In this document: in pieces, positions 1 to 64,000 of the stretch | How the letters are laid out: each line of letters starts with the position of its first letter | Position numbering within the stretch: position 1 is the stretch's first letter | Source: a virus | Direction: 5' to 3' (one strand) | Virus record (IMG/VR): IMGVR_UViG_3300037088_000361 | Span: 62,001 to 126,000 of that record | Length of the DNA stretch: 64,000 nt | The notes under the pieces: model-generated | What the model saw: the letters and a program-made list of their open reading frames with translations, nothing else | Database searches by the model: none | Told to the model about the DNA's origin: nothing | Translations under genes and position numbers: made by a program

Positions 1-2559
1 GTTACTTTCTTCTAGCTCTTTCCACAGCTTTCCGCCCGGCAACATAGCATCCGCCATGTTGCCCAAGAAGTCGGTTTTCCAGCCTTCCTCTGCCTTCGCT
101 TGCAAGCCCATATCGGTGGGAAGTCCTCGCTTGAGGTCCTCCACAGACACCCCGGTATACCGTGCTGCTTTTTTATATTGTTCGTCCCCAAGCTTACCGG
201 ACTTCAAATCGTTGACCCAAGTAGCCGCCAAGTCCCCCATGGTACTGCGTACATCGTTAAGAAACTCAGGAGGCAACTGCATTTCCTCAGAAAACTTCCT
301 CTGTTGTAATTCATAGTTTCCCATAAGCCCAGGATTCGTCATGAAGGTGTGTGCAACATCTGCATCAGTTTTTCCTAGTTTTCCTCCTGCACTCCGATTA
401 ACCATTGCTAATACAGCGGAAACCTTGCCTAGATTAAGTGATGCCGCTACTGCTGGAGGCATGTTAATCATATGGGAAAGCTGTATGGCATTTTGTATGT
501 TAGCGTCCTGACCAAAATTCCCCACTGTTGTACGAGACTCTAACCCTGCGGTCAACTGTCCGATAGCAGTCCCTACCAGTCCGGTCCTCTCGGTCCCTAC
601 GTTTGCTATCTCTTGGTTGGCAAGTTGGCGTGCCCTTTGTCTAGCTGCCTCACTTTCAATCAAATCTTGGGCACTGCCGATGCCCTGTTCCTTCATATAC
701 TTTTCTGCATCTTCTCTCCCCAGCCCCTTTGCTGTATAAACATCCCGCAAACTATCGTATGCGGATTGGGCGCTTCTGTCTACACCCTCCTTCGCCGACG
801 CTGTCATGACATCCTTTACACCCTGTGGCATCTGTGATAGGATATAGGCTCCCATCTCTGGCGTAGTCTTGGTGGCAAAGAGCCCCTTCATCGTATCCTC
901 CAACTGCTCCACTGTAAGGAGTCCAGTGTGGCCAAGCCCCCTGAGTGCTCCCGTAACAGTATCAACCCCACGTGCCATATGGGTAAACTGCCCGGATATC
1001 TCATCGAGAATCTGGATGTACTTTATTGATGTTAGCCCCGCCGCCTTGATGTCTATGTTGAGCTTGTTGAAGAAGCTGTCGGTCTGCTCCAAAGACAAGT
1101 GGTATTGCTGAAGAAGCTTCATTATGGTCTCGACGGCTTGAGGCGTATCCAGCCCTGCTAGCCTTGCTCCCCCGAATACAGTGGAGGCTATCCCCCCGCC
1201 TACCGGTCCACCAGCCCTTCCTATGATGTTGTGGGTAAGGTCGTTGTTGGCATCCGAGAGGTCGGAAACCCCGACCCCAAACTTGTTTATGGCGGCGACC
1301 ATCTCATAGTTTATTTTCTGGGTCTGGCCATACATATTAACGCCGGGGGTTAGGTTAGTACGCACGTTCTGGAAGGCTTGGGCTGCTCCCGTCTGCCCTC
1401 CGGCAAACAGACCACTTGTTCCCATTTTACTGTAGATGTCTTGATTACTCTTAATCATCCCGTCAAACAGTTCTTTCATGGCCGTCACTACCCCTACGAC
1501 TACCCCAATTGGTCCAGCCAACTCCGTTGCTGTTCCTGCAAGTGCCTCACCACCACCCCTGATAGTAGCTCCGACCGCCTCTAGGCCAGCGCCCCCCACC
1601 TCTGCCCCCTCTGCTGCCCCAGCAAACTCAGTCGCAAATGATTTCACCCCCTTTGCTGCACGCCCCGCCCTCCATCTTCCAATTCTCCCTGTATGCCCGC
1701 TGTACTTCATCATCTCTGTTACTAGGTCGTCATGGCTCATACTTGCGATTTCCTGGGCACGCCGCCTGTTTTCTGGTTCACTTCTGAGTTGTTTTACAAC
1801 ATCCTTGTCTATCCTGCCCTTTTCATTCAATTTTAGCTCACCCAGAAGGGTTCCGATAGGACCACCATGTAATGCTGCCTTCTTTTGAAATAGCTCAGCC
1901 CCTGCCTGCCGTTGTTCCACCGCTCCTCGGCGCATATAACCCACCTGCCTGCCCAAGCTGGAAAGGCGTTCAAAGGGAGCCATCAATGGGCCCAAGGTTC
2001 CCATTTGACTAAAGGCTTCTTTAAGGGCTGAGCCTATGGAATGAATCATCCCCGGCATCCTTGAAAACTTCTGGGTAATTGCATCAAGGCTATATCCCAT
2101 TTCCTTGAGAGCTTTTTTCATTTCATCTGTGAGCCCTACCCCTGAAACCTTAACTGCCTTCAACATAGCGAGGAGGTCTCGAAGGGACTTGTCGAACTGC
2201 GCCGTCCCTTTGCCCCCCACTTCCTGCCTTTGGAGCGCCTTGACGCTGGCTATCATCTTCTCAAGGTCCTTTATGGTTTCTTTGTTATTTGATGAGTTAA
2301 AGATTCCTCCGGGCTGCCCCACGCTCTTTAAGGCCTTTACAACCTCCTTAATGTTTCCCATTAGCTTATCACTTGAGTCCACCGCATCTGCAGCCTTGTC
2401 CGCAAAAGTCTCCAGTACCTTCACGTTGTCCTTCATCAGGACTCCAAGGTCGGCCATACTCTTATTGAGATTCTGTATGGTCGCCTCAAAGACTTTTGTG
2501 ACATCTACAAGGCTCTTTAGCACCCTGTCAAGGTCACCGGGATTTAAGGGATTGGGCAT
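1..2559 (-). CDS. Tape-measure-like tail protein (partial, C-terminus outside the window)
   Basis: An uninterrupted minus-strand frame of 853 codons runs from an ATG at 2559 (upstream AGGAAC) to the window edge. The protein starts MPNPLNPGDLDRVLKSLVDV, is rich in long amphipathic helices, and has a Gly/Ala-rich hydrophobic stretch around residues 310-350, followed by more helical segments. Length, helical character and position just downstream of a chaperone-like gene fit a tail tape measure protein, which sets tail length and may help DNA passage. Overlapping plus-strand frames are shadows. A large internal virion or baseplate protein is the alternative. The C-terminus is not visible. Confidence 0.75.
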   Translation of the reverse strand, partial: MPNPLNPGDLDRVLKSLVDVTKVFEATIQNLNKSMADLGVLMKDNVKVLETFADKAADAVDSSDKLMGNIKEVVKALKSVGQPGGIFNSSNNKETIKDLEKMIASVKALQRQEVGGKGTAQFDKSLRDLLAMLKAVKVSGVGLTDEMKKALKEMGYSLDAITQKFSRMPGMIHSIGSALKEAFSQMGTLGPLMAPFERLSSLGRQVGYMRRGAVEQRQAGAELFQKKAALHGGPIGTLLGELKLNEKGRIDKDVVKQLRSEPENRRRAQEIASMSHDDLVTEMMKYSGHTGRIGRWRAGRAAKGVKSFATEFAGAAEGAEVGGAGLEAVGATIRGGGEALAGTATELAGPIGVVVGVVTAMKELFDGMIKSNQDIYSKMGTSGLFAGGQTGAAQAFQNVRTNLTPGVNMYGQTQKINYEMVAAINKFGVGVSDLSDANNDLTHNIIGRAGGPVGGGIASTVFGGARLAGLDTPQAVETIMKLLQQYHLSLEQTDSFFNKLNIDIKAAGLTSIKYIQILDEISGQFTHMARGVDTVTGALRGLGHTGLLTVEQLEDTMKGLFATKTTPEMGAYILSQMPQGVKDVMTASAKEGVDRSAQSAYDSLRDVYTAKGLGREDAEKYMKEQGIGSAQDLIESEAARQRARQLANQEIANVGTERTGLVGTAIGQLTAGLESRTTVGNFGQDANIQNAIQLSHMINMPPAVAASLNLGKVSAVLAMVNRSAGGKLGKTDADVAHTFMTNPGLMGNYELQQRKFSEEMQLPPEFLNDVRSTMGDLAATWVNDLKSGKLGDEQYKKAARYTGVSVEDLKRGLPTDMGLQAKAEEGWKTDFLGNMADAMLPGGKLWKELEESN

Positions 2560-2587
2560 CTGTTCCTATCTTTATCCTGAACGGAGG

Positions 2588-3199
2588 TTAAGCTTTCTCC
2601 TCCGTTTTATCTTCAGCCTTCACCACAGTATCCATCGCTTGGATTATCGTATCCTCGATTACTTCCTTGCTGGCATCCCTGATTTCTTTGAGGGCCGACT
2701 CAAACAACCGACGCTCAACCTCAGTCATCATGGTGGATTCGGGAAAATTCTGTTGCATGCGCTTCTCAATCTTGTCAGAGTGAACCATTAAGAGCTTCCA
2801 GAGAGTCAGGAGAACCTCCTGCCCCCACCCGAGAAAGATGTTGCGAAGAACGACTTGAACATCGACCTTAGGCTTCTTCTCTTCCTTGCTGGTACAGTCC
2901 GTGACTATCCGCTGTTCCGGGGTAAGATTGCGGATGCTTATTCCGTTGGCCCAAGTGACCGCCCGAGAGAGGATTTCACAACGGATACGCTGAATCCAAG
3001 CATACCCTTTATACTCCTCTGCGGCTAATAAAGCCTTTATCTCCTGCTCAGTCGGGATGTTGGAAATCCTCAGGCTGACAGTTTTCCCAGAGGCGTCAAA
3101 CTGGATTATCTCCTCCACTTCTTCCAGTCCGAACCCACACATTGCTGCCACAACCTCATCCAGTGACTTTGGAACAATCACATTGTCATTTTCAGCCAT
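2588..3199 (-). CDS. Probable tail assembly chaperone
   Basis: This 203-residue acidic, helical protein starts MAENDNVIVPKSLDEV and has AAGGAGAA upstream. Its N-terminal part has the look of phage tail assembly chaperones: a beta-rich start, then a helical segment around residues 60-85 with YAWIQRIRCEILSRAV. It ends 28 nt before the tape-measure-like gene on the same strand, which is the usual place for such a chaperone. I see no clear slippery site for a G/GT-type frameshift. The role is inferred from position and general appearance, so it is moderate in certainty; the gene itself is secure. Confidence 0.7.
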   Translation of the reverse strand: MAENDNVIVPKSLDEVVAAMCGFGLEEVEEIIQFDASGKTVSLRISNIPTEQEIKALLAAEEYKGYAWIQRIRCEILSRAVTWANGISIRNLTPEQRIVTDCTSKEEKKPKVDVQVVLRNIFLGWGQEVLLTLWKLLMVHSDKIEKRMQQNFPESTMMTEVERRLFESALKEIRDASKEVIEDTIIQAMDTVVKAEDKTEEKA

Positions 3200-3202
3200 T
3201 TT

Positions 3203-3505
3203 TTATTTTTCTCCTTTTCTCTTGTTGACAAACCTTTCAGCAGCAGCGTTAAGTACTTGAAGAATATGGGTTTCTTGCTCCTTAAATTCCCAACCCCAAT
3301 ACAAAATTGTACGCTCAAAAACATCAAGTCCATGCTTCTTCACAGCCCTCTGAAAAACCTTGCCGCTACCTACATACCCATCATCAAGAGTGCCCGCATG
3401 GGAGCCTATATACCACTTACCATTATTACGGTTAACCCACAGGTATACAAATCCTTGTGGCTCAAACTTTACGATAGCCATTTCCGTTGCCCTATCTTCC
3501 CCCAC
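3203..3505 (-). CDS. Small GIY-YIG family endonuclease-like protein
   Basis: A 100-residue protein starts at GTG 3505, chosen because a perfect AGGAGG lies five bases upstream; an internal ATG at 3481 has no such site. The GIY-YIG pattern is visible as FVYLWVNRNNGKWYIGSH (near residues 19-36), followed by the DDGYVGSGK segment shared with the gene at 17274. It is about the size of a lone catalytic domain, without a DNA-binding tail. It lies directly upstream of the tail chaperone gene, consistent with a homing endonuclease gene lodged in the virion operon. Activity cannot be judged from sequence. Confidence 0.75.
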   Translation of the reverse strand: MGEDRATEMAIVKFEPQGFVYLWVNRNNGKWYIGSHAGTLDDGYVGSGKVFQRAVKKHGLDVFERTILYWGWEFKEQETHILQVLNAAAERFVNKRKGEK

Positions 3506-3591
3506 AGTTCCTCCTAATAAGCCAGCCGACAGTCGGTTATGTGGGAATCACCTCAGTTTAAGAATCCCTCCAGATATCCGACAGTCTGGTG

Positions 3592-3600
3592 TATACTATA
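3592..3600 (+). promoter_or_regulatory. Putative promoter, TATACTATA box
   Basis: TATACTATA lies 14 nt before the start of the plus-strand membrane gene, in the only divergent gap of this block. The same GTATACTATAG string recurs at 13179 and 39709, each time shortly before a start codon, so it is likely a -10-type element. No good -35 is seen. Confidence 0.5.
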
Positions 3601-3613
3601 GATGGAGGAATCT

Positions 3614-4270
3614 ATGGACGAAACTTTTACTACAAAAGAAAAGCAGAAAATCGAAGCGGATATGCAGGATATCTATGCTTGGCAGAGGAGCGCACAGGCT
3701 ATACGAGAGGAACGGGAGAGGTTGGAGAAAGAGAAGGGAAGGCGTGATGGGCTTATAGCCGATTATGTCCTAACCCCTTTGTGGAATGCTTTCCGTACCC
3801 TCAGGGGTGTTAAGAACCTCGTCATGCTGCTTGTCATCTCTGCGGTGATATTCCTCCCCGCAAAATACATACTTTTCCACTATCTGTTTGTAAACACACC
3901 CATTGACCCCCCTGACCCTATTACCCAGCTTTTGAGTATAGCCACAATCTTACTCGTGGCACCCTATGCACCGTGGTATTGGCTCTGGTCTCTCGTGCCA
4001 ATGCTCGTTATCGCTGGTTCGTTCACTGGATGCTACTTTGGAGACTACCCTCATGGTGTTGGGTATGACAACTGGCCAGCAATCTCTCTCGTGTTCTTGC
4101 TATGGGGGCTATACGGGCTGGTAAAGGGGATACACCATGAAGTCACATGGCTGAGGGAAAGCTATAATGATGACCCCCACCACCATACGATGGAGCACCC
4201 CTATCTCTTTATGGGTGCGGCCGTCGGGCAACATTATGTCCTAAAAAATACCCTGTACAAGAAAGACTAG
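3614..4270 (+). CDS. Membrane protein of unknown function
   Basis: This 218-residue protein starts at ATG 3614, five bases after GGAGG; the in-frame ATG at 3602 overlaps that ribosome site and is rejected. Residues 1-45 are charged and probably coiled coil (AIREERERLEKEKGRR). Three or four hydrophobic segments follow, near residues 65-90, 105-140 and 155-175, and then a His-rich tail (DDPHHHTMEHP). It sits alone on the plus strand between minus-strand virion genes, has its own promoter-like box, and its stop lies two bases from the convergent neighbour's stop. It could be an accessory gene acting at the host membrane, such as lysis or superinfection exclusion. No family recognised. Confidence 0.8.
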   Translation: MDETFTTKEKQKIEADMQDIYAWQRSAQAIREERERLEKEKGRRDGLIADYVLTPLWNAFRTLRGVKNLVMLLVISAVIFLPAKYILFHYLFVNTPIDPPDPITQLLSIATILLVAPYAPWYWLWSLVPMLVIAGSFTGCYFGDYPHGVGYDNWPAISLVFLLWGLYGLVKGIHHEVTWLRESYNDDPHHHTMEHPYLFMGAAVGQHYVLKNTLYKKD

Positions 4271-4272
4271 GG

Positions 4273-5409
4273 TTATTGGTACTTCTTTATCTTCTCGGCG
4301 TAGTCGGGTCGTCCCCCCTCCTGCTCCCTCCGGGCGGGAGGGGGAGGCATCCTCCTGCCCCTCATCTTGGCATCCTGCAGCCGCATGTCGTCGTCCGACA
4401 TTATGCGTATGGTCTCCTTGTTGATTCCCGGTCCTCCACGCTTGGCCACTATCTGCTCGATATCCTTCTTGCGCTTGTCCGCCGCCTCAAGCTGCTGATG
4501 CTCAAACTTAGCCATAAGTTGCTCGTGCCGGTCGTTCCCCAGCATCCCATAAAGCTCCTTGAGCATCCCCTCCTTCGTCTCCATGTTCTCAAGGTGTGCC
4601 CATCCGTCGTCAAGCGCCTTCTCAGGGGCGGCAGCGACCATATGCTCCCAAGGGTCCATTACTCCCGCCTGCATCGCCTTGGTGGCTGCCTTTAGCTCCG
4701 CCGCCAGCCCGTCCACGGACTTTCCCGCCCACGGGCGCATAATCAGGACAGCATTCCACGACTCGTCCAGCCGCTTCTTTGCCTGCTCCCGGTAAGTGCA
4801 TAGGGATGCCCACAGCCTGGCGTGGTCACTGGGGCACATAATAGTCACCTTCCTGCCGTCAGGCATAGGTATGACCTTGTTCTCGAACGACGCACAACTC
4901 CCCCCGCTGTGCCATAGGCGCTCACTCTCCCTCGTGGTGCTGAACGCCGCCAAGTAGGGGTAGAGGGAGGCATCCCTGTCCCCCATAACGATTACCAGCT
5001 TGACTAGGCGGCTGACCTCCAAGGATGTAAGCTGCCCTAGCTCCTCCTCAGTCAGGGTGGTAGTGAGAAGCAGGGAGCGCAGGATGAAGTCCTGACTTTT
5101 AGGGAACCACCGTCTAAGGTCACGACGCTCGGTGTCGTGCAACCCCCTGACCCACCCTAGGCTCTCACCGTCAACCAACAGGGGTCGTATCCTCGCTCCT
5201 ATCCTGATAAGCTCGTCGCAGGTATCGGAAACCTTGTTCTTAACCTCCTGCACATACTGGGTAGGAGCACGATGGGCAGACTCCTCGCCGATGCGCATGG
5301 CCAGCTCTGCCCCACGGGTAATCTTTGAGTCCGGCGATACCCTGCCCCCCCTCCAGGCACCAGTAGGGGGAGTCCCAAGCACGTTCTGGGAGACCTTAGG
5401 CACCACCAT
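4273..5409 (-). CDS. Virion or assembly protein of unknown function
   Basis: A 378-residue protein starts MVVPKVSQNVLG; ATG 5409 was chosen because AGGAGGGAGG lies just upstream, rather than the ATG at 5439. The N-terminal third is basic, the middle has helical segments, and the C-terminal 100 residues are charged, probably coiled coil, ending in a Pro/Arg-rich stretch (RGRRMPPPPARREQ). The start overlaps the end of the upstream gene by 14 nt, so the two are probably translationally coupled. Its place in the minus-strand block ahead of the chaperone and tape measure genes suggests tail or head-tail assembly. No family recognised. Confidence 0.75.
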   Translation of the reverse strand: MVVPKVSQNVLGTPPTGAWRGGRVSPDSKITRGAELAMRIGEESAHRAPTQYVQEVKNKVSDTCDELIRIGARIRPLLVDGESLGWVRGLHDTERRDLRRWFPKSQDFILRSLLLTTTLTEEELGQLTSLEVSRLVKLVIVMGDRDASLYPYLAAFSTTRESERLWHSGGSCASFENKVIPMPDGRKVTIMCPSDHARLWASLCTYREQAKKRLDESWNAVLIMRPWAGKSVDGLAAELKAATKAMQAGVMDPWEHMVAAAPEKALDDGWAHLENMETKEGMLKELYGMLGNDRHEQLMAKFEHQQLEAADKRKKDIEQIVAKRGGPGINKETIRIMSDDDMRLQDAKMRGRRMPPPPARREQEGGRPDYAEKIKKYQ

Positions 5410-5914
5410 CCGAGCCTCCCTCCTGTGTGGCGGGAACAAACCTCTTTCCCTCTTTTTGTGCTGCCCTGAGAATCTGACGGCTCAGTTCCGCCTCCTCGGC
5501 CACTTCCTGTTTTCCGAAGCGGTTCTCCATTTCTCTGATAACCTTGTCATGAATGCTCTCCTCTTCCGTACTCTCCTCAAAGACCCTCCCCATATGCAAG
5601 GACGACTCGGGTGCCTGGTAGAGGTCGGCGGTGCTGAACCGGCGTGCGGGTGGAAACGACCCACGGTATACCTTCCACACCCTGGTGAGGATGGCCTCGG
5701 GTATGGCCGCAATGACCCGCTTAGCTTCTTCAATCGACTTTGGGGCAATCCCCGACACCTCGACAAGAGCGGTGGCGAGGAACACTCGGACAGGGTCCTC
5801 GGATTTTCCTGCCCTGACAAGGAATTCTTCCTGCCACAGCACCCGCCTGAAGACAAAATCAAACCTCAGGAGACGGACATTGACGAGGTCGGCGGTATTG
5901 ATATCCTTGGCCAT
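5396..5914 (-). CDS. Virion-block protein of unknown function
   Basis: The protein has 172 residues from ATG 5914 (MAKDINTADLV). The frame stays open to TTG 5956, but no start has a clear Shine-Dalgarno. The sequence EFLVRAGKSEDPVRVFLATA followed by a segment ending RVWKVYRGSFPPARRF resembles small conserved assembly proteins found in tail operons, but I cannot name the family. The last 50 residues are acidic and helical. It is the first gene of the minus-strand block, with a TATAAATA box at 5969-5962. ATG 5914 fits best if transcription starts near that box. Confidence 0.7.
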   Translation of the reverse strand: MAKDINTADLVNVRLLRFDFVFRRVLWQEEFLVRAGKSEDPVRVFLATALVEVSGIAPKSIEEAKRVIAAIPEAILTRVWKVYRGSFPPARRFSTADLYQAPESSLHMGRVFEESTEEESIHDKVIREMENRFGKQEVAEEAELSRQILRAAQKEGKRFVPATQEGGSDGGA

Positions 5915-5961
5915 ATACAGGCTGTGGGAAGGCCTTTTACACGTAATCACTGGCAAGCTAG

Positions 5962-5969
5962 TATTTATA
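5962..5969 (-). promoter_or_regulatory. Possible late promoter, TATAAATA
   Basis: On the minus strand the octamer TATAAATA, identical to the T4 late promoter box, lies 48 nt before ATG 5914, the first gene of the virion block. It is a single perfect copy; a seven-of-eight match, TATAAATC, occurs at 56075 before the portal gene. Chance occurrence is possible. Confidence 0.35.
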
Positions 5970-6013
5970 GTCTACAGCGAGTTTATCATGGCACATCGCC
6001 GCAAAGGAGTCCT

Positions 6014-7621
6014 ATGTATCTTTCTGAGCTTGCCCGAAGGTTCTGCTGTGGTCAGGACCTTTATCCGTTCGTATTGCAAAACAAGAAGAGGTTGGCTTGG
6101 ACCATCCAGTACGCCAAGTGGCTGGACTTTACGCCGGGAAGCGACGAGGTAGTCACCAGCGGAACCCTCCGGGCGATTTGGATTTACATCGAGAAGTTCA
6201 GTGCCCTCCCCACCAGTCCCACCGACGTAAAGGGATACATCATAAACAATCCGCACAACATCAAGGAGTTTACACGGGGCGAGGACGATAAGGATAATAC
6301 CACCGGAATCCTTGAACAGCTAGACCTGCTGGCCACTTGGGAGCCCACTCCCAACGTCAAGGTGCAGGATACATTACCTGTGCTTGAGTATGCTTTCTCC
6401 GATGTCAGGAACAACTGGCACGAGAAGCTCTATGCCAAGGCGGGCAGGATAGCCTCTGGGGCGGATGCTCACACCTATTGGGTCGGTCGGGAGAAGAAGG
6501 AGGAGAGGGGTCCCTCCGCCGCCATGCGGTACCTCCGCCTGAAATGGCTGCAGGACTATGCTGATGAGGCTCCCCCGCAGGATGGGATGTTGCACGAAAA
6601 CATGCAGTCGGTCCGGGAGGGGTTCGCCAGCCTGATGGATGAACAATCCACAGATAACCAGATGGCCATCGGTATCCCCCACATTGACAATAATGTGGTA
6701 ATCAGCAAGAATTCCGACATGAAGTTCATCGGCATCGTAGGTCAGGCGGGTGACGGAAAGACCACCTTAGCGAACTACATGGTATACCAATGGCTCAGCG
6801 AGGGGTTTAATGGTCTATACGCCTCCACTGAACACAGCGCCAAGCATATCTGGGATGTTATGACCTACCTGCATAGCTCCCACCCTGACTATGCCGGGAT
6901 AGTCCTGCCAGGAACCAAGGTCTGGGAGAGCCGTAATGTCACGACCGAGGATATCAAGCATATGCAGACCATCTGCCAAGACATTGAGACCCGCAGGAAC
7001 TTGCCGGGGCTTCTGGAAGTCAAGGAGTTTCACCCCTTCGATTGGGACACCATCGAGGATTGGGTCAAGGTGTATCACCCCAAGAACCATTACGACTTCA
7101 TTTTGCTAGATTATATCACCCGCTTTGAGGTTCCCGGAGACCCTAAATGGATAGACCAAGAAATAAAATGCCTCATCCACCGCATACAAAGATTTACCCG
7201 AGACTTTGATAATGGCAAGGGTATAGTTGTTGCCAGCCCTATTCAAATTACCAAGGAGTCCTACAAGGACGCCATGAAGGGTGAGTTCAAAGAGGGTGTA
7301 GGTCATTATACTATTGACTCTATTCGCACCTTCAGCGAGTTAAAGGATGATTGTGACTTACTCCTTACGGTGTGGTCCGACCAAGAAATGAAAGATGAGA
7401 AAAGGAATGAGATTGAAGTCGGGTGCGTCAAGAAGCGCGTTGGCCGACAGCCACCCGCCCGCATCATGGTTCTGTCCGCTAATACCGGAGCGTTCGCCCA
7501 AAGGGGCGACGAGTCGGTGACAGGTCAGCAAGCGTTAACCCCTGAAGTCGCCGAGGCAATGAGGGAAATACGGAACATTGACAGCGACATCGTGGATGAA
7601 ATGCCACAATATTGTCAATGA
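6014..7621 (+). CDS. DnaB-like replicative helicase
   Basis: A 535-residue protein starts at ATG 6014 after AAAGGAG; the frame is open further upstream but that part is antisense to the virion genes. The C-terminal half is a RecA-fold ATPase: Walker A GQAGDGKTT near residues 243-251, a hydrophobic strand and Walker B FILLDYITRF near 360, then ASPIQI and a basic motif KKRVGRQPPAR near 475. This matches DnaB-family helicases, which unwind DNA ahead of the polymerase. The N-terminal 200 residues are phage-specific. The stop codon touches the left hairpin of the IsrB element, so the last residues may have been reshaped by that insertion. Confidence 0.85.
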   Translation: MYLSELARRFCCGQDLYPFVLQNKKRLAWTIQYAKWLDFTPGSDEVVTSGTLRAIWIYIEKFSALPTSPTDVKGYIINNPHNIKEFTRGEDDKDNTTGILEQLDLLATWEPTPNVKVQDTLPVLEYAFSDVRNNWHEKLYAKAGRIASGADAHTYWVGREKKEERGPSAAMRYLRLKWLQDYADEAPPQDGMLHENMQSVREGFASLMDEQSTDNQMAIGIPHIDNNVVISKNSDMKFIGIVGQAGDGKTTLANYMVYQWLSEGFNGLYASTEHSAKHIWDVMTYLHSSHPDYAGIVLPGTKVWESRNVTTEDIKHMQTICQDIETRRNLPGLLEVKEFHPFDWDTIEDWVKVYHPKNHYDFILLDYITRFEVPGDPKWIDQEIKCLIHRIQRFTRDFDNGKGIVVASPIQITKESYKDAMKGEFKEGVGHYTIDSIRTFSELKDDCDLLLTVWSDQEMKDEKRNEIEVGCVKKRVGRQPPARIMVLSANTGAFAQRGDESVTGQQALTPEVAEAMREIRNIDSDIVDEMPQYCQ

Positions 7622-7816
7622 CCGTCGCCTAAAGGCGACGGCTTGTGCCCAAGGCCAAGCCAAGGTTGAAAGCACAACGTAAGCGGAGACTAGGGATGTA
7701 GTAACTGAGCTTCCTGGGCGTGGCAGCCCGAAAGCACACCGAGAATGCTCCCCAAGTTTTCGGTCCCTGCGGAAGCCAGTCCCGAAGGGGGAAATTGAGA
7801 AAGAGAGAGGTAACTC
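7622..7816 (+). ncRNA. Putative omega RNA of the IsrB element
   Basis: About 195 nt between the left hairpin and the IsrB start carry no ORF but many short complementary segments and purine-rich joints (for example GCAGCCCGAAAGC near 7725 and CAGTCCCGAAGGGGG near 7781). IscB and IsrB nucleases use a guide RNA encoded directly upstream of the gene, with the guide taken from DNA beyond the element's left end. By that rule the guide would come from the last 16-20 nt of the helicase gene, about 7602-7621. Boundaries are inferred. Confidence 0.55.
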
Positions 7817-8824
7817 TTGTTTGTTCCAGTAGTTAGTTCGACAGGCAAGCCGCTCATGCCCACCACCAATTGGCGGGCGAACGAGCTAATCCGTAAGGGC
7901 AACGCGTTACGACGTTTCAGCAAGGGCGTCTTCTACATCCGCCTGACGCAACGGTCTGACGGGGTCATACAGGAAGTTGCGTGCGGGATAGACCCCGGCT
8001 CGAAGAAGGAAGCGTTCACGGTAAAGTCGGATGCCCACACTTTCATCAATATTCAGGCGGACGCTGTGACTTGGGTCAAGAAAGCGGTGGAAACCCGCAG
8101 GTTGCTGAGAAGGTCAAGGCGCAGCCGGAATACACCTTGCCGTCAGAACCGGTCCAACCGGACAATCGGCGGAATTCCGCCGAGTACCAGGGCTCGATTC
8201 GGGTGGAAGGTGAGGATTAGCACCTGGCTCTCTAAGCTCTATCCGATTTCCCGCTTTGTGGTCGAGGACATTAAGGCGACGACCCACAAGGGACGCCGTT
8301 GGAATAAGAGTTTTAGCCCACTCGAAGTTGGCAAGAAGTGGTTCAAGGTAGAGCTTGAGAAGCTCGCTCCGATCACACTCAAGCAAGGGTGGGAGACATT
8401 CCAGATGCGGAACGCAGCGGGGTTGAAAAAGACGAAGGCGAAGATGTCGGAGAGGTTTGACGCCCACTGTGTGGACAGTTGGATCTTGGCGAACAGTTGG
8501 GTCGGCGGGAACATCAAGCCTGACAACGAAAAGATGTGGCTGGTAACGCCGCTTCAATTCAGCCGTAGACAGCTTCATGTTCAGAATCCCGCCGCAGGCG
8601 GTATCCGAAAGCCCTACGGCGGAACGCGGAGCCTGGGCTTCAAGCGGGGAAGCTGGGTACAGCATCCTAAGTTTGGGACGTGCTTTGTTGGCGGGTCGTC
8701 AAAAGGCAGAGTCAGCCTGCACAGCCTTTCGACCGGAAAACGCTTAACCCAGAGTGCCAAATCTCAAGATATGGAATTTCTGCATTATGCAAGCTGGAGG
8801 GCGTCCAATTCCTCCGCTGGCTAA
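7817..8824 (+). CDS. isrB: IsrB-like RNA-guided nickase (RRXRR/PLMP family)
   Basis: A 335-residue protein starts at TTG 7817, six bases after GAGAGG. In order: PLMP motif KPLMPTTNWRANELIRKGNA (11-30); RuvC-I GIDPGSK with D59; an Arg-rich bridge helix RRLLRRSRRSR (94-104); RuvC-II FVVEDIKA with E150; RuvC-III FDAHCVDSWILA (214-225). RuvC-II and RuvC-III are only about 65 residues apart and hold no HNH domain, which separates IsrB from IscB. IsrB is known as an omega-RNA-guided nickase of the non-target strand. All three acidic or His/Asp motifs look intact. The C-terminal 100 residues are basic and probably bind RNA and the target-adjacent motif. The stop codon is in the loop of the right hairpin. 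Confidence 0.85.
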   Translation: MFVPVVSSTGKPLMPTTNWRANELIRKGNALRRFSKGVFYIRLTQRSDGVIQEVACGIDPGSKKEAFTVKSDAHTFINIQADAVTWVKKAVETRRLLRRSRRSRNTPCRQNRSNRTIGGIPPSTRARFGWKVRISTWLSKLYPISRFVVEDIKATTHKGRRWNKSFSPLEVGKKWFKVELEKLAPITLKQGWETFQMRNAAGLKKTKAKMSERFDAHCVDSWILANSWVGGNIKPDNEKMWLVTPLQFSRRQLHVQNPAAGGIRKPYGGTRSLGFKRGSWVQHPKFGTCFVGGSSKGRVSLHSLSTGKRLTQSAKSQDMEFLHYASWRASNSSAG

Positions 8825-8853
8825 AGCCAGCGGTCTCCTTGGACACAAAATCT

Positions 8854-9339
8854 ATGAAGTCGCAGACCATAGAAGCGAGCGAGATACACCAAAGGATATA
8901 CATAAAGAACTGGTGGAAGTTTCAACATTACCACGACCGTAGACCCTCGTGGATTAAGCTACACACGTCCATCCTGACGGATGATGTGCTGATTAACTTA
9001 CCAGGGGACGACTTCAAGCACCTGGTGCGCTTGTGGTTAGCTCTGGCAGAGCATGAGGGGAGCTTCAGTCAGGCTAACTGGGCTCTCGGGCATAGCGTGG
9101 GCTTCTCTACCCGTAAGCAGTGGCAAAGCTTTCTAGCACGAATGATAAATAAGTCCCTGATAACAGAGGAAGATTCTCGTGGAGCTAGGGCAGAGGTGGC
9201 TAGCGATTTGGTACACAGAAGAAGAAGAGATAAGAAAGAGATAAAGAATAAAGAGAATAACCCTAACACCTCTTCAGGTAACTCTAACTTTTCTCCAGAT
9301 AATTTCCCTATTGATTTGACCGTAGATGAGGAGGATTGA
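8854..9339 (+). CDS. Replication initiator / replisome-organiser-like protein
   Basis: A 161-residue protein starts at ATG 8854. Residues 16-60 read IKNWWKFQHYHDRRPSWIKL and on into a helical domain with LVRLWLALAEH, the hallmark of phage replication proteins with a winged-helix N-terminus. The C-terminal 50 residues are basic, then Asn/Ser-rich and acidic, typical of a flexible tail that contacts a helicase. The start follows the IsrB element's right hairpin by 20 nt and has no ribosome site, so the element may have removed the native leader. It probably works with the helicase upstream. The family call rests on the characteristic N-terminal motif. Confidence 0.7.
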   Translation: MKSQTIEASEIHQRIYIKNWWKFQHYHDRRPSWIKLHTSILTDDVLINLPGDDFKHLVRLWLALAEHEGSFSQANWALGHSVGFSTRKQWQSFLARMINKSLITEEDSRGARAEVASDLVHRRRRDKKEIKNKENNPNTSSGNSNFSPDNFPIDLTVDEED

Positions 9340-9872
9340 TGGACCCAAAAGTTTTTGAGTGCATGAAAAAACGGGGATGGCTGGACAAGAACAATAAGCC
9401 CAAGTGGCCTTTTGCCTTTGCTACTTGGTCCGAGGACATTACCGACGACGAGGGGACTATACCTGCGGAGTGCATCAAGCTGGCAATCCACTATCACTTC
9501 CACCCCTTCCATGAACCCCATGACCCATTCTTCCGCAACCAAGGTCTATCCGCTGCCACACTAGAACACTACGGGCGGAGAATGGTACGCTCCATTCCTG
9601 ATGCCTACACCTACAAAGACAACCCGTGGAACCCTTGGAAACGGTTTCCTAACCTTAACTGCCTTGAATGTCACGGAGAGGGGGGAAAACTCTCACAGAT
9701 ATATGACACTAAGGCCTTCAATTTCAAGATGTGTAAATGCATTATTGGACTGCCAGAAGGAAGAGATGGCTGCCCTAAGTGTAGGAACACCGGTAACCGT
9801 GACCTGCGTATCCTTGGAAAAGTTCCCGGAAGCTTTATAACCAAGGTTGTTGATTGTGATTGCCTGCGATGA
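9339..9872 (+). CDS. Zinc-finger protein with DnaJ-like CXXCXG motifs
   Basis: A 177-residue protein starts at ATG 9339, whose A is the last base of the previous gene's TGA, with GAGGAGG upstream. The C-terminal third has CLECHGEGG, CKC, CPKCRNTGN and CDC, a pattern like the cysteine-rich repeats of DnaJ that bind two zinc ions. The N-terminal part has an aromatic and His-rich segment (AIHYHFHPFHEPHDPF). Coupled to the initiator-like gene, it may act in replication or as a nucleic-acid-binding adaptor. No J-domain is present, so it is not a DnaJ protein. Confidence 0.75.
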   Translation: MDPKVFECMKKRGWLDKNNKPKWPFAFATWSEDITDDEGTIPAECIKLAIHYHFHPFHEPHDPFFRNQGLSAATLEHYGRRMVRSIPDAYTYKDNPWNPWKRFPNLNCLECHGEGGKLSQIYDTKAFNFKMCKCIIGLPEGRDGCPKCRNTGNRDLRILGKVPGSFITKVVDCDCLR

Positions 9873-10103
9873 GAGTATTATCCCTTGTCTGAAAAATTTT
9901 ACATATGACTAACCCACTACAAATTGACCATCAAGATTCAACTCTATCCGAAAATTCCACAGACTCCGTGAAAACCCATCTCTCCGAGAAAGTTTGCCGG
10001 TGATTTAAGATTTCCACTACCGACCTCATAGACAGCCGCACGCTATGACCACAAATTTTTCACATCACGCAAGAGGGGTTTGACAATTCAGGAGAGAGGT
10101 ACA
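9873..10103 (+). other. Intergenic leader of nrdJ
   Basis: This 231-nt gap holds no plausible ORF. It is AT-rich, carries the recurrent AGTATTATC element at 9874-9882, and ends with GGAGAGAGG before the nrdJ start. A cobalamin riboswitch would be sensible for a B12 enzyme, but I could not see the conserved B12-box. Confidence 0.4.
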
Positions 10104-12008
10104 ATGCCGAAGAGTATTGAAATGACACCTTTTCAACAGTATATTTATAAAAGTAAATATGCTCGGTGGCTTCCCGAGAAAAATCGTCGGGAAGATTGGC
10201 CGGAAACAGTCCACAGATACATTGACTTTATTTCTAAAAAAATCCCAGAGGACATCAGGGAAGAGACCAGCAAGGAGCTTGAAAATGCAATCCTGAACAT
10301 GGAAGTTATGCCCTCGATGCGAGCTATGATGACCGCAGGGAAAGCGGCAGAGCGCGATGAAGTCGCAATATTCAACTGTTCTTACATTGCTATTGATGAC
10401 CCGAGAGCATTTGACGAGGCTGTTTACTTATCTATGTGTGGAGTAGGGGTGGGATTTTCCGTTGAGCGCCAATGCATAAACCAACTACCTACCATTGCTG
10501 AAAACTTTTATCAAGAAGATACCACCATCAAGGTCAGGGACTCAAAAATTGGATGGGCAACAGCCTTCCGTCAATTGATAGCCTTGCTCTATGGGGGGCT
10601 TATACCAAAGTGGGACCTCAGCTCCTTGCGTCTGGCAGGTGCTTTACTTAAGACATTTGGTGGTCGGGCGTCTGGACCGGAGCCACTTGACCGTCTTTTT
10701 AAATTCACTGTTCAACTTTTCAGGAATGCCGCAGGAAGAAAACTTACCAGTATTGAATGTCATGACTTGATGTGTATGATTGCAGATGTTGTGGTCAGCG
10801 GTGGGGTAAGACGTAGCGCCTTAATTTCCTTCTCCAATCTTTCTGATGACCGTATGCGAAACGCCAAGACAGGACAGTGGTGGATTGAGAATCCTCAGCG
10901 AGCACTGGCCAACAATAGTGCAGTCTATACGGAAAGGCCAGAAATCGGGGTATTCATGCGGGAGTGGTTATCTCTTTACGAGTCCCGTTCCGGCGAGCGA
11001 GGAATATTCAATCGTGAAGCGGCTAAAAAACATATTGCCGCCGCAGGAAGACGTAAGTGGAAGGATATAGATTTCGGTGGGAATCCTTGCATGGAGATAC
11101 TTTTAAAAAGTACAGAAACTTGTAATTTGACTGAGGTTGTAACTCGTCCAAACGATACCAAGAAAATCCTTAAGGATAAGATTTACAAGGCAACCATCTT
11201 GGGAACACTCCAATCTACCTTCACTGACTTTCGGTACCTTCGTAAGGCATGGCAAAAAAACGCCGAGGAAGAACGGCTATTGGGGGTCAGCCTGACCGGA
11301 ATCATGGACAATAAGATTACATCCACCAATGATTCCCACCTTGAGGCTTTACTTGATGAGCTACGCCTATATGCTATTCAAGTCAATAAGGAGTGGGCGG
11401 AGAAGCTTGGAATAAGCCCATCGGCGGGAATAACCTGCGGAAAACCTTCCGGCACTGTGTCTAACTTGGTTAATGCCTCCCCAGGAATGCACGCTCGCCA
11501 TAGCAAGTATATTTCTCGGGCGGTACGGGAGAATCGCACAAGTCCCATCTCTGTATTTCTCAAAGCAGCAGGAGTGCCATGGGAGCCAGAAGTATCAAAA
11601 CCTAACGATGTTGATGTGTTTTATTTTCCGTTGGAGTCCCCCGAAGGGTCGGTAACTCGGGATGACCTTGCAGCGGTCCAGCAGCTTGAGGTTTACCTCA
11701 CCTACAAGCAGCATTGGACTGAACATAACCAAAGCTGCACAATTTCCGTTCGGGAGCACGAGTGGCTTGATGTGGGCTCATGGGTCTTTAATCACTTTGA
11801 CTCTATCTGCGGGGTTTCTTTCCTTCCTTTTTCCAATTCAGTATATAAGCAAGCCCCATACACTGAACTTACTGAGCAGCAGTACCTTGATGCAGTTGCC
11901 AAGATGCCGGTTATCGACTGGTCTAAGCTGGTGGAGTTTGAGAAGGAAGACCATACCACGGCTATGAAGGAATATGCGTGTTCGTCGGCAACTGGGTGTG
12001 CTTTGTAG
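10104..12008 (+). CDS. nrdJ: Adenosylcobalamin-dependent ribonucleoside-triphosphate reductase (class II)
   Basis: A 634-residue protein starts at ATG 10104 after GGAGAGAGG. It reduces ribonucleotides to deoxyribonucleotides for DNA synthesis with a B12 radical. Visible features: C92 in FNCSYIAID and C340 in TCNLTEVV, the likely redox pair; the catalytic NPCMEI motif with C329 and E331; the segment GGVRRSALISFSNLSDDRM; and a C-terminal shuttle pair C626/C632 in YACSSATGCAL. This fits the monomeric RTPR type known from Lactobacillus leichmannii, though about 100 residues shorter. A class II enzyme needs no oxygen and no second subunit. A GIY-YIG gene follows closely. Confidence 0.92.
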   Translation: MPKSIEMTPFQQYIYKSKYARWLPEKNRREDWPETVHRYIDFISKKIPEDIREETSKELENAILNMEVMPSMRAMMTAGKAAERDEVAIFNCSYIAIDDPRAFDEAVYLSMCGVGVGFSVERQCINQLPTIAENFYQEDTTIKVRDSKIGWATAFRQLIALLYGGLIPKWDLSSLRLAGALLKTFGGRASGPEPLDRLFKFTVQLFRNAAGRKLTSIECHDLMCMIADVVVSGGVRRSALISFSNLSDDRMRNAKTGQWWIENPQRALANNSAVYTERPEIGVFMREWLSLYESRSGERGIFNREAAKKHIAAAGRRKWKDIDFGGNPCMEILLKSTETCNLTEVVTRPNDTKKILKDKIYKATILGTLQSTFTDFRYLRKAWQKNAEEERLLGVSLTGIMDNKITSTNDSHLEALLDELRLYAIQVNKEWAEKLGISPSAGITCGKPSGTVSNLVNASPGMHARHSKYISRAVRENRTSPISVFLKAAGVPWEPEVSKPNDVDVFYFPLESPEGSVTRDDLAAVQQLEVYLTYKQHWTEHNQSCTISVREHEWLDVGSWVFNHFDSICGVSFLPFSNSVYKQAPYTELTEQQYLDAVAKMPVIDWSKLVEFEKEDHTTAMKEYACSSATGCAL

Positions 12009-12051
12009 TGTTGGGATTTGTGAACCATAGAATTTGGTATTAAAGGGTGCT

Positions 12052-12750
12052 ATGGAATACAATTTTAACAACTCTAAACTAATATGTGGTATCTACCGAA
12101 TCTTTCTGATTGGGACAGAACATAGTTATGTGGGTCAGGCTAAAAACATCAAGGTTAGGTGGCGGCAACACAGGTGGGGTCTGTTGAAGGGAGTAAACAG
12201 GGCTGTTAGGCTTCAAAGAGCGTGGAACAAGTACGGTGAAGACGCTTTCCAGTTTGAGATTCTTGAGGAGTGCTTGTGTGAACCTAACATTCTCCTTCTA
12301 AGAGAGCAACATTGGATGGACAAGCTTCGGGCGTATAAGGCGGGATTCAATTCTACCCCTCATGCTGGATTATCAACCTTTGGCATGCGGTTTTCTCCTT
12401 CAACAAGAAAGAAACTATCTGAAAAACGAAGAGGTAGGGTAACCTCAGAACAAACTAGATTAAGGCTTAGCCAAAAGATGAAAAATCGGGTATTTTCTGA
12501 AGAGCATTTGAGGCATTTGGCAGAAGCCGGACGGCGACGTATGTTGAATTCTCCAGACCGTAATAAACTTGGAGAATGGTCCAAGAATCATCCGCAGATA
12601 GGAGCAGCCAACGCTTTTTATGGTAAACATCATTCAGAAGAAACTAGAAAGATTATCTCGGAAAACCATATTGGTAAAAACCACTCAGAAGAAACCAAGG
12701 AGAAAATCCGGCAAGCACATTTAGCTAGAAGCACCCCCACCCTTGTTTGA
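12052..12750 (+). CDS. GIY-YIG homing endonuclease with NUMOD repeats
   Basis: A 232-residue protein starts at ATG 12052 after AAGGGTG; the frame opens earlier at TTG 12034. The catalytic domain shows CGIYRIF, then HSYVGQAKNIKVRWRQHR. The C-terminal half is a string of NUMOD3-type DNA-binding repeats (FSPSTRKKLSEKRRGR, HSEETRKIISENHIG, HSEETKEKIRQAHLA). It is a free-standing homing endonuclease between nrdJ and the next gene; ribonucleotide reductase genes are common homing sites. Codons are more AT-rich than in nrdJ neighbours such as the gene at 12773, in line with separate ancestry. Confidence 0.9.
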   Translation: MEYNFNNSKLICGIYRIFLIGTEHSYVGQAKNIKVRWRQHRWGLLKGVNRAVRLQRAWNKYGEDAFQFEILEECLCEPNILLLREQHWMDKLRAYKAGFNSTPHAGLSTFGMRFSPSTRKKLSEKRRGRVTSEQTRLRLSQKMKNRVFSEEHLRHLAEAGRRRMLNSPDRNKLGEWSKNHPQIGAANAFYGKHHSEETRKIISENHIGKNHSEETKEKIRQAHLARSTPTLV

Positions 12751-12772
12751 GTGTTAGAAAACGGAGGAAACA

Positions 12773-13099
12773 ATGGAAAGCATCCTCAAGTTCACAACGA
12801 CTTTTACGGACAAGACGCAGGAGGTGCAGGAGCTTCACGTGAGCGACATCCCGAATCCACAGGCATTGGACGCATTTGTCATGCAAGCGTTGAACCAGTA
12901 TGCCAACATCGGTCTGGTCAAGAAGCTGGTGCAGGAGAACAAGTATGTTCTCATCCCCTGCGGCCAGATTGCCCGTGTCGAGGTTGACTTGCCGTCGATT
13001 GCCATCGCTAGCGCCTTGGATGTCAAGGCGCTAGGGCAGGTGGCAGACCACGTTAAGCCCATGAGCCAAGCGGCAGACTATGTGCGGCGGATTTCCTAA
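12773..13099 (+). CDS. Small protein of unknown function
   Basis: A 108-residue protein starts MESILKFTTTFTDKTQ at ATG 12773, seven bases after GGAGG. It appears to be a compact alpha/beta fold with a central helical segment (ALDAFVMQALNQYANIGLVKKLVQE) followed by short strands. There are no cysteine clusters or membrane segments. It is separated from the homing endonuclease by only 22 nt, so it probably followed nrdJ before that gene arrived. A 33-nt perfect palindrome lies 37 nt after its stop. No family recognised. Confidence 0.75.
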   Translation: MESILKFTTTFTDKTQEVQELHVSDIPNPQALDAFVMQALNQYANIGLVKKLVQENKYVLIPCGQIARVEVDLPSIAIASALDVKALGQVADHVKPMSQAADYVRRIS

Positions 13100-13136
13100 T
13101 CTTCGTACCAAAACCCCCTACCACACCCACCCCAAT

Positions 13137-13169
13137 ATGGACTTTAAGGAATAATTCCTTAAAGTCCAT
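13137..13169. promoter_or_regulatory. Perfect 33-nt palindrome (operator or terminator)
   Basis: Two 16-nt arms, 13137-13152 and 13154-13169, are exact reverse complements around one A; the left arm is ATGGACTTTAAGGAAT. No T-run follows, so a simple intrinsic terminator is unlikely. It lies just before the promoter-like boxes at 13178-13204 and may be an operator for a dimeric regulator. Confidence 0.65.
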
Positions 13170-13177
13170 CCGCACGA

Positions 13178-13204
13178 TGTATACTATAGGTGAGTGGTAT
13201 TATA
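13178..13204 (+). promoter_or_regulatory. Putative promoter boxes before the gene at 13226
   Basis: TGTATACTATA at 13178-13188 and GGTATTATA at 13196-13204, two forms of the recurrent box, lie between the palindrome and the gene. The second is 22 nt before the start codon, the spacing seen at other genes. Confidence 0.5.
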
Positions 13205-13225
13205 TCTATCTGACGAGGTGATGCC

Positions 13226-13597
13226 TTGAAATCAATAAACGAGCCTCCCATTAAAGATTTCAGAGAAGTTGGTTTGCTGTATCCCTTTGCCTGCGACTTG
13301 GACGGAGAGAAGCACTGGCTATGCGTCAACGATATGCTGGAGATGCGCTTGTCCCATCCTTACTGGGACCCGATGGAGCACTTTCTTGACTACCTCAAGG
13401 AGCTTAACGACATTGGCGACCTCTATGAGGTCACCCTGCCCAAGCTCCGCAGGCAGCTCACACAGTCCAGTATTGTGACAGCGCAACGCAAGAAGGATGG
13501 TGTGTGCCTCCAGTGCGGTGCCAAAGGCACACCGGGGTATCCCCATTCCCGGTCTTGCAAGAATAATCCCAACAAGGACGAGGAAGACGAGTATTAG
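13226..13597 (+). CDS. Small zinc-finger-like protein of unknown function
   Basis: A 123-residue protein starts at TTG 13226, chosen for the strong GAGGTGAT just upstream. The body is acidic and helical (NDMLEMRLSHPYWDPMEHF). The C-terminus carries CLQCGAKGTPG and a later HSRSC, a likely single zinc site, and ends in an acidic tail EDEEDEY-like stretch. It opens a new transcription unit behind a palindrome and promoter-like boxes. No family recognised. Confidence 0.7.
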   Translation: MKSINEPPIKDFREVGLLYPFACDLDGEKHWLCVNDMLEMRLSHPYWDPMEHFLDYLKELNDIGDLYEVTLPKLRRQLTQSSIVTAQRKKDGVCLQCGAKGTPGYPHSRSCKNNPNKDEEDEY

Positions 13598-13620
13598 ACG
13601 ATATAATCTCAAGGAGGAAC

Positions 13621-13845
13621 ATGCGAAGATTTGCAGAAAACGACAAGGTGACATTGGTTAATTTAGGCGCTTCTTATTCCGACAAGGAATATCGGGCAAT
13701 CATCAAAGGTCTTTCCGTGGAGGAAATACTTCCTGCTGCAAGAATCTGGATTGTGGAAATGGTGGACAAGCTTGACCCGGCAACCTACGGGTATAGTCAC
13801 TGTACGATGCCTGAAGCATGTATTCGCCTCGGCTGGAAAGATTAA
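13621..13845 (+). CDS. Small protein of unknown function
   Basis: A 74-residue protein starts MRRFAENDKVTLVNLG at ATG 13621, with AAGGAGGAAC directly upstream. It looks like a single compact alpha/beta domain and carries one His/Cys pair (GYSHCTMPEAC). It lies 23 nt after the previous stop in the same unit. No family recognised. Confidence 0.75.
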   Translation: MRRFAENDKVTLVNLGASYSDKEYRAIIKGLSVEEILPAARIWIVEMVDKLDPATYGYSHCTMPEACIRLGWKD

Positions 13846-13891
13846 GGTTTCATGAAGACGAGTATTAGGTAGGAGAACCCCAAGGAGGCTT

Positions 13892-14452
13892 ATGTCCTGT
13901 GTCGTAGGAGTGGTATCTGAAGGCAAGGTGTGGATGGGGGCGGACAGTGCTGCTTCGGACGGTGAGGATATGCTTTCCCTTGTCAACCGTAAGATATTCT
14001 TCAATGGTCCCCTATTGATTGGCTGCGTCGGTTCCATCCGCATGACCCAACTTATCCAATACAAGCTTTTTGTCCCAGAACCTCCCAGTATGGTGGTCGG
14101 GGACCGTGACCTTATGAGATATATGGCCATTAGCTTCGTGGACGCCGTAAGGAAGGTATTCCAAGCCAACGACTTCTCGTTAATCCATGACGACCACTCC
14201 ACTGAGGGCGTGTCTCTCATCGGATACCGTGGTCACCTTTTTCGTATGGAGGGGGACCTCCAGATAGTGGAGAGGGTGGATGGATATGAGGCAATAGGCT
14301 GTGGGAGCCCCTACGCCCTCGGCTCCCTGTTCGAGAGCGGGAAGGAAACACCCTTCATGCGGGTGACTAACGCCCTGACCGCATCGCACCACTTCAGCGC
14401 CCACGTGCGGCCGCCGTACAAGATTATGAGCGGGGACGACATCGGTAAATAA
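13892..14452 (+). CDS. HslV/proteasome-beta-like Ntn hydrolase
   Basis: A 186-residue protein starts at ATG 13892 after CAAGGAGG. The N-terminus MSCVVGVVSEGKVWMGADSA and the following RKIFFNGPLLIGCVGSIR match the first strands of HslV and proteasome beta subunits (T-x-V-x-V...GADxx...K), with Ser2 or Cys3 in place of the usual catalytic Thr after Met removal. Such proteins form ring-shaped threonine proteases in bacteria. The phage copy may be a protease, a processing enzyme, or a non-catalytic scaffold. No unfoldase partner (HslU/ClpX-like) is seen nearby. The match is to the N-terminal pattern; the C-terminal half is less typical. Confidence 0.7.
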   Translation: MSCVVGVVSEGKVWMGADSAASDGEDMLSLVNRKIFFNGPLLIGCVGSIRMTQLIQYKLFVPEPPSMVVGDRDLMRYMAISFVDAVRKVFQANDFSLIHDDHSTEGVSLIGYRGHLFRMEGDLQIVERVDGYEAIGCGSPYALGSLFESGKETPFMRVTNALTASHHFSAHVRPPYKIMSGDDIGK

Positions 14453-14492
14453 CCGGCGCAATAAGTCAACTATAAGGCTCAGAAATAAGAAG

Positions 14493-14882
14493 TCACATAG
14501 ATTCTCCGTTGTGTTTTTTCAGATACTCTATTGCTTTCAGCAATGTTGATATATTTTCTTTGAAATTACCAATCCCAGCGTTGCAGTTCATACAAAGCAG
14601 TTCACGGGGGTTACCGGTGGTATGATTGTGGTCCCCACATAGCTTTCTTTTATCTTTGCGGCCACAGATAACACAGACCTCATTTTGTTTTTTCATCGCG
14701 TCGTTGTATAAATCTATGTTCCACCCGGTGCGTTTCAAGGAGCATATATAGTTGGCGCTGTTTTGACATTTACGACATAGAGACTGTACTTTGAAACGCC
14801 TTGTGTTGTGCTTGGTGAACTTGGTTATATCCATCTCCCCACACGAGCAGCCACGGAACTCACGGTCTATCCATTTTCCCAT
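14493..14882 (-). CDS. Endonuclease VII-like HNH nuclease
   Basis: A 129-residue minus-strand protein starts at ATG 14882 with AGGAGG upstream. Residues 75-125 read CVICGRK, then LCGDHNHTTGNPRELLCMNCNAGIG, with the C-x2-C / DHxHxTG / C-x2-C pattern of T4 endonuclease VII relatives and a following helical LLKAIEYLKKH. The N-terminus adds a further zinc-like motif (GCSCGEMD, CRKCQN). Members cut branched DNA or act as homing endonucleases. Minus orientation between plus-strand genes and low GC suggest a mobile gene. Confidence 0.85.
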   Translation of the reverse strand: MGKWIDREFRGCSCGEMDITKFTKHNTRRFKVQSLCRKCQNSANYICSLKRTGWNIDLYNDAMKKQNEVCVICGRKDKRKLCGDHNHTTGNPRELLCMNCNAGIGNFKENISTLLKAIEYLKKHNGESM

Positions 14883-14941
14883 AAAATCCTCCTACTTAGG
14901 AGATGGTAGTCAAAAAATAATCAAATTTTTTAACTTTTGGT

Positions 14942-14950
14942 GGTATTATA
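14942..14950 (+). promoter_or_regulatory. Recurrent GGTATTATA box before the RNA cluster
   Basis: GGTATTATA lies 20 nt before a 36-codon ORF, in an AT-rich gap that follows the minus-strand endonuclease start. It is one of about ten copies of this box in the window. Confidence 0.45.
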
Positions 14951-14969
14951 TAGAAGTAGGGAGATTGTC

Positions 14970-15080
14970 ATGAATATGGCCACTCACATCACTCTAGGCG
15001 ACATTGAAGCAGTAGGTATAGCCGAAGCCGCCGTCGTGTGTGAGGGAGGCGATACGTCGCCTTCGGGAGGGTTGGGATAG
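14970..15080 (+). CDS. Possible small peptide, 36 residues
   Basis: ATG 14970 follows AGGGAG and opens a 36-codon frame (MNMATHITLGDIEAVGIAEA, then a Gly-rich end). It has a promoter-like box upstream and an intrinsic terminator 25 nt after the stop, so it looks like a one-gene unit. No family recognised; it could be chance. Confidence 0.45.
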   Translation: MNMATHITLGDIEAVGIAEAAVVCEGGDTSPSGGLG

Positions 15081-15104
15081 AAAATCCTAATTTTGAATCC
15101 CGAA

Positions 15105-15135
15105 GGCACCTAGAAAGCTTAGGTGCCATTTTTGT
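15105..15135 (+). terminator. Intrinsic terminator
   Basis: An 8-bp stem GGCACCTA / TAGGTGCC (15105-15112 and 15120-15127) with a 7-nt loop is followed by ATTTTTGTTTT. This would end transcription just before the first tRNA. Confidence 0.75.
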
Positions 15136-15149
15136 TTTACAGCACATTT

Positions 15150-15227
15150 GTTCCGGTGCGGCGAGTGGCTAAGCCAGTTGCCTTACAAGCAACCAATTCG
15201 GGGGTTCGAGTCCCTCCCGGAACACCA
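15150..15227 (+). tRNA. tRNA-Val (UAC)
   Basis: Acceptor GTTCCGG pairs with CCGGAAC, followed by encoded ACCA. The anticodon arm is GTTGC, loop CTTACAA, GCAAC, and the T-loop is TTCGAGT. It reads GUA. Confidence 0.88.
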
Positions 15228-15238
15228 AAATTGGATAT

Positions 15239-15316
15239 GCCCCGATAGCTTAGTGGCTTCAAAGCGCCACCTTCACACGATGGAGAACACAGGTTCGAGT
15301 CCTGTTCGGGGCACCA
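15239..15316 (+). tRNA. tRNA-Val (CAC)
   Basis: Acceptor GCCCCGA pairs with TCGGGGC, then ACCA. The anticodon loop is TTCACAC between CCACC and GATGG, with one mismatch; the T-loop is TTCGAGT. It reads GUG. Confidence 0.85.
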
Positions 15317-15550
15317 AGTAAGTCCGCTGAGGTCCAGCGGCAGGACACCGGCTCTGACACGCCGGTCAACGTAAACAGGGGCTGCGACAATGCCCCCACA
15401 AGATTTAAGTCTTGCCTTGTGGCGGCGAAAGCCGCAGCAGCCTGTGGAAAGGCTGTAAATAGAGAGGCATCCAAGACTGGCTCGTCCCGTTCGATTCGGG
15501 ATATAGTGTCTCTGGGGAATAGTAGGCCAGTCCACAAGGCGAGTTTTTTA
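15317..15550 (+). ncRNA. Structured non-coding RNA region between tRNAs, class unknown
   Basis: The first 50 nt look like a tRNA 5' half: a D-arm-like GTCC/GGAC (15332-15345), then ACCGGC, an 8-nt loop TCTGACAC, and GCCGGT (15347-15366). No normal T-arm or acceptor partner follows. Instead come a GGGGC/GCCCC hairpin (15378-15396) and a unit closed by GCCTTGTGG/CCACAAGGC (15414-15422, 15532-15540). That unit holds a GCGGC-GAAA-GCCGC tetraloop hairpin and a hairpin with a T-arm-like loop (TCCCG, TTCGATT, CGGGA), and is followed by six Ts. Group I intron, RNase P and tmRNA cores were considered and do not fit. Confidence 0.5.
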
Positions 15551-15628
15551 GCGGGAATAGCTCAGTTGGTAGAGCGCAACCTTGCCAAGGTTGAGGTTTC
15601 ACGGGTTCGAACCCCGTTTCCCGCTCCA
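15551..15628 (+). tRNA. tRNA-Gly (GCC)
   Basis: Acceptor GCGGGAA pairs with TTCCCGC, then TCCA. The anticodon arm is CAACC, TTGCCAA, GGTTG; the T-loop is TTCGAAC. It reads GGC/GGU. Confidence 0.92.
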
Positions 15629-15633
15629 AGTTT

Positions 15634-15709
15634 GGGCCTGTAGCTCATTTGGCAGAGCGCCTGTTTTGCAAGCAGGAGGCGAAGGGTTCAAATCCCTTTA
15701 GGTCCACCA
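15634..15709 (+). tRNA. tRNA-Ala (UGC)
   Basis: Acceptor GGGCCTG pairs with TAGGTCC (two wobbles), then ACCA. The anticodon loop is TTTGCAA, the T-loop TTCAAAT. It reads GCA. Five bases (AGTTT) separate it from the preceding tRNA's CCA. Confidence 0.92.
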
Positions 15710-15713
15710 AGTT

Positions 15714-16253
15714 TTAGGCATACTTAGACATTCCTCGTGATTGTCTTCCGTTGCCTTTGTTACGACCGCAGAAAGTTGGAGTTTGGCTGGTGCAGTTAGG
15801 GCATAATAGACGTACATTGTTTGGTTTGCTGTCTCCAGCGTTTCCATCTATGTGGTCTACAACCATGGTGATGGGTTTGTCGCACCAAATAGGAGGAAGT
15901 CCACAGATTTCACATCTGTTTCCTCTTTTTTCAATGAGGATGTTACGGATGGTGCTCCTTTTGGTTACTTGACCTAACTCAAACCTTTTTACGGCCTGAG
16001 AGTAGAGCGACCCCCTACTTACCGGCTTAGGTTTCTTTGGTCTTTTGGTGTTTGTTATCGTTGCAGAGCACGAGCTAGAGCAGTAAATGTTTGTAAAGCG
16101 TTTATTGTATGAAATAGGTTCTTGACAGCATAAACATCTTTTAGGGTTGAGCAGGTACCTAGCCTCATTTTTAGCTGTTCTGCTTACATTACTGCAAGAT
16201 AGGGAACAGTAAGTGTATCTGGTTTCTCTTTTGCAGATTAAGCAGTTATTCAT
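15714..16253 (-). CDS. HNH homing endonuclease inside the tRNA array
   Basis: A 179-residue minus-strand protein starts at ATG 16253 without a clear ribosome site. It has three N-terminal zinc-like motifs (CLICKRETRYTYCSLSC, RCLCCQEPI, YCSSSC), then an HNH core CEICGLPP, VVDHIDGNAGDSKPNN, LLCPNC at residues 113-157. HNH homing endonucleases of this type cut invasion sites in phage genes. It sits between tRNA-Ala and tRNA-Gly and reads against them, so it was probably inserted into the array. Its AT-rich codons support this. Confidence 0.85.
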   Translation of the reverse strand: MNNCLICKRETRYTYCSLSCSNVSRTAKNEARYLLNPKRCLCCQEPISYNKRFTNIYCSSSCSATITNTKRPKKPKPVSRGSLYSQAVKRFELGQVTKRSTIRNILIEKRGNRCEICGLPPIWCDKPITMVVDHIDGNAGDSKPNNVRLLCPNCTSQTPTFCGRNKGNGRQSRGMSKYA

Positions 16254-16263
16254 GCAGTTTTTG

Positions 16264-16338
16264 GCGGGACTGATGTTAATGGCAGCATGTCACCCTTCCA
16301 AGGTGAACGTACCGATTCGACTTCGGTGTCCCGCTCCA
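16264..16338 (+). tRNA. tRNA-Gly (UCC)
   Basis: Acceptor GCGGGAC pairs with GTCCCGC, then TCCA. The anticodon arm is TCACC, CTTCCAA, GGTGA; the T-loop is TTCGACT. It reads GGA. Confidence 0.9.
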
Positions 16339-16381
16339 ACCTCCTAATTAGGGGGTCGAAAGTTAGTTTTCGTTAGGTTTT

Positions 16382-16455
16382 GCGGGTATGGTATATTGGC
16401 TGTGCCCAACCTTCCCAAGGTTGTGAAACGGATTCGATTTCCGTTACCCGCTCCA
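16382..16455 (+). tRNA. tRNA-Gly (CCC), first copy
   Basis: Acceptor GCGGGTA pairs with TACCCGC, then TCCA. The anticodon arm is CAACC, TTCCCAA, GGTTG; the T-loop is TTCGATT. It reads GGG. Confidence 0.9.
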
Positions 16456-16616
16456 AGATGTAGTCGCTCCAAGGGCTGTCGAAGCTGACGAGCGGCGAGG
16501 TCTCGCAAACAGGGACCCCGAGTAAGGGGGGCTGTGGTGGTCTCCCCGAAACGGGTCCCTACGTGGCGGGACCTGCGGATGACTGACCTAACCAGTCGGT
16601 TGTCCCAAATTTTTGT
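16456..16616 (+). ncRNA. Structured non-coding region between tRNAs
   Basis: This 161-nt stretch has no plausible gene but several strong pairings: AGGGACCC with GGGTCCCT (16511-16518, 16553-16560) enclosing a GGGG/CCCC stem, and GGGAC/GTCCC (16568-16572, 16602-16606) enclosing GACTG/CAGTC, followed by AAATTTTT. The last hairpin could be a terminator or processing site. No tRNA signature (TTCRANY loop) is present. Confidence 0.4.
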
Positions 16617-16691
16617 GGGCTCGTGGTGTAGTGGGAGCACGTATCGCTGGCAGCGATAAGGTCGGGAGTTCAAATCTCCCCGAGTCCACCA
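16617..16691 (+). tRNA. tRNA-Ala (GGC)
   Basis: Acceptor GGGCTCG pairs with CGAGTCC, then ACCA. The anticodon arm is TATCG, CTGGCAG, CGATA; the T-loop is TTCAAAT. It reads GCC/GCU. Confidence 0.9.
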
Positions 16692-16696
16692 AGTTT

Positions 16697-16780
16697 GGCT
16701 GGTAGTACTATGTCAGAGGCACCGTTATGGTGTGGGCTATCAACGGCTCATGGGTGGAATTCCCACGGGGCTACCAGCCA
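16697..16780 (+). ncRNA. Stem-closed RNA unit 1 (84 nt), not a canonical tRNA
   Basis: Perfect 9-bp terminal stem GGCTGGTAG / CTACCAGCC followed by A. Inside is a TGGG/CCCA hairpin with loop TGGAATT in the place of a T-arm, but no TTCRANY loop and no good anticodon arm. The flanks carry the same CCA-AGTTT linker found between true tRNAs. Degenerate tRNA or another RNA. Confidence 0.45.
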
Positions 16781-16789
16781 TTATTTTAT

Positions 16790-16877
16790 GGGCGGCGTGG
16801 TCTGTGTTGCAACACAGATGCACTAACGGGCGTGCTCCATGTACAAGGGTACGCTAAGCGTAACATGCCGCCCACCA
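16790..16877 (+). ncRNA. Stem-closed RNA unit 2 (88 nt) ending in ACCA
   Basis: GGGCGGCGTG pairs over 10 bp with CATGCCGCCC (one G-T), followed by ACCA like an acceptor end. Inside are the hairpins TCTGTGTTGCAACACAGA, GCAC/GTGC (loop TAACGGGC) and TACGC-TAA-GCGTA. This makes a cross-like fold but with no T-loop or anticodon arm of tRNA type. Confidence 0.5.
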
Positions 16878-16882
16878 AGTTT

Positions 16883-16939
16883 GCTGCTGAATAGAGAAGG
16901 CAGACGAAGTTGATTTTACTGTCCTGAGTTCAGCAGCCA
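16883..16939 (+). ncRNA. Stem-closed RNA unit 3 (57 nt)
   Basis: A 9-bp stem GCTGCTGAA / TTCAGCAGC encloses a second stem GGCAG/CTGTC and is followed by CA and the AAGTTTT linker. It is too short for a tRNA. Function unknown. Confidence 0.4.
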
Positions 16940-16945
16940 AGTTTT

Positions 16946-17063
16946 GGCGGTCCATGCTCGCAGAGGGTGTGGGTGCTGGGTTGAGTTGGGTAAAGTAGGG
17001 GCTCCGTTTTATCAGGGTACCAAGTTCTGAGAGGAGTCAAAGCTATCCCGGCGTTACCCGCCA
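16946..17063 (+). ncRNA. Inter-tRNA region with two CCA-ended segments
   Basis: A G-rich stretch of 118 nt begins GGCGG and ends CCGCCA, which can pair over 5 bp; an internal GGGTACCAAGTT (from 17015) repeats the tRNA-linker signature. It may be one or two decayed tRNA genes. No ORF or T-loop is seen. Confidence 0.3.
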
Positions 17064-17071
17064 AGAGTTTA

Positions 17072-17148
17072 GGGTATGTGGAGCAGTTGGAGTGCTCGCC
17101 ACTCTGTCACAGTGGAGACCGGGGGTTCGAGTCCCCTCATACCCGCCA
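17072..17148 (+). tRNA. tRNA-Asp (GUC)
   Basis: Acceptor GGGTATG pairs with CATACCC, then GCCA. The D-stem is GAGC/GCTC; the anticodon arm is CCACT, CTGTCAC, AGTGG; the T-loop is TTCGAGT. It reads GAC/GAU. Confidence 0.93.
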
Positions 17149-17156
17149 TTTGAAAT

Positions 17157-17228
17157 GTGCCCATAACTCAGCGGTAGAGTGCCATCTTGACAGGGTGGAG
17201 GCGGTAGGTTCGACTCCTACTGGGCGCA
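17157..17228 (+). tRNA. tRNA-Val (GAC)
   Basis: Acceptor GTGCCCA pairs with TGGGCGC, discriminator A. The anticodon arm is CCATC, TTGACAG, GGTGG; the T-loop is TTCGACT. The next bases are CAT, so unlike its neighbours it has no encoded CCA. It reads GUC/GUU. Confidence 0.9.
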
Positions 17229-17273
17229 CATTGATAGACTTTTGAGTATCTATATAAGAGGTGCTCAGGGTCT

Positions 17274-17903
17274 ATGCTCTATACGGTCTACAAGACGACT
17301 AACCTTGCCAACGGCAAGTACTACTTTGGCGTCCACAAGACCGATAACCCAAATGATGACTATCTTGGGTCGGGGAAGTATATTAAAGCTGCTATAGCCA
17401 AACACGGTGAGGCGGCCCTTAAGAAAGAGGTTTTGTTTATCTACCTCGACGCTGAATCAGCGTTTGGTAAGGAAGATGAGCTAATCCAAACTTGGCGTGG
17501 TCGAGACCCACTGTGTATGAACTTGAGGAAGGGTGGCTCAGGTGGGTTTGACTGGATAAATAAAAAGCTCAATCAAGAATGGAGAAAGAGGGCAGCACAG
17601 ACAACAAATATCCACATCTTCAAACGTCGGGAATCGGATATTGAGTATAAGAACTTGGATGTTGCTCGTAGGAGAAGAAATTTTCTGTCCCTTTCTAGCG
17701 AATGGTATAAACAACGGGGGATGGCGGTTGCTAAAATAGGATGTGCAGCAGCGGCAAAAGTGAATTTCAAAGCGCAAGAACATGAGCTAGTTTTAAAATT
17801 ATATAAGCAAGGAATCTCGAAAAGTCAGATAGTTCGTCAAGTTGGCGTTGCAAAAAGCTCTGTTTTCTTGTGGATTAAACAAGCTTTGTTTTTGGGCGTG
17901 TAG
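17274..17903 (+). CDS. GIY-YIG homing endonuclease with C-terminal helix-turn-helix
   Basis: A 209-residue protein starts at ATG 17274. The catalytic domain shows YTVYKTTNLANGKYYFGVHK, then DDYLGSGKYIKAAIAKHG, closely like the small gene at 3203. The C-terminal 40 residues form a resolvase-type helix-turn-helix (ELVLKLYKQGISKSQIVRQV, SSVFLWI) that probably sets the target site. It lies between tRNA-Val and tRNA-Ala, and its stop codon TAG lies inside the 5' end of the downstream tRNA-Ala, a 10-nt overlap. AT-rich codons point to independent arrival. Confidence 0.88.
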   Translation: MLYTVYKTTNLANGKYYFGVHKTDNPNDDYLGSGKYIKAAIAKHGEAALKKEVLFIYLDAESAFGKEDELIQTWRGRDPLCMNLRKGGSGGFDWINKKLNQEWRKRAAQTTNIHIFKRRESDIEYKNLDVARRRRNFLSLSSEWYKQRGMAVAKIGCAAAAKVNFKAQEHELVLKLYKQGISKSQIVRQVGVAKSSVFLWIKQALFLGV

Positions 17904-17969
17904 CTCATCCGGGAGAGTGCAGCTTTCGCAAGGCTGAGGCGGTGGGTTCGAGTCCCATTACGTCCACCA
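17894..17969 (+). tRNA. tRNA-Ala (CGC)
   Basis: Acceptor GGGCGTG pairs with TACGTCC, then ACCA. The anticodon arm is CAGCT, TTCGCAA, GGCTG; the T-loop is TTCGAGT. It reads GCG. Its first 10 nt overlap the 3' end of the GIY-YIG gene. Confidence 0.9.
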
Positions 17970-17976
17970 AATTCGT

Positions 17977-18050
17977 GGCCCGTTCGTCTAGGGGTAGGAC
18001 GGCAGATTCTCAATCTGCAAACAGGGGTTCAATTCCCCTACGGGCTACCA
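17977..18050 (+). tRNA. tRNA-Glu (CUC)
   Basis: Acceptor GGCCCGT pairs with ACGGGCT (first pair G-T), then ACCA. The anticodon arm is GCAGA, TTCTCAA, TCTGC; the T-loop is TTCAATT. It reads GAG. Confidence 0.92.
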
Positions 18051-18100
18051 AGTTTCAACCCCCGCCATGCTAGGGGGAACACTGCATGACGGGAGGATAG

Positions 18101-18352
18101 ATGTTTACACTGTGGCATTGGTTTTTGAATTTCTTTTTTTGGCTGGTAAACTTGGTAATTTGGGTGATAAAAAACCCGGATGCCTTATTTACTTGGTTTT
18201 CCAAATGGGTAGTAATCGGGTGGATGGTGGTTCACACTATTCACTGGGCACGAGTGGAATACGTGAGGCTTTCCATTTCCACCGAGAGAAAGATTGCCAA
18301 GATTCGCCAGCCAGTGGACCCGAGTAAGGAGTCGGCTGAGGAAGAAGAGTAG
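18101..18352 (+). CDS. Small membrane protein
   Basis: An 83-residue protein starts at ATG 18101 after GGGAGGA. Residues 1-24 are strongly hydrophobic and aromatic (MFTLWHWFLNFFFWLVNLVI), a second hydrophobic segment spans about 31-50, and the tail is charged and acidic (DPSKESAEEEE). It could be a holin-like or other small inner-membrane protein, but its position among tRNAs gives no clue. Confidence 0.65.
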   Translation: MFTLWHWFLNFFFWLVNLVIWVIKNPDALFTWFSKWVVIGWMVVHTIHWARVEYVRLSISTERKIAKIRQPVDPSKESAEEEE

Positions 18353-18354
18353 GT

Positions 18355-18579
18355 ATGAAAACGTGCTCTGCTTGCGGATTTAAGGGACGGTGGTTGACCC
18401 ATTTCTGTCCTGGACCCCCCGGACACGGGATTACTGACCTTGGGAACGGTTATATTTCCGTCGAGACTTTTCCCCTCTATCCGGCACAGGTGGTTGACCT
18501 TTCTGAAGCCAAGGAGCGAGATTTTAAGATTAGCACGGATACCCAAGCGGCCAAAGGGGATGGTCTGCAAAACCATTAG
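18355..18579 (+). CDS. Small zinc-finger-like ORF overlapping tRNA-Cys
   Basis: A 74-residue frame starts at ATG 18355, two bases after the previous stop, with AGTAGG upstream. It has CSACGFKG and HFCPGPPGHG, a plausible Cys/His metal site. Its last 47 nt run through tRNA-Cys, so either the true protein is shorter or the tRNA lies inside the coding region. No family recognised. Confidence 0.5.
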   Translation: MKTCSACGFKGRWLTHFCPGPPGHGITDLGNGYISVETFPLYPAQVVDLSEAKERDFKISTDTQAAKGDGLQNH

Positions 18580-18609
18580 TCGTCAGTTCAAATCTGACTC
18601 CGTGCTCCA
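18533..18609 (+). tRNA. tRNA-Cys (GCA)
   Basis: Acceptor GCACGGA pairs with TCCGTGC, then TCCA. The anticodon arm is ATGGT, CTGCAAA, ACCAT; the T-loop region is TTCAAAT. It is the only tRNA here that does not read a GNN codon. Confidence 0.88.
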
Positions 18610-18616
18610 ATTTTAT

Positions 18617-18691
18617 GGCCTCATCGTCTAGCGGCTAGGACGGCAGACTTTCAATCTGCAAAGGAGAGTTCGACTCTCTCTGGGGCTACCA
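18617..18691 (+). tRNA. tRNA-Glu (UUC)
   Basis: Acceptor GGCCTCA pairs with TGGGGCT, then ACCA. The anticodon arm is GCAGA, CTTTCAA, TCTGC; the T-loop is TTCGACT. It reads GAA. Confidence 0.92.
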
Positions 18692-18696
18692 AATAT

Positions 18697-18791
18697 GGCG
18701 GACAGCACAGGCGTGCAGGCGGGTCCTATAAACCTGAAGTCGCCCTAGATAGGGGTGTCCGGCGTGGGTTCGAGTCCCCGGTCCGCTACCA
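18697..18791 (+). tRNA. Class II tRNA-like gene, anticodon uncertain
   Basis: 95 nt with acceptor GGCGGAC pairing with GTCCGCT, then ACCA, a T-loop TTCGAGT, and a variable arm CCCT-AGAT-AGGG. The D-arm is short-looped (GCAC, AGGC, GTGC). The best anticodon arm is CGGGT, CCTATAA, ACCTG, which puts C at position 33 and TAT as anticodon; the T-stem pairs poorly. It may be an odd or decayed tRNA. Confidence 0.5.
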
Positions 18792-18800
18792 AATTTTTTG

Positions 18801-18829
18801 TTGACAAATCATTTTTCAGTTGTATTATG
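18801..18829 (+). promoter_or_regulatory. Putative sigma70-type promoter for the tmRNA unit
   Basis: TTGACA at 18801-18806 and TATTAT starting at 18823 are spaced by 16 nt, the best consensus-like promoter in the window. It would drive the stem-closed RNA and tmRNA just downstream. Confidence 0.65.
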
Positions 18830-18841
18830 TAGATGAAGACT

Positions 18842-18913
18842 GGAACACTCCAGTGGTTACAAAAGGGCTAAGGCCGCTCACACTGGGTAGCGGGGGATAA
18901 CCTGCGGTGTTCC
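18842..18913 (+). ncRNA. Stem-closed RNA unit 6 (72 nt) before the tmRNA
   Basis: A 7-bp terminal stem GGAACAC/GTGTTCC encloses GGTTA/TAACC and a CCGCT/AGCGG hairpin with a 10-nt loop. It is tRNA-sized but has no T-loop and no CCA. It lies between the promoter and the tmRNA, 4 nt before the tmRNA 5' end, so it may be a processed leader. Confidence 0.45.
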
Positions 18914-18917
18914 GTTT

Positions 18918-19281
18918 GGGGGCGTCAGGTTTCGACGGGGACGCTCATTCTCAAGAGGCATGCCGGGGGAGAGCCTAACACCACCCGTAATCGGTAAAGG
19001 GCAATGTACTTGCAGAACCACTTAGCATGTACGCTATGGCCTAAAGCGATTTAGGTCACATCCACTCTTCCAGACTCGCATGTAGGAGACCGGATGTCGA
19101 TATGGCGGGAGTAGTCTTGGCCAAGCTTGTAAGCCAAGGCGAATTACTGAAAGCTAGTCACGGCTCTTGTATCGCTCAGTACCTTGGAGCTGTGGCGAAA
19201 AGAAGTGGAACTGAGATAAGCATGTAGTCTCTTGACGGTGAAGTCTTTCGGACGGGGTTTCGATTACCCCCGCCTCCACCA
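18918..19281 (+). ncRNA. ssrA: tmRNA (transfer-messenger RNA)
   Basis: The 5' end GGGGGCGTCAGGTTTCGACG and the 3' end with TTTCGATTACCCCCG, CGCCTCC and ACCA form the tRNA-like domain; GGGGGCG pairs with CGCCTCC. The best tag frame is 19012-19044, GCA to TAA, encoding AEPLSMYAMA; its YAMA end resembles the YALAA degradation signal of bacterial tags. tmRNA rescues ribosomes stalled on broken mRNA and marks the product for proteolysis. The tag assignment is inferred from frame and ending; the tmRNA itself is secure. Confidence 0.92.
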
Positions 19282-19297
19282 AAATTTTAGAAGGTGT

Positions 19298-19402
19298 ATG
19301 AACCTGCTGCAATATCTCGGATGTGGCATGTTTACCTTGGTGATGGTAAGCGTCTTGGGTCTGTGGGTTTACGATTATGTTAAGTATACCAAGCAGTTTT
19401 GA
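19298..19402 (+). CDS. Small membrane peptide, 34 residues
   Basis: ATG 19298 follows AGAAGGTG. The peptide MNLLQYLGCGMFTLVMVSVL continues GLWVYDYVKYTKQF: one membrane span followed by a short aromatic/basic tail. It lies directly after the tmRNA. Function unknown. Confidence 0.6.
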   Translation: MNLLQYLGCGMFTLVMVSVLGLWVYDYVKYTKQF

Positions 19403-19458
19403 ACGGGCGTAGTTAAGCTTGGTAAGACTTTATCTCTCTTATATAGAGGAGACACGAA

Positions 19459-19620
19459 ATGGCAAACGCAGAGATGGCACCAACGCCGCAGGGGACTAGG
19501 CTGTCCTCTGAACAGTTTGAAAAAGCCGTTCTTGAGTTTCAGAGTAATAAGAATGAGACCCGTGCGGCTGAACTTTGGGGAATCATAGAAAACCACCTAT
19601 TTCACTCAGTGGTTAGATAA
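19459..19620 (+). CDS. Small protein, 53 residues
   Basis: ATG 19459 is preceded by GAGGAG. The product starts MANAEMAPTPQGTRLSSEQF and continues as an amphipathic helix, ending ENHLFHSVVR. No cysteines or membrane segment. Function unknown. Confidence 0.65.
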   Translation: MANAEMAPTPQGTRLSSEQFEKAVLEFQSNKNETRAAELWGIIENHLFHSVVR

Positions 19621-19630
19621 TTAAATTTGA

Positions 19631-19706
19631 GCGGGGTTGACACATTGGTTGCGTCCCGGCTTCCCAAGCCGTGGTTAAGTGAGTCCGATTCTCACACCCC
19701 GCTCCA
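19631..19706 (+). tRNA. tRNA-Gly (CCC), second copy
   Basis: Acceptor GCGGGGT pairs with ACCCCGC, then TCCA. The anticodon loop is TTCCCAA between CCGGC and GCCGT (one mismatch); the T-stem is GTGAG/CTCAC with a variant loop TCCGATT. It reads GGG, like the copy at 16382 but with a different body sequence. Confidence 0.85.
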
Positions 19707-19749
19707 ATCTTCCAAAAATCCAGTATTACCTCCCAGAGGAGACAAAATC

Positions 19750-19989
19750 ATGGACCCCATAAAAATTCCAACTGGTTCAGTCGTTGAACTCCGTGAACTT
19801 ACCCTTGTTGATATTGTGGAGGGCAACGATATGCTCGGGACCGCTCGTATGGTTGACCAAGCGCCTATCACCGTCACGGTGGCCAGCGTTTCGGGCAGTA
19901 CGATAAAGGACACGGATGGGAATACCTACTCTCTCGTCCCGTGGGATAGCGGGGTATTCTACGGGATATGGAGCGTCCTCACCCCCTAA
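19750..19989 (+). CDS. Small beta-rich protein of unknown function
   Basis: A 79-residue protein starts MDPIKIPTGSVVELRELTLV at ATG 19750 after AGAGGAG; the longer frame upstream overlaps a tRNA and is rejected. Alternating hydrophobic residues suggest a small beta barrel (SH3- or OB-like). Function unknown. Confidence 0.7.
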   Translation: MDPIKIPTGSVVELRELTLVDIVEGNDMLGTARMVDQAPITVTVASVSGSTIKDTDGNTYSLVPWDSGVFYGIWSVLTP

Positions 19990-20032
19990 GATTAATCCGT
20001 ATGCAGTATTAACCCTCTGGAGGCCAAAACAA

Positions 20033-20452
20033 ATGGAAAAACTTACAATCAATGAAGCATTGTCCGTGAAGAAGATGCTGGTCGAGCGCCACAATGAGCT
20101 TGTATCGCTGCGCAACGAGAACTCCGCCGTACGTACCAGCTACCGTGGAATGAAGGGGGACACCCCGGAGACCGTCGTTCCCGTGTACGACATCGTGGCC
20201 ATGGATACAATCATCTCGAACCTGTCCCGTGAGATGCGCAAGCTTGACATGGCCATCAAGGCTACCAACGCCGTGACACCGGTCAAGGACTACGAGTATG
20301 ACGACAGTATCCTTGGCGAGCTTGTACCAGCGGTAGGCAAAAGTGGCAGGGGACCCTCTGGTCTGTGTGCCTGTTGCGAGGGGGCTGACGGTCCGTGCGC
20401 CTGTTGTGGAAAGACCGGACGAGAGTCCAAGAAATCTAAGAAGAATCGTTAG
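20033..20452 (+). CDS. Coiled-coil protein with Cys-rich tail
   Basis: A 139-residue protein starts MEKLTINEALSVKKMLVERH at ATG 20033, after TGGAGG. Residues 1-35 and 60-85 form two long helices around a basic loop, giving a helical hairpin reminiscent of small tubulin-like-cofactor or DIP1984-type proteins. The C-terminus has two clusters, CACCEG and CACCGK, likely a zinc site, then a basic tail. Function unknown. Confidence 0.7.
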   Translation: MEKLTINEALSVKKMLVERHNELVSLRNENSAVRTSYRGMKGDTPETVVPVYDIVAMDTIISNLSREMRKLDMAIKATNAVTPVKDYEYDDSILGELVPAVGKSGRGPSGLCACCEGADGPCACCGKTGRESKKSKKNR

Positions 20453-20674
20453 TTTGACGGGGGCTGATTAGAAGAGTGTGGCTAGTCGGAGCACTTCCAA
20501 ACTTCCGACGATAAAGATAGTGAGTGAGGAACAATGACAACCTTCGGGTTTTAACCTGCTTCTGTTGATAGTTGTTTCTTGCTTTTTCAGTTGTAGACTT
20601 TGTTGTGTCGATGGTTGTTTACCACGCCACTGACTTGTCAGTCCCCGACCAGATTTTTCAGGGTATTACCTTTT
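20453..20674 (+). other. Intergenic region with possible leader
   Basis: This 222-nt gap has an imperfect hairpin GTCGGAG...CTTCCGAC (near 20485-20508). A six-codon frame with GAGGAAC upstream (ATG 20534, MTTFGF) may be a leader peptide or chance. A pyrimidine-rich stretch follows. No longer gene is convincing. Confidence 0.3.
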
Positions 20675-21310
20675 ATGAAGTTGCCCCTTTCCACAATCGT
20701 TTCATTCCTTCTGGACAACCCCCTCCTGACCTTTACCGAGGCTTCCAGGAAGCTGAGGATACCCTACTGCAGAGTGAGGAAGGCGGCCGAGCAAGCCAGC
20801 ATAGGCGTGATGGACCATCACGCCACGAGGCGGGAGGCTATAGTTAGCCTGATTAAGGCTAACCCCGATGTTCCCTATCATCAATTGGGAAAGACGCTGG
20901 GTCTAAAGTTCCCCACCTTGAGTTCGATTGCCTCCAAGGCGGGGATATACCGCCATGTTCCCCGCAACCCCGCCGCCACGAAGGAGAGGGAGGACGGGGT
21001 GCTCTGCTCGCTGAAGGAGGGCAGGACATTCTGGGAGGCCGCTAGGGAAAACAAGTGCAGCAGGGGGATTATCACACGTGTGGCCAAGGTTAGCGGGATA
21101 CAAAGACCGGGATGCTCGCCGTTATCATATACGAAAGACCAAGAGGAGAAAGTCGTGAACTGGCTGGTTAACCATCCGTCTGTCTCCCACCCACGCATCG
21201 GCAAGAAGGTGGGGCTGCCCTTCTACACCGTCTCTAATATCTCCTATCGCAATGGTATCAGGAGACGCCTTCCTTCTCTCTATAAAGGGGAGGTTCCCAA
21301 TTTTGAGTAA
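20675..21310 (+). CDS. DNA-binding protein of four tandem helix-turn-helix-like repeats
   Basis: A 211-residue basic protein starts MKLPLSTIVSFLLDNPLLTF at ATG 20675. It contains four units of about 50 residues, each with a helix, a conserved hydrophobic pattern, and a last helix ending in a Gly/Ser-Ile or similar: LLDNPLLTFTEASRKLRI, LIKANPDVPYHQLGKTLGL, LCSLKEGRTFWEAARENKC, WLVNHPSVSHPRIGKKVGL. These resemble homeodomain-like or MarR-type helix-turn-helices in series. It may be a transcription regulator or a DNA-targeting part of a mobile element. There is no nuclease domain. The start is uncertain because the ribosome site is weak. Confidence 0.7.
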   Translation: MKLPLSTIVSFLLDNPLLTFTEASRKLRIPYCRVRKAAEQASIGVMDHHATRREAIVSLIKANPDVPYHQLGKTLGLKFPTLSSIASKAGIYRHVPRNPAATKEREDGVLCSLKEGRTFWEAARENKCSRGIITRVAKVSGIQRPGCSPLSYTKDQEEKVVNWLVNHPSVSHPRIGKKVGLPFYTVSNISYRNGIRRRLPSLYKGEVPNFE

Positions 21311-21331
21311 ATTACCAGATAGGGGTGTTAA

Positions 21332-21778
21332 ATGAGCACGAACTCCGAGTCCGTCTGCTCCAAATGCGAAAAGACCTTTAGCAATATCATCCACAGCATA
21401 AACAACAGGAACAAAGCAATAAGGGTAGATGCCCATATGTTCCAGTCTGGCAACGATACCCCGTTGACCGTGGCCGTCGAGGGCGGGCAGATAGTTGTCC
21501 GCATCGGCATCGGCACCAATGCTTGGGCATTTGAGCATAACAATGAGAATAACCCGTTTGACGATGCCAAGAATGATTTCGTCCAGAAATATAAGATAAC
21601 TGACCCTATGGAGTTTGCTCAGGATGTCGTTTGTGCTATGCAGGATGAGGGGGAGGATGGTTCCACATCGCTTACCGACTTCCTCGACAAGATGAATGAG
21701 GCGGCGGTCAACGACGGGAGTATGGGGGTGGAGGAGGATACAAGCGGGACCTCTGCCTATGCAAAGGATGGGAAATGA
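21332..21778 (+). CDS. Small acidic protein of unknown function
   Basis: A 148-residue protein starts at ATG 21332 after AGGGGTG. It has an N-terminal CSKCEKTF zinc-like motif, a beta-rich middle (PLTVAVEGGQIVVRIGIG) and an acidic, Ser/Gly-rich tail. The ATG of the phosphatase gene overlaps its stop, so the two are co-translated. Function unknown. Confidence 0.75.
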   Translation: MSTNSESVCSKCEKTFSNIIHSINNRNKAIRVDAHMFQSGNDTPLTVAVEGGQIVVRIGIGTNAWAFEHNNENNPFDDAKNDFVQKYKITDPMEFAQDVVCAMQDEGEDGSTSLTDFLDKMNEAAVNDGSMGVEEDTSGTSAYAKDGK

Positions 21779-22512
21779 GAGCCCAGCTACTTTCAGATTT
21801 GCACAGTTGTTTCTATTCCAACCCCATTCACTTTCTTGAGTCTTTGGAGTTCGTTCCCGACCTTGATTTCCTCCTGCTCCCTGGGGACCTCACTGTTTCT
21901 TGCTCACAAGGTAAAGATAAGACTAAGTTGGTATTGGACTACCTTTCTGGCAAGGCTCGTCATTGTGTCTTCCTATGCGGAAATCATGAGTATTATCACG
22001 GCACTAAGGAGGCTGCTGAGGGAATCCTTGAGTCTGTAATGCCCTATAATTTTCATTGGCTAAGGAATACCTTAGAGGTCATTGATGGAATAAAATTTTT
22101 CGGCGGAACAATGTGGTTTCCCGACGCCCCGCACAATAAGATGTACGAGGACCAGCTTTCAGATTTCTTGGTCATCAAGGACTTCAAGAAGTGGGTCTAC
22201 GAGGAGAACAAGAAGTTCAACGAGGCGGCAAGGAGCCTCATCACCGATGAGACCATCGTCCTCACTCACCACCTTCCCGCTTACAGGGTGGTTGCCCCGG
22301 TCTTTCAAGGGGACAACCTGAACCGGTTCTTCGTCTGTGAGATGACCGACCTTATCCTTGACCGCAAGCCTCCCCTCTGGGTATATGGTCACACCCACCT
22401 CCCCGCTGACGATATGATAGGGGCGACAAGGGTTGTTTGTTTCCCGTATGGCTACCCCTCTGAATGTCCCCTTGGACCAAAATCCTACAAGTCGGTGGTA
22501 TTTGAGATATGA
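21775..22512 (+). CDS. Calcineurin-like metallophosphoesterase
   Basis: A 245-residue protein starts at ATG 21775, overlapping the previous stop. All metal-ligand motifs are present in order: SDLH (D8, H10), PGDLT (D38), CGNHEYY (N70, H71), LTHHLP near 164, and YGHTH near 204-208. Such two-metal enzymes split phosphodiesters or phosphomonoesters of nucleotides, nucleic acids or proteins; phage versions include the lambda protein phosphatase and nucleotidases. The cap region between 85 and 160 is not diagnostic, so the substrate is unknown. Confidence 0.9.
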   Translation: MRAQLLSDLHSCFYSNPIHFLESLEFVPDLDFLLLPGDLTVSCSQGKDKTKLVLDYLSGKARHCVFLCGNHEYYHGTKEAAEGILESVMPYNFHWLRNTLEVIDGIKFFGGTMWFPDAPHNKMYEDQLSDFLVIKDFKKWVYEENKKFNEAARSLITDETIVLTHHLPAYRVVAPVFQGDNLNRFFVCEMTDLILDRKPPLWVYGHTHLPADDMIGATRVVCFPYGYPSECPLGPKSYKSVVFEI

Positions 22513-22745
22513 ACCCAATCTTCGTCGCCGCCATCATTAAGAAATTTGGAGTTCAGGTCTTTGGGGGGAAGTATGAACTCTTCCTCACTGACTCGCAGTT
22601 GACCTCTATCAACTCTGGTAGCCGTGTGCAGGAGACCCGTGACCCCGTGCGGGGAGGCGTCGTGTTCACCCTCACCGAGAAGCCTAAGGTCATTGACATC
22701 CGCCCCATAGTCCCCGTTTCTCCGCAGTCTCCTTCCAGTATATAG
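22509..22745 (+). CDS. Small protein of unknown function
   Basis: A 78-residue protein starts MNPIFVAAIIKKFGVQVFGG, its ATG overlapping the phosphatase stop. It looks like a small beta-rich domain with a Pro/Ser-rich end. No motif recognised. Confidence 0.6.
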   Translation: MNPIFVAAIIKKFGVQVFGGKYELFLTDSQLTSINSGSRVQETRDPVRGGVVFTLTEKPKVIDIRPIVPVSPQSPSSI

Positions 22746-22842
22746 CGCCAGCGCCTTCCAAGCCCCCTCCTAGCGTTCCTGAGCACCCCCCTCTACTCAA
22801 GCCCCATCTTCTGGCTTTCGTTTTCCTCTGTAGGGGAAAACT

Positions 22843-23400
22843 ATGCACAATCCGCTCCTACAGAAAAAGATAGCTACGCCTTCAAGCACGGACCGGCTCG
22901 AATCCCTCTATACTCTCCTCTCCAGCGACAATAGCGACGACCGGGCGACCTACCTTCAGGCCCGCCAAGAGTTTAAGGAGGCGCTATCGACCGTGGCAGG
23001 AATGCTCCCCCCCAAGAGCCGCCTTGGACGGGAGGTGCGCTTTGCCAAGTGGGACTTACTCAACGCCAATACTTTCGCCCAAGTCGGCGATTATGGTGCG
23101 GCCACGAGCAGTCAGCTACACGCCGTGTGGAGACTCAGGAAGGTTGTGGGTGCCTTGAAGAACAAGGTGGCATATGGGTACGATATTAGTGGGACTAGTG
23201 GCGAAATGTATAGCGGCTCGCAGGACATAGCAAACCGTGAGAACCAAAAGAACATTGATGACACCGCCCAGCCGTTTGAACAACATGAGACTGGTGGGAA
23301 TCCATCCAACCTCACGAGGGATTACTTGGCGGAGCAGGACTACCCCTCTCTTCGGGAGAAGAAAAACAAACGAATCCACTGGCCAGCAAGGACGAGGTAG
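22843..23400 (+). CDS. Helical protein upstream of the fibre genes
   Basis: A 185-residue protein starts MHNPLLQKKIATPSSTDRLE at ATG 22843 after AGGGGAAA. It is mainly helical up to about residue 105, then polar with Asn/Gln-rich linkers. Its stop codon TAG directly abuts the ATG of the collagen-like fibre gene, so they are coupled. It may be a structural or assembly partner of the fibre. No family recognised. Confidence 0.7.
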   Translation: MHNPLLQKKIATPSSTDRLESLYTLLSSDNSDDRATYLQARQEFKEALSTVAGMLPPKSRLGREVRFAKWDLLNANTFAQVGDYGAATSSQLHAVWRLRKVVGALKNKVAYGYDISGTSGEMYSGSQDIANRENQKNIDDTAQPFEQHETGGNPSNLTRDYLAEQDYPSLREKKNKRIHWPARTR

Positions 23401-25035
23401 ATGCCAATAAGAATTCAAAATCCCCCGTGGAAACCAGCCTCTATCAGTGTCGTTGACGGCATCATCATCACCCCTGTGGAGTCTTGGAACGCTACTGTTT
23501 CCTACTCTCAAGGACTGGCGACCAGGTATCAAGGCTCTTCATACCTTTCCCTTAAAGATAACAACCGTGGTCATACCCCTGCAGGCGGCTCAAAGTGGTG
23601 GGGGCTGATTGCGCAGGGCGTCATGGGTACCACCGGTTCGAGTGGGTATACGGGTTATACCGGTCCCGGTAATTTTACAGGTTACACAGGATACACTGGA
23701 CCGGGAAACTTCACTGGATACACAGGCTACACCGGACCAGGTGCCTTTACTGGTTATACTGGATATACCGGTTACACCGGTTACACAGGATACACTGGAC
23801 CGGGAAACTTTACTGGGTACACTGGGTATACTGGACCCGCTGGAAGCGCCGGAGGCGCTGGAGCGACTGGATATACAGGCTACACGGGCTATACTGGTTC
23901 TGGCAATTTCACTGGTTATTCAGGATACACTGGAACAACTGGGTATACGGGGTATATGGGACCGGGAAACTTTACCGGCTACACAGGTTACACAGGCTAT
24001 ACCGGCTACACGGGACTTGGCAACTTCACTGGCTACACTGGGTATACTGGATACACCGGTCTCGGAAATTTTACTGGTTATACGGGGTATACTGGTCCTG
24101 AAGGAGCTGGTTCGGTAGGAGCTACTGGCTACACCGGTTATACCGGTTATACTGGACCGGGGAACTTCACAGGCTACACAGGCTATACTGGTCCGGGAAA
24201 CTTCACTGGTTATACTGGCTATACTGGCTATACCGGTTACACCGGCTACACCGGTCCTGCCGGTGCCGGAAACACTGGCTATACTGGCTATACTGGCTAT
24301 ACTGGCTATACTGGCTATACTGGCTATACTGGTCCCAGTATCACCGGTTATACTGGATACACTGGAAGAACAGGATATACTGGTTATACTGGTCCCGCTG
24401 GTGCTGGAGCGACAGGCTACACTGGATACACTGGTCCCGGTAATTTTACTGGCTATACTGGTTATACAGGTTCTGGAGGAGGAGGAACAGGATATACTGG
24501 TTACTCAGGGTATACTGGATATACTGGTCCCGGTAATTTTACTGGCTATACTGGTTATACAGGTTCTGGAGGAGGAGGAACAGGATATACTGGTTACTCA
24601 GGGTATACTGGATATACTGGTCCCGGTAATTTTACAGGTTACACCGGATACACGGGTTACACCGGATACACAGGCGGCGGCGAGTATTCGGTCGTCACCT
24701 TCATTATCGACGGTGGTGGAATCCCTCCTGACACGGGGTCAAAAGGGTTCGTACAGGTGCCATTTGCCTGCACTATCACAAGTTGGACACTCTTAGCCGA
24801 CCAAGTGGGAAGCTGCAGTATAACGATAAAAAAGTCCACCTACGCAGCCTTCCCAACTACTGCAAGCATAGTAGGAGCTGCTCTCCTTACGCTGGTATCA
24901 CAGCAGTCCAATTCCTCCAGCAGCTTGCCGGGATGGACTACCGGGGTCTTATCGGGTGATGTGCTGGAGTTTTACCTGACCAGTGTCAGCACCTCGACCA
25001 GGATAACTGTGGAGTTGCAGGTAACCAAGATATGA
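23401..25035 (+). CDS. Collagen-like tail fibre protein with Gly-Tyr-Thr repeats
   Basis: A 544-residue protein. Residues 28-72 resemble the short carbohydrate-binding-type module common in phage fibres ([27 protein letters not shown]). Residues 82-424 are unbroken Gly-X-Y triplets, mostly GYT with GPG NFT breaks; Gly every third residue predicts a collagen-type triple helix. The final 120 residues form a beta-rich globular head. Collagen-like repeats are common in phage and Bacillus fibres, where Thr in the third position can carry sugars. A perfect 93-bp tandem duplication (24433-24525, 24526-24618) shows recent growth of the repeat. Next genes overlap or abut it. Confidence 0.88.
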
Positions 25036-25784
25036 GCGTAATCGCATCCGAGCTTGTCTTCTACGGGTCGCTTGACCGCCCTACCTCCGATAATACTATC
25101 ACAGGCGGGGGCATCGACATCCAGAACCGCCCGGTGTTCACCCAGCTTGGCTCCAACGCCGCCCTGGAGGTGGTGTCATCGGCAGGGGGGGATGTGACCC
25201 AGACGCTCACGGTGACGGGAAGGGACGCCGCCAGCGTTTATCAAACGAGCACGGCGACCCTGAATGGTGCTTCCGCCGTCCAGCTATCTCCCGCCACGAT
25301 TTTCCAGAGGGTCTTGACGGTAGCGCTTAGCGGCACGGCAGCGGGCACTATCACGTTAAGGAAGACCAGTGCCGGGGCAACCCTTGGAACCATCCCGCCT
25401 GGGGAACTGGGTTTTTTCGCTATGTTCATTAATTCTTATTCGTCGGGGGCTTCGCAGGTTAGATGGGAGAAAGTATTCTTGAAGAACACCGACCCCACGC
25501 TGGCGCTGGTTCTCGCCACGGTAACACTATCTGCCGACTCGGTGGGGGGTCTTATTACGGCGGGGGTGGGGACGGCACTGAACGACACAACCACAATTGC
25601 AAATCGGAAGACCGCACCGGCCGGAATCAGCTTTGCTGCGTTTGGCGTCCCACAGGGCGTGCCCAACAGCGGAAGCCTTACCTCCGGTTCCGCCGTCTCG
25701 GTCTGGGTCTGCCAAGCCTTGGGGGTTAACCAGGCAGTCATTGACAGCACCTTTGCCATTACTGTCCAAGGGAGTACAACTTAA
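25032..25784 (+). CDS. Beta-rich virion protein, fibre block
   Basis: A 250-residue protein whose ATG overlaps the fibre gene's stop. Composition is Thr/Ser/Ala/Gly-rich with alternating strands ([20 protein letters not shown]), like jelly-roll or Ig-like domains of adsorption proteins. No Cys clusters or helices of note. Likely a tail or fibre-associated protein; the assignment is from composition and position. Confidence 0.7.
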
Positions 25785-26900
25785 ATGTCTGCACACACTT
25801 TTCCCGCTCTTGACACGAACAACGAATTTACCGGGACGAATAAATTTGACAATGGCATCAATGTGGCTGCCGGTGCTCTCCAAGTAGCAGGTTCTAACAT
25901 TGCTGCGGCTAATCTTGCTGATGGTAAGTCTGGTGCAGGCAAGATTGGGATGCAGGGTGCTAACAATCTAGGCACGTATTCTGGTGGAGCTTTGGTGTTC
26001 GATGCCTCTCTAGGGAATCTTCAAACTGTGACGCTTGGTGCAAACACCGGCACTCCTACTCTGGTAAACACTTCTCCAGGTCAGATTGTCACCTTCTTGA
26101 TTACTCAAGACAGCACGGGCGGTCGTACCTTCACTTGGCCTACTAATGTGTTTGGTGGTGGTGCAGTTGATATCACTGCTGGAGCATGGAGTATCCAAGA
26201 CTTAATCTGCGATTCAAGCGGCAACGCCTATCCCAAAGACAACTTAAAGACACAGTTCAACACGATGAATTACTACCAGCTTTGGGACTTTGTAAATAAT
26301 TATGACGGTCAAACTGGTACTTCCGTAGGAACTCCTTCTGGGGGGTATTCTGAAGTACAAACCCTTCCAGATAAAAATCATCCGGGAGTATGGGTACTTC
26401 TTACAGGTACTTCTATTAATACTGGATATAGTTGGGTATCGGCTGCTCAGGAAAATTTTACTCAAATATTATCATCTTCTTCGGGAATCCCTTGGACATG
26501 CGAGTTTCTACTTGAGACAAATAGTATTTCTAATATTCGAATCCAAGTCGGGTTTATCTACCTTTCGGGAGCAAACCCACCTACTTACGGGGACTACTTT
26601 CAGTTTGATTCATCTGTTGATGCTTATTGGCATTATATTACGAATCAAAATTCGAGTTTAACGAATGCAGCATCTTCTGTTGCCGTAGTTGCTAACACGT
26701 GGTATCGTTTGAGAATTTCATTTAACGGTAATAGCATTAGTCCAGTGGTCAGTTTTTATATCAATGGCGTATTAGTGGGCACTAGTTCAACAAATCTTTC
26801 AACGAATGGTTATTTCTCCTTTCAGGCTACAAATCTGAGCACTGTAGCACAATCGGTTTATCTTGACTTGGCAGCTTTAGGAGCTAATGTGGTTCGTTAG
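25785..26900 (+). CDS. Tail fibre protein with lectin-like domain
   Basis: A 371-residue protein starts MSAHTFPALDTNNEFTGTNK, the typical start of phage fibre proteins with a short trimerisation segment. Residues 60-145 contain a repeat-like strand region ending TFTWPTNVFGGGA. Residues 165-371 look like a concanavalin-type jelly roll (WVLLTGTSI, TCEFLLETNSISNIRIQVGF, WYRLRISFNGNSISP, VSFYINGVLVG), the fold of sugar-binding or adhesin domains. It probably binds a host surface glycan. Confidence 0.78.
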   Translation: MSAHTFPALDTNNEFTGTNKFDNGINVAAGALQVAGSNIAAANLADGKSGAGKIGMQGANNLGTYSGGALVFDASLGNLQTVTLGANTGTPTLVNTSPGQIVTFLITQDSTGGRTFTWPTNVFGGGAVDITAGAWSIQDLICDSSGNAYPKDNLKTQFNTMNYYQLWDFVNNYDGQTGTSVGTPSGGYSEVQTLPDKNHPGVWVLLTGTSINTGYSWVSAAQENFTQILSSSSGIPWTCEFLLETNSISNIRIQVGFIYLSGANPPTYGDYFQFDSSVDAYWHYITNQNSSLTNAASSVAVVANTWYRLRISFNGNSISPVVSFYINGVLVGTSSTNLSTNGYFSFQATNLSTVAQSVYLDLAALGANVVR

Positions 26901-26908
26901 GATAATTT

Positions 26909-27109
26909 ATGGCAAACGCAACCATTTCTACAATTACCGCCACGGGAGATGTTGTCCGCACCGTCTTAATTCAGTACCCGGTCGGGGCGAATAGTTGGCT
27001 GTACACTCCAGTTCAGATGGCAGAAATCTCCCGAATCTTAAATCGGGAGTTTAACAACATGCTCGCAACCCTCGCTGCTGAGATGCCGGAATTAATTATC
27101 AGTGGATAA
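26909..27109 (+). CDS. Small virion-block protein
   Basis: A 66-residue protein starts MANATISTITATGDVVRTVL at ATG 26909, 9 nt after the fibre gene. An N-terminal beta segment is followed by an amphipathic helix. It may be a fibre chaperone or minor structural protein. Not recognised. Confidence 0.65.
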   Translation: MANATISTITATGDVVRTVLIQYPVGANSWLYTPVQMAEISRILNREFNNMLATLAAEMPELIISG

Positions 27110-27120
27110 GGAGTCTTTAA

Positions 27121-28359
27121 ATGCAACTCATAACTGGACCCAAATCGAACGTTGATAATCTCGCTGCCAACCTTGCTAACTGGGCAAATATGGCAAGAGC
27201 ATACCCTCCCTCATGGGACGGAGCCAAGCACAGAATTCCGATGGCCACTCCAGGACATGGTTCATTTGGAGACATGCTTCCGGGACGTGGCCTGTATCTG
27301 AACCACGACCTGAAAGACTTGGGTATTACGAGGGGAGATATTCCTCATGTCTACGAGCGCACCCAGGTCAAGAAGATTTCCGAAGCTCTGTTATCAGAAC
27401 GAAATGCCCTCAAACTCATTGCCTATCGGGATTATGCTTTGCGAGGAGGGCACGTTGCTGCGGATGTAGCCAGAGCGGCCATTACGACCTACGATGGCAT
27501 CATTGCTGCAAGAGCCGGTGGATTTGCCAACGATGTGTATATGGCCAAGGCTTCCATCACGTCAGTGGGTTCCATTTGGTATTCTCTCATGCTTGCGGCA
27601 GCAGGAACCATTGCCCCTTTGTCCGGGCTAGCTGCTGGCAGCGGCTCTGCAAATGCTGGTGGGACAGCATGTACCAGAGCGACGGCTGGTGCATGGTCTT
27701 TAGGAATTAACAATCCGACTGGTTCAAATCGAAAGTATCTCCTGACAATCGGCTTCAATTCTGTTCAGCAAATTAACCAGTTGGCGCTTGTGGACCTGCT
27801 GGTAGGTGTTAGCGCACTTTCGACCAACTCCGCCACGAACAATGTGAATACTGTGGCCCTGCCTCGGTACGGAGCCGCTGGGTCGATTATTGTCAATGGT
27901 GCAGGTGTCTGGCCAGTGTTGGAATGTACAACGCCACCTTCGCCTGGTGCTCTTAATTGGGGAGGAACTTATACTAATCAGGCAGGAGCAGGAGCTAACT
28001 TTGTCGCTACCGCCATGGTGAATGCTCAGGTCGCAAGTCGTATCCAGTCAAATGCTACCGGGATGTGGATGTGCCCGTCTTTAGCAGTAGGAGATTATGG
28101 TGTGCAGGGTGTTCTGACCATCACTACATCAGCTCAATTTGCCAGTGGCGTTTTCAACTTGTATCTGGTCTATCCCCTAACCATGCTTCCTGCTCTGGCA
28201 TCAGGGTTGTATTACGAACGTGATTCAACGATTCAAATTGATAGTATCTGTGAATTAGCGAATGCTAGTCAGGTAATCGGATGCTTGGGTGGATTTGTGC
28301 TTCCGAACACAACTTCTACCGGCATTTCTCAGTTCTTCTTTAGAACGTGTGAGGGATAA
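27121..28359 (+). CDS. Virion protein of the fibre block
   Basis: A 412-residue protein starts MQLITGPKSNVDNLAANLAN after AAGGAGTC. The first 150 residues are helical and contain PHVYERTQVKKISEALLSER; the remainder is Ala/Gly/Thr-rich and beta-like (SIWYSLMLAAAGTIAPLSG, then many short strands). It may be a decoration, baseplate or fibre-tip protein. No family recognised. Confidence 0.72.
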   Translation: MQLITGPKSNVDNLAANLANWANMARAYPPSWDGAKHRIPMATPGHGSFGDMLPGRGLYLNHDLKDLGITRGDIPHVYERTQVKKISEALLSERNALKLIAYRDYALRGGHVAADVARAAITTYDGIIAARAGGFANDVYMAKASITSVGSIWYSLMLAAAGTIAPLSGLAAGSGSANAGGTACTRATAGAWSLGINNPTGSNRKYLLTIGFNSVQQINQLALVDLLVGVSALSTNSATNNVNTVALPRYGAAGSIIVNGAGVWPVLECTTPPSPGALNWGGTYTNQAGAGANFVATAMVNAQVASRIQSNATGMWMCPSLAVGDYGVQGVLTITTSAQFASGVFNLYLVYPLTMLPALASGLYYERDSTIQIDSICELANASQVIGCLGGFVLPNTTSTGISQFFFRTCEG

Positions 28360-29079
28360 ATGATATTTCTTGGGCCACCGTTGACTAGCACTGATGGTAT
28401 GACTGGTGCATTACAGGCAGCAACCTCTGGAGTATTTTTATTTTATGGTAGTCCTGCTCAGCTCGGGCTAATCAGCGCCCGCGCGATGACAGTTACAGAG
28501 AATGCTATCTGCTATCGCTTTCGTCCAGCTTCTGCTTCATGGGCGTCAGCATACTTCACTCGCAACTGGCACAGTGTTGGAGCCAACGGCAAGCCCGACG
28601 CTGCAACTCCGATGCGGGTAAAGTCTCCGTACATCCCAGTGAGTCAAGCCGTGGCGGTGAACTATGAAAATTTGATGGCGGTAGTCTCGGCTACAGGGGT
28701 GCTTCCCTATATACTCATCAACGACTCAGGGGCTGGCACATGGCAAGTGCTTATAGACAACAATAAGATTTTATGGACCTCCCCCTCTCCCGCCGCCTCG
28801 CCCTCTACAGTGACCCTTACTGACTACACCAGTGGTACTACCAGTTGGCAGTTGGGTATCACTACCAGCGGAACCCTGACCACCACCTCCGAGACATTCA
28901 ACCCCGCTTACCCTGTAGGGATAGCCTTAATTTCCCCGAATGGGAGCTTCTACGCTCTGGGTGTGGACAGTAACGGTTTGCTCAATACCTTCGCCGCGCC
29001 GCCTCCGACCTTTGGGGTACCGTATGAGGTCTACCGCAACTTCGCCTACAAGAATCGAAGCCAAGGCTGGATTACTTAG
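28360..29079 (+). CDS. Beta-rich virion protein of the fibre block
   Basis: A 239-residue protein starts at ATG 28360 directly after the previous stop. Thr/Ser-rich strands dominate, with no charged helices; a Pro-rich segment PSPAASPSTVTLTDYTSG separates two halves. It ends the fibre block; a recurrent AGTATTATG box follows. Function inferred from context only. Confidence 0.68.
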   Translation: MIFLGPPLTSTDGMTGALQAATSGVFLFYGSPAQLGLISARAMTVTENAICYRFRPASASWASAYFTRNWHSVGANGKPDAATPMRVKSPYIPVSQAVAVNYENLMAVVSATGVLPYILINDSGAGTWQVLIDNNKILWTSPSPAASPSTVTLTDYTSGTTSWQLGITTSGTLTTTSETFNPAYPVGIALISPNGSFYALGVDSNGLLNTFAAPPPTFGVPYEVYRNFAYKNRSQGWIT

Positions 29080-29121
29080 ACGACCCCCATTCGGCAAGAT
29101 GGATAAAGTCTCCTCGGTATT

Positions 29122-29130
29122 AGTATTATG
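29122..29130 (+). promoter_or_regulatory. Recurrent AGTATTATG box
   Basis: AGTATTATG lies 16 nt before the multi-domain glycosyltransferase start and separates it from the fibre block. It is a copy of the window-wide box. Confidence 0.4.
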
Positions 29131-29145
29131 GTATCAGGGAGAACT

Positions 29146-32100
29146 ATGGGCGTCAAGTTCAGCGTTGCTATCATAATGAGGAATGCGGTCAAGACCTTGC
29201 CCAGGCTTGCCGTTTCTCTTAAGGAATTCCTAGCACATGGGGGAGAGTGGATAGGGATGGACACCGGGTCTACGGACGGCACTCCCCAGCTTGCCCGAGA
29301 CTTGGGTTGCACGGTCTTTGAGGTCGGGGACAAGTTCATCTTTGAGCTACCATCGGGACTGGTGGAGAAGATAAACACTCGGTTTGTGGTATCGGGTGAA
29401 GAGCTAATAGTACAGGTGTCCGACCGCTTGTTTGACTACTCGTCAGCCAGGAACTTTGCCGCCAAGATGGCGAGCAACGATGTTGTATCAATGCCCGATG
29501 CAGATGAGCAGTATACCAACCTTAACATAGACGCCATCGAGAAGGTCATTGACCAAGGCTACCAGCAGTTTGAATTCCATTTCATATTCGCTCACGACCA
29601 CCTTGGTCGTCCCGCTGTGGCTTTCCGACAGTGTAAAATGTATGATAGACGGAAGATGTCCTGGACCGGTATCGTACATGAAGTGCTGACTGGAAATGCA
29701 AATCGAACATACTTGCCCCCCGATGTCCTTTTGCTGGAGCATTTTCAGATACTAGACAACACACCGCATCGAAATAGATATCTTGCTGGTCTATCCTTGG
29801 ATTGTTACCTTAATCAGGAAAATGATAGAAATAGCCACTATTTGGCCCGAGAATTTATGTGGTCAGGACGCCCCAAGAGTGCCATACGAGAGTTTGATAG
29901 GCACATTGCTATGAACCGATGGGCGCAAGAAAGGGGACAATCTCTTATCTTCCGTGGAGATTGCTATCTATCTTTGGGGAACGAGGAAGAAGCGTTAGCA
30001 TCTTGGCACCGGGCGATAACAGCCGATGGCACAAGGCGGGAGCCGTGGCTTCGTCTTGCCGACTATTTTTGGAAGAAGAATGACCCTCAGAAGGTTGTCA
30101 GCTATGTATCCGCCGCCTTGGAGGTTCCATTTAACGATTGCTATTGCAACCAGCAATCCCACTATAGGGATATTCCACATCAATTGATGTATTGGGCGTT
30201 ATGGTGGCTTGGCGACCGAGAACGCTCCAAGGAGCATTGGCAGAAGGCCCTTGCCTATGACCCGACCAACCCCAAGTACATCCAAGACAAGCAGTATTAC
30301 GAGTCCGACCCCAATGCTTACATCCAACCAACCCCGGAGATTGAAGGCTGGATGACCCCCTTTGAACTCAACTGGCTCCATCAGCAGGCAAAAAAGGTTG
30401 ATAGCATCCTAGAACTGGGAAGCTGGAAGGGACGAAGTACGCACGCCCTGTTGTCCGGTTGCAAGGGCAAGGTCACCTGCGTGGACACATGGAAGGGGTC
30501 GGCCGACCCACGTGACTCGACCAACGTCATGGCGAAGCAAGCGGATGTCCTGGTCGAGTTCAAGAATAACGTCGGGCACTTCCCCAACCTTGAAATCGTG
30601 CAGATGGACAGCGCCTATGCCGCCGCCAAGTTCGCCGCTGAGGGACGGAAGTTTGATATGGTGTTCATTGACGCCGGGCATACATATGAAGAGGTCAAGC
30701 GGGACATTGAGTTGTGGCGGCATAAGGCCAAGGTCATCCTCTCGGGGCATGATTATCTCCCGCAGACATGGATGGGCGTGTGCCAGGCGGTAGATGAGTT
30801 ATGCGGCAAAACCTACAAAGCGGAGTCCATCTGGTATACCCCTGCGGTGCCTATGCCTAGAATTCAGGGGTTATACCCCGAATCTTTAGCTGAATTCCAA
30901 GATAAAATAGAGGCGAATACCCCCTTTTCTTTTGTTAAATGCGGAGATGGTGAGCTGGCCTGTATGAATGGGGAACAAGGGGGCACTTGTGACGGGCAGC
31001 CCTACTCTTTTGAACTGAACACCGCCTTACGCAGGGTCTTTGCCTTCTTGATGTCCCATAGCTCCTACTTGGCAGCTTGGGAAGACCGTGCCGATGCGGA
31101 TGGACGCCTGCTCTTGCACCGCACCGACACCCAAAACATGGCTGCCTTGAGGTCTTTCTACGGAACTGTGCGCAATTCACCAAATCGGAAGGTATTCATC
31201 GGTCCCGCCAAGTTGTCGGGGGCTGCCAAGATGCTTCGGGCTGAGCATCTCACTGTTCCCGACAAGGATGCATTCTCTGGTTACAACGAACTGTGGGACC
31301 GACTGAAGGGGATGCTTGTCGAGAGGGGTATCTACCTGTTTAGCGCCGGACCCACTGCTAAAGTTCTTATAGCCGACGCGCTCAGGGCTTGCCCAAGCAT
31401 CACTTGCCTAGACACAGGAAGCTCTTTTGACCCCATCTTCCTTAGCCAGACTAGGACTTTCCAAGCACCTCAGGGGGAGCTTAGAGAGTTGTATGCTGAT
31501 TTTTTAGAGCCAAAGATTCCTAAAAGTGTTTTCACCGTCTGGCTCTCCGACGGCCCAGAGTTGCCGTCCAATATTGAGAAGTGTGTGGCCAGCCAGCGGG
31601 CAGTTCCTGGGTATGAGCACAAGGTAATCACACTTGCCGACCTGCCCAAGGGCATACCCTATCTTGATGCGGCCATCGCAGCCAAGAGGTGGGTCAAGGC
31701 GTCAGACTACCTGCGTATCCACGAATTAGTTGAGAGAGGGGGCATCCACTTGGACGCAGATGTGGAGGTGTTGCCCGGCAGGAACTTTGATGACCTGCTG
31801 AGTGCTTCTCTCTTTGTGGGAAGAGAGGAGAACGGGTTTATCTCTACGGCCGTAATCGGAGCCATTCCTAATCATCCTCTCCTGAAGGAGCACCTAGAGG
31901 AAGTCGTCCGCAAGTTCAAAGGGGACGACGACAAGAACTTTGAGTCGTCCTTGGAGTTAATCACGCCTCGTATCTATACGGCAGCGACAACCGACAACAG
32001 CATCCAAATATGCTCCCCCGAGTACTTTTACCCATATAATCATCAGACGGGATGTATCAATGTTACCGGTAATACCCGTGTTTTTCATCATTTCCTGAAG

Positions 32101-32763
32101 TCCTGGACCAAGGGGAAGGAAAGTGGGGATTTACTACCCACGGTCGCCATCCTGATACCCACTCTGGGACGCCCAGAGGGACTCCAGCGATGCCTAGACT
32201 CCATTGACCAGCTCTATTACCCAAAACATCTGGTTCGAGTTGTCGTTGACCACGATGAGGGCACGGTTCCCCAGAAGGTCAACCGTATGGCCACCGCTAA
32301 TCAAGATGTGGATGCTTTTCTGTATGCGGCTAACGATGTTGAGTTTAATGACCCATGGTGCTTGTATCGGGCGGTCAAGGAGGCACAGGGCAATCCACCC
32401 GACCCACATCCGTTTGAGGTGCCGCCAACCACACCATTCCTGTATGGCTTGGTGTCCTTTAACACCGGACCGGTGTATTCTGATGAGGGCAATATCTCGG
32501 AGCACTTCCTTATCACCAAAGCGCTCTGGGATGAGCTCGGAGAGATATTTTCCGAGAAGTTCCACCATTGTGGCTGTGACAACTTGTTGTGGGCGAAGGC
32601 GCAGAAGCTCAAGCAGGCATATCATTCTGAGACCGCAAAAATAACCCACCACCACTTCACTAAAGGCGCTCCGAGGGATGATGTATATAGCATTGGGTGG
32701 TCACAGGTAGAGCAGGACCGGGCCATTCTCGTTGAGGAGCTTAAAAAGCTGGAGGCTATCTAG
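29146..32763 (+). CDS. Multi-domain glycosyltransferase / methyltransferase fusion
   Basis: A 1205-residue protein starts MGVKFSVAIIMRNA at ATG 29146, after GGGAG; an earlier ATG at 29128 lacks one. In order: a GT2 domain (1-190; MDTGSTDGT, MPDADEQY); two TPR-like helical segments (about 265-290 and 348-379); a class I SAM methyltransferase (about 415-560; ILELGSWKGRS, MVFIDAGHTYEEV, GHDY); a GT-D-type domain (about 590-740; FSFVKCGDGELACMNG); a GT32-like domain (about 790-960; FTVWLSDGPELPSN, DYLRIHELVERGG, DAD); a second GT2-like domain (1000-1190; VAILIPTLGRPEGLQRCLDS, VDHDEG). It probably builds a glycan on a virion protein, host glycan or DNA. Lying after the Thr-rich fibre block, fibre glycosylation is the leading guess. 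Confidence 0.85.
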   Translation: MGVKFSVAIIMRNAVKTLPRLAVSLKEFLAHGGEWIGMDTGSTDGTPQLARDLGCTVFEVGDKFIFELPSGLVEKINTRFVVSGEELIVQVSDRLFDYSSARNFAAKMASNDVVSMPDADEQYTNLNIDAIEKVIDQGYQQFEFHFIFAHDHLGRPAVAFRQCKMYDRRKMSWTGIVHEVLTGNANRTYLPPDVLLLEHFQILDNTPHRNRYLAGLSLDCYLNQENDRNSHYLAREFMWSGRPKSAIREFDRHIAMNRWAQERGQSLIFRGDCYLSLGNEEEALASWHRAITADGTRREPWLRLADYFWKKNDPQKVVSYVSAALEVPFNDCYCNQQSHYRDIPHQLMYWALWWLGDRERSKEHWQKALAYDPTNPKYIQDKQYYESDPNAYIQPTPEIEGWMTPFELNWLHQQAKKVDSILELGSWKGRSTHALLSGCKGKVTCVDTWKGSADPRDSTNVMAKQADVLVEFKNNVGHFPNLEIVQMDSAYAAAKFAAEGRKFDMVFIDAGHTYEEVKRDIELWRHKAKVILSGHDYLPQTWMGVCQAVDELCGKTYKAESIWYTPAVPMPRIQGLYPESLAEFQDKIEANTPFSFVKCGDGELACMNGEQGGTCDGQPYSFELNTALRRVFAFLMSHSSYLAAWEDRADADGRLLLHRTDTQNMAALRSFYGTVRNSPNRKVFIGPAKLSGAAKMLRAEHLTVPDKDAFSGYNELWDRLKGMLVERGIYLFSAGPTAKVLIADALRACPSITCLDTGSSFDPIFLSQTRTFQAPQGELRELYADFLEPKIPKSVFTVWLSDGPELPSNIEKCVASQRAVPGYEHKVITLADLPKGIPYLDAAIAAKRWVKASDYLRIHELVERGGIHLDADVEVLPGRNFDDLLSASLFVGREENGFISTAVIGAIPNHPLLKEHLEEVVRKFKGDDDKNFESSLELITPRIYTAATTDNSIQICSPEYFYPYNHQTGCINVTGNTRVFHHFLKSWTKGKESGDLLPTVAILIPTLGRPEGLQRCLDSIDQLYYPKHLVRVVVDHDEGTVPQKVNRMATANQDVDAFLYAANDVEFNDPWCLYRAVKEAQGNPPDPHPFEVPPTTPFLYGLVSFNTGPVYSDEGNISEHFLITKALWDELGEIFSEKFHHCGCDNLLWAKAQKLKQAYHSETAKITHHHFTKGAPRDDVYSIGWSQVEQDRAILVEELKKLEAI

Positions 32764-32844
32764 CCCCTTTCAAATCCCGCCTACAGCCTCCTTAAGTTAG
32801 AGGTCTAGGCGGATGTCATCTACCTTTAGATAGTAATATATTCT

Positions 32845-33540
32845 ATGAAGAAAATTACTAGCCCGCTTAAAGTTGAACTTGACACGGTCATCCCTTCGCT
32901 TGATTTCAGGACCGTTCGGCAGGAGCTTGCTTTGCAGGGTAAGAAGTTCGGCAAGGACGCCCTCCACAATATCCCTTACTCCCAGCTTCACCTTTGTTGC
33001 ATCGGTTCGGCCGGTGTGACCGCCTGCTCTCCTCGGATAGTCTATCTTGAAAAAGAACGTAGACTGGAGCGCTTCGTGTCTCTCGCCCCGGAAGAGCTTG
33101 CCCGCTCTGAGCGGTGGCTCAAGGCAGAAGGAATGTTCAACGATGTCGTGGCGGAAGTCACCGCCAAGTCTGCTCCCGCTTGGGACAACCTCAAGCCCCG
33201 ACAGCAGCTTGTGGCTGTGTTGTTCTGCCTCTATAATCACACGGATGACCCCGAGGACCGGGTGGTGGAGGTAATCGCTTTGTTGCAGGAGTCGGCGGGC
33301 GATGGCATACCGCCAATGCTCTGCTCTGAGCTTTGTTCCAAGGTGGTCAGCCTGACCCGTAGACTCCTCGGCATGGGGGTGGAGGAGAAGGACAAGATTG
33401 GGGACTCCGAGTTCCGGGAGGGGGTATTTCAAGTCATTGAGGCAATCCTTGGCGTCCTGCCCAAGGAGGAGCAGGCGGTGCTTATTCAAGAGAGGCTTAG
33501 GGGATTTTCCTGTACCTCCGATTGCTACCGCTCGTACTAA
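32845..33540 (+). CDS. Helical protein of unknown function
   Basis: A 231-residue protein starts MKKITSPLKVELDTVIPSLD at ATG 32845, without a clear ribosome site. It is mostly helical with a long amphipathic stretch near residues 150-215. An antisense frame of equal length is judged a shadow because all neighbours read plus and this translation has normal composition. Function unknown. Confidence 0.7.
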   Translation: MKKITSPLKVELDTVIPSLDFRTVRQELALQGKKFGKDALHNIPYSQLHLCCIGSAGVTACSPRIVYLEKERRLERFVSLAPEELARSERWLKAEGMFNDVVAEVTAKSAPAWDNLKPRQQLVAVLFCLYNHTDDPEDRVVEVIALLQESAGDGIPPMLCSELCSKVVSLTRRLLGMGVEEKDKIGDSEFREGVFQVIEAILGVLPKEEQAVLIQERLRGFSCTSDCYRSY

Positions 33541-33575
33541 AGTATATAAAAATCCCCTAAAAAGTCTTCGGGTGG

Positions 33576-33584
33576 TGTATTATA
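33576..33584 (+). promoter_or_regulatory. Recurrent TGTATTATA box
   Basis: TGTATTATA lies 19 nt before the DinG-like helicase start and just upstream of its GGAGGG site. It fits the window-wide box and spacing. Confidence 0.45.
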
Positions 33585-33602
33585 CCTATGGAGGGAATAT
33601 TC

Positions 33603-35507
33603 ATGGGAGATACACCCACAGTGACAGTCGGCATGGAAGACCGGGACCTTCAGTCCCCGTTTGCCGTTAACTACTCACCCAACCTAATTGACCACTTCCC
33701 GTTCCCCACCATTAGGCCCGCCCAGACCAAGGCTCTTGATACTTTCAATCAAGCCGTCAAGCAAAACAAGAAGTTTATCGTGCTGGAATTGCCCTGCGGC
33801 GTGGGGAAAAGCCCCCTTGCCATCGACATCGGGTCTTGGGCAAAGACGCTGCCGGAAAGCAACAACATTGAGCCGGGGTCATATATCCTGACACCGCAAA
33901 AATCCCTTCAAGACCAATACCTCAGGGAATTTGAGCCCCGTGGTCTGGCGTGCCTGAAGGGCAAGTCGAACTACACCTGCAATGGCTTCCACTACCCCGA
34001 GGAAGAAGGTGGGGAGGCGATGGACTGTGAGACCGCCGAGGATTTTTACGGCGAGGAACACAAGGAGAACTGCACAGGATATAAGCCCACGAAGGCTCAG
34101 TTTATCAATACCCCACTTGGCACCACCAACTTTTCCTACTACCTCGGAGAGGTTAATTACGCTGGGCAGCTTCCCGACCGCAAGGTGCTTATTTTGGATG
34201 AATCTCACAACACTGAGCAGCAAATTCTGGCTCTGGCTTCCGTTGAAATTAACCGATACCGCTGTGAGGAAGCAGGAGTCAAGTTTGAAGATGTTCCTTA
34301 CCTTAACCCTGACCGCCCGGACCCAAGCACTGGTACTGGTGAGGCTCTTGACTGGCTGAATGAGGTCTTTGTCCCAGCCGCCTTGAAATATATTGCCGAG
34401 GAGAAGTCCGAGGCACAGGACTTACAGGACCAGCACGGGATGAAGAAGGAAGCCGCCAAGCATATGCGTAAGGCACGGGGTATGGACCGGTTTCTTCAGT
34501 CCCTTAATCTCTTTCTTACTTCTGAAAACCGAACTGACTGGGCAGTATGGTCCGAACCGGCTACCGAGATGTGCCCTAACTGCCGTGCCAAGCTCCGTCC
34601 CGGTACCAAGGCGTGCTGGCGGCGGGATTGCAAGGCTCTCATCCCAGAGCGTCCAGCTAAGCTCATCATCCGTCCCTTGACCGCTGCTATGTTCGCTGAC
34701 AAACTGCTTTTTTCCCACGCCGAGAAAGTCGTCTTTATGTCAGCGACCATCCTTGCCTTCAATCCATTCCTTAAGGCCTTGGGAATCAACCGTGATGAAG
34801 CCGTTTGTTTGTCCGTGCCAAGTGAGTTTCCGGTGGAGAACCGCAGGGTATATGTAAAAAAATGGCAAAAGGGTCACGGTAGTATGAGCTTCCGTTGCAT
34901 CGACCACACTTTGCCTGAAATGGCGCAGGAGGTTGAGCACATTATGCGCAAGCACGCCCATGATAAAGGCATCGTGCATTGCGTTTCCTTCAAGGTGGCT
35001 AAATACCTAATTGACTATTTGACTCGATGTGGGCTTGGTGACCGTATTATCACCCACACGTCCGAGGAGAAAGGCTCCCGTGATAAGGCGGTGGAAGAGC
35101 ACATTGCCTCCACTAAGGCGTCCGTATTATTTAGCCCTAGTATGCAAGAGGGGTTGGACCTGAAAGAGGAGTTGAGCCGTTTTCAAATTATAGCTAAGGT
35201 TCCATATCAACCCCTTACTCCTTATGTTCGTGCCCGTATGGCTCGTGACCCACTTTGGTACACCTACACCGCCGCACTTGCTCTGATGCAGGCTACAGGG
35301 AGGTCGGTTAGGTCAATGACTGACTGGGCTGTCACTTACATTTTGGATGGGGATTTTGAGTCGTTTGTTAAGAGGGCAGGAGCCATAATTCCTGACTGGT
35401 GGTCAGAGGCTGTCGAGTTTATGAGGGAATGGCCTGAGGAGATACGTCCGTCATGGGTGATTTCCCAGTCTTTTGTATCCAACAATTTACCATCCGCAAC
35501 CGTATGA
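33603..35507 (+). CDS. DinG/XPD-like superfamily 2 helicase
   Basis: A 634-residue protein starts at ATG 33603, after GGAGGG; ATG 33588 overlaps that site. Walker A is LPCGVGKS (63-70); TPQKSLQDQ follows near 97; the DEAH-type box is LDESHN (D199-H202). Between them C117, C126, C142 and C157 match the four-Cys iron-sulfur site of DinG/XPD helicases. A CPNC...CWRRDC pair (about 325-345) is extra. Later motifs are FMSATILAFNPFLKALG, FSPSMQEGLDL and QATGRSVRS. Such 5'-3' helicases clear R-loops or damaged DNA; here it may serve replication or recombination. Confidence 0.88.
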   Translation: MGDTPTVTVGMEDRDLQSPFAVNYSPNLIDHFPFPTIRPAQTKALDTFNQAVKQNKKFIVLELPCGVGKSPLAIDIGSWAKTLPESNNIEPGSYILTPQKSLQDQYLREFEPRGLACLKGKSNYTCNGFHYPEEEGGEAMDCETAEDFYGEEHKENCTGYKPTKAQFINTPLGTTNFSYYLGEVNYAGQLPDRKVLILDESHNTEQQILALASVEINRYRCEEAGVKFEDVPYLNPDRPDPSTGTGEALDWLNEVFVPAALKYIAEEKSEAQDLQDQHGMKKEAAKHMRKARGMDRFLQSLNLFLTSENRTDWAVWSEPATEMCPNCRAKLRPGTKACWRRDCKALIPERPAKLIIRPLTAAMFADKLLFSHAEKVVFMSATILAFNPFLKALGINRDEAVCLSVPSEFPVENRRVYVKKWQKGHGSMSFRCIDHTLPEMAQEVEHIMRKHAHDKGIVHCVSFKVAKYLIDYLTRCGLGDRIITHTSEEKGSRDKAVEEHIASTKASVLFSPSMQEGLDLKEELSRFQIIAKVPYQPLTPYVRARMARDPLWYTYTAALALMQATGRSVRSMTDWAVTYILDGDFESFVKRAGAIIPDWWSEAVEFMREWPEEIRPSWVISQSFVSNNLPSATV

Positions 35508-35520
35508 ACGGAGGTTAACT

Positions 35521-35724
35521 ATGAGAACAGCAATCTGGGTATTCCTGTTGTTTGCGCTTAGCTTTATGCAGAAGGCGTCGGTCAAGTGGCTGGGAATTGA
35601 CCCTATCCAGCCGAGGGGATTCCGTAATTTTATCACCCTGTGCGTGCTTGTGCTTTTTATCGTCTGCTTTTTCATTTGTGTGTTACAGGACTTGAAGGAG
35701 TTGTCAGAAGGAGATAAGCCATGA
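35521..35724 (+). CDS. Small two-span membrane protein
   Basis: A 67-residue protein starts MRTAIWVFLLFALSFMQKAS at ATG 35521 after GGAGG. Hydrophobic segments lie at about 4-15 and 38-58 (LCVLVLFIVCFFICVLQ), then a charged tail. It is tightly linked to the next gene. Role unknown; size fits small phage membrane proteins such as holins or spanins, but no lysis enzyme is adjacent. Confidence 0.72.
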   Translation: MRTAIWVFLLFALSFMQKASVKWLGIDPIQPRGFRNFITLCVLVLFIVCFFICVLQDLKELSEGDKP

Positions 35725-36371
35725 AGACCATCAAGCTGACCCGCACCATCCGCAGGGAGGTTGACGGGGTGTTCGTCTACATCGGACCGAAGGGCATTGG
35801 CTTTAGGGACAAGCACCGCCCGAAGCGGGAGACCTTTGAACTGACGTGGAAGCAGGTTTATGTACAAGCCCAGCTTTTTGCTTGCGCCGAGGAGGAAAGG
35901 AGCCTAAAGTCTCTTGTTGAGGTCAAGCCCGTAATATCCGTTGACCCAAAGCAGATGCCGATGTTCCCCATAGAGTCACCGTTTCCTATCGTCCACACTC
36001 CAGAGGAAGCTATGGAGCACCTGAAAGCTGGTGGTGGTGGTATTGGGGTGGACCTCAGCCACCTGTCACGAGAGGAGGCTCTGAAGGAGTCGGAAAGGCT
36101 ATCAGAACTGCATATGGAGATTACTTCCAAGCAACGACGGCGTAGTGCGTGGATTTCTCCCCCTCCTCCACAGGATATCGTATTTGACGAGGGAGTCAAC
36201 TGCGAGGATGTTCCCAAATGCGACCAAGAGTTCCCGCAGTCCCCCGGACCCGAGCCTGACGACGGGACCTGTTTTGTCTACCTAAACAGGATAGGTGCGC
36301 CCGACCCCGAGGAGGCTGCCGGGCTGGACATGGTGGCGGAAACAGAGGAAGATGAGAGCATCACGTCCTAG
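35721..36371 (+). CDS. Protein of unknown function
   Basis: A 216-residue protein starts at ATG 35721, overlapping the previous stop. The first 50 residues form a beta-rich basic domain (MKTIKLTRTIRREVDGVFVY), followed by a linker with a helix HLSREEALKESERLSELHM and an acidic Pro-rich tail. No motif recognised. Confidence 0.7.
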   Translation: MKTIKLTRTIRREVDGVFVYIGPKGIGFRDKHRPKRETFELTWKQVYVQAQLFACAEEERSLKSLVEVKPVISVDPKQMPMFPIESPFPIVHTPEEAMEHLKAGGGGIGVDLSHLSREEALKESERLSELHMEITSKQRRRSAWISPPPPQDIVFDEGVNCEDVPKCDQEFPQSPGPEPDDGTCFVYLNRIGAPDPEEAAGLDMVAETEEDESITS

Positions 36372-36645
36372 ATATCCCCGGCCGCAGGACATAGCGACCT
36401 ACAAGCTCGCCCTGGGGCAGGCCATTCCCGTGGACGCCCCCTTGCAGATGGGCTACCGGGAGTCAGCCAAGCTCGTGCCCAACTGGCGCTTCCAAGGCAT
36501 CACCAAGGGCATCCAGTGGGTCGCTGATGTGTACTGCGGAGGGTTCTGTTATGTGGCCGTGGGAAGGTTCAACGAGCAGGTGAGGTCCCTGCCTGCGGCC
36601 ATCCGGTTTATAAGGACTCAGCTTGCGATGCGCGGGGTGCTATAG
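36352..36645 (+). CDS. Small basic protein of unknown function
   Basis: A 97-residue protein from ATG 36352 (MRASRPRYPRPQDIATYKLA), after GAGGAAG; it overlaps the end of the previous gene by 20 nt. It has WRFQGITKGIQWVADVYCGG and a C-terminal helix. The next gene is antisense and of homing type. Function unknown. Confidence 0.6.
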   Translation: MRASRPRYPRPQDIATYKLALGQAIPVDAPLQMGYRESAKLVPNWRFQGITKGIQWVADVYCGGFCYVAVGRFNEQVRSLPAAIRFIRTQLAMRGVL

Positions 36646-37296
36646 CTTTTGGTGCTTTCCACAGGTGCAGGGCTTGCCACGGTTGATGTTCCAACGCTGG
36701 CACATCCCAATGGGTCCACCTTTTAGACCTCCTTTGCGCCCTCCAATTTTACCTCCTTTACTACAACTTTCTTTAGTGGCTATAGAAGTAATATGACCGC
36801 TTTCTATATTTTTACGACCGCCTTTTCTTTGATTATCAATAGTATGCATAGAATCCATATGACCGGTTTCTACGTTTTTTCGTCCGCTTATTTTACCACC
36901 TATCTTGCCGCCTTTGCTGCAAGTTTCAAAGGTTTTAATTGAAGCAAGCTGACCACTTTTTACAGCTTTTCTACCGCCTATCCTTCCTATGTTTTCGTAG
37001 TCTACAGAACCTGGTAATGTTAGATTCATCCCATCAGGATACCCCCACCATGTATGGTGCTTGAAAATCTCCACTGTTTCAGCAAAGTCGGCATCTCCTT
37101 TGTTTGTTATAGTTTCTCCAAAGAACTCAGGTGTAGGAAGGATGCATTGGGGAAATACTTTTTTGAATCTTTTTCCAAACCCCTCTTTTCCTATCCGATG
37201 CTCTCCATCCCTTTGTCCAAGTCTTCGTGTTTGTCCGATATAAATCCACTTTTCAGGGATAACAGGGTGGGGATATCTGTAAAGTTTTATGTCCAT
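36640..37296 (-). CDS. GIY-YIG homing endonuclease, NUMOD-type
   Basis: 218 residues from ATG 37296 (MDIKLYRYPHP). The catalytic core is KLYRYPHP and WIYIGQTRRLGQRDGEHRIG. The C-terminal half is made of Gly/Lys-rich repeats (CSKGGKIGG, GRKNVETGHMDS, GRKNIESGHITS) and ends CQRWNINRGKPCTCGKH, a motif shared with the gene at 38400. It overlaps the previous plus gene by 6 nt tail to tail and probably broke a small ORF whose remnant lies at 37335-37448. AT-rich codons contrast with the flanks. Confidence 0.85.
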   Translation of the reverse strand: MDIKLYRYPHPVIPEKWIYIGQTRRLGQRDGEHRIGKEGFGKRFKKVFPQCILPTPEFFGETITNKGDADFAETVEIFKHHTWWGYPDGMNLTLPGSVDYENIGRIGGRKAVKSGQLASIKTFETCSKGGKIGGKISGRKNVETGHMDSMHTIDNQRKGGRKNIESGHITSIATKESCSKGGKIGGRKGGLKGGPIGMCQRWNINRGKPCTCGKHQKL

Positions 37297-37334
37297 ATAT
37301 AGATAAAGTTGGTATTTCAAGTTATTAGAATTGG

Positions 37335-37448
37335 GTATTAACTCGGGAGGAACTTTTCCAACTTGCCGCACAGGCCATCAAGACCGCCCGCTATGCCGAT
37401 ACTTTCGTCGGGGCGGAACGGGACAATCTCGGTCGCTTGAAAGACTGA
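37335..37448 (+). pseudogene. Orphan 3' fragment of a small gene cut by the GIY-YIG insertion
   Basis: The frame after an in-frame TAG reads VLTREELFQLAAQAIKTARY, then ADTFVGAERDNLGRLKD and a stop. It looks like a normal helical protein end but has no start codon in this frame. The homing endonuclease sits just upstream and reads away from it, so the 5' part was probably lost or displaced. It may instead be translated from a rare start. Confidence 0.5.
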
Positions 37449-37454
37449 TTTTTC

Positions 37455-37463
37455 GGTATTATA
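37455..37463 (+). promoter_or_regulatory. Recurrent GGTATTATA box
   Basis: GGTATTATA lies 20 nt before the small gene at 37483, with AGGAGGAG between them. This matches the spacing at 14942 and 13196. Confidence 0.45.
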
Positions 37464-37482
37464 GGGTAGGAGGAGTTGCCCT

Positions 37483-37623
37483 ATGAAGCCAAGGTACCGT
37501 TATATTTGCCCGTGCGGGTTTCGTACTAATCGGTCTTGGAGGCTTGCAGCCCACAGGCACAAGTTGAAGCCAAAAGCTCAGGCAACGCCCATTGACCCCC
37601 TGAAGGGTTTGTTTTCCCGCTAG
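37483..37623 (+). CDS. Small basic zinc-like protein, 46 residues
   Basis: ATG 37483 follows GGAGGAG. The product MKPRYRYICPCGFRTNRSWR has one CPC motif and a His pair, followed by a basic tail ending KGLFSR. It is coupled to the next gene (7-nt gap). Perhaps nucleic-acid-binding. Confidence 0.6.
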   Translation: MKPRYRYICPCGFRTNRSWRLAAHRHKLKPKAQATPIDPLKGLFSR

Positions 37624-37630
37624 GAGACCT

Positions 37631-38353
37631 ATGAAGAATCCCAGCGAGGCATCTCCCGTCAGGCTTGTTAAGCTGGACACTCTTGAGGACCTCAAGCATG
37701 TCCTGTATGTCCAGAAGACCATCGGGCAGGGAGTCAGACGGGAGATGATAGCCTTGGCCACCACCAAGGAGCTTGCCACTGGCAAGGTCAGTGGTCCCGA
37801 GGAGATGCGCCGTATCATCACGGGTCAGTCAAGGCTCTTGGAGAAGTACGCCAAGTACCCGACCCTGTCGGAGTTCTCCTTCCATCCCTCTTTAGCCATG
37901 GCGACTCACTGGGGGGCCACCTTCGGCGTGGCCATCATGGTCAAGGCGTTGATTGTAGACCAGATTAAGGCAACGATGCCGGTGTTCGCCCCCTTCATGC
38001 GGAACATCTATATACTCATTCTCAAGGAACTGAACAACCCTACCCACGAGTTTCTTATTGAGCCGCTGGAGGAGTCCATAAAATTTCGGGTTACCGTAGG
38101 GGAAGACGGCGAGGAGGTAGATAACGAGAAGAGCAAAATGCTCACCCGCAGGCTCCTCTACCAAGCGACCGAGAGCCTGCTGATGATAAGCGTCCAGTAC
38201 CAGATAGTTGAAGCGGCCCCAGTGGGGTTTGCAATCTCTGAGATGGGGAGAAGGTGCCTTCTCCACCTCATCGACGCCGACATATTCCTCAACGAGCTTG
38301 CCGAGGCACACAAACGGTTCCAAAGCGAGCGTCCCCGCCTAAATTTTCTTTGA
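37631..38353 (+). CDS. Helical protein of unknown function
   Basis: A 240-residue protein starts MKNPSEASPVRLVKLDTLED at ATG 37631 after TAGGAGA. It is almost wholly helical, with a moderately hydrophobic centre (ATFGVAIMVKALIVDQIKAT) that is probably core rather than membrane. No motif recognised. Its downstream neighbour is a GIY-YIG gene. Confidence 0.75.
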   Translation: MKNPSEASPVRLVKLDTLEDLKHVLYVQKTIGQGVRREMIALATTKELATGKVSGPEEMRRIITGQSRLLEKYAKYPTLSEFSFHPSLAMATHWGATFGVAIMVKALIVDQIKATMPVFAPFMRNIYILILKELNNPTHEFLIEPLEESIKFRVTVGEDGEEVDNEKSKMLTRRLLYQATESLLMISVQYQIVEAAPVGFAISEMGRRCLLHLIDADIFLNELAEAHKRFQSERPRLNFL

Positions 38354-38399
38354 AAAACGAAAAAATGAACTTTCTAAACCACTTATAGGAGGAAAGCTC

Positions 38400-39680
38400 A
38401 TGTTCATCTATCTCATCGTCAATCACAAGACCGGAAAATACTATGTCGGTCAACACAAAGGGAATAACTTAAAGCAATATCTTCAGAGGAAATTCTGGGA
38501 TGCTAAGCATCAACGTAATGGAAGTTCTTACCTATACAATTCCATGCGGAAATATCCGCAGTCTACATTGTGGTCCATCCATGCCCTCCGCTCTGACATA
38601 CGAACCAAATCCGAACTTGACCAGACCGAGCGGGACTTTATTGCCTTTTTGAAGGCTCAGGACCCCGAGTATGGCTACAACATCTGCCGAGGAGGAGAAG
38701 GATTTACGGGACCACATTCCGAGGCATCTAAGAAGAAAACCTCTGTGGCTTCTAAACGAACATGGCAGAACCCTGAATTTAGAGAGCGAGTAATACCTAA
38801 GATTAGGGCTAGTCTTCAAACAGAGGAGTATAAACGCAAGGCATCCTTGTCCCATATGGGACATGAGACATCAGATGTAACAAAGGGCAAGATATCCAAG
38901 ACCCACAAGGACAATTGGCAAGACCCAGAGTATAGAGCCCAAATGGAGAATTTTGGGATTTTCAACCTTACCAAGGAGCAACTTAGCGAGAACGGGCGCA
39001 AAGGGGGAGCCATTGCTGGGCTTATCAATGGTCCAAGGAGTGGCGTAAAGAATCTTCTCGCTCAATCTTATGAATCCAGGGTTCAAGCCGGGCTTAAGGG
39101 GGGTAGCACAACTGCCAGCAAGCCGGGGTTCCTTGCCGAGATTGGTCGTATCGCCAGATGTAAGCATTGGCAGGTAAGCAGAGGGAAACCCTGCCTATGC
39201 GGTCAGCATAGTCCTGCTGAAAGTCTTTTTTATGAGAAGCACTCCATCATCCATACCAAGAAGAATTATAGTGTTAGTAAAAAGGTTACAGACAAAAGGA
39301 AAGAACGAATGGCCTTTCTTGGCAAGATTCAAGGCAAGAAAAATGCCGAGAGCGGTCACCTTGACACCATACGCACCAAGGAAAGTTGTAGCAAGGGTGG
39401 AAGAATAAACGGCGAGATTCAAGGAAAGAAGAATGTGGAGAATAGGCAAGTCGCCGTCCTTGGCAGGACCCAAGGGAGGAAGAATGTGGAAAGTGGACAA
39501 CTCGCCTCTATCCGCACCAAAGAAGGCTGTATTAAGGGTGGTAAGATAGGTGGAAAGACGGGAGGAATGACTCAAGGCAAGAAAAACACGGAGAATGGAA
39601 CCCTTACTAAGGCTCGGTGTCTCCGCTGGAACATCCGCCGTGGTAAACCCTGCACCTGTGGAAAGCACAATATTTTATAA
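38400..39680 (+). CDS. Large GIY-YIG homing endonuclease with zinc-type repeats
   Basis: A 426-residue protein starts MFIYLIVNHKTGKYYVGQHK at ATG 38400, after GGAGGAAAG. The GIY-YIG core spans about 1-100. The rest is a series of NUMOD-like basic repeats (GGRINGEIQGKKNVENRQ, GRTQGRKNVESGQLASI) and two copies of a Cys/Trp motif: CKHWQVSRGKPCLCGQH near residues 258-274 and CLRWNIRRGKPCTCGKH at the C-terminus. The same motif ends the gene at 36640, so both belong to one family. It is about twice the size of most free-standing GIY-YIG enzymes. Confidence 0.88.
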   Translation: MFIYLIVNHKTGKYYVGQHKGNNLKQYLQRKFWDAKHQRNGSSYLYNSMRKYPQSTLWSIHALRSDIRTKSELDQTERDFIAFLKAQDPEYGYNICRGGEGFTGPHSEASKKKTSVASKRTWQNPEFRERVIPKIRASLQTEEYKRKASLSHMGHETSDVTKGKISKTHKDNWQDPEYRAQMENFGIFNLTKEQLSENGRKGGAIAGLINGPRSGVKNLLAQSYESRVQAGLKGGSTTASKPGFLAEIGRIARCKHWQVSRGKPCLCGQHSPAESLFYEKHSIIHTKKNYSVSKKVTDKRKERMAFLGKIQGKKNAESGHLDTIRTKESCSKGGRINGEIQGKKNVENRQVAVLGRTQGRKNVESGQLASIRTKEGCIKGGKIGGKTGGMTQGKKNTENGTLTKARCLRWNIRRGKPCTCGKHNIL

Positions 39681-39705
39681 AATCCTTCCAAAAAACCCTT
39701 TTACC

Positions 39706-39719
39706 GATGTATACTATAG
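39706..39719 (+). promoter_or_regulatory. Recurrent GATGTATACTATAG box
   Basis: The string matches 13176-13189 exactly over GATGTATACTATAG, lying 17-18 nt before the membrane gene at 39736. Two exact 14-mers before two unrelated genes support a promoter. Confidence 0.55.
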
Positions 39720-39735
39720 ATGGGAGGAAACAAAA

Positions 39736-40395
39736 ATGGGAATCGGAATGGCAATCTTCGTAGTAGGCATCATCACTTTGATGGTCTTTAACCCCGGCTT
39801 CCGCAAGGTTGGATTCATCCTCGGCGGGGTCTCCGCCGTCCTGTTCGTCGTCGTCCTCGTTGGTTCCTCATATTGGGAGGAATGCGACCGTGTCAAGGGG
39901 GTTGCTATTGACCAAGCTCAGCACGAGCGTTATGTGGCGATTGCAAAGTGTGGTCATCCTGCCGGTTACGTCCCTGACGTGTTCGATATCTCCATCGCTG
40001 AAACTACCAATAGCAATAACCCTAATGAGAGCGTCCAACAAATCTGTGCCGATGACTTACAGAAATCCCTAAAAGAGTATAAGCTTCAGGACGACCAGCA
40101 AAGAGCAGCCGCCAAAAGGAATATCAGACAGGCAGCCATCGCCAAGGCTAATGCGCTTCCCCCCAACGTCGTGAGAAGGAACAACAATGGCACACAGTTC
40201 TTATGCCGTGACTCGGAGAATCACGTATCTGGTATGTCCTATGTTCAGTTTGACACTGGAACGGTTGTAGAATATCTGAACGGCTTGAAATACGAACCCA
40301 ACGTCTACAAACGGAAAGCCGACAGCTTTGACACCAGTGCCCACGCTGTCACGGCAGCCCGTGAGTATGCTATAGCCAATTGTCCAGCGTTGTAG
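39736..40395 (+). CDS. Membrane-anchored protein of unknown function
   Basis: A 219-residue protein starts MGIGMAIFVVGIITLMVFNP at ATG 39736 after GGGAGG; the frame opens earlier but overlaps the endonuclease. Two hydrophobic segments (3-19, 27-47) anchor a soluble domain with a helical region rich in Gln/Arg/Ala (about 125-150) and six Cys spread along it. The soluble part may face the periplasm. No family recognised. Confidence 0.75.
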   Translation: MGIGMAIFVVGIITLMVFNPGFRKVGFILGGVSAVLFVVVLVGSSYWEECDRVKGVAIDQAQHERYVAIAKCGHPAGYVPDVFDISIAETTNSNNPNESVQQICADDLQKSLKEYKLQDDQQRAAAKRNIRQAAIAKANALPPNVVRRNNNGTQFLCRDSENHVSGMSYVQFDTGTVVEYLNGLKYEPNVYKRKADSFDTSAHAVTAAREYAIANCPAL

Positions 40396-40423
40396 GCGAC
40401 CGTGTCGCCAGAAAGAGGTTCAT

Positions 40424-40774
40424 ATGGGACGTTCAAGGTATGATGACCCGGATTTCAGCGGTCCCGCTTGGAATGCAATGTGGACGAGTATCCGTGAAGA
40501 TAGAAAAATCAAAGAGAAAGTCATGGTCAAGGCCAAGGCTCTGCGTGAGTTTTCCGCCACATACGCCACGACCTTAGCCCCTAACTCCGAAGCCGAACTC
40601 AACGAGATTGCCAAGTATGTGCGTGAGGCTAAGCCTTGGGATTACGACCTCACTTCTAACGAAGTCCTCAATCTGGCAAAGGGGGTTCAGGCTGACCTTA
40701 ATCCCAAGCCAGCCGTAAAGCCTGATGTTGAAGATTTTCATCCGACGACTTGTGTGTGGGAGACTCCAACTTAA
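40424..40774 (+). CDS. Small protein of unknown function
   Basis: A 116-residue protein starts MGRSRYDDPDFSGPAWNAMW at ATG 40424 after AGAGG. It is helical and charged, with a Pro-rich C-terminal third. An 18-nt perfect inverted repeat sits on its stop codon. Function unknown. Confidence 0.65.
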   Translation: MGRSRYDDPDFSGPAWNAMWTSIREDRKIKEKVMVKAKALREFSATYATTLAPNSEAELNEIAKYVREAKPWDYDLTSNEVLNLAKGVQADLNPKPAVKPDVEDFHPTTCVWETPT

Positions 40775-40792
40775 CCAAGGCTCAAGCCTTGG
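40775..40792 (+). terminator. Hairpin after the gene at 40424
   Basis: CCAAGGCT / AGCCTTGG (40775-40782, 40785-40792) form a perfect 8-bp stem with a two-base centre (CA) immediately after the stop codon. No long T-run follows, so it may act as an RNA-stabilising stem or rho-assisted end. Confidence 0.45.
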
Positions 40793-40852
40793 CTTACCTC
40801 GCACGGCTCGACGACGGGTTTGTCGGTAAGCACTATAAAGTCTTTGGGACTT

Positions 40853-40861
40853 AGTATTATC
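40853..40861 (+). promoter_or_regulatory. Recurrent AGTATTATC box
   Basis: AGTATTATC lies only 6 nt before the start codon at 40867, a spacing that would give a nearly leaderless message if it is a -10 element. Confidence 0.35.
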
Positions 40862-40866
40862 CCGGT

Positions 40867-41649
40867 ATGGACAACACACCGTTCAGACCGGGAATATCAT
40901 CCTCCGAATACCCCCCCATCACGCAACTTCTCCTGCGTAAGTCTCCCAAACCCTTCAATATCCTCATTGGCGAGGACATCCATCAAATCAGATTCGCTGA
41001 GAAGACCCTTGGGCTCAAGCATCATATCGTTGAGAAGGTTACGGACGCCGACCTGCTTACCGGGGAGCCTTGTCTCCTGTGCATCACGACCAGCAGGGTG
41101 GTGGACATCTCCGAGAGCGTCAGGGACAAGACCTCGTTCTGGTCCATAGGACCCATCAGGAAGGGCTCGGCGGCCGCTAGCGCCATCGTTAAGCACGCCG
41201 CGACTGCGCTGGGCGGCAAGATGCCCGACAAGGATGCTTTGCAACGGATAGCCGACACTTTGGCCAGCGAGGGAGTAGGGGATATCCACATCGCCATCTG
41301 GAAGGCGGTCTGGCTCCTGTTGGGTCCTCCTTTAGAGGAGCCCAAAAGGTGGGTAGACCCATGGGAGAATTACACTGGGTGGCTTCGCCCGGACATTGAC
41401 CCGATGTATAGGCTCAACAGCCTCTTCAAGGATTTGAGCGCCTACACCTTCATCATGTCAGGCGAGGTGGAGTCTCTCAAGAAAGCCGGGCTGAGCATGT
41501 CCCCCTCGAAGGTGAAGTACCTGTCGAGTCTAAAGCTCCATGTTAACAAGGTATATGAGACTCTCCGGGAACTGTCCTCTTGGAGGATGAAAAACGGGGA
41601 CCCTTATCTTTCCGCTATGAGGATTGCGGGAACATGGTCAGGGAGTTAA
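40867..41649 (+). CDS. Protein of unknown function in the replication block
   Basis: A 260-residue protein starts MDNTPFRPGISSSEYPPITQ at ATG 40867, with no Shine-Dalgarno. The segment FNILIGEDIHQIRFAEKTLG followed by CLLCITTSRV and a helical C-terminal half loosely recalls the delta subunit of clamp loaders, but no motif is diagnostic. It lies just before the HU-like and SSB-like genes. Treat as unknown. Confidence 0.65.
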   Translation: MDNTPFRPGISSSEYPPITQLLLRKSPKPFNILIGEDIHQIRFAEKTLGLKHHIVEKVTDADLLTGEPCLLCITTSRVVDISESVRDKTSFWSIGPIRKGSAAASAIVKHAATALGGKMPDKDALQRIADTLASEGVGDIHIAIWKAVWLLLGPPLEEPKRWVDPWENYTGWLRPDIDPMYRLNSLFKDLSAYTFIMSGEVESLKKAGLSMSPSKVKYLSSLKLHVNKVYETLRELSSWRMKNGDPYLSAMRIAGTWSGS

Positions 41650-41663
41650 AACCTTGGTGGAGT

Positions 41664-41672
41664 AGTATTATC
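41664..41672 (+). promoter_or_regulatory. Recurrent AGTATTATC box
   Basis: AGTATTATC lies 31 nt before the HU-like gene, identical to the copies at 40853 and 9874. Confidence 0.4.
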
Positions 41673-41702
41673 CTTTGACGGAGAGGAATAAGGATTAAGC
41701 AA

Positions 41703-42080
41703 ATGGCCAGTTCCCGTATCGGTTTAGAGATTCTCATAGGCAAGGTAGCTGTAGCCTTCAAGGTTAGGAAGAAGGAGGCAAAGCTGATTGTAGAGAGGGT
41801 AATCGTCTGCTTGGAGCAGACTCTCCTTGACAACCTTGAGACCGATGGATTCGTCATAAAATTGAACAAGTTCGGAAAGCTCACCATCCGGCATCGGGCG
41901 GCGAGCCTACGAAAAATTCCCCTCACGGGGGAAATCAAGATGACGAGCAGGAAGCGCAAGGTAAAGTTCGTGACTCTCGGGAAGCTTCGAGAGCAGGAGA
42001 AGGCACCTGCGGCATCATCCTCCCCGTCACCTGCAACACCCCAATCCCAGACAACAACCCAGGAGGTTAGCCAGCAATGA
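41703..42080 (+). CDS. HU/IHF-like DNA-binding protein
   Basis: A 125-residue protein starts MASSRIGLEILIGKVAVAFK at ATG 41703. Two N-terminal helices, then the beta segment GFVIKLNKFGKLTIRHRAASLRK matching the HU/IHF arm region (G-x-V-x-L-x-x-F-G-x-F), then a basic strand VKFVTLGKLRE and an acidic/Pro-rich tail not found in HU. It should bend DNA. Its stop overlaps the ATG of the SSB-like gene, so the two are co-expressed. Confidence 0.8.
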   Translation: MASSRIGLEILIGKVAVAFKVRKKEAKLIVERVIVCLEQTLLDNLETDGFVIKLNKFGKLTIRHRAASLRKIPLTGEIKMTSRKRKVKFVTLGKLREQEKAPAASSSPSPATPQSQTTTQEVSQQ

Positions 42081-43039
42081 AACAATTCTCAGCCGACGAT
42101 GAGCTTGCGGATATCGCACCCAGGACTCAAACACAACCTGCACCTCAAACACAATCAGCACCTTCGCCAATAGCACTAGGAACGGCACCAGCCGCCTCCG
42201 GTCCAGCCTCTGCACCAGCGGCAGCACCCCCACCACCACCCGCTGCGCAGACATTCGCCCAGCCGGACATTGACGACGACCTCCCTACGGGTGGCCAGCA
42301 GCAGGCTACCAGCGGCAAGACCTCCGCTCAAGGTGACCTAGTCGGGGAAGAGGTATCTTGGGAGGACGAGGAGCTTGCCAAGACGGGAGACGGTCTCCAG
42401 CGCATCCGCCCGGAAAAGGGCAGCAACAAGGTGTCTCGTTTCGCCCTTCTTGATTTCCTTCCTGTCGGATGGAAGTATCCTACCCGTACTGCTCGCAACC
42501 ACTACGTCCCCACCAAGGAGGGCAAGCGCTGCCACATTTGCCTCGGGACTAGGGAGAACCCCTACGGCTATTGTTGCAAGCAGCTTGATGAGGAGGGGCA
42601 GACTCATATCGTGTGCCTTGCCCTTGAGTACACCAACGCCAACCCGACAAGCGGGAACTACGACAAGAACCCGGCAACCGGGCAGTACCCGCCCATCGAG
42701 TATCATATTGGCTTCCTTGACCTGTCCACTGCTCAGTACAAGCAGATTAAGGACTTGAAGGAAGAGGACAAGTCTATCTATGACGTTGACCTCGTTATGG
42801 CAAGGGACGGCAACCGTTACAAGTTTGCTGTTAAGTCCTCCAAGGCGGCCCGTTGGAAGCTCATTCCAGGGCTTGCCAAAGATGTCGAGGCGAAGTGTCA
42901 GCCATTCCTTCAGGACGGTGGGCGCAAGCTTACCAGGCGGCTGGGGAAGAAGACTTCCCTGCTTGAATGGAAGGCGCTTCTCGCCGGGGCTGCGGCTGGT
43001 GCCCAGGAAGCAAATTTGTCAAACATGGACGATTTGTGA
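42077..43039 (+). CDS. Single-stranded DNA-binding-like protein
   Basis: A 320-residue protein starts MKQFSADDELADIAPRTQTQ. Residues 1-85 are a low-complexity Pro/Ala/Gln linker. The core from about 110 contains RFALLDFLPVGWKYP, a zinc-like CHICLGTRENPYGYCCKQL (near 151), and strands LVMARDGNRYKFAVKSSKAA with KLIPG. Zinc-containing SSBs of phages such as T4 gp32 carry a similar zinc site within an OB-like core, but the acidic tail usual for partner binding is short here. The neighbouring HU-like, RuvC-like and RecA-like genes support a DNA-maintenance role. Confidence 0.65.
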   Translation: MKQFSADDELADIAPRTQTQPAPQTQSAPSPIALGTAPAASGPASAPAAAPPPPPAAQTFAQPDIDDDLPTGGQQQATSGKTSAQGDLVGEEVSWEDEELAKTGDGLQRIRPEKGSNKVSRFALLDFLPVGWKYPTRTARNHYVPTKEGKRCHICLGTRENPYGYCCKQLDEEGQTHIVCLALEYTNANPTSGNYDKNPATGQYPPIEYHIGFLDLSTAQYKQIKDLKEEDKSIYDVDLVMARDGNRYKFAVKSSKAARWKLIPGLAKDVEAKCQPFLQDGGRKLTRRLGKKTSLLEWKALLAGAAAGAQEANLSNMDDL

Positions 43040-43041
43040 TA

Positions 43042-43815
43042 TTAGGTATTAACTAGTTGTACATCAAAGAGAGGAGCAAATAGCTCCTCTCTTTTTCTTT
43101 CTTGCCTTAAAGTCTGTGCTTTTCTCATATTAGCAATGTGTTCTTGAGAGAACTCCCTACCTGTATTAGCTAGAGCTAGTTTTTGCTTGGTTTCTTCTAA
43201 ATGATGCTTCCCAAGCCAAGGAGCTTTTCCATAATTTGGATTCCTTTCGCCTTTTCTTGCTTCACACAATTTTCTCTTGGTTTCTTCAGATAGGTTTTCC
43301 CATCTGTGTGACTCTGACATTTTTTTACGAGTCTCTATAGATGCCCCCTTCCTGCCCTTCTGGGCATCAGACATTTTTTTACGATACTCAGGAGACTGCA
43401 TTCTATGTTTGGCTCCCTCTGACATCTTTCGCCTAGTTTCCTCAGTATGCCTGTGCCCCTTGAATCCCGGTATGCATTTCTTTCTCCACTCCTCTTTCTC
43501 CTCTCCGACCGGGCTGTATCCCCCGTCTCCTCCCGAAGTTTTGTTATACCCGGTATCGAGATGATTTGAATTGAACAGTGCAATGAAGTACTTTTCTCTT
43601 TCGGAAAGGAAAGCCTTTGAGGTGATGCCCCTCTCTAGTACTTCCAGCGTAAAGACCTTGGGTCCATACTTTATGATTGCTCGGTGTAAATGGAATCCTA
43701 ACCCCTTTCTAGCACAGCTTACATGCCTGCGCCACCGTTCTTGGACATTCTCCCCTATAAACTTTCCAACATAGATTTTCCCGTTTACAGTATTTATTAA
43801 CTTGTAGACCAGCAT
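43042..43815 (-). CDS. GIY-YIG homing endonuclease with NUMOD repeats
   Basis: A 257-residue minus-strand protein starts MLVYKLINTVNGKIYVGKFI at ATG 43815 after AGGGGACGG. The GIY-YIG domain (1-95) is followed by NUMOD3-type repeats (HTEETRRKMSEGAKHR, SPEYRKKMSDAQKG, IETRKKMSESHR, LSEETKRKLCEARKG). It is inserted between the SSB-like gene and a small gene; its 3' end lies 2 nt past the SSB-like stop. AT-rich codons. Confidence 0.9.
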   Translation of the reverse strand: MLVYKLINTVNGKIYVGKFIGENVQERWRRHVSCARKGLGFHLHRAIIKYGPKVFTLEVLERGITSKAFLSEREKYFIALFNSNHLDTGYNKTSGGDGGYSPVGEEKEEWRKKCIPGFKGHRHTEETRRKMSEGAKHRMQSPEYRKKMSDAQKGRKGASIETRKKMSESHRWENLSEETKRKLCEARKGERNPNYGKAPWLGKHHLEETKQKLALANTGREFSQEHIANMRKAQTLRQERKREELFAPLFDVQLVNT

Positions 43816-43893
43816 ATCCGTCCCCTATCTAGGAAACGGATAGTCTTAATTATATGGATGATTTATAGCAGGCTGGCCACATGGAGAGATTTG

Positions 43894-44166
43894 ATGAGCA
43901 CAGTCAATTACATGGACGGGAACATCTTCAGGGACGAGGGTTACCTGCAGGAGGCTAACCGCCAGTTTTTCCACCCTCTAGGGCTGGCCCTTGAGCTTGA
44001 CCCGAAGACCAGTACCCTCAAGATATGGGACTATCGGGACGACCCTGAGGGCATTACCTTTGACAAGACCGACCTCCAGCCGAAGGCAGCACATGTCGCC
44101 CAACTTGAGGGGAATCGGTATGCCGCCCGCAAGAAGGCGGTCGGATATTGGATACAACCGATTTGA
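43894..44166 (+). CDS. Small protein of unknown function
   Basis: A 90-residue protein starts MSTVNYMDGNIFRDEGYLQE at ATG 43894 after GGAGAG; the frame opens earlier at 43858 without a ribosome site. It has a small alpha/beta appearance. No motif recognised. Confidence 0.65.
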   Translation: MSTVNYMDGNIFRDEGYLQEANRQFFHPLGLALELDPKTSTLKIWDYRDDPEGITFDKTDLQPKAAHVAQLEGNRYAARKKAVGYWIQPI

Positions 44167-44182
44167 AGCTAATGAGGTTATT

Positions 44183-44452
44183 ATGTCAACATTACAGATG
44201 ATTGTATGCAACACTTCTGAAGATTGCGCCCAAGCAGCCGTTTCTATCTATAAGAAGAAGAAATGGAGGTGGGTAAGATACGGCGAGAAAGGAACATCCT
44301 ACTACATACCGAAAAAGAAAGACATCATTAAAACGCTTAAGGAGTTAGAAGAAGAAATTAAGGATGGTTGCACCGAGTCTGCAACTGGACGCCTCCACGT
44401 TTTCAAGGCGGGGAACGATTGCAAGTACTGCTTGGAATTAAAATCCCTATGA
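44183..44452 (+). CDS. Small basic protein of unknown function
   Basis: An 89-residue protein starts MSTLQMIVCNTSEDCAQAAV at ATG 44183 after TGAGG. It is rich in Lys and Tyr in the middle (YKKKKWRWVRYGEKG) and ends with CKYCLELK. Perhaps nucleic-acid-binding. Codons are AT-rich relative to the flanks. Confidence 0.65.
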   Translation: MSTLQMIVCNTSEDCAQAAVSIYKKKKWRWVRYGEKGTSYYIPKKKDIIKTLKELEEEIKDGCTESATGRLHVFKAGNDCKYCLELKSL

Positions 44453-44468
44453 AGAGTGTTTTAAGCTA

Positions 44469-45368
44469 ATGAAAAAATCCAAGGAAGTACCCCTTCGTTA
44501 TCCTGCGGTCATTCCAAGAGTTACAGATTGGTATATAGTGGGGTTAGACCCTTCACTATCCAGGACAGGTTATGCTTTGATGCACGTGGGAATCCCCAAG
44601 TGCGACTTTCCTGAAGGCGTCCCCTGCACGCATCCAGGATGTATTAGTCACAGCTCCCACCCTTGTGAGGTCTGCCATAGAATAGGTGGACGGCTTGATA
44701 GCTCAGCGGAGTGGCTGGAAGTCGGCTCAATAAAGCCTGAGACTTCCGCTAACCCCGTATGGATACGGAGCAAGGGTATGGCACTGTTTCTTAAGGACGC
44801 TATCAAGTGTTGGGCGACTTGGGAAGAGCAACGAAACATCGGTGTGCTCATATCCACAGAATTCCCAACTCCAAGAAACGATTTTTTGGTTAGTTTGAAT
44901 CGAATTATCCACTTGGTTTTCTTTGAGGATGACCTATGGAGACGGTTTGCCGCCGTGCGCATCCTTTCTCTCAATGCCAACACTCTTCGCAGTTTGATGG
45001 GTTTATCTAAAACTGGAAGGACTAATAAGTCTGAAAATATTATCCGTGCGTACGATTTTATTGACAAGCAGAGATTTCCGCATCTCGACCCCGATTCTTG
45101 CGATGCGGTGCTTCTCGCCATGATGGGAAGGCATGTAATCAGTCTTCTCCTTAATCGTCCGGCAGAGGTTCCGGCCAGGGTTTTGACCACTTTTTGCAGC
45201 GATGTACGGAAGCCCAAGGGTAAGGGGCGTAACTTGCGTATGGTCACATCGGGCATTCTCCATCGCCCAGAGTATTTCTATTCATACGAGGCTAAGCCGT
45301 TCGTATTTTGCGCAAGAGACGCATCCTCCCCTAAGGCTGGCCTAGACCGTAAGGAATATGTGATATAG
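44469..45368 (+). CDS. RuvC-like Holliday-junction resolvase
   Basis: A 299-residue protein starts MKKSKEVPLRYPAVIPRVTD at ATG 44469. The RuvC fold is shown by VGLDPSLSRTGYAL (D27), ISTEFPTP (E131) and DPDSCDAVLLAMMG (D212), the expected acidic residues. A zinc-like insert follows the first motif (PCTHPGCISHSSHPCEVCH, near 51-69). RuvC enzymes resolve four-way junctions before packaging. The C-terminal 70 residues are basic and may bind DNA. It lies among RecA- and SSB-like genes. Confidence 0.82.
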   Translation: MKKSKEVPLRYPAVIPRVTDWYIVGLDPSLSRTGYALMHVGIPKCDFPEGVPCTHPGCISHSSHPCEVCHRIGGRLDSSAEWLEVGSIKPETSANPVWIRSKGMALFLKDAIKCWATWEEQRNIGVLISTEFPTPRNDFLVSLNRIIHLVFFEDDLWRRFAAVRILSLNANTLRSLMGLSKTGRTNKSENIIRAYDFIDKQRFPHLDPDSCDAVLLAMMGRHVISLLLNRPAEVPARVLTTFCSDVRKPKGKGRNLRMVTSGILHRPEYFYSYEAKPFVFCARDASSPKAGLDRKEYVI

Positions 45369-45369
45369 T

Positions 45370-45528
45370 ATGGATTGTCCAAGGTGCAAAGGCTCACGAT
45401 GGGAGGCAGGCGGTCTAGTTCCCTCTGGATACTGTCAACGAACAATGGTCGCTGTATGTAAGATTTGCGGGTTAGTTGTCGGGGGACTCACAGCCGACAC
45501 TCCCATAGAGTTTGAAGAAGGGTCTTGA
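45370..45528 (+). CDS. Small zinc-ribbon protein, 52 residues
   Basis: ATG 45370 opens MDCPRCKGSRWEAGGLVPSG with a second pair CKIC, a two-pair zinc ribbon. In the same frame the sequence past the TGA (45526-45528) continues for 27 codons (SYPRWFNWEKEQADVATIRA and on) to a TAA beside the next ATG. That extension has no start codon of its own. Readthrough or a lost sense codon would give about 80 residues. Confidence 0.6.
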   Translation: MDCPRCKGSRWEAGGLVPSGYCQRTMVAVCKICGLVVGGLTADTPIEFEEGS

Positions 45529-45612
45529 AGCTATCCAAGGTGGTTTAACTGGGAAAAAGAACAGGCTGATGTTGCTACTATACGAGCCCAGATTACTAAA
45601 ACGGAGGGTTAA

Positions 45613-46974
45613 ATGGCGAAGGCAAAGGCGAAGGAAAAGACCAAGGATAAGGCATCGGAAAAGGGAAAGGGAAGGCTGCCCGAGGGACCGCCACGACTAT
45701 GGACGCCCGTCCAGCGGCGTGAGGCTTTCCTGCTTTCTCGCAAGGATGTCAAGTCCGACTTTCGCATCCTCGACAAGGACTTCAAGGAACCGTTGGTCCC
45801 CTATGGTCACTTCATCTTTGACTACGTCCTCGGTCTCGGAGGCATTGCCCGCCATGGACGTGTGACCCAGATACACGGGAACGAGGGCGCAGGAAAGACC
45901 ACCACGACCCTGTCCGTGGCCGCTTGGTACCAGAAGGCGACCGGGGAACCCATCGCCATCTTCGAGTACGAGCCTACTGCCTCGGCAAACTATGCCTGGG
46001 CACTGGGCATTGACCCCGAGTACTGTTTCTTTGAGCAGCCCACCGACCTGCACAAGTCCATCTATCGTCACGCCGAGCTTATGGAGAAGTTCGGCGTCCG
46101 CTTCTTCGTGGATGATTCAATTCCCTACATGGACACAAAGTATGACCTTGCCGACCTCAAGAGCGGCAAGGCATTCAGGTCTAACTATGGCAGTCACGCT
46201 AAGGGCATAACGGAGTTCTACCACAAGCTCCACCCGTACCTCCTTGAGCACGATGCACACCTGCTTATCGTTAACCAGACTCGTGCCCGCATCGACGATG
46301 ATGCCGAGAACGCCAGCAAGTGGAGCTACACCAACCGGGAGTACTCCTTGCCAGGAGGATATGAGGCGAGGTTCACCCCGTCCGTGATGATTGAGGAAAT
46401 TCTTGAGAGCGAGATACGCCCTTGGGAATGGGGTGATAAGATGCCCAAGGAGAAGGAGAAGTTCCTCCTCATCCAGCCCAAGGGTGCTGTCCTCAAGAAC
46501 TATCCGACAGCTAATCGGGTGAAGATACGTGTCCTCAAGAACAAGGTCACTGGCAAGGGGTTCCGAGAGGCGTTTATCTATGTTCGCCCGAACTTCGGCA
46601 TTGATGAGAACATGAGCATCCGTGAGCTTGCCGTTTCCTACGGTCTCATTGAGTCGGACGGCGGGAAGAAATGGTATATCGGAAAGTCCTCCGAGGATGC
46701 CATCGTGAGCTACAGTAGCAAGACCGAGCTTATCGAGGACATCGTCATCAAGCAGAATCCCGAGGTCCTCGGGAAGCTAAGGGGGATGGTTATTGATAGG
46801 GTGACCACCGACGACACTGAGCGCTTTATCGGAAGGCTATCCCCAAGTGAGCTTGCCTATGTGACCGAGCCGGAAGCTGGATTCGCCGACGAGGAATTCT
46901 TTGAGGAAGGGGTTCCTGCTCCCGAGCTTCCCGAGGGGGCGGTAAAAGATTTTAAGGTGGAAGAACTGGAGTAG
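45613..46974 (+). CDS. RecA/UvsX-like recombinase
   Basis: A 453-residue protein starts at ATG 45613 after GGAGGG. An N-terminal Lys/Ala-rich tail (1-25) precedes the RecA core: Walker A GNEGAGKT (89-96), IFEYEP and a strand near 195-215 with HDAHLLIVNQTRARID. The C-terminal third is a phage-type extension with an acidic end. It should form filaments on single-stranded DNA for strand exchange. The adjacent RuvC-like, SSB-like and Rad50-like genes form a recombination-dependent replication set. Confidence 0.85.
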   Translation: MAKAKAKEKTKDKASEKGKGRLPEGPPRLWTPVQRREAFLLSRKDVKSDFRILDKDFKEPLVPYGHFIFDYVLGLGGIARHGRVTQIHGNEGAGKTTTTLSVAAWYQKATGEPIAIFEYEPTASANYAWALGIDPEYCFFEQPTDLHKSIYRHAELMEKFGVRFFVDDSIPYMDTKYDLADLKSGKAFRSNYGSHAKGITEFYHKLHPYLLEHDAHLLIVNQTRARIDDDAENASKWSYTNREYSLPGGYEARFTPSVMIEEILESEIRPWEWGDKMPKEKEKFLLIQPKGAVLKNYPTANRVKIRVLKNKVTGKGFREAFIYVRPNFGIDENMSIRELAVSYGLIESDGGKKWYIGKSSEDAIVSYSSKTELIEDIVIKQNPEVLGKLRGMVIDRVTTDDTERFIGRLSPSELAYVTEPEAGFADEEFFEEGVPAPELPEGAVKDFKVEELE

Positions 46975-46977
46975 GGT

Positions 46978-47163
46978 ATGCAGACATATGAAGAAAGTGT
47001 TGAGTCTGGCGGTAAGTGCATTATTACTACTTACTGTATAGGCTATATCCTTGCCATGGTGATAAGCTGGTCACGCAGCATGAGCATTCATTTAGCTCTT
47101 TATCACGGAGCCTTATCGTGGGGCTATGTTCTGTGGTTTGCAATTAAGACTGGAAGATTATAA
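46978..47163 (+). CDS. Small membrane protein
   Basis: A 61-residue protein starts MQTYEESVESGGKCIITTYC at ATG 46978, three bases after the RecA-like stop. Hydrophobic segments are at about 16-31 and 36-57. Its stop overlaps the ATG of the truncated methyltransferase frame. Function unknown. Confidence 0.6.
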   Translation: MQTYEESVESGGKCIITTYCIGYILAMVISWSRSMSIHLALYHGALSWGYVLWFAIKTGRL

Positions 47164-47337
47164 TGACACATGGCTCTTTATTCACGGGAATCGGGGGATT
47201 TGACCTCGGATTCGAGCGGGTGGGATTTGATACCCGGTCATTAGCCATAAAGCAAACCGTCTGAAGGCTGAGAACACCCCTGAAGAGTTGATAGCCCTTG
47301 GAGAAAAGTTCAAAAATATCTATGAGAATATCCGGTA
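47163..47337 (+). pseudogene. Remnant of a DNA cytosine-5 methyltransferase gene
   Basis: ATG 47163 opens MTHGSLFTGIGGFDLGFERV, the first motif of C5 DNA methyltransferases (F-x-G-x-G SAM-binding), but stops at 47262 after 33 residues. A different frame then carries an intact-looking protein end, HKANRLKAENTPEELIALGE, ending at TAA 47335-47337, with no start. This looks like a deletion that joined a dcm 5' end to the 3' end of another gene, perhaps the one once between them. No methyltransferase catalytic PCQ motif remains. Confidence 0.65.
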
Positions 47338-48560
47338 AAAATTTTCAACCTTGGAGTGAGTTTGACCTTACTTTGGACGGGCTAACGCTCATCGTCGGTC
47401 CGTCCAATAAGGGGAAAAGTTCCATCTTCCGCAGCCTCAAGGGAATTCTCCGCAACGAGCTTGATTCGGGCTACATCCGCAATGGGCAGGACGAGAAGGT
47501 GGAAGTGTCCCTTGAGATTGACGGGCTTCCTCTCATCGCGGCCAGCCGGACCCGCAAGGGCACGACTAAGTACAAGATAGGCGTGGACGAGGACGGCAAA
47601 CCCATCGAGTTTAAGGCACTGGGGGACAGCATCCCGGAGCCGATGGAGAAGCTCAAGTTCAATAAGGTGAAGGTCGGGGATGTCACTATGGACCCGATAT
47701 TCTCCGAGCAGAACAAGGCGCAGTTCCTCATTGACACCGAGCGCTGGAAGCCTACAGAAATCAATACCATCCTCGGGGCGTTCGCCTCCACCGAGCGGCT
47801 GGACGCCGGGAAGAAGGAGGCGAACCTTCGCATCACCCAGAAGAACGGGGAGGCCAAGACGCTGGCCGAGGAGATACGGGAGGCAGAGGAGCGCAAGGGC
47901 AAGCTTACCATCCTCTCCGGGCAGGCGGACCGCTATGCCGCAGAGGTAACCTCGGTTGAGTCCACGGTGAGTGATACACAGGGCAGGCTGTTTAACACTT
48001 ATGAGGCGCTAAAGCGCTTGGTTAAGGTCATAGAATACCAGCAGCTTTTGTCTGCGCTTAGTATCCCTGATATCTCTGAGACCGAGGTCCTCCACCGCAA
48101 GTCCTTGCTTCTATCCCAGGCAGCAAAGCATTTGGTAAAGTCCAAGTTCTTGGTTAGGTGCAGCGAGACCTGTGACGAGACAGTAGTAAACTGGGAGCCG
48201 GTGGTAAAGGTGCACAAGCGCAAGCAAGCCATCCTCTCCCTGCTGGCAATCCAGCAAAGGGGGGGGTTGGGTCCAAGGGAATGCGCCGACCAAGTGGGCA
48301 AGCTCCTTGAAGACACAGAATTCTCCTTGAGACGGGTTTCCTCTCTCTCCTTGTTAATCAAGTCTGCCGAGTTGGTGATGCCAGCCAAGGAGAGCGCGAG
48401 GGTAAAGGAAGAAGAACTGCTGAAGGCTGAGATTGAGCTAGAGAAGGCTAACGGCGAGGTAACGAGAATACAGCTTGACGCCGTAGAAGTTGGTGTGGCC
48501 AAGTGCCCAAACTGTGGTAAGGATTTGCGGTGCTCAACATGTCAACACGCAGGAAATTAG
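47322..48560 (+). CDS. Rad50/SbcC-like ATPase with terminal zinc hook
   Basis: 412 residues from ATG 47322 (MRISGKNFQPWSEFDLTLDG); TTG 47298 is a possible earlier start. Walker A is IVGPSNKGKSS (about 26-36), followed by the SMC-type lobes and a coiled coil from about 160 (EANLRITQKNGEAKTLAEEI). It ends with CPNCGKDLRCSTCQH, a zinc-hook-like motif, with no second coiled coil or Walker B half. Rad50-type proteins work with a nuclease on DNA ends; this half-length type is known in phages. A partner nuclease (Mre11/SbcD) is not seen here. Confidence 0.78.
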   Translation: MRISGKNFQPWSEFDLTLDGLTLIVGPSNKGKSSIFRSLKGILRNELDSGYIRNGQDEKVEVSLEIDGLPLIAASRTRKGTTKYKIGVDEDGKPIEFKALGDSIPEPMEKLKFNKVKVGDVTMDPIFSEQNKAQFLIDTERWKPTEINTILGAFASTERLDAGKKEANLRITQKNGEAKTLAEEIREAEERKGKLTILSGQADRYAAEVTSVESTVSDTQGRLFNTYEALKRLVKVIEYQQLLSALSIPDISETEVLHRKSLLLSQAAKHLVKSKFLVRCSETCDETVVNWEPVVKVHKRKQAILSLLAIQQRGGLGPRECADQVGKLLEDTEFSLRRVSSLSLLIKSAELVMPAKESARVKEEELLKAEIELEKANGEVTRIQLDAVEVGVAKCPNCGKDLRCSTCQHAGN

Positions 48561-48581
48561 TATTAGGATAGGGAGACAAAA

Positions 48582-48872
48582 ATGCCAGATATACTAGACC
48601 AACTCAAGCTTGCTCAAGGAAGGGTAAAGACACTGGCCACCAAACGGGACCAGATAATCCGTGACGCCGGGGTGGAGGAGCAGAAGCTCCAGCAGGTGTA
48701 TGATAATCTTCGCCAACTTGGTATTGACAAGCCTGAGAGCTTATCTGAGGCAAACCTCAAGACCCTTGCCGAGACCACCGAGAAGACCTTGGAGGACAAT
48801 CTCAAGAGCCTCTTGGAGTCTTTGTCGAAGGGTGAGGCGCTTATCGGTGAGTACGACAAGTTCCAACAGTAG
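48582..48872 (+). CDS. Small coiled-coil protein
   Basis: A 96-residue protein starts MPDILDQLKLAQGRVKTLAT at ATG 48582, after GGGAG. It is predicted almost wholly as two amphipathic helices. Position directly after the Rad50-like gene suggests a partner, but nothing is diagnostic. Confidence 0.7.
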   Translation: MPDILDQLKLAQGRVKTLATKRDQIIRDAGVEEQKLQQVYDNLRQLGIDKPESLSEANLKTLAETTEKTLEDNLKSLLESLSKGEALIGEYDKFQQ

Positions 48873-48878
48873 GAGCTT

Positions 48879-49160
48879 ATGGACATATACCGGGAATCTT
48901 TGGAGGACGAAATAACGGACATCGTGCAGGGAGAACTATGTGAGCTTGGGATTATGTCATGTGAAAAGCATAATCCGAGGGAGATGTGCAATGGTATCGC
49001 TAGGCAGGTACTCCATCAGATGAATGCCCTCGTGCAGGCTATCTACGAAGGAGTTTCCAGTCCCGTCAAGGATGAGTTCGGAAGGACATACCATTTCAAG
49101 ACCAAGAATAAAAAAATAATCAGGGTTATGGAGTCCCCCCCAAGAAAAGGAGAGTGCTAA
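48879..49160 (+). CDS. Small protein of unknown function
   Basis: A 93-residue protein starts MDIYRESLEDEITDIVQGEL at ATG 48879 after AGGAGC. It contains CELGIMSCEKHNPREMC, a possible Cys/His site, and a basic end. Its stop overlaps the next ATG. Function unknown. Confidence 0.7.
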   Translation: MDIYRESLEDEITDIVQGELCELGIMSCEKHNPREMCNGIARQVLHQMNALVQAIYEGVSSPVKDEFGRTYHFKTKNKKIIRVMESPPRKGEC

Positions 49161-49870
49161 TGGAATTCAAGAGCATCAAGCTTGAGGTTAAGGACGACAG
49201 AAGCATAGTATCCCTGCTTAACGGGGACAGTGTGTTGGGGAAAATAACCGTCTCCATTGGGAGCCAAATCGAGGTAAGCACGGAAAAGGAAGTGATTGAA
49301 AAGATTCCTTTCATGTCCCCTCCGCAGGAGGATGACCCTGTCAAGGCTGTGGAGGAGGCCTTATTCGGGAAGGAGGATGACCCTGTCAAGGCTGTGGAGG
49401 AGGCCTTATTCGGGAAGGATGATGACCTTCCTTCCGTCCCAGCTAATACCATTCGGCAAGAATACGTCCCGCCGTTGGATGTTAAGTTTAAGCCCGAGGG
49501 GGTTTTTCCCAATAGTGCTTCCGAGGCGCAAGGTGTAGACAACCAATTCAAGATTCTTGACGGCGTCTCCGAGGGGAAAGAGGGGGAAAACTGTATCACT
49601 GAGGCGGCTGATGATATCCTGCAAATGTCTGAAGACGAGATAGAGGCTGCTTTGACTGAAGTGGCACTCGCGGCTGTTAAGGTCAAGAGGAAGATTGCCA
49701 GGAGGAAGGGTGAGGTGGTGGTTACACCTGCGCCTACTGTACCTTGGGCACCTCCTTCGGCAAAAAGGGCAGATGTTACCGTGGTGCCTGTCAAGCACAC
49801 CGTATTTGTTGCTCCGAACAAGTCTATCAAAAAGAAGAGTAAGCCGCTCAAAAAGAAGAAAAAGAAATAG
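49160..49870 (+). CDS. Acidic/basic tail protein with duplicated segment
   Basis: 236 residues from ATG 49160 (MEFKSIKLEVKDDRSIVSLL), after AAGGAG. A small beta-rich N-terminus is followed by two identical 15-residue units EDDPVKAVEEALFGK, encoded by a perfect 45-bp tandem repeat (49328-49372, 49373-49417), then a helical acidic region and a highly basic C-terminus (KKKSKPLKKKKKK). The charged ends suggest DNA or protein binding. Function unknown. Confidence 0.68.
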   Translation: MEFKSIKLEVKDDRSIVSLLNGDSVLGKITVSIGSQIEVSTEKEVIEKIPFMSPPQEDDPVKAVEEALFGKEDDPVKAVEEALFGKDDDLPSVPANTIRQEYVPPLDVKFKPEGVFPNSASEAQGVDNQFKILDGVSEGKEGENCITEAADDILQMSEDEIEAALTEVALAAVKVKRKIARRKGEVVVTPAPTVPWAPPSAKRADVTVVPVKHTVFVAPNKSIKKKSKPLKKKKKK

Positions 49871-49882
49871 GGGTTGATACAT

Positions 49883-50548
49883 ATGAGCGAAGACCTGCTT
49901 CCCGGAATCGAGGAGCTTGATTTCGAGCGGGACTCTGTCCAGAAGCTCTACTATACCGGGGCGAATGGCATCAACCCCGAGCGATGGGAGCGTGCCAGGG
50001 ACGACATCCGTTTCGAGGATGTAGTTGCTGAGCTTACCGGTCACCGTGACAGCGTCATCCGTTGCCCCTTCCATGGGAGGGACCGCACCCCGTCTTTCAC
50101 TCTCTATCCCCGCACCAACGATGCCTACTGCTTCGGGTGCCCACCTGGAAAGATGTACTACGACTCTATCACCTTTGTTTCCAAGTATATGGAGATAACT
50201 AGAGTTCAGGCGCTCTGCTGGCTGGAAAAGACCTTTGACCTCCCTTATATGCCCGGAGTCCAGTTGGATGACGATGAGGAACTGGGGGAATTGCTCACCT
50301 TTTGGGACTTGGCGGAGCCTTTCATCCTCAAGGCGAGTCGGGATGTGCAGGAGACCAAGGATCCGGAGCTTGCCGAGGATTACATCAGGATATACTTCAC
50401 TGGGCTATCCACGGAGAAAGCAGCCAAGGATGCCGAGAAGACAGACGAGGATGACCCGCAGGATATGCACCTTGAGGCCACGCTGGAGCTTGCCAAGGTG
50501 ATGGGCAAGGAACAACTCGCCTCTATCGCCAACAGAAAGGAATTTTAG
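49883..50548 (+). CDS. DnaG-type zinc-finger protein without TOPRIM domain
   Basis: A 221-residue protein from ATG 49883 (MSEDLLPGIEELDFERDSVQ). The CHC2 primase zinc finger is clear: IRCPFHGRDRTPSF (C61, H64) and YCFGCPPGK (C83, C86), followed by the helix of the DnaG zinc-binding domain. The rest is helical and acidic; no TOPRIM or polymerase core is visible. It may recruit another primase subunit, target the polymerase beside it, or have lost its catalytic half. The gene ends 16 nt before the polymerase gene. Confidence 0.82.
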   Translation: MSEDLLPGIEELDFERDSVQKLYYTGANGINPERWERARDDIRFEDVVAELTGHRDSVIRCPFHGRDRTPSFTLYPRTNDAYCFGCPPGKMYYDSITFVSKYMEITRVQALCWLEKTFDLPYMPGVQLDDDEELGELLTFWDLAEPFILKASRDVQETKDPELAEDYIRIYFTGLSTEKAAKDAEKTDEDDPQDMHLEATLELAKVMGKEQLASIANRKEF

Positions 50549-50564
50549 GAAGTATTTATAAAGT

Positions 50565-53500
50565 ATGGCTAAAGCCAAGACACAAGACGTGACCACTGAG
50601 GATTTGAAGAAGGTCAAGAAATCTAAAGTGAAGAAACCTCGGGATATCAGAAGTATGTTCCGTGAGGTTCTTTCCAACTTGGTCGCCGAGGGCGGGGTGT
50701 TCAAGGTCAAGAAGACTTGGATGAGCACTAAAGCTTTCCTGACCATTGATGACCCCACTGTCTTGCGGGCATGGTGCGATGATGTCCTCACCAATGCTCC
50801 TCGCTTTGAGTTCTATGGTCATATCCTCCCGGTAGTGGCACTGGACACAGAAGACAGCAGCCTTGACACCCGACTGTTCATACGACTCCTCAAGCAGCCG
50901 GACGGAAGTTACAAGCAGGTCTATGAGTTAAAGACCGACATCACCGGTATCTGCCTCTCGGCAGACGGCGTCAAAGGCATCTACATCCCCATCAACCACG
51001 AGTTCCAAGACCTAGAACTCAAGACCCCCGCCAAGAACATGGACCGCAGGGCTTGTGCCGAGATACTCCAATGGTTCTTTGACCAGGTTCACCTCGTATT
51101 TTACAACGGGAAGTTTGACCGTGAAATCATGCGGTTGACCATGGGCATTGTGTTCCGTCCCTATCCCTTCTTTGAGGATGTGCAGGTATTGCAGTATATC
51201 AACGACCCCAAGGCGGACATGGAGGACAAGAAGTTTTATACCGGGGATTCCGGGGGGTTGAAGGCACTGTCCAAGAACGTCCTCAACATTGAGCAGATTG
51301 AGCTTGGGGACATAGCCAAGGTCAAGGCGGAAACCTGTCCGTACTCCGGGTCGCCGTTTTGCAAGTGCTCGCTTGAAAAGAGGAAGGAGAGCAAGCATGG
51401 GCTCAAGAACCACTTTTCTCCCTTCCCGTGGATTCCCGTTGACCTTGCCCTCTGGTACGCCGCCTCGGACGCCATCTGTACATGGCTCTTATGGGAGAGA
51501 CTGCACGAGCTTGCTCGGTCTCGCAGGACGGTACACCGCATTGACCATGAGCTTGTGGACTCCATCGCTTGGATTGAGCGCCAGCGGTTCATCATTGACA
51601 CGGACCGCCATAGGCGCACTGTGAAGGGTCACCAGAAGAAGATTGCCCTGCTGGAAGGAAAACTCTATGACTTGGCGATAGCGGCGGGGTATCAGGAGCC
51701 TAAAACCGATGAGGGCAAGGTCTTGGAGGAGGACCGGTTCAATCCGGGGAGCACGAAGCAGCTTCAGGAGCTTTTCTTCAATGTCAAGAAGTTCAAGGTC
51801 ACGAAGAAAACCCCTGGTGGGGCTGCATCGTGTGATGCAGAGGTAATCGAGGACCTTCGCAAGGCACACCCGGAGGATAAGTTCCTTGCCACCCTGCTGG
51901 ACTATCGGGACTATCAAGCCCTACACCCTGCCAGTCTTTCCTATGACCCGAGCGACGGGACAGCCCGCATATACCTCAAGCAGAACGTGGTCGCCGGGGG
52001 ACGTTTGTCCTCCGCAGGCGGGGACTTCTACAAGGATGGCGGGTTCGGCCTCAACAGCCAAGCTGTCAAGAAAGTTGAGGGCTACCTCATGTGGAAGGTG
52101 CAGGGAAACATCCTGTCGCCGGATGAGATACCGGAAGACCAGATAGAGGAACATACCGAGGAAGAGCTTCACTCTTCCTGTTTTAAGGAAGTAGAGGAGG
52201 ATGTCGTCGTCGGATATAAGGATGATGTTACCTATTTCACCGAAGAGCCAGATGGTGGGTGGTCTGACGACTCCCCGCAGGAGATAGTCACCAAGATTCC
52301 CATCCTTGAGAAGCAGAAGGTACGCAAGAAGGCACCGGGAATCATTAAGAATCACATCGGGCAGTATATGGGTTATGCCGTGTGCCTCGTGCCCGGCTGC
52401 AAGACATGCCACGACAAGTTCGGTGTCCTCATTGAGAATGGCAAGATTGACGCCAACGAGGTTGTCAACCTGCGCTGTCTATTTCATTCCCCTCCTGGAT
52501 ACACATTTGCTACAATTGACTATTGCCTGAGTCCTGAAACACGGCTTCTCACTAGCGGCTTGCAGTGGAAAGAGTCTGGCTCAATCGTAGAAGGAGAAGA
52601 ACTGATAGGTTTTGATGAACAACTTCCGGTCAAACGATGGGGCAGACGAAGGCTACACCCGTCTTTAGTGGAAAAAGTCCAACGTCGTAAACTGCCATGC
52701 GTTAAGGTCGTAACAGATAAGGGTTCTGTTGTATGTTATGAGGGACATGAGTGGTTAACAAGAGTTAGAAAGTACGGAGACAAACGCCATCGGGGACAGT
52801 ATGATTGGGTTCCAGCATCCAAGCTTAAGATTGGTCAACAGATAGCCTATTTGTGTGACCCTTGGGATGAGGATATCTCCTATGAAGCTGGGTACCTTCG
52901 TGGGGTTTTTGATGGAGAGGGATGGGTATCTAGGCAAGCTTTGGGTTTTGGTCAAAAAGAAGGGTGTGTTCTGGATACGACTGAGCGGTTGTTAAAGGAA
53001 AAAAATTTCAATTTTGTTAGAGACAGCAATGGCAAAACTCGGGTTTCAGTTTTACGGAGTAACGGAGGAAGAAACGAGGTTTTCAGATTTATTGGGAGCA
53101 TTCGACCAGAACGACTTCTTAACAATGTCCGTTCAAAAATGTGGGAGGGATTGGACTATCAGAGCAAAACTTGCCAACCCGTAAAAATTCTTTCCATAGA
53201 GCCTGTTGGTGTTCAAGAAGTCATTGCTATCCGAACTAGCACTCATACTTTCATAGCCGAAGGTTTGTTATCTCATAATTGCAACATTGAAATGAGAGCG
53301 GCGGCCAATGTCTCAGGTGAGCCTGAATTCATCAATGAATTCCTGCACGGCAAGGGGGACTTCCACAGCCTTACTGCCTCCAAGGTGTTCCCGGAATTCA
53401 ATGACCCGAACCACAAGAACTACCACGCTAAGCACCTCCGTGACCTTGCGAAGGTTATCAACTTCGCCTTGCTGTACGGCGGAACCGCCTACACGATTTA

Positions 53501-54977
53501 TGAGAACATGAAAAAGCAGGACCCGAACATCACCTTCCAGGATTGCGAGCGCATGGTTGCTGACTACTGGAGGGGGGTTCCCACCTTCTTCCAATGGTGC
53601 CAGCGTAAGCAGGTTATCGCCAAGGAGCAGCTTATCTGCACCACCACGACAGGCAGGGTCATCAACTTCCAGTCTGCCATGACAGCCCTCCACATCCATG
53701 TCCCCGGCGAGGAGGAGCGGAAGAACACTTGGAAGTACCGTGACTTGATGAAGAAGGTGAAGGAGACTAGGGCGAAGAAGGATCCTATCTTCTCGGAGTA
53801 CGCCAGCCTCGCCCAGTCGATGTGGAAAAATTTGGACACGGGAGTCCGCAACTGCATTGACTATGACAAGTTCATGGGCAAGATTCAGCGTGTGGCCGGG
53901 AATATCCCCATCCAAGGTCTTAGCGGCGACTTCATGCGGATGACCCTGAACAAGATTCACCAGTGGGTTGAGAAAGACCCTGCTGTGGCGACCGTCTTCT
54001 TACTGCACTGCTCGGTCCACGACGAGGTTGACTTCAGCGTGAAGGACGAGTACATGCCCTTCGTGATGCCGAGGGTAACCCGCATCATGAAGCTCCGCAA
54101 GCTCCACGAGTGGATGCAATGGCCAGTGCCTATCGAGGCTGACGCCGAGTATGGCCCTTCATGGGACGTAGAGCATTATGTCACGGGCGACGATGACCAC
54201 CCCCCCGCTGCTTGGACGAAGATAAAGGCAATCGCCAGCTACATCCCGGACTACTGGGACTCATTGACCATCAAGAACCTTATCCTCGCCATCGCCTCCG
54301 AGGACGAGAAGAAAGTCGCCAAGGCAGATGCCTACTTAAAGGAGGCCTTGCATTCACGTGCCTACCAAGCGGCGTGGCATTGCTTCCACAAGAAAGAGGG
54401 GAAGAAAGAGGTCGTTCCGCAGACCGACCGTAAGGAGATACAGCGGGCGCTCATAGCCGCCGTTCAGCTTGACGAGTACTGGCGTCTGGACGGAGTCCCC
54501 GACGAGGGTACCGACACGATGGAGACCCTCGCCCAGTACGAGGAGCGCATGGGCTTGGGTCCCGAGAACCGCAACCCGATAGCCTTGATGTTCGGTCCTT
54601 TGGGTTCCATTCCGCTCGACGCTGAGGTGATAAGGTTCTCCTCGGAGCCTCTGGATTCCCCTGCTTACATACAGCATGAAACGCTACAAATGCCCCCAGA
54701 AGTGTCCGAGCCGGGAGGGGGTACCCAAGGTATCTCCGAGCTGCCCGTGGCAGTGGAGAATAACCCTGCTGACAGGATAGACCCTATCTCAGGACCTCCC
54801 CCTACGGGAGTAACGATATTTGACCTCGGGGATATGGGCAACGGACGGGATGTCCAGCTATCCATCACCCTTGGCAAGGGGCACAATCATATCTGGGTCA
54901 GGTATGAAGGGCTGGTGTTCTGCATAAAGCGGGTAGCTATGGACCACATCCCTGACAAGTTTTTGAAGAAGGTTTAA
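50565..54977 (+). CDS. polA: Family A DNA polymerase with intein in motif A and C-terminal extension
   Basis: 1470 residues, or 1218 after intein removal. The exonuclease domain shows VVALDTEDSSLD (D94, E96) and later NGKFDRE. Motif A is split after TIDY (D652); the flanks rejoin as DY-CNIEMRAAA. Motif B is RDLAKVINFALLYG (K963-G972) and motif C is HDEVD (H1152-E1154). It copies the phage genome with proofreading. From about residue 1220 it carries a phage-specific, partly Pro-rich extension, ending with a beta-rich segment (VTIFDLGDMGNGRDVQLSIT). It follows the zinc-finger primase gene closely. Confidence 0.92.
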   Translation: MAKAKTQDVTTEDLKKVKKSKVKKPRDIRSMFREVLSNLVAEGGVFKVKKTWMSTKAFLTIDDPTVLRAWCDDVLTNAPRFEFYGHILPVVALDTEDSSLDTRLFIRLLKQPDGSYKQVYELKTDITGICLSADGVKGIYIPINHEFQDLELKTPAKNMDRRACAEILQWFFDQVHLVFYNGKFDREIMRLTMGIVFRPYPFFEDVQVLQYINDPKADMEDKKFYTGDSGGLKALSKNVLNIEQIELGDIAKVKAETCPYSGSPFCKCSLEKRKESKHGLKNHFSPFPWIPVDLALWYAASDAICTWLLWERLHELARSRRTVHRIDHELVDSIAWIERQRFIIDTDRHRRTVKGHQKKIALLEGKLYDLAIAAGYQEPKTDEGKVLEEDRFNPGSTKQLQELFFNVKKFKVTKKTPGGAASCDAEVIEDLRKAHPEDKFLATLLDYRDYQALHPASLSYDPSDGTARIYLKQNVVAGGRLSSAGGDFYKDGGFGLNSQAVKKVEGYLMWKVQGNILSPDEIPEDQIEEHTEEELHSSCFKEVEEDVVVGYKDDVTYFTEEPDGGWSDDSPQEIVTKIPILEKQKVRKKAPGIIKNHIGQYMGYAVCLVPGCKTCHDKFGVLIENGKIDANEVVNLRCLFHSPPGYTFATIDYCLSPETRLLTSGLQWKESGSIVEGEELIGFDEQLPVKRWGRRRLHPSLVEKVQRRKLPCVKVVTDKGSVVCYEGHEWLTRVRKYGDKRHRGQYDWVPASKLKIGQQIAYLCDPWDEDISYEAGYLRGVFDGEGWVSRQALGFGQKEGCVLDTTERLLKEKNFNFVRDSNGKTRVSVLRSNGGRNEVFRFIGSIRPERLLNNVRSKMWEGLDYQSKTCQPVKILSIEPVGVQEVIAIRTSTHTFIAEGLLSHNCNIEMRAAANVSGEPEFINEFLHGKGDFHSLTASKVFPEFNDPNHKNYHAKHLRDLAKVINFALLYGGTAYTIYENMKKQDPNITFQDCERMVADYWRGVPTFFQWCQRKQVIAKEQLICTTTTGRVINFQSAMTALHIHVPGEEERKNTWKYRDLMKKVKETRAKKDPIFSEYASLAQSMWKNLDTGVRNCIDYDKFMGKIQRVAGNIPIQGLSGDFMRMTLNKIHQWVEKDPAVATVFLLHCSVHDEVDFSVKDEYMPFVMPRVTRIMKLRKLHEWMQWPVPIEADAEYGPSWDVEHYVTGDDDHPPAAWTKIKAIASYIPDYWDSLTIKNLILAIASEDEKKVAKADAYLKEALHSRAYQAAWHCFHKKEGKKEVVPQTDRKEIQRALIAAVQLDEYWRLDGVPDEGTDTMETLAQYEERMGLGPENRNPIALMFGPLGSIPLDAEVIRFSSEPLDSPAYIQHETLQMPPEVSEPGGGTQGISELPVAVENNPADRIDPISGPPPTGVTIFDLGDMGNGRDVQLSITLGKGHNHIWVRYEGLVFCIKRVAMDHIPDKFLKKV
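52524..53279 (+). other. Intein with LAGLIDADG-type endonuclease in the polymerase
   Basis: A 252-residue intein lies within polymerase motif A (residues 654-905). It begins CLSPETRLLTSGLQWKESG (block A, Cys1), has VKVVTDKGSVVCYEGHEW (block B region with His), and ends VIAIRTSTHTFIAEGLLSHN followed by Cys+1. A single LAGLIDADG-like motif, YLRGVFDGEGW, is near residue 783. The AT-richer codons against the polymerase flanks mark it as an acquired element. The endonuclease has only one visible core motif, so it may be degenerate. Confidence 0.9.
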
Positions 54978-54990
54978 CGGATACATATAT

Positions 54991-55437
54991 GTGAGAGATT
55001 CATTATATTCCGAGATGCTGAAGCTTGCTTCCGGGGAGCCGGGTTTGCTCTTCCGTGGGGGGAACCCTATCAACAAGAACCACGACTATGAGCCAAGCTG
55101 GGATTATGAGGTAGACGAGGAGCCCCCTCCTAACCTGGCAAGGATGGCTACCGAGGTCTCAAAGCATTTTTTCCAAGAGCTTAAGTCCAAGAAAATTATA
55201 GACAATTGGATGATGGGGTTTGAGGTTTGGGCCGCTAACCTCCAAGACACGGGTGCCGTGGCTATGTACATCAGCGGTACCCACGACTGGCCTGTGGTCT
55301 TGATTGACCTTCGCCAGCACATTGGATATGAAGACCAGATTGGTAAAAGCCTTCATCACGAACTTATCCACGCCGTGCAGGAAGCAAAAGAAGAAGAGTT
55401 TAACGAGGATGAGGCTGAGGACGACCTAGCGATATGA
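54991..55437 (+). CDS. Small HExxH metallopeptidase-like protein
   Basis: A 148-residue protein from GTG 54991 (MRDSLYSEMLKLASGEPGLL), 13 nt after the polymerase stop. It contains LHHELIHAVQEA with the zinc motif H123-E124-L-I-H127, preceded by a strand VVLIDLRQHIG, the core of small zincin proteases. A third ligand might be Glu in the tail. The stop overlaps the next ATG. It may process a phage or host protein; the family is not clear. Confidence 0.65.
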   Translation: MRDSLYSEMLKLASGEPGLLFRGGNPINKNHDYEPSWDYEVDEEPPPNLARMATEVSKHFFQELKSKKIIDNWMMGFEVWAANLQDTGAVAMYISGTHDWPVVLIDLRQHIGYEDQIGKSLHHELIHAVQEAKEEEFNEDEAEDDLAI

Positions 55438-56045
55438 GTGAATGTTCAAAATGCGGTTCACCCTACCACGGGGATGATGCCTGTCCGCAGGCGACCCGCA
55501 GGAGAAAGAAGTCCACCTTCAAGACTCGTAAGGAGTTAGGCTTGGGACCAAATGAAATACCCTTTAAGTTCCGGGTAGACATTGACCCTGAGAAGGACAA
55601 CGAGGTTGAGGTTAGTCGAAAGCGGGCACTCCTGCGCCTTAACTCTCAGCGGGTCTACATGCAGATGGGCTGCGCCGTCAAGGCACATAACAGCATGAGG
55701 GAGACCGCCAAATGGATTGCCAACCTATTCGAGAACATGGATGAGGAGGACAGAACCGCCGCCGCCTCGGTGTTCATGAGGATAGAGGGACTGCTGTTCG
55801 GGCTGGAGAATCTCTCCAACCAGAAGATATTACAGGCGGTTAATATGGAGGAGCTTGTCGAAAGGGAGCGCAGGAGGGCACAGGCGGCACGGGTGTACCT
55901 AAGCCGGATAGCCGCCGATAAGTACAAGAAAGCAAACCAGCTTGGTGTTCTAGTCTTGGGAGATGTTCCATCTTCTTCTGTTACTAAAACTACCAATTTT
56001 TCGTTCCCAGAAAACCTTGTAAACTCATTAGGTATAAAGGGATAG
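55434..56045 (+). CDS. Protein with zinc-knuckle-like N-terminus
   Basis: A 203-residue protein starts MSECSKCGSPYHGDDACPQA, a CxxC...H...C zinc-knuckle-like motif. The rest is helical and charged, with an Arg-rich helix LVERERRRAQAARVYLSRIA. Start overlaps the upstream stop. It is the last gene before the portal block and could be a regulator or packaging accessory. Function unknown. Confidence 0.68.
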   Translation: MSECSKCGSPYHGDDACPQATRRRKKSTFKTRKELGLGPNEIPFKFRVDIDPEKDNEVEVSRKRALLRLNSQRVYMQMGCAVKAHNSMRETAKWIANLFENMDEEDRTAAASVFMRIEGLLFGLENLSNQKILQAVNMEELVERERRRAQAARVYLSRIAADKYKKANQLGVLVLGDVPSSSVTKTTNFSFPENLVNSLGIKG

Positions 56046-56235
56046 AAGTAAAAGCCTCAAAGCGGTGTCCCAAATATAAATCTAATTTAAGATGTAAAAT
56101 TGATTTTCTCTCTTAGTATACCGTTGTACCCTGTTGCAAAGAGTGTAATTGTTTTAAGCGTGCCGCCCCATATTAGCGCTTTATAACCTATTTAGAGAGG
56201 GTCACAGAATTTAGAAACAGCAAGAGATAGGAACT
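56046..56235 (+). other. Intergenic region upstream of the portal gene
   Basis: 190 nt of AT-rich sequence without an ORF. It holds TATAAATC at 56075 (seven of eight to a T4-type late box), TTGATTTTCTCTCTTAGTAT near 56120 that might be a sigma70-like promoter, and ends in a purine-rich stretch before the portal start. It is the longest non-coding gap outside the RNA cluster besides the nrdJ leader and the 20.5 kb gap. Confidence 0.4.
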
Positions 56236-58803
56236 ATGGCTGAAACTACCGAACTAAAGTCCCCTAAGAGCACGCTTGCCCATCGTCGTGAGCGGGGCAC
56301 CAATTTCCGCATAGGCACCACCGAGCTAAAACGCAAGGTGGCCGCCACCAAGAACGGAAAGACATTCGCTTCCGCAGGTCCTGGCAGCTTCTATAACGAG
56401 GCGAGCCACGAAATTACCGATACCCAGATAGCCAGAATCAGGAACATGGCCGTCCAGCAGACCCCGTTCGGAGCCCAAGGGTGGGGGATGTACGAGCTTA
56501 CCCGCAACAAGACCGCCGCCTTGTTCGGCGACGGTACGTTGGGGAACGCCGACATTGCCGATAGCAACAATATCGGCTATTACAGCTATGAGTTCCCGGT
56601 GGACGCCCTTGAACTCCCGGCCAGCCGGGCGGAGGAGCTTCGCTTCTACCGCCTTGCCTATGACCGTGACCCTATCGTCGGACGTGCCATTGACATGCAT
56701 ACTGAGCTTCCGCTCAGCAAGTGGAGCCTTGAGAAGCCGAAGTGCTCCAGCGATGACTTCGCCGACTACGTTTATGACTTCTTCCAAGGGCTGATGTCCA
56801 ATACTAAGTTCTTCCAAACCCTCATCCAAGCGGTACGGGAATACTGGTGCATAGGAGAAGCGTTCCTCTTCATACAGGAGGAGAGGGACATCGAGCCTTG
56901 CAAGATGGCTAAGGTGATACTGGAAAAGGCGGAGCGTAAGCAAAATAAGCAGATGGGGCAAGGAACTGAGCCAGGCATGGATGGGGAGAATCCACCCATG
57001 GGAGGCACGGCTGACCGCATACTTGACTTCTTACAGCCCGGCAAGCGTTCTTCATGGCTTAGGGAGCGCTCTGCTGAGATAGAGGAAATCAAAAAGGCGG
57101 GAATTGGCTTTAACCCCGAGGAGACCATCACGGGCGTAAAGAGAGAAATCCGCCTCAAGAAGGGTGTCTACACCAAGAAGGCCAAGAAGCTGGCAGGGTT
57201 TATCAAAATAGCTATGGCGAACGCCGAGAAGAACGCCAAGCTCATCTCCCGTGACGAGGCGGATGACGACTATCCGATTCAGGTCATCGCCGCACCAATG
57301 CCGCCCCCCGGCGAACCCACGCCCCTAGGCGGGGCTGATGACGCACCCCCTCCGGGAGGAGAGGGTGCTCCGCTTGGAGACGCCGGGCTGGAAGGAGTGG
57401 CGGGAGTAGACTCAATGACCGAGGGTGGTATGCTTGGCGACGACATGGGAGGGGACCTCGGAGGAGGACCGCCCCCGATGGGGGGCGGAGGAGGCGGAGG
57501 AGGTTTCGGAGAACCCACGACCTCGCTTGATGCTGTGGGGTCGGTGCAGGATGCCATCGCACAGGGTAGCACCATCAAGAAGCAACAGGAACTCCTCGAA
57601 ATAAAGCGATACATCAAGCTTCTTGAGAAGAAGAAGACCATCCTTGAAGAACTCAAGGAAATCAGGGAGAAGCGCCGGATAGAGGAGGAGCTTTTCAGCC
57701 ACCTTGAGAATGAGGACTATGAGGGCTTTGACAAGATACAGGTTCTCCCCCCCGAGCAGATTGAGCTTGAGGCAGGCACCGGGATGACAGACGGAGCTAC
57801 CATATTCTATAAGCCGCTAGGAAAGCAGAAAACCGCATACCTTGAGGACCCCGAGGTTGACTCCGAGGTCAAGGGTATGCTGGAGCAGGACGGCAAGATT
57901 GCCCTCAATACGGACGCCTTCAAGGGAAGCTATGTCCTCCACTTCGCCCGCAAGAAAAGTGACTATGAGCTTCACGGGCGCTCCATCCTCCAGCGTTGCA
58001 TCAGAACGGTCATCTACCGGGAAAAACTGCGGCAGGTGCAGAGCACGCTGGCTAGCCGCAACATGACTCCCAAGACGCTGATTATCGCCCCGGATATTCC
58101 ACCCTCTGAGGTTATGGCTCTGCGTGCGCACGTGGACGAGGCAAAGGCGGACCCGGACTACAGCGTGGTCCTCAATTATGAGGCACGGTGGGACGAGATT
58201 GGCTCGGACGGACGGTTGCTCTCGCTTGACGGCGAGTGGCAGCATACCAACTCCGACCTAGCCATTGGCATCGGGTTCAGCCCTGAAATCCTCATTGGCG
58301 AGGGGCTGTATTCCGGCAACAAGGTTCAACTGCAATTGATTGAGACCAGCTATCTTCAGTTCCGTGCCATGCTGGCGGACCTCATTGAGAATGGAATCTT
58401 CAAGTATGTGGCGATGAAGAAGGGGATGTATGAGCTTGACAAATGGGGCAAGCCGAGATGGATTTATCCCAAGGTGTCGTTCTCTAGGCTAGCCCTGCGT
58501 GACACCGGGGATGTCTATGATATGTTATATAATTTATATTCCAAAAATAGTATCCCAGTTAGTATTATCTTGGAATTTTTGGAGATTGACCCTGAAGACG
58601 CCAAACGTAGGTTGGAGGAAGACCTTTTCACAGTCAATGATGCTAAATTTAATGAGCTTTTGTCCAATGTTTATGGTGGTGTAGCTCAAGCAGTTATGGA
58701 GAAGTCCGATGTCGTCAAGAGGGTTATCAAGGGATTAGGGCTTGAAGAGGAAGACCACGAGCCTGAAGCTGGTCCAGAAGGTAGTGGTCAGGGTATGGGA
58801 TAA
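56236..58803 (+). CDS. Portal-like protein
   Basis: An 855-residue protein starts MAETTELKSPKSTLAHRRER at ATG 56236. Segments typical of phage portal proteins include DRDPIVGRAIDMHTELPLSK, VREYWCIGEAFLFIQEERD and later EIGSDGRLLSLDGEWQHTNS, LAIGIGFSPEILIGEGLYSG. A Gly/Pro-rich insert (about 355-435, GGGPPPMGGGGGGGGFG) and a coiled-coil segment are unusual. The portal forms the dodecameric DNA gate of the capsid. The call rests on general portal features and size. The next genes are on the same strand. Confidence 0.75.
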   Translation: MAETTELKSPKSTLAHRRERGTNFRIGTTELKRKVAATKNGKTFASAGPGSFYNEASHEITDTQIARIRNMAVQQTPFGAQGWGMYELTRNKTAALFGDGTLGNADIADSNNIGYYSYEFPVDALELPASRAEELRFYRLAYDRDPIVGRAIDMHTELPLSKWSLEKPKCSSDDFADYVYDFFQGLMSNTKFFQTLIQAVREYWCIGEAFLFIQEERDIEPCKMAKVILEKAERKQNKQMGQGTEPGMDGENPPMGGTADRILDFLQPGKRSSWLRERSAEIEEIKKAGIGFNPEETITGVKREIRLKKGVYTKKAKKLAGFIKIAMANAEKNAKLISRDEADDDYPIQVIAAPMPPPGEPTPLGGADDAPPPGGEGAPLGDAGLEGVAGVDSMTEGGMLGDDMGGDLGGGPPPMGGGGGGGGFGEPTTSLDAVGSVQDAIAQGSTIKKQQELLEIKRYIKLLEKKKTILEELKEIREKRRIEEELFSHLENEDYEGFDKIQVLPPEQIELEAGTGMTDGATIFYKPLGKQKTAYLEDPEVDSEVKGMLEQDGKIALNTDAFKGSYVLHFARKKSDYELHGRSILQRCIRTVIYREKLRQVQSTLASRNMTPKTLIIAPDIPPSEVMALRAHVDEAKADPDYSVVLNYEARWDEIGSDGRLLSLDGEWQHTNSDLAIGIGFSPEILIGEGLYSGNKVQLQLIETSYLQFRAMLADLIENGIFKYVAMKKGMYELDKWGKPRWIYPKVSFSRLALRDTGDVYDMLYNLYSKNSIPVSIILEFLEIDPEDAKRRLEEDLFTVNDAKFNELLSNVYGGVAQAVMEKSDVVKRVIKGLGLEEEDHEPEAGPEGSGQGMG

Positions 58804-58818
58804 GGGGGGTTCAACTTA

Positions 58819-59169
58819 ATGGGTCAAGCAAGCAGCAAGCTACGCCGTATTGAGGGGGGATTCACCCATTGGTGTCCAGGCTGCTTGGAGATGCACCCAT
58901 TGCCTGACAAATGGACCTTTGACGGAAACTTGGAGAACCCCACTTTTACCCCAAGCTTTAAGCAGTCGGGAATAAAGACAGAGTATGTGAACGGGAAATG
59001 GACAGGAGAGTGGATACGGGATGCTCAAGGTAATACCGTTCCTTTTGTATGCCACTACATCCTGACTTCTGGGCAGCTTCATTTCTGTGATGACAGCACT
59101 CACGCCCTGGCAGGCAAGGTGGTGCCGCTTCCAGACCTGCCGGAGGGGCTTACGGATGTACCTGTATAG
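58819..59169 (+). CDS. DUF6527-like protein
   Basis: A 116-residue protein starts MGQASSKLRRIEGGFTHWCP at ATG 58819. The pattern HWCPGCLEMH (C19, C22) then NPTFTPSF and CHYILTSGQLHFCDDSTHAL matches a small family of phage proteins with a metal-like site, usually annotated DUF6527. Function unknown. It lies between the portal and the giant virion gene. Confidence 0.75.
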   Translation: MGQASSKLRRIEGGFTHWCPGCLEMHPLPDKWTFDGNLENPTFTPSFKQSGIKTEYVNGKWTGEWIRDAQGNTVPFVCHYILTSGQLHFCDDSTHALAGKVVPLPDLPEGLTDVPV

Positions 59170-59185
59170 GTGATGAAACCAAACC

Positions 59186-62100
59186 ATGAAAACTTTACTT
59201 GATACCAATACATGGTCATCCAGTCTTTTTGAAGGCAATGCAGCTTTTGCCCAGAGAGTGTCGGACGGAACTTTGTTTATCGTCAGTCAGGTTCGTCCGA
59301 TTGACAACTCCTTTGTCATCCTCAAGTCCAACCCCGTGCCCCCGGACACCGGTCCCGGTTGGTCCTTCAGCCAAGTGGTCCAGTACACGTTCTTGGAACT
59401 AAATGAGTCCTTTGACCCCGTGGTCGCCTACGACTCTGGCACGGGGTTGCTCCACATCATCGGCACGCAGGACAATCGGGGGGCCTCCACCTCCACCTCG
59501 CAGGCGTTTCCGGCCGACCTCATCAAGTTCACTTTCGACACCTCCACCAATATCCTTACCGGTCCTACTGTGCTGGTTACTGCCTCCTATGTCCGTGAGG
59601 GGTATGACATTTGTACTATCGGTTCGGGATATACGTTCGTTGCCACTGCCGTAACCAGCCCGCTGGTAATTGACCAGATTGAGACCACAGTACAGGTGAC
59701 GGGCATCTCCATATCGTCCGGCGTGCTGACCGTGGAGACTGCTTATGGTTCTCCTCCTGTCGGAAACTCTTTCCCTATTGGTGCGGGCATAGCATTTTCG
59801 GGGCTTCAACTGGGCACGTTCCTGAACGGCATTACTGTCACTGTAACGGAGTCGGACTACTTTCATTTCAAGGCAAACTACAACCACCCGGACTACTCTC
59901 AAGTATCCAGCCCGCCTCTCTATGAGTCCGGCTTTGCCACATGGCTTCCGGGCAATGCCTTGCTGGGGTTCACGATTGCCTCGGGCGATGCCGTTTTCTG
60001 GCCTCCCTATGAGTTCGCCAGTTCCCCCCTCCGCAGTGGTCCCGTCTATGGTTCGGTATCCATATGCTCCCCCAGTACGCTGGAGGCGGAGATATACTTC
60101 GAGAGTCACCCAAAGGTCATCTCGTTCCAGGACCAAGCATTCACTGTGAGCATGATAATGGGGTCATCCATCGCCTCACCTTCTGGCTGGAGCGACCCAG
60201 TTCTCCTTACCGGCTTCACCGGAAGGTACGCGGACAACCGCCTCACGGTGGTGCCTGACGGCACCTCTCGCACGCTCTCCTTCGTCTACTACACCCAGCA
60301 GTCGCAGGTGAACAGTTATGTCGGCAATATCCTCTTAGGGCACTCCGGGAACGTCTCCTCTTCTCCTCCGCAATGGAGCTTTGCTACGGCGACAGGCTCC
60401 ACGCTTAAGGGTTCCGTCTTGCAAGCGGCTGTGTCTATCGACCAAGCCCACAACGCCAGCATCTCCTACATCCTCTCCTCTGTCTACAATCAGCGTGGGG
60501 TATGGTCGTATGCCGACCTCACTATCAAGCCCGAGTGGCAGGATAGCTACGCCGTTAATGACACGGTGGACTACTGGAACATAGGCTACTCCTGTACATC
60601 CCCCATGACCAGCCGGGGCTACTGGGTGCAGGGCAACTTTAACACCAATGATATCGCCGCCGTCCCTGCCTACTACCAAGCGCAGACGACCGTCACGGGA
60701 AACGCTGAGAACACCGACCCGACGACAGACCCGACTTACGGAAGCCCACCCCAGCCCTACTGGGCGCTGTTCTCCGGTACGCCCTTCTCCAGCACCAAGC
60801 CGTGGGACCCCCGTGTAACCTATGCCTCGGGGACCGTGGTGCTGGTGCCGGTCTATTATCTGTCGCTGGGCATGGGGATTAAAATAGTGCCCCCCCAGTT
60901 TGACCCCATTAACTGGGCGCTCCTCCAGCCGCCATCGTTATCTCCGTTGTTCTGGTCAGTCACGCCGATGGCGTGGCCATTATATGCCGGGATGCTTGAC
61001 CTGACCAGCCTGAGCATCCAGAACCCCCTGACATATGCTGACCTCAGCCTCACGTGGCTGCGGGGAACGAAGTCTTTGCTTGACGACAAGACGCTCTGGG
61101 CAGTCATCGGGGAAGCCAACATGGGAGCCAGCGGCTCGCCCCCCCTGAGCGATATCCCCTATTATGTCTCCTTCTTCAACGTGCCTCCGACTGCCAGTCT
61201 TAGCCCTTCCAGCGGAACCGTCCTTCGGGGCACCCCGTTCCTGCTGGATGCCAGTGGGACATACGACCCAGACACAGGGGACACCGTCGCCTATTCTTGG
61301 TCCTTGGTGGTGCCATCCTCTGATGCCTCCCACGTTACCCTGACTCCCAATGGCAACACCGCCTCCCTCTTCGTCGATAGGGCAATCGGAGGAGCGGAGG
61401 TCTCCCTGAGTGTATCTGTGGTCGCCGTGGATTCCACCGGGGCTACTGTCAACCACCCGCCGATGACGGTGTCTCATATCTCTTACAACACAGTAGGTAG
61501 CTCCGTTACCGTCATGGTCAATGTGGCATCGCTGGCTATTAACGAGCAGGTCCTCTTATACGGCATCGGCGCTACCACATTCCTTAACAATGCCGTGGTC
61601 ACTGTCACCGCACCCTTGTCCTCTACAGCCTTCACGGGAACCGTCCAGTTCTCCACTCTTGCCCAAGCCACCGTCGCTCACAACGTCTCTACAGCGGACA
61701 CTGGGTATGCCATCGCTACGCCACAGTTCGCTGTTACCGGTTCACCACCTGCTTCTGGGCTGATTGTCGAGTTCAATCCCGCCCCCATCATAATGATGCC
61801 GTCCATTCCGGGGGTTCCGAGGAACTCCTCCGTCACCATCACGCCGACTATCACGGGTGCTAATGACCCCGATGACCTGACGACATACAACTGGGCGCAG
61901 ATAGCTGGTACTGCCATGCAGACCAGCGGCAATAATGGTCCCACCCTGACTTTCCAGACTAACGGGGCAGAGGTTACCGGAGAGGGTTTGGAATGGGCGC
62001 TCACCGTGAACGACGGGGTTAACCCCCCGGTAACAGCGTTCATATTTACGGATGTGATTCCCTATGACTTTGCCGTTACCGACACTCTGCATCTCAGCCG

Positions 62101-63205
62101 AGCATACTGGCCGGGAGACATCGCCAGCCGCAACACCGTGCCGTCCCTCAGCCCGCCCATAGGATGGGACTCACTCACGGTGTCGGGCATCCTGACGAAC
62201 CTTTCCAATGTCAAGAGGGCAACCATCCTTCTTGATAGTCCGCCGATGTACAACAATGCCCGCTACCTCATCATCTCCCCTTATTCCGTCATTGACTACC
62301 TAGACGGGGACCCGTCCCCCGTCCTCAGGAAGATGTACCTGCCCAGCCCCGGCTCCAACTCCCCCCCGGCTGCGCCCCCTCTCATTCTCGACGCCGTGCA
62401 TACGGAAGAGGACTACACGCTCATCATTGGCAATGATGGAAACCTCTACCGGTTTTCGTCCGCCCCACTCATAGAGACGGACAACCCCGATACAGTCTTG
62501 GACCTCAACCTACTCTCTAGTCTGACCCTTACCCAGACATCCAAGATGTTTAGCACGGTGAGCTATGCCGGTAATAGGGTCCTTGTCTTTTCCTGCCCTG
62601 ACGGATGCCTACTCTTGCAGGTGACCAGCGATACCTTAAAGCTCTTGGCACTACTGGAAATCAGCTTGTCCTCGCAGCTTCTATACGGAACCAGTAACGT
62701 CCAGTTCGTCCGCCTCTCCAACGTGGAGAGCATCCGCAGCGGGCAAATCTTGATTGGCACTGTGGACGACAGCGGAAAAACCTATGAGACCCTGCTGGAC
62801 CTCTCTCAGAACGCCATCATCGGTACTTGGGATAAATCCAAGCTGGTCAACCAGTTTGTCACCACGGGAGAAATCTTGTTCCAGCCCGAGGACACTTATT
62901 CCGGGAAGCCTCTTTCTCCCGCCCTCAATCCCCCTACGGACAATGGCCCAAGCCCGCTGATGGTGGGATTCGAGCTTGTGGGCATAAGCTGGGTGCAGGT
63001 CCGCCCTGACCTGTGCAGTGGCTATGTTGTCCAGTCCTCCACTAATGGGGGAGCCACTTGGCAGGTAGCATCGGTGGTATCCAGCGGAGCGGTAGAATCT
63101 GTTGTAATCTCATTAAAACAGGGAAACACCTATTTTTTCCGTGTTCAAGCTGTGAGTCTTGATGGTTCCTCGGAATTTTCTAACCCTGTTTCCATCATTA
63201 TATAA
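59186..63205 (+). CDS. Giant virion protein with PKD, Ig-like and FN3-type domains
   Basis: A 1339-residue protein starts MKTLLDTNTWSSSLFEGNAA at ATG 59186 after AGGTGATG. The first 450 residues are beta-propeller-like strands. PKD-like domains follow (PTASLSPSSGTVLRGTPFLL, ASGTYDPDTGDTVAYSWSL, near 660-720; a second near 880-930), then a beta-rich region, and a C-terminal FN3-type domain (about 1250-1339; GFELVGISWVQVRPDLCSGY, YFFRVQAVS). Such proteins are fibre, tail-tip or decoration proteins that bind cell-surface glycans. It is the largest gene of the right-hand block. The exact virion position cannot be told. Confidence 0.8.
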   Translation: MKTLLDTNTWSSSLFEGNAAFAQRVSDGTLFIVSQVRPIDNSFVILKSNPVPPDTGPGWSFSQVVQYTFLELNESFDPVVAYDSGTGLLHIIGTQDNRGASTSTSQAFPADLIKFTFDTSTNILTGPTVLVTASYVREGYDICTIGSGYTFVATAVTSPLVIDQIETTVQVTGISISSGVLTVETAYGSPPVGNSFPIGAGIAFSGLQLGTFLNGITVTVTESDYFHFKANYNHPDYSQVSSPPLYESGFATWLPGNALLGFTIASGDAVFWPPYEFASSPLRSGPVYGSVSICSPSTLEAEIYFESHPKVISFQDQAFTVSMIMGSSIASPSGWSDPVLLTGFTGRYADNRLTVVPDGTSRTLSFVYYTQQSQVNSYVGNILLGHSGNVSSSPPQWSFATATGSTLKGSVLQAAVSIDQAHNASISYILSSVYNQRGVWSYADLTIKPEWQDSYAVNDTVDYWNIGYSCTSPMTSRGYWVQGNFNTNDIAAVPAYYQAQTTVTGNAENTDPTTDPTYGSPPQPYWALFSGTPFSSTKPWDPRVTYASGTVVLVPVYYLSLGMGIKIVPPQFDPINWALLQPPSLSPLFWSVTPMAWPLYAGMLDLTSLSIQNPLTYADLSLTWLRGTKSLLDDKTLWAVIGEANMGASGSPPLSDIPYYVSFFNVPPTASLSPSSGTVLRGTPFLLDASGTYDPDTGDTVAYSWSLVVPSSDASHVTLTPNGNTASLFVDRAIGGAEVSLSVSVVAVDSTGATVNHPPMTVSHISYNTVGSSVTVMVNVASLAINEQVLLYGIGATTFLNNAVVTVTAPLSSTAFTGTVQFSTLAQATVAHNVSTADTGYAIATPQFAVTGSPPASGLIVEFNPAPIIMMPSIPGVPRNSSVTITPTITGANDPDDLTTYNWAQIAGTAMQTSGNNGPTLTFQTNGAEVTGEGLEWALTVNDGVNPPVTAFIFTDVIPYDFAVTDTLHLSRAYWPGDIASRNTVPSLSPPIGWDSLTVSGILTNLSNVKRATILLDSPPMYNNARYLIISPYSVIDYLDGDPSPVLRKMYLPSPGSNSPPAAPPLILDAVHTEEDYTLIIGNDGNLYRFSSAPLIETDNPDTVLDLNLLSSLTLTQTSKMFSTVSYAGNRVLVFSCPDGCLLLQVTSDTLKLLALLEISLSSQLLYGTSNVQFVRLSNVESIRSGQILIGTVDDSGKTYETLLDLSQNAIIGTWDKSKLVNQFVTTGEILFQPEDTYSGKPLSPALNPPTDNGPSPLMVGFELVGISWVQVRPDLCSGYVVQSSTNGGATWQVASVVSSGAVESVVISLKQGNTYFFRVQAVSLDGSSEFSNPVSIII

Positions 63206-63343
63206 ATTTCAAAACGGAAGTATGTACTTTACGCAAATCACGGGAAAGCCTTTCCGAGGTCGGTCATTTTTTGGCATTGATATAGTTGGCTGACAAAACT
63301 AAAAATACGGGACTGTTTTGGAGTCCGGGGCTCTTTGCGGCTG
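63206..63343. other. Convergent gap after the giant virion gene
   Basis: 138 nt between tail-to-tail genes. GGGAAAGCCTTTCC (63242-63255) followed by GAGGTCGGTCATTTTTT may act as a terminator for the plus-strand unit. No ORF. Confidence 0.4.
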
Positions 63344-63646
63344 TTAGTCTCGGAATTGGTCGATGACGGCTCCGATTGCAAAGCCGATTACAGCGCAAGG
63401 AACCCCCGCAAACGCCAGCCACGATTCTAGTTGACCGACGTATGCTTGGAGGGAGTTTCCTGTCTTGTCTCCAATCACCATTAGAAGCATCTCTACAATC
63501 GTTACAATCATTCCGAGCATGATTCCGAGCAGCATACCTGCATACTTCAGCTTGAGTTTCTTGGTCCCCTTGATTCCCTGACCGCAGGAATTGCAGTATT
63601 TATCAGTCCCTTCGACTTCCTTGCCGCACTTCGAGCAAAAGGGCAT
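63344..63646 (-). CDS. Zinc-ribbon membrane protein
   Basis: A 100-residue minus-strand protein starts MPFCSKCGKEVEGTDKYCNS at ATG 63646 after GAGGAGCC. The N-terminal 25 residues are a classic zinc ribbon (CSKCG...CNSCG), followed by a basic linker and two hydrophobic segments (about 36-60 and 72-95). This architecture is common in small bacterial membrane regulators; in a phage it may be an accessory gene. Confidence 0.78.
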   Translation of the reverse strand: MPFCSKCGKEVEGTDKYCNSCGQGIKGTKKLKLKYAGMLLGIMLGMIVTIVEMLLMVIGDKTGNSLQAYVGQLESWLAFAGVPCAVIGFAIGAVIDQFRD

Positions 63647-63755
63647 GGCGGAGGCTCCTCTCTGTAACCCGATGATACGCTCGCCCTGCCTGCGTCAAAG
63701 AATAAAGCGGCGATTTTGAAAGATATGACTATTACTTCTCTTAGTTGGAGGTGCT

Positions 63756-64000
63756 TTATGTCCCAAGAAGTGTACTTATTGTGGCTAAAAACTCTTTTAG
63801 CGCTGCGGCGGTTTGCTGGTCCGTCAACTCTGGGTGGTACAGACTTGTTTCGAGTTGACGAAGTGGAAGCTGAAATTGCTCTGCTTGAGAAGCAGAATCA
63901 GGGCTTGGCGTAATCTCCCCAAAATGCTTTCGATATGGTTTAATTTGACGAGCCAAGTCCACTGTCAGACTTGCAAGCTGAATCAGGATTTTGTTCGTTG
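63756..64000 (-). CDS. Partial minus-strand ORF at the right edge
   Basis: A frame open to the window end codes for a helical, Gln-rich segment (ILIQLASLTVDLARQIKPYR, then a region ending ALKEFLATISTLLGT). Composition and codons look normal, but an overlapping plus-strand ORF competes for the same DNA. Only the last 81 residues are visible. Confidence 0.5.
   Translation of the reverse strand, partial: TNKILIQLASLTVDLARQIKPYRKHFGEITPSPDSASQAEQFQLPLRQLETSLYHPELTDQQTAAALKEFLATISTLLGT
63758..63913 (+). CDS. Possible small plus-strand ORF, 51 residues
   Basis: ATG 63758 follows GGAGGTGCTTT, a strong ribosome site. The product MSQEVYLLWLKTLLALRRFA continues to KQNQGLA. It is antisense to the partial ORF that runs off the right edge; only one of the two is likely real. 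Confidence 0.4.
   Translation: MSQEVYLLWLKTLLALRRFAGPSTLGGTDLFRVDEVEAEIALLEKQNQGLA

What the first reader, a model, noticed from the sequence alone, without database searches (positions are those of the whole stretch)
7622..8833. Compact IsrB element in a phage, bounded by two matched TAAA-loop hairpins
An intact-looking IsrB-like nickase (PLMP, RuvC-I/II/III, no HNH) with an upstream structured RNA sits between a helicase and an initiator-like gene. The unit is bracketed by two perfect 8-bp hairpins with identical TAAA loops (7622-7641, 8814-8833), and the nuclease stop codon lies in the right loop. Hairpins of this kind are recognition sites of IS200/IS605 transposases, yet no transposase is present. 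An IsrB unit fixed in a phage replication operon suggests domestication, perhaps as a homing or anti-competitor device. Family motifs are established knowledge; the role is inference.
Basis: partly seen in the sequence, partly recalled or inferred. Interest (0 to 1): 0.85.

Follow-up and report, generated by a model that had tools for sequence, protein, structure and literature searches.

The report
Mobile RNA-guided nickase element in a phage
A virus of bacteria carries an intact, self-contained mobile DNA element that encodes an RNA-guided DNA-nicking enzyme (IsrB), lodged exactly in front of the start codon of a DNA-replication gene; comparison with about 85 relatives shows that these elements habitually sit at start codons and appear to bring their own ribosome-binding site, so that the gene they land on may stay readable.

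Summary
The ORF at 7817-8824 is IsrB: its best solved relative is DtIsrB (E=1.8e-37), and D59, E150 and D220 are conserved. The two TAAA-loop hairpins are the only ones of their kind in 64 kb. They are not the ends, however. About 85 relatives and base-exact empty sites at four bacterial loci place the element at 7614-8853 (1,240 bp), starting GTCA and ending just before ATGA (8854). ATGA is both the known IsrB target-adjacent motif and the start codon of the downstream replication gene. A covariance model built without the window finds the omega RNA at 7614-7798 (133.5 bits, E=2e-32).

The family is mobile (up to about 10 near-complete copies per genome), so domestication is not supported. 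A homing-type selfish element is the best reading. IsrB insertion at ATGA in a phage is already published (PMC11237433).

Apparently undescribed in the literature I could search: 44 of 55 elements sit at a start codon (controls 22-27%), and outside cyanobacteria 28 of 38 carry a Shine-Dalgarno motif just 5' of a right-end stem, 6-13 nt from ATG once the stem is discounted (chance 5%). The element may thus restore translation of the gene it displaces. That step is inferred, not shown.

The parts
7614..8853 (+). complete IsrB (OMEGA) element, 1,240 bp, ends GTCA...TCT followed by ATGA
   Evidence: left-end motif GTCA[AC]NNACC and right-end ATGA shared by about 85 relatives; base-exact empty sites at four loci of relatives define the same ends; family RNA model starts exactly at 7614
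7594..7613 (+). 20-nt guide-encoding flank (3' end of the helicase gene, GGATGAAATGCCACAATATT)
   Evidence: position follows the published IsrB omega RNA layout (5' 20-nt guide, PMC9581776); in relatives this flank equals the sequence 5' of ATGA in empty sites; inference for this phage
7614..7798 (+). omega RNA scaffold (may run on to 7816)
   Evidence: covariance model R1 built from 23 relatives without the window: 133.5 bits, E=1.9e-32, positions 1-185 of 185, all model pairs standard; 27 of 31 model pairs show compensatory changes; Rfam HEARO sub-threshold match 7614-7797
7622..7641 (+). left TAAA-loop hairpin, the first hairpin of the omega RNA as well as a transposon-end hairpin
7817..8824 (+). 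isrB, 335 aa, TTG start; D59, E150, D220 catalytic; R309/Q312 predicted TAM readers; stop in the right hairpin loop
   Evidence: Pfam RRXRR E=4.7e-29; DtIsrB 8dmb E=1.8e-37; conservation
8796..8800 (+). GGAGG, putative Shine-Dalgarno supplied by the element
   Evidence: 28 of 38 non-cyanobacterial relatives have such a motif at this place against 4.8% by chance
8803..8844 (+). right-end structure: outer stem GTCCAA (8803-8808) / TTGGAC (8839-8844) around the right hairpin
   Evidence: folds; the outer stem pairs with different sequences in different elements
8814..8833 (+). right TAAA-loop hairpin
8854..8857 (+). ATGA: target-adjacent motif and start codon of the downstream gene
   Evidence: ATGA (or GTGA) abuts the right end in all 66 relatives with Q at position 312; DtIsrB TAM NTGA in PMC9581776
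6014..7621 (+). DnaB-like helicase gene; its stop codon TGA (7619-7621) lies inside the left end of the element
   Evidence: relatives L002 and L292 stop two codons earlier, directly after the Tyr
8854..9339 (+). replication protein gene (161 aa) whose start codon abuts the element
   Evidence: phrog_26426 E=2.9e-8

Best explanation
7614-8853 is an intact, non-autonomous IsrB mobile element of the IS200/IS605-associated OMEGA kind. Transcription through the helicase gene and the element gives an omega RNA whose 5' guide is the flank just upstream of the element. IsrB bound to it recognises an unoccupied copy of the site (guide sequence followed by ATGA) and nicks it, which favours copying the element into that site (homing or retention). 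The occupied copy is spared because GTCA, not NTGA, follows the guide target there. Moving to new sites needs a Y1-type transposase in trans. The element sits exactly between an upstream gene and a start codon, and its right end carries a ribosome-binding site held close to that start codon by a folded stem, so the downstream replication gene can still be translated. Shown here: identity, ends, RNA, TAM, start-codon bias, empty sites in relatives. Inferred: nicking in vivo, homing, trans-mobilisation, and the translational role of the right end.
For: Protein: Pfam RRXRR E=4.7e-29; DtIsrB E=1.8e-37 over residues 3-292, far better than any IscB; D59 99/100, E150 100/100, H217 and D220 98/100. 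RNA: independent family model 133.5 bits over its full length; 27 of 31 pairs compensated. Ends and TAM: GTCA left end and ATGA right flank across the family; base-exact empty sites for L115 (2 genomes) and for L090 (3 genomes), L123 (contiguous matches in about 26 genomes) and L121 (5 genomes). TAM residue and TAM base go together: Q at 312 with NTGA 66 of 66, K with ATGG 2 of 2; R-type elements without a right-end hairpin sit before ATGG genes in at least 4 of 6 cases, as expected from the published DtIsrB Q326R mutant (PMC9581776). Mobility: about 3 to 10 near-complete copies per genome. Start codons: 44 of 55 elements have an in-frame ORF of at least 60 codons from the flanking NTG, against 21.8% of control ATGA sites. 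Ribosome-binding site: 28 of 38 against 4.8%. Published precedent: a host IsrB gene with 207 bp upstream and 59 bp downstream jumped into cyanophage Mic1 at ATGA (PMC11237433).
Against: No base-exact empty site for this phage: in L002 and L292 the gene after the helicase is not detectably related to the window's gene. Joining the window's own flanks leaves the helicase without a stop codon and the downstream gene without a Shine-Dalgarno, unlike the clean bacterial sites, so this copy may have lost a few flanking bases. No available viral contig carries this guide followed by a TAM. No transposase in the record. Cyanobacterial members have a different right end without the Shine-Dalgarno motif.
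Confidence: 0.8

Rival explanations
1. Domesticated phage device: the IsrB unit is a fixed part of the replication module and serves the phage, for example by nicking competitors or regulating replication.
For: Intact ORF and RNA; place inside a replication operon; 128-kb phage record already rich in homing nucleases. Some phages (L005/L024-L026, L015, L022, L028) do carry IsrB without a right-end hairpin, which could be immobilised forms.
Against: Mobile-element ends are complete here; related phages L002 and L292 lack the element; other phage copies sit before unrelated genes; the guide matches no known relative with a TAM.
Confidence: 0.12
2. Passenger copy from the host: a chance transposition from a bacterial genome into the phage, with no function for the phage and destined to be lost, as in the Mic1 case.
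For: Relatives at about 60% identity are common and multi-copy in Chloroflexi, Cyanobacteria and Poribacteria; published host-to-phage jump (PMC11237433).
Against: Many intact copies in diverse phages (about 27 viral loci at 50-65% identity), so phage carriage is not a rare accident; this does not exclude it for this copy. Compatible with the best explanation as regards the mechanism.
Confidence: 0.35
3. The start-codon bias comes only from selection against insertions inside genes, and the purine run before the right-end stem is a DNA signal for the transposase, not a ribosome-binding site.
For: The Mic1 insertion hit an ATGA inside a gene (PMC11237433), so the target rule itself need not know start codons; the outer stem covaries, which a DNA hairpin would also do; cyanobacterial members lack the motif.
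Against: The motif is a Shine-Dalgarno made in different ways in different clades (in the Trp-Arg codons TGGAGG, or as AAAGGAG further on when those codons are TGGCGN), always next to the stem, with 6-13 nt to ATG when the stem is discounted.
Confidence: 0.35

Closest known systems
IsrB OMEGA nickase, DtIsrB (PMC9581776, PDB 8dmb)
   Same: PLMP/RuvC/bridge-helix architecture without HNH, long 5' omega RNA, catalytic residues, Arg-x-x-Gln TAM-reading motif, NTGA TAM
   Different: shorter RNA (about 203 nt up to the start codon against 264 nt of scaffold), lies in a phage, remote in sequence
IsrB insertion in cyanosiphophage Mic1 (PMC11237433)
   Same: IsrB gene with about 207 bp upstream and 59 bp downstream inserted at ATGA in a phage genome
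   Different: there inside a tnpB-like gene and destroying it; here before a start codon, reading frames kept
HEARO RNA elements (Rfam RF02033; PMC9755519)
   Same: left-end hairpin and RNA layout, match starts at the same base; over 16% of HEARO-bearing fragments reported as viral or prophage
   Different: score below the Rfam cut-off; the HEARO proteins described there have an HNH domain
Phage RRXRR proteins of Microcystis phages Ma-LMM01 and MaMV-DC; phrog_32617
   Same: same protein family in phages
   Different: 30-32% identity and other sites; annotated as hypothetical or unknown function

Membership tests
IsrB | PLMP domain and split RuvC with D/E/D residues | tested here: met
IsrB | no HNH domain between RuvC-II and RuvC-III | tested here: met
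   335 aa, colinear with DtIsrB over 3-292; no HNH model in the Pfam scan
IsrB | omega RNA directly upstream with guide at its 5' end | tested here: met
   model R1; guide position by homology
IsrB | NTGA-type TAM | tested here: met
   ATGA at 8854 with Q312; family-wide link of residue and base
IsrB | RNA-guided nicking activity | not testable with these tools
   needs purified protein and RNA
HEARO RNA (RF02033) | score above the curated cut-off of 83 bits | tested here: not met
   20.6 bits; IsrB relatives that matched score 28-45 bits at the same place
IS200/IS605 transposon | subterminal hairpins, fixed tetranucleotide flank, no target duplication | tested here: met
   (clean junctions in relatives)
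IS200/IS605 transposon | encodes a Y1 transposase | tested here: not met
   none in the record; Y1 transposases occur in 6 of the 7 host genomes checked, link to this family not shown
IscB | HNH domain, score above the NCBIfam guided_IscB cut-off | tested here: not met
   82.1 against 175 bits, N-terminal half only

The most novel reading that the evidence does not exclude
IsrB elements are translation-sparing transposons. Their TAM is the start codon plus one base, they part a gene from its own ribosome-binding site, and their right end supplies a replacement site presented across a folded stem, so that even essential genes (fabF, leuA) tolerate the insertion; this would do for translation what self-splicing does for IStrons.
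Probability: 0.55. Interest if true: 0.75.

Novelty: new member of a known kind. Interest (0 to 1): 0.55.

Why it matters
The phage copy itself is one more IsrB element, though clearly intact and well delimited. The family-wide pattern matters more. It offers a reason why the IsrB TAM reads ATGA or ATGG, it predicts where these relatives of the Cas9 lineage can land without harm, and it gives a directly testable mechanism by which a nuclease-bearing element can persist in front of essential genes. It also yields many natural guide-target pairs (occupied and empty alleles) for testing whether a nickase alone can drive homing.

Tried and rejected
Hairpins as element ends: rejected, since family alignment and empty sites put the ends outside them. 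Rfam HEARO as the decisive RNA test: inconclusive, below cut-off, so a family model was built without the window. L002 as a clean empty allele: rejected, because the downstream genes are not homologous. A viral contig with the exact guide (L283): an unrelated gene without a TAM. An empty site for L133 among relatives and for the phage L014 gene: none found. Excess of native Shine-Dalgarno motifs in the joined flanks: real but modest (19 of 67 against 12%). The first automatic right-end search was too strict and was replaced; many cyanobacterial right ends were still not scored for a stem, and five doubtful automatic TAM calls were dropped from the start-codon count.

Full report
OBSERVATION. 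The ORF, both hairpins and the stop codon in the right loop are as described. The two hairpins are the only perfect 8-bp stems with a TAAA/TTTA loop in the window; resampled sequence gives 0.01. The window is bases 62,001-126,000 of a 127,843-base virus record. Upstream lies a DnaB-like helicase and downstream a replication protein.

IDENTITY. The protein matches Pfam RRXRR at 4.7e-29 and, among solved structures, DtIsrB at 1.8e-37 along residues 3-292, with IscB proteins far behind and only over the N-terminal part. It does not reach the NCBIfam IscB cut-off. The RuvC residues D59, E150 and D220 are conserved in 99, 100 and 98 of 100 homologues. The IscB-type HNH domain is absent.

RNA. Rfam HEARO gives a full-length but sub-threshold match starting at 7614 (20.6 bits). 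Close relatives that match score 28-45 bits, also starting at their left ends, so the Rfam model is simply a poor fit to this branch. A covariance model built from 23 relatives without the window (27 of 31 pairs with compensatory changes) matches 7614-7798 with 133.5 bits, E=1.9e-32, and every model pair is standard. It occurs once in the 128-kb record.

ENDS. Among about 85 relatives from phages, Chloroflexi, Cyanobacteria, Poribacteria and others, the left end is GTCA[AC]NNACC followed by the TAAA-loop hairpin, and the right end is a hairpin (stem-enclosed outside cyanobacteria) followed, after a short AT-rich spacer, by ATGA. Joining the flanks of four bacterial copies at exactly these points finds contiguous empty sites in related genomes: L115 in 2 genomes, L090 in 3, L121 in 5, and L123 in about 26 of 30. 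In every one of the 16 alignments inspected the junction is base-exact, with no duplication and no loss. Applied to the window, the element is 7614-8853.

TAM. Published work gives NTGA for DtIsrB, read by R323 and Q326, with Q326R accepting G at the fourth place (PMC9581776). The window has R309-L-T-Q312 and ATGA. Across the family with a defined right end, Q goes with NTGA in 66 of 66 and K with ATGG in 2 of 2. Phage copies with R and no right-end hairpin lie before genes that start ATGG in at least 4 of 6 cases (small numbers, start codons assigned by me).

START CODONS AND RIBOSOME-BINDING SITE. In 44 of 55 distinct elements the NTG of the flanking NTGA/NTGG opens a frame of at least 60 codons, against 21.8% of ATGA sites in the flanks (26.5% on the same strand downstream; binomial p below 1e-15, relatedness not corrected). 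Named examples by their translation (my reading): fabF (L123), leuA (L129), a lipoprotein (L133). Immediately 5' of the right-end outer stem, 28 of 38 non-cyanobacterial elements carry a Shine-Dalgarno-like motif, against 4.8% of windows in the isrB 3' region; with the stem discounted the distance to ATG is 6-13 nt. The motif is made in different ways in different clades. In the window: GGAGG 8796-8800, stem 8803-8808/8839-8844, ATG 8854. I infer that the element supplies translation initiation for the gene it displaces. This is untested, and cyanobacterial members lack it.

THIS COPY. Two phages with the same helicase and the same following gene (79% and 52%, L002; 49% and 52%, L292) have no element between them, but the gene in between is not detectably homologous in the BLAST comparisons, so they do not give a base-exact empty site. 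Their helicases stop straight after the Tyr that precedes the element here; the window's helicase runs two codons further and stops at TGA within GTCAATGA. The joined flanks of the window contain neither a helicase stop nor a Shine-Dalgarno. Either a few flanking bases were lost after insertion or the ancestral junction differed. The guide GGATGAAATGCCACAATATT followed by a TAM was not found in any viral contig.

MOBILITY. Host genomes hold about 3-10 near-complete copies. Y1 transposases are found in 6 of 7 host genomes checked and in 3 of 7 phage records carrying relatives, none in this record; which enzyme moves this family is unknown. A published laboratory event shows a host IsrB gene with 207 bp upstream and 59 bp downstream entering cyanophage Mic1 at ATGA in a less infective strain of that phage (PMC11237433). 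Since that hit lay inside a gene, target choice itself probably does not know start codons; the bias among surviving copies then reflects selection plus the sparing right end.

VERDICT. A new member of a known kind, intact and mobile-looking; domestication is not supported. The start-codon plus ribosome-binding-site pattern was not found in the papers I could search. Subscription papers, including the original OMEGA and ISC descriptions, were not available. From memory, the original HEARO description already noted insertion next to ATGA or GTGA, so only the translational reading would be new.

Noticed in passing
L013:2427-2648: A second, canonical HEARO RNA (130 bits) about 1 kb downstream of the IsrB element in the same viral contig.
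   Followed up: no
L005:2757-3996 (LR745208.1, 485-kb phage); also L024-L026, L015, L022, L028: Phage IsrB genes without a right-end hairpin, with Arg in place of the TAM-reading Gln and an ATGG gene start directly downstream; possibly immobilised forms.
   Followed up: partly
window 12034-12750, 38400-39680, 14493-14882: Several homing-type nucleases in the same phage: GIY-YIG proteins at 12034-12750 and 38400-39680 and an endonuclease VII-like protein at 14493-14882; a short GIY-YIG-like ORF at 3203-3505 by eye.
   Followed up: no
window 8854-9339; L002 6609-7214; L292 about 4112-4608: The gene between helicase and the next conserved gene is not detectably similar by BLAST among three related phages, although its neighbours are conserved.
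   Followed up: partly
phrog_32617: This PHROG, listed as unknown function, is the phage IsrB family (E=6.7e-37 over 314 residues).
   Followed up: yes
window 7614-7693: The first stem of the omega RNA, GTCAANNN with NNNTTGAC in many relatives, is mismatched in the window (GTCAATGA with GCGGAGAC); effect unknown.
   Followed up: no
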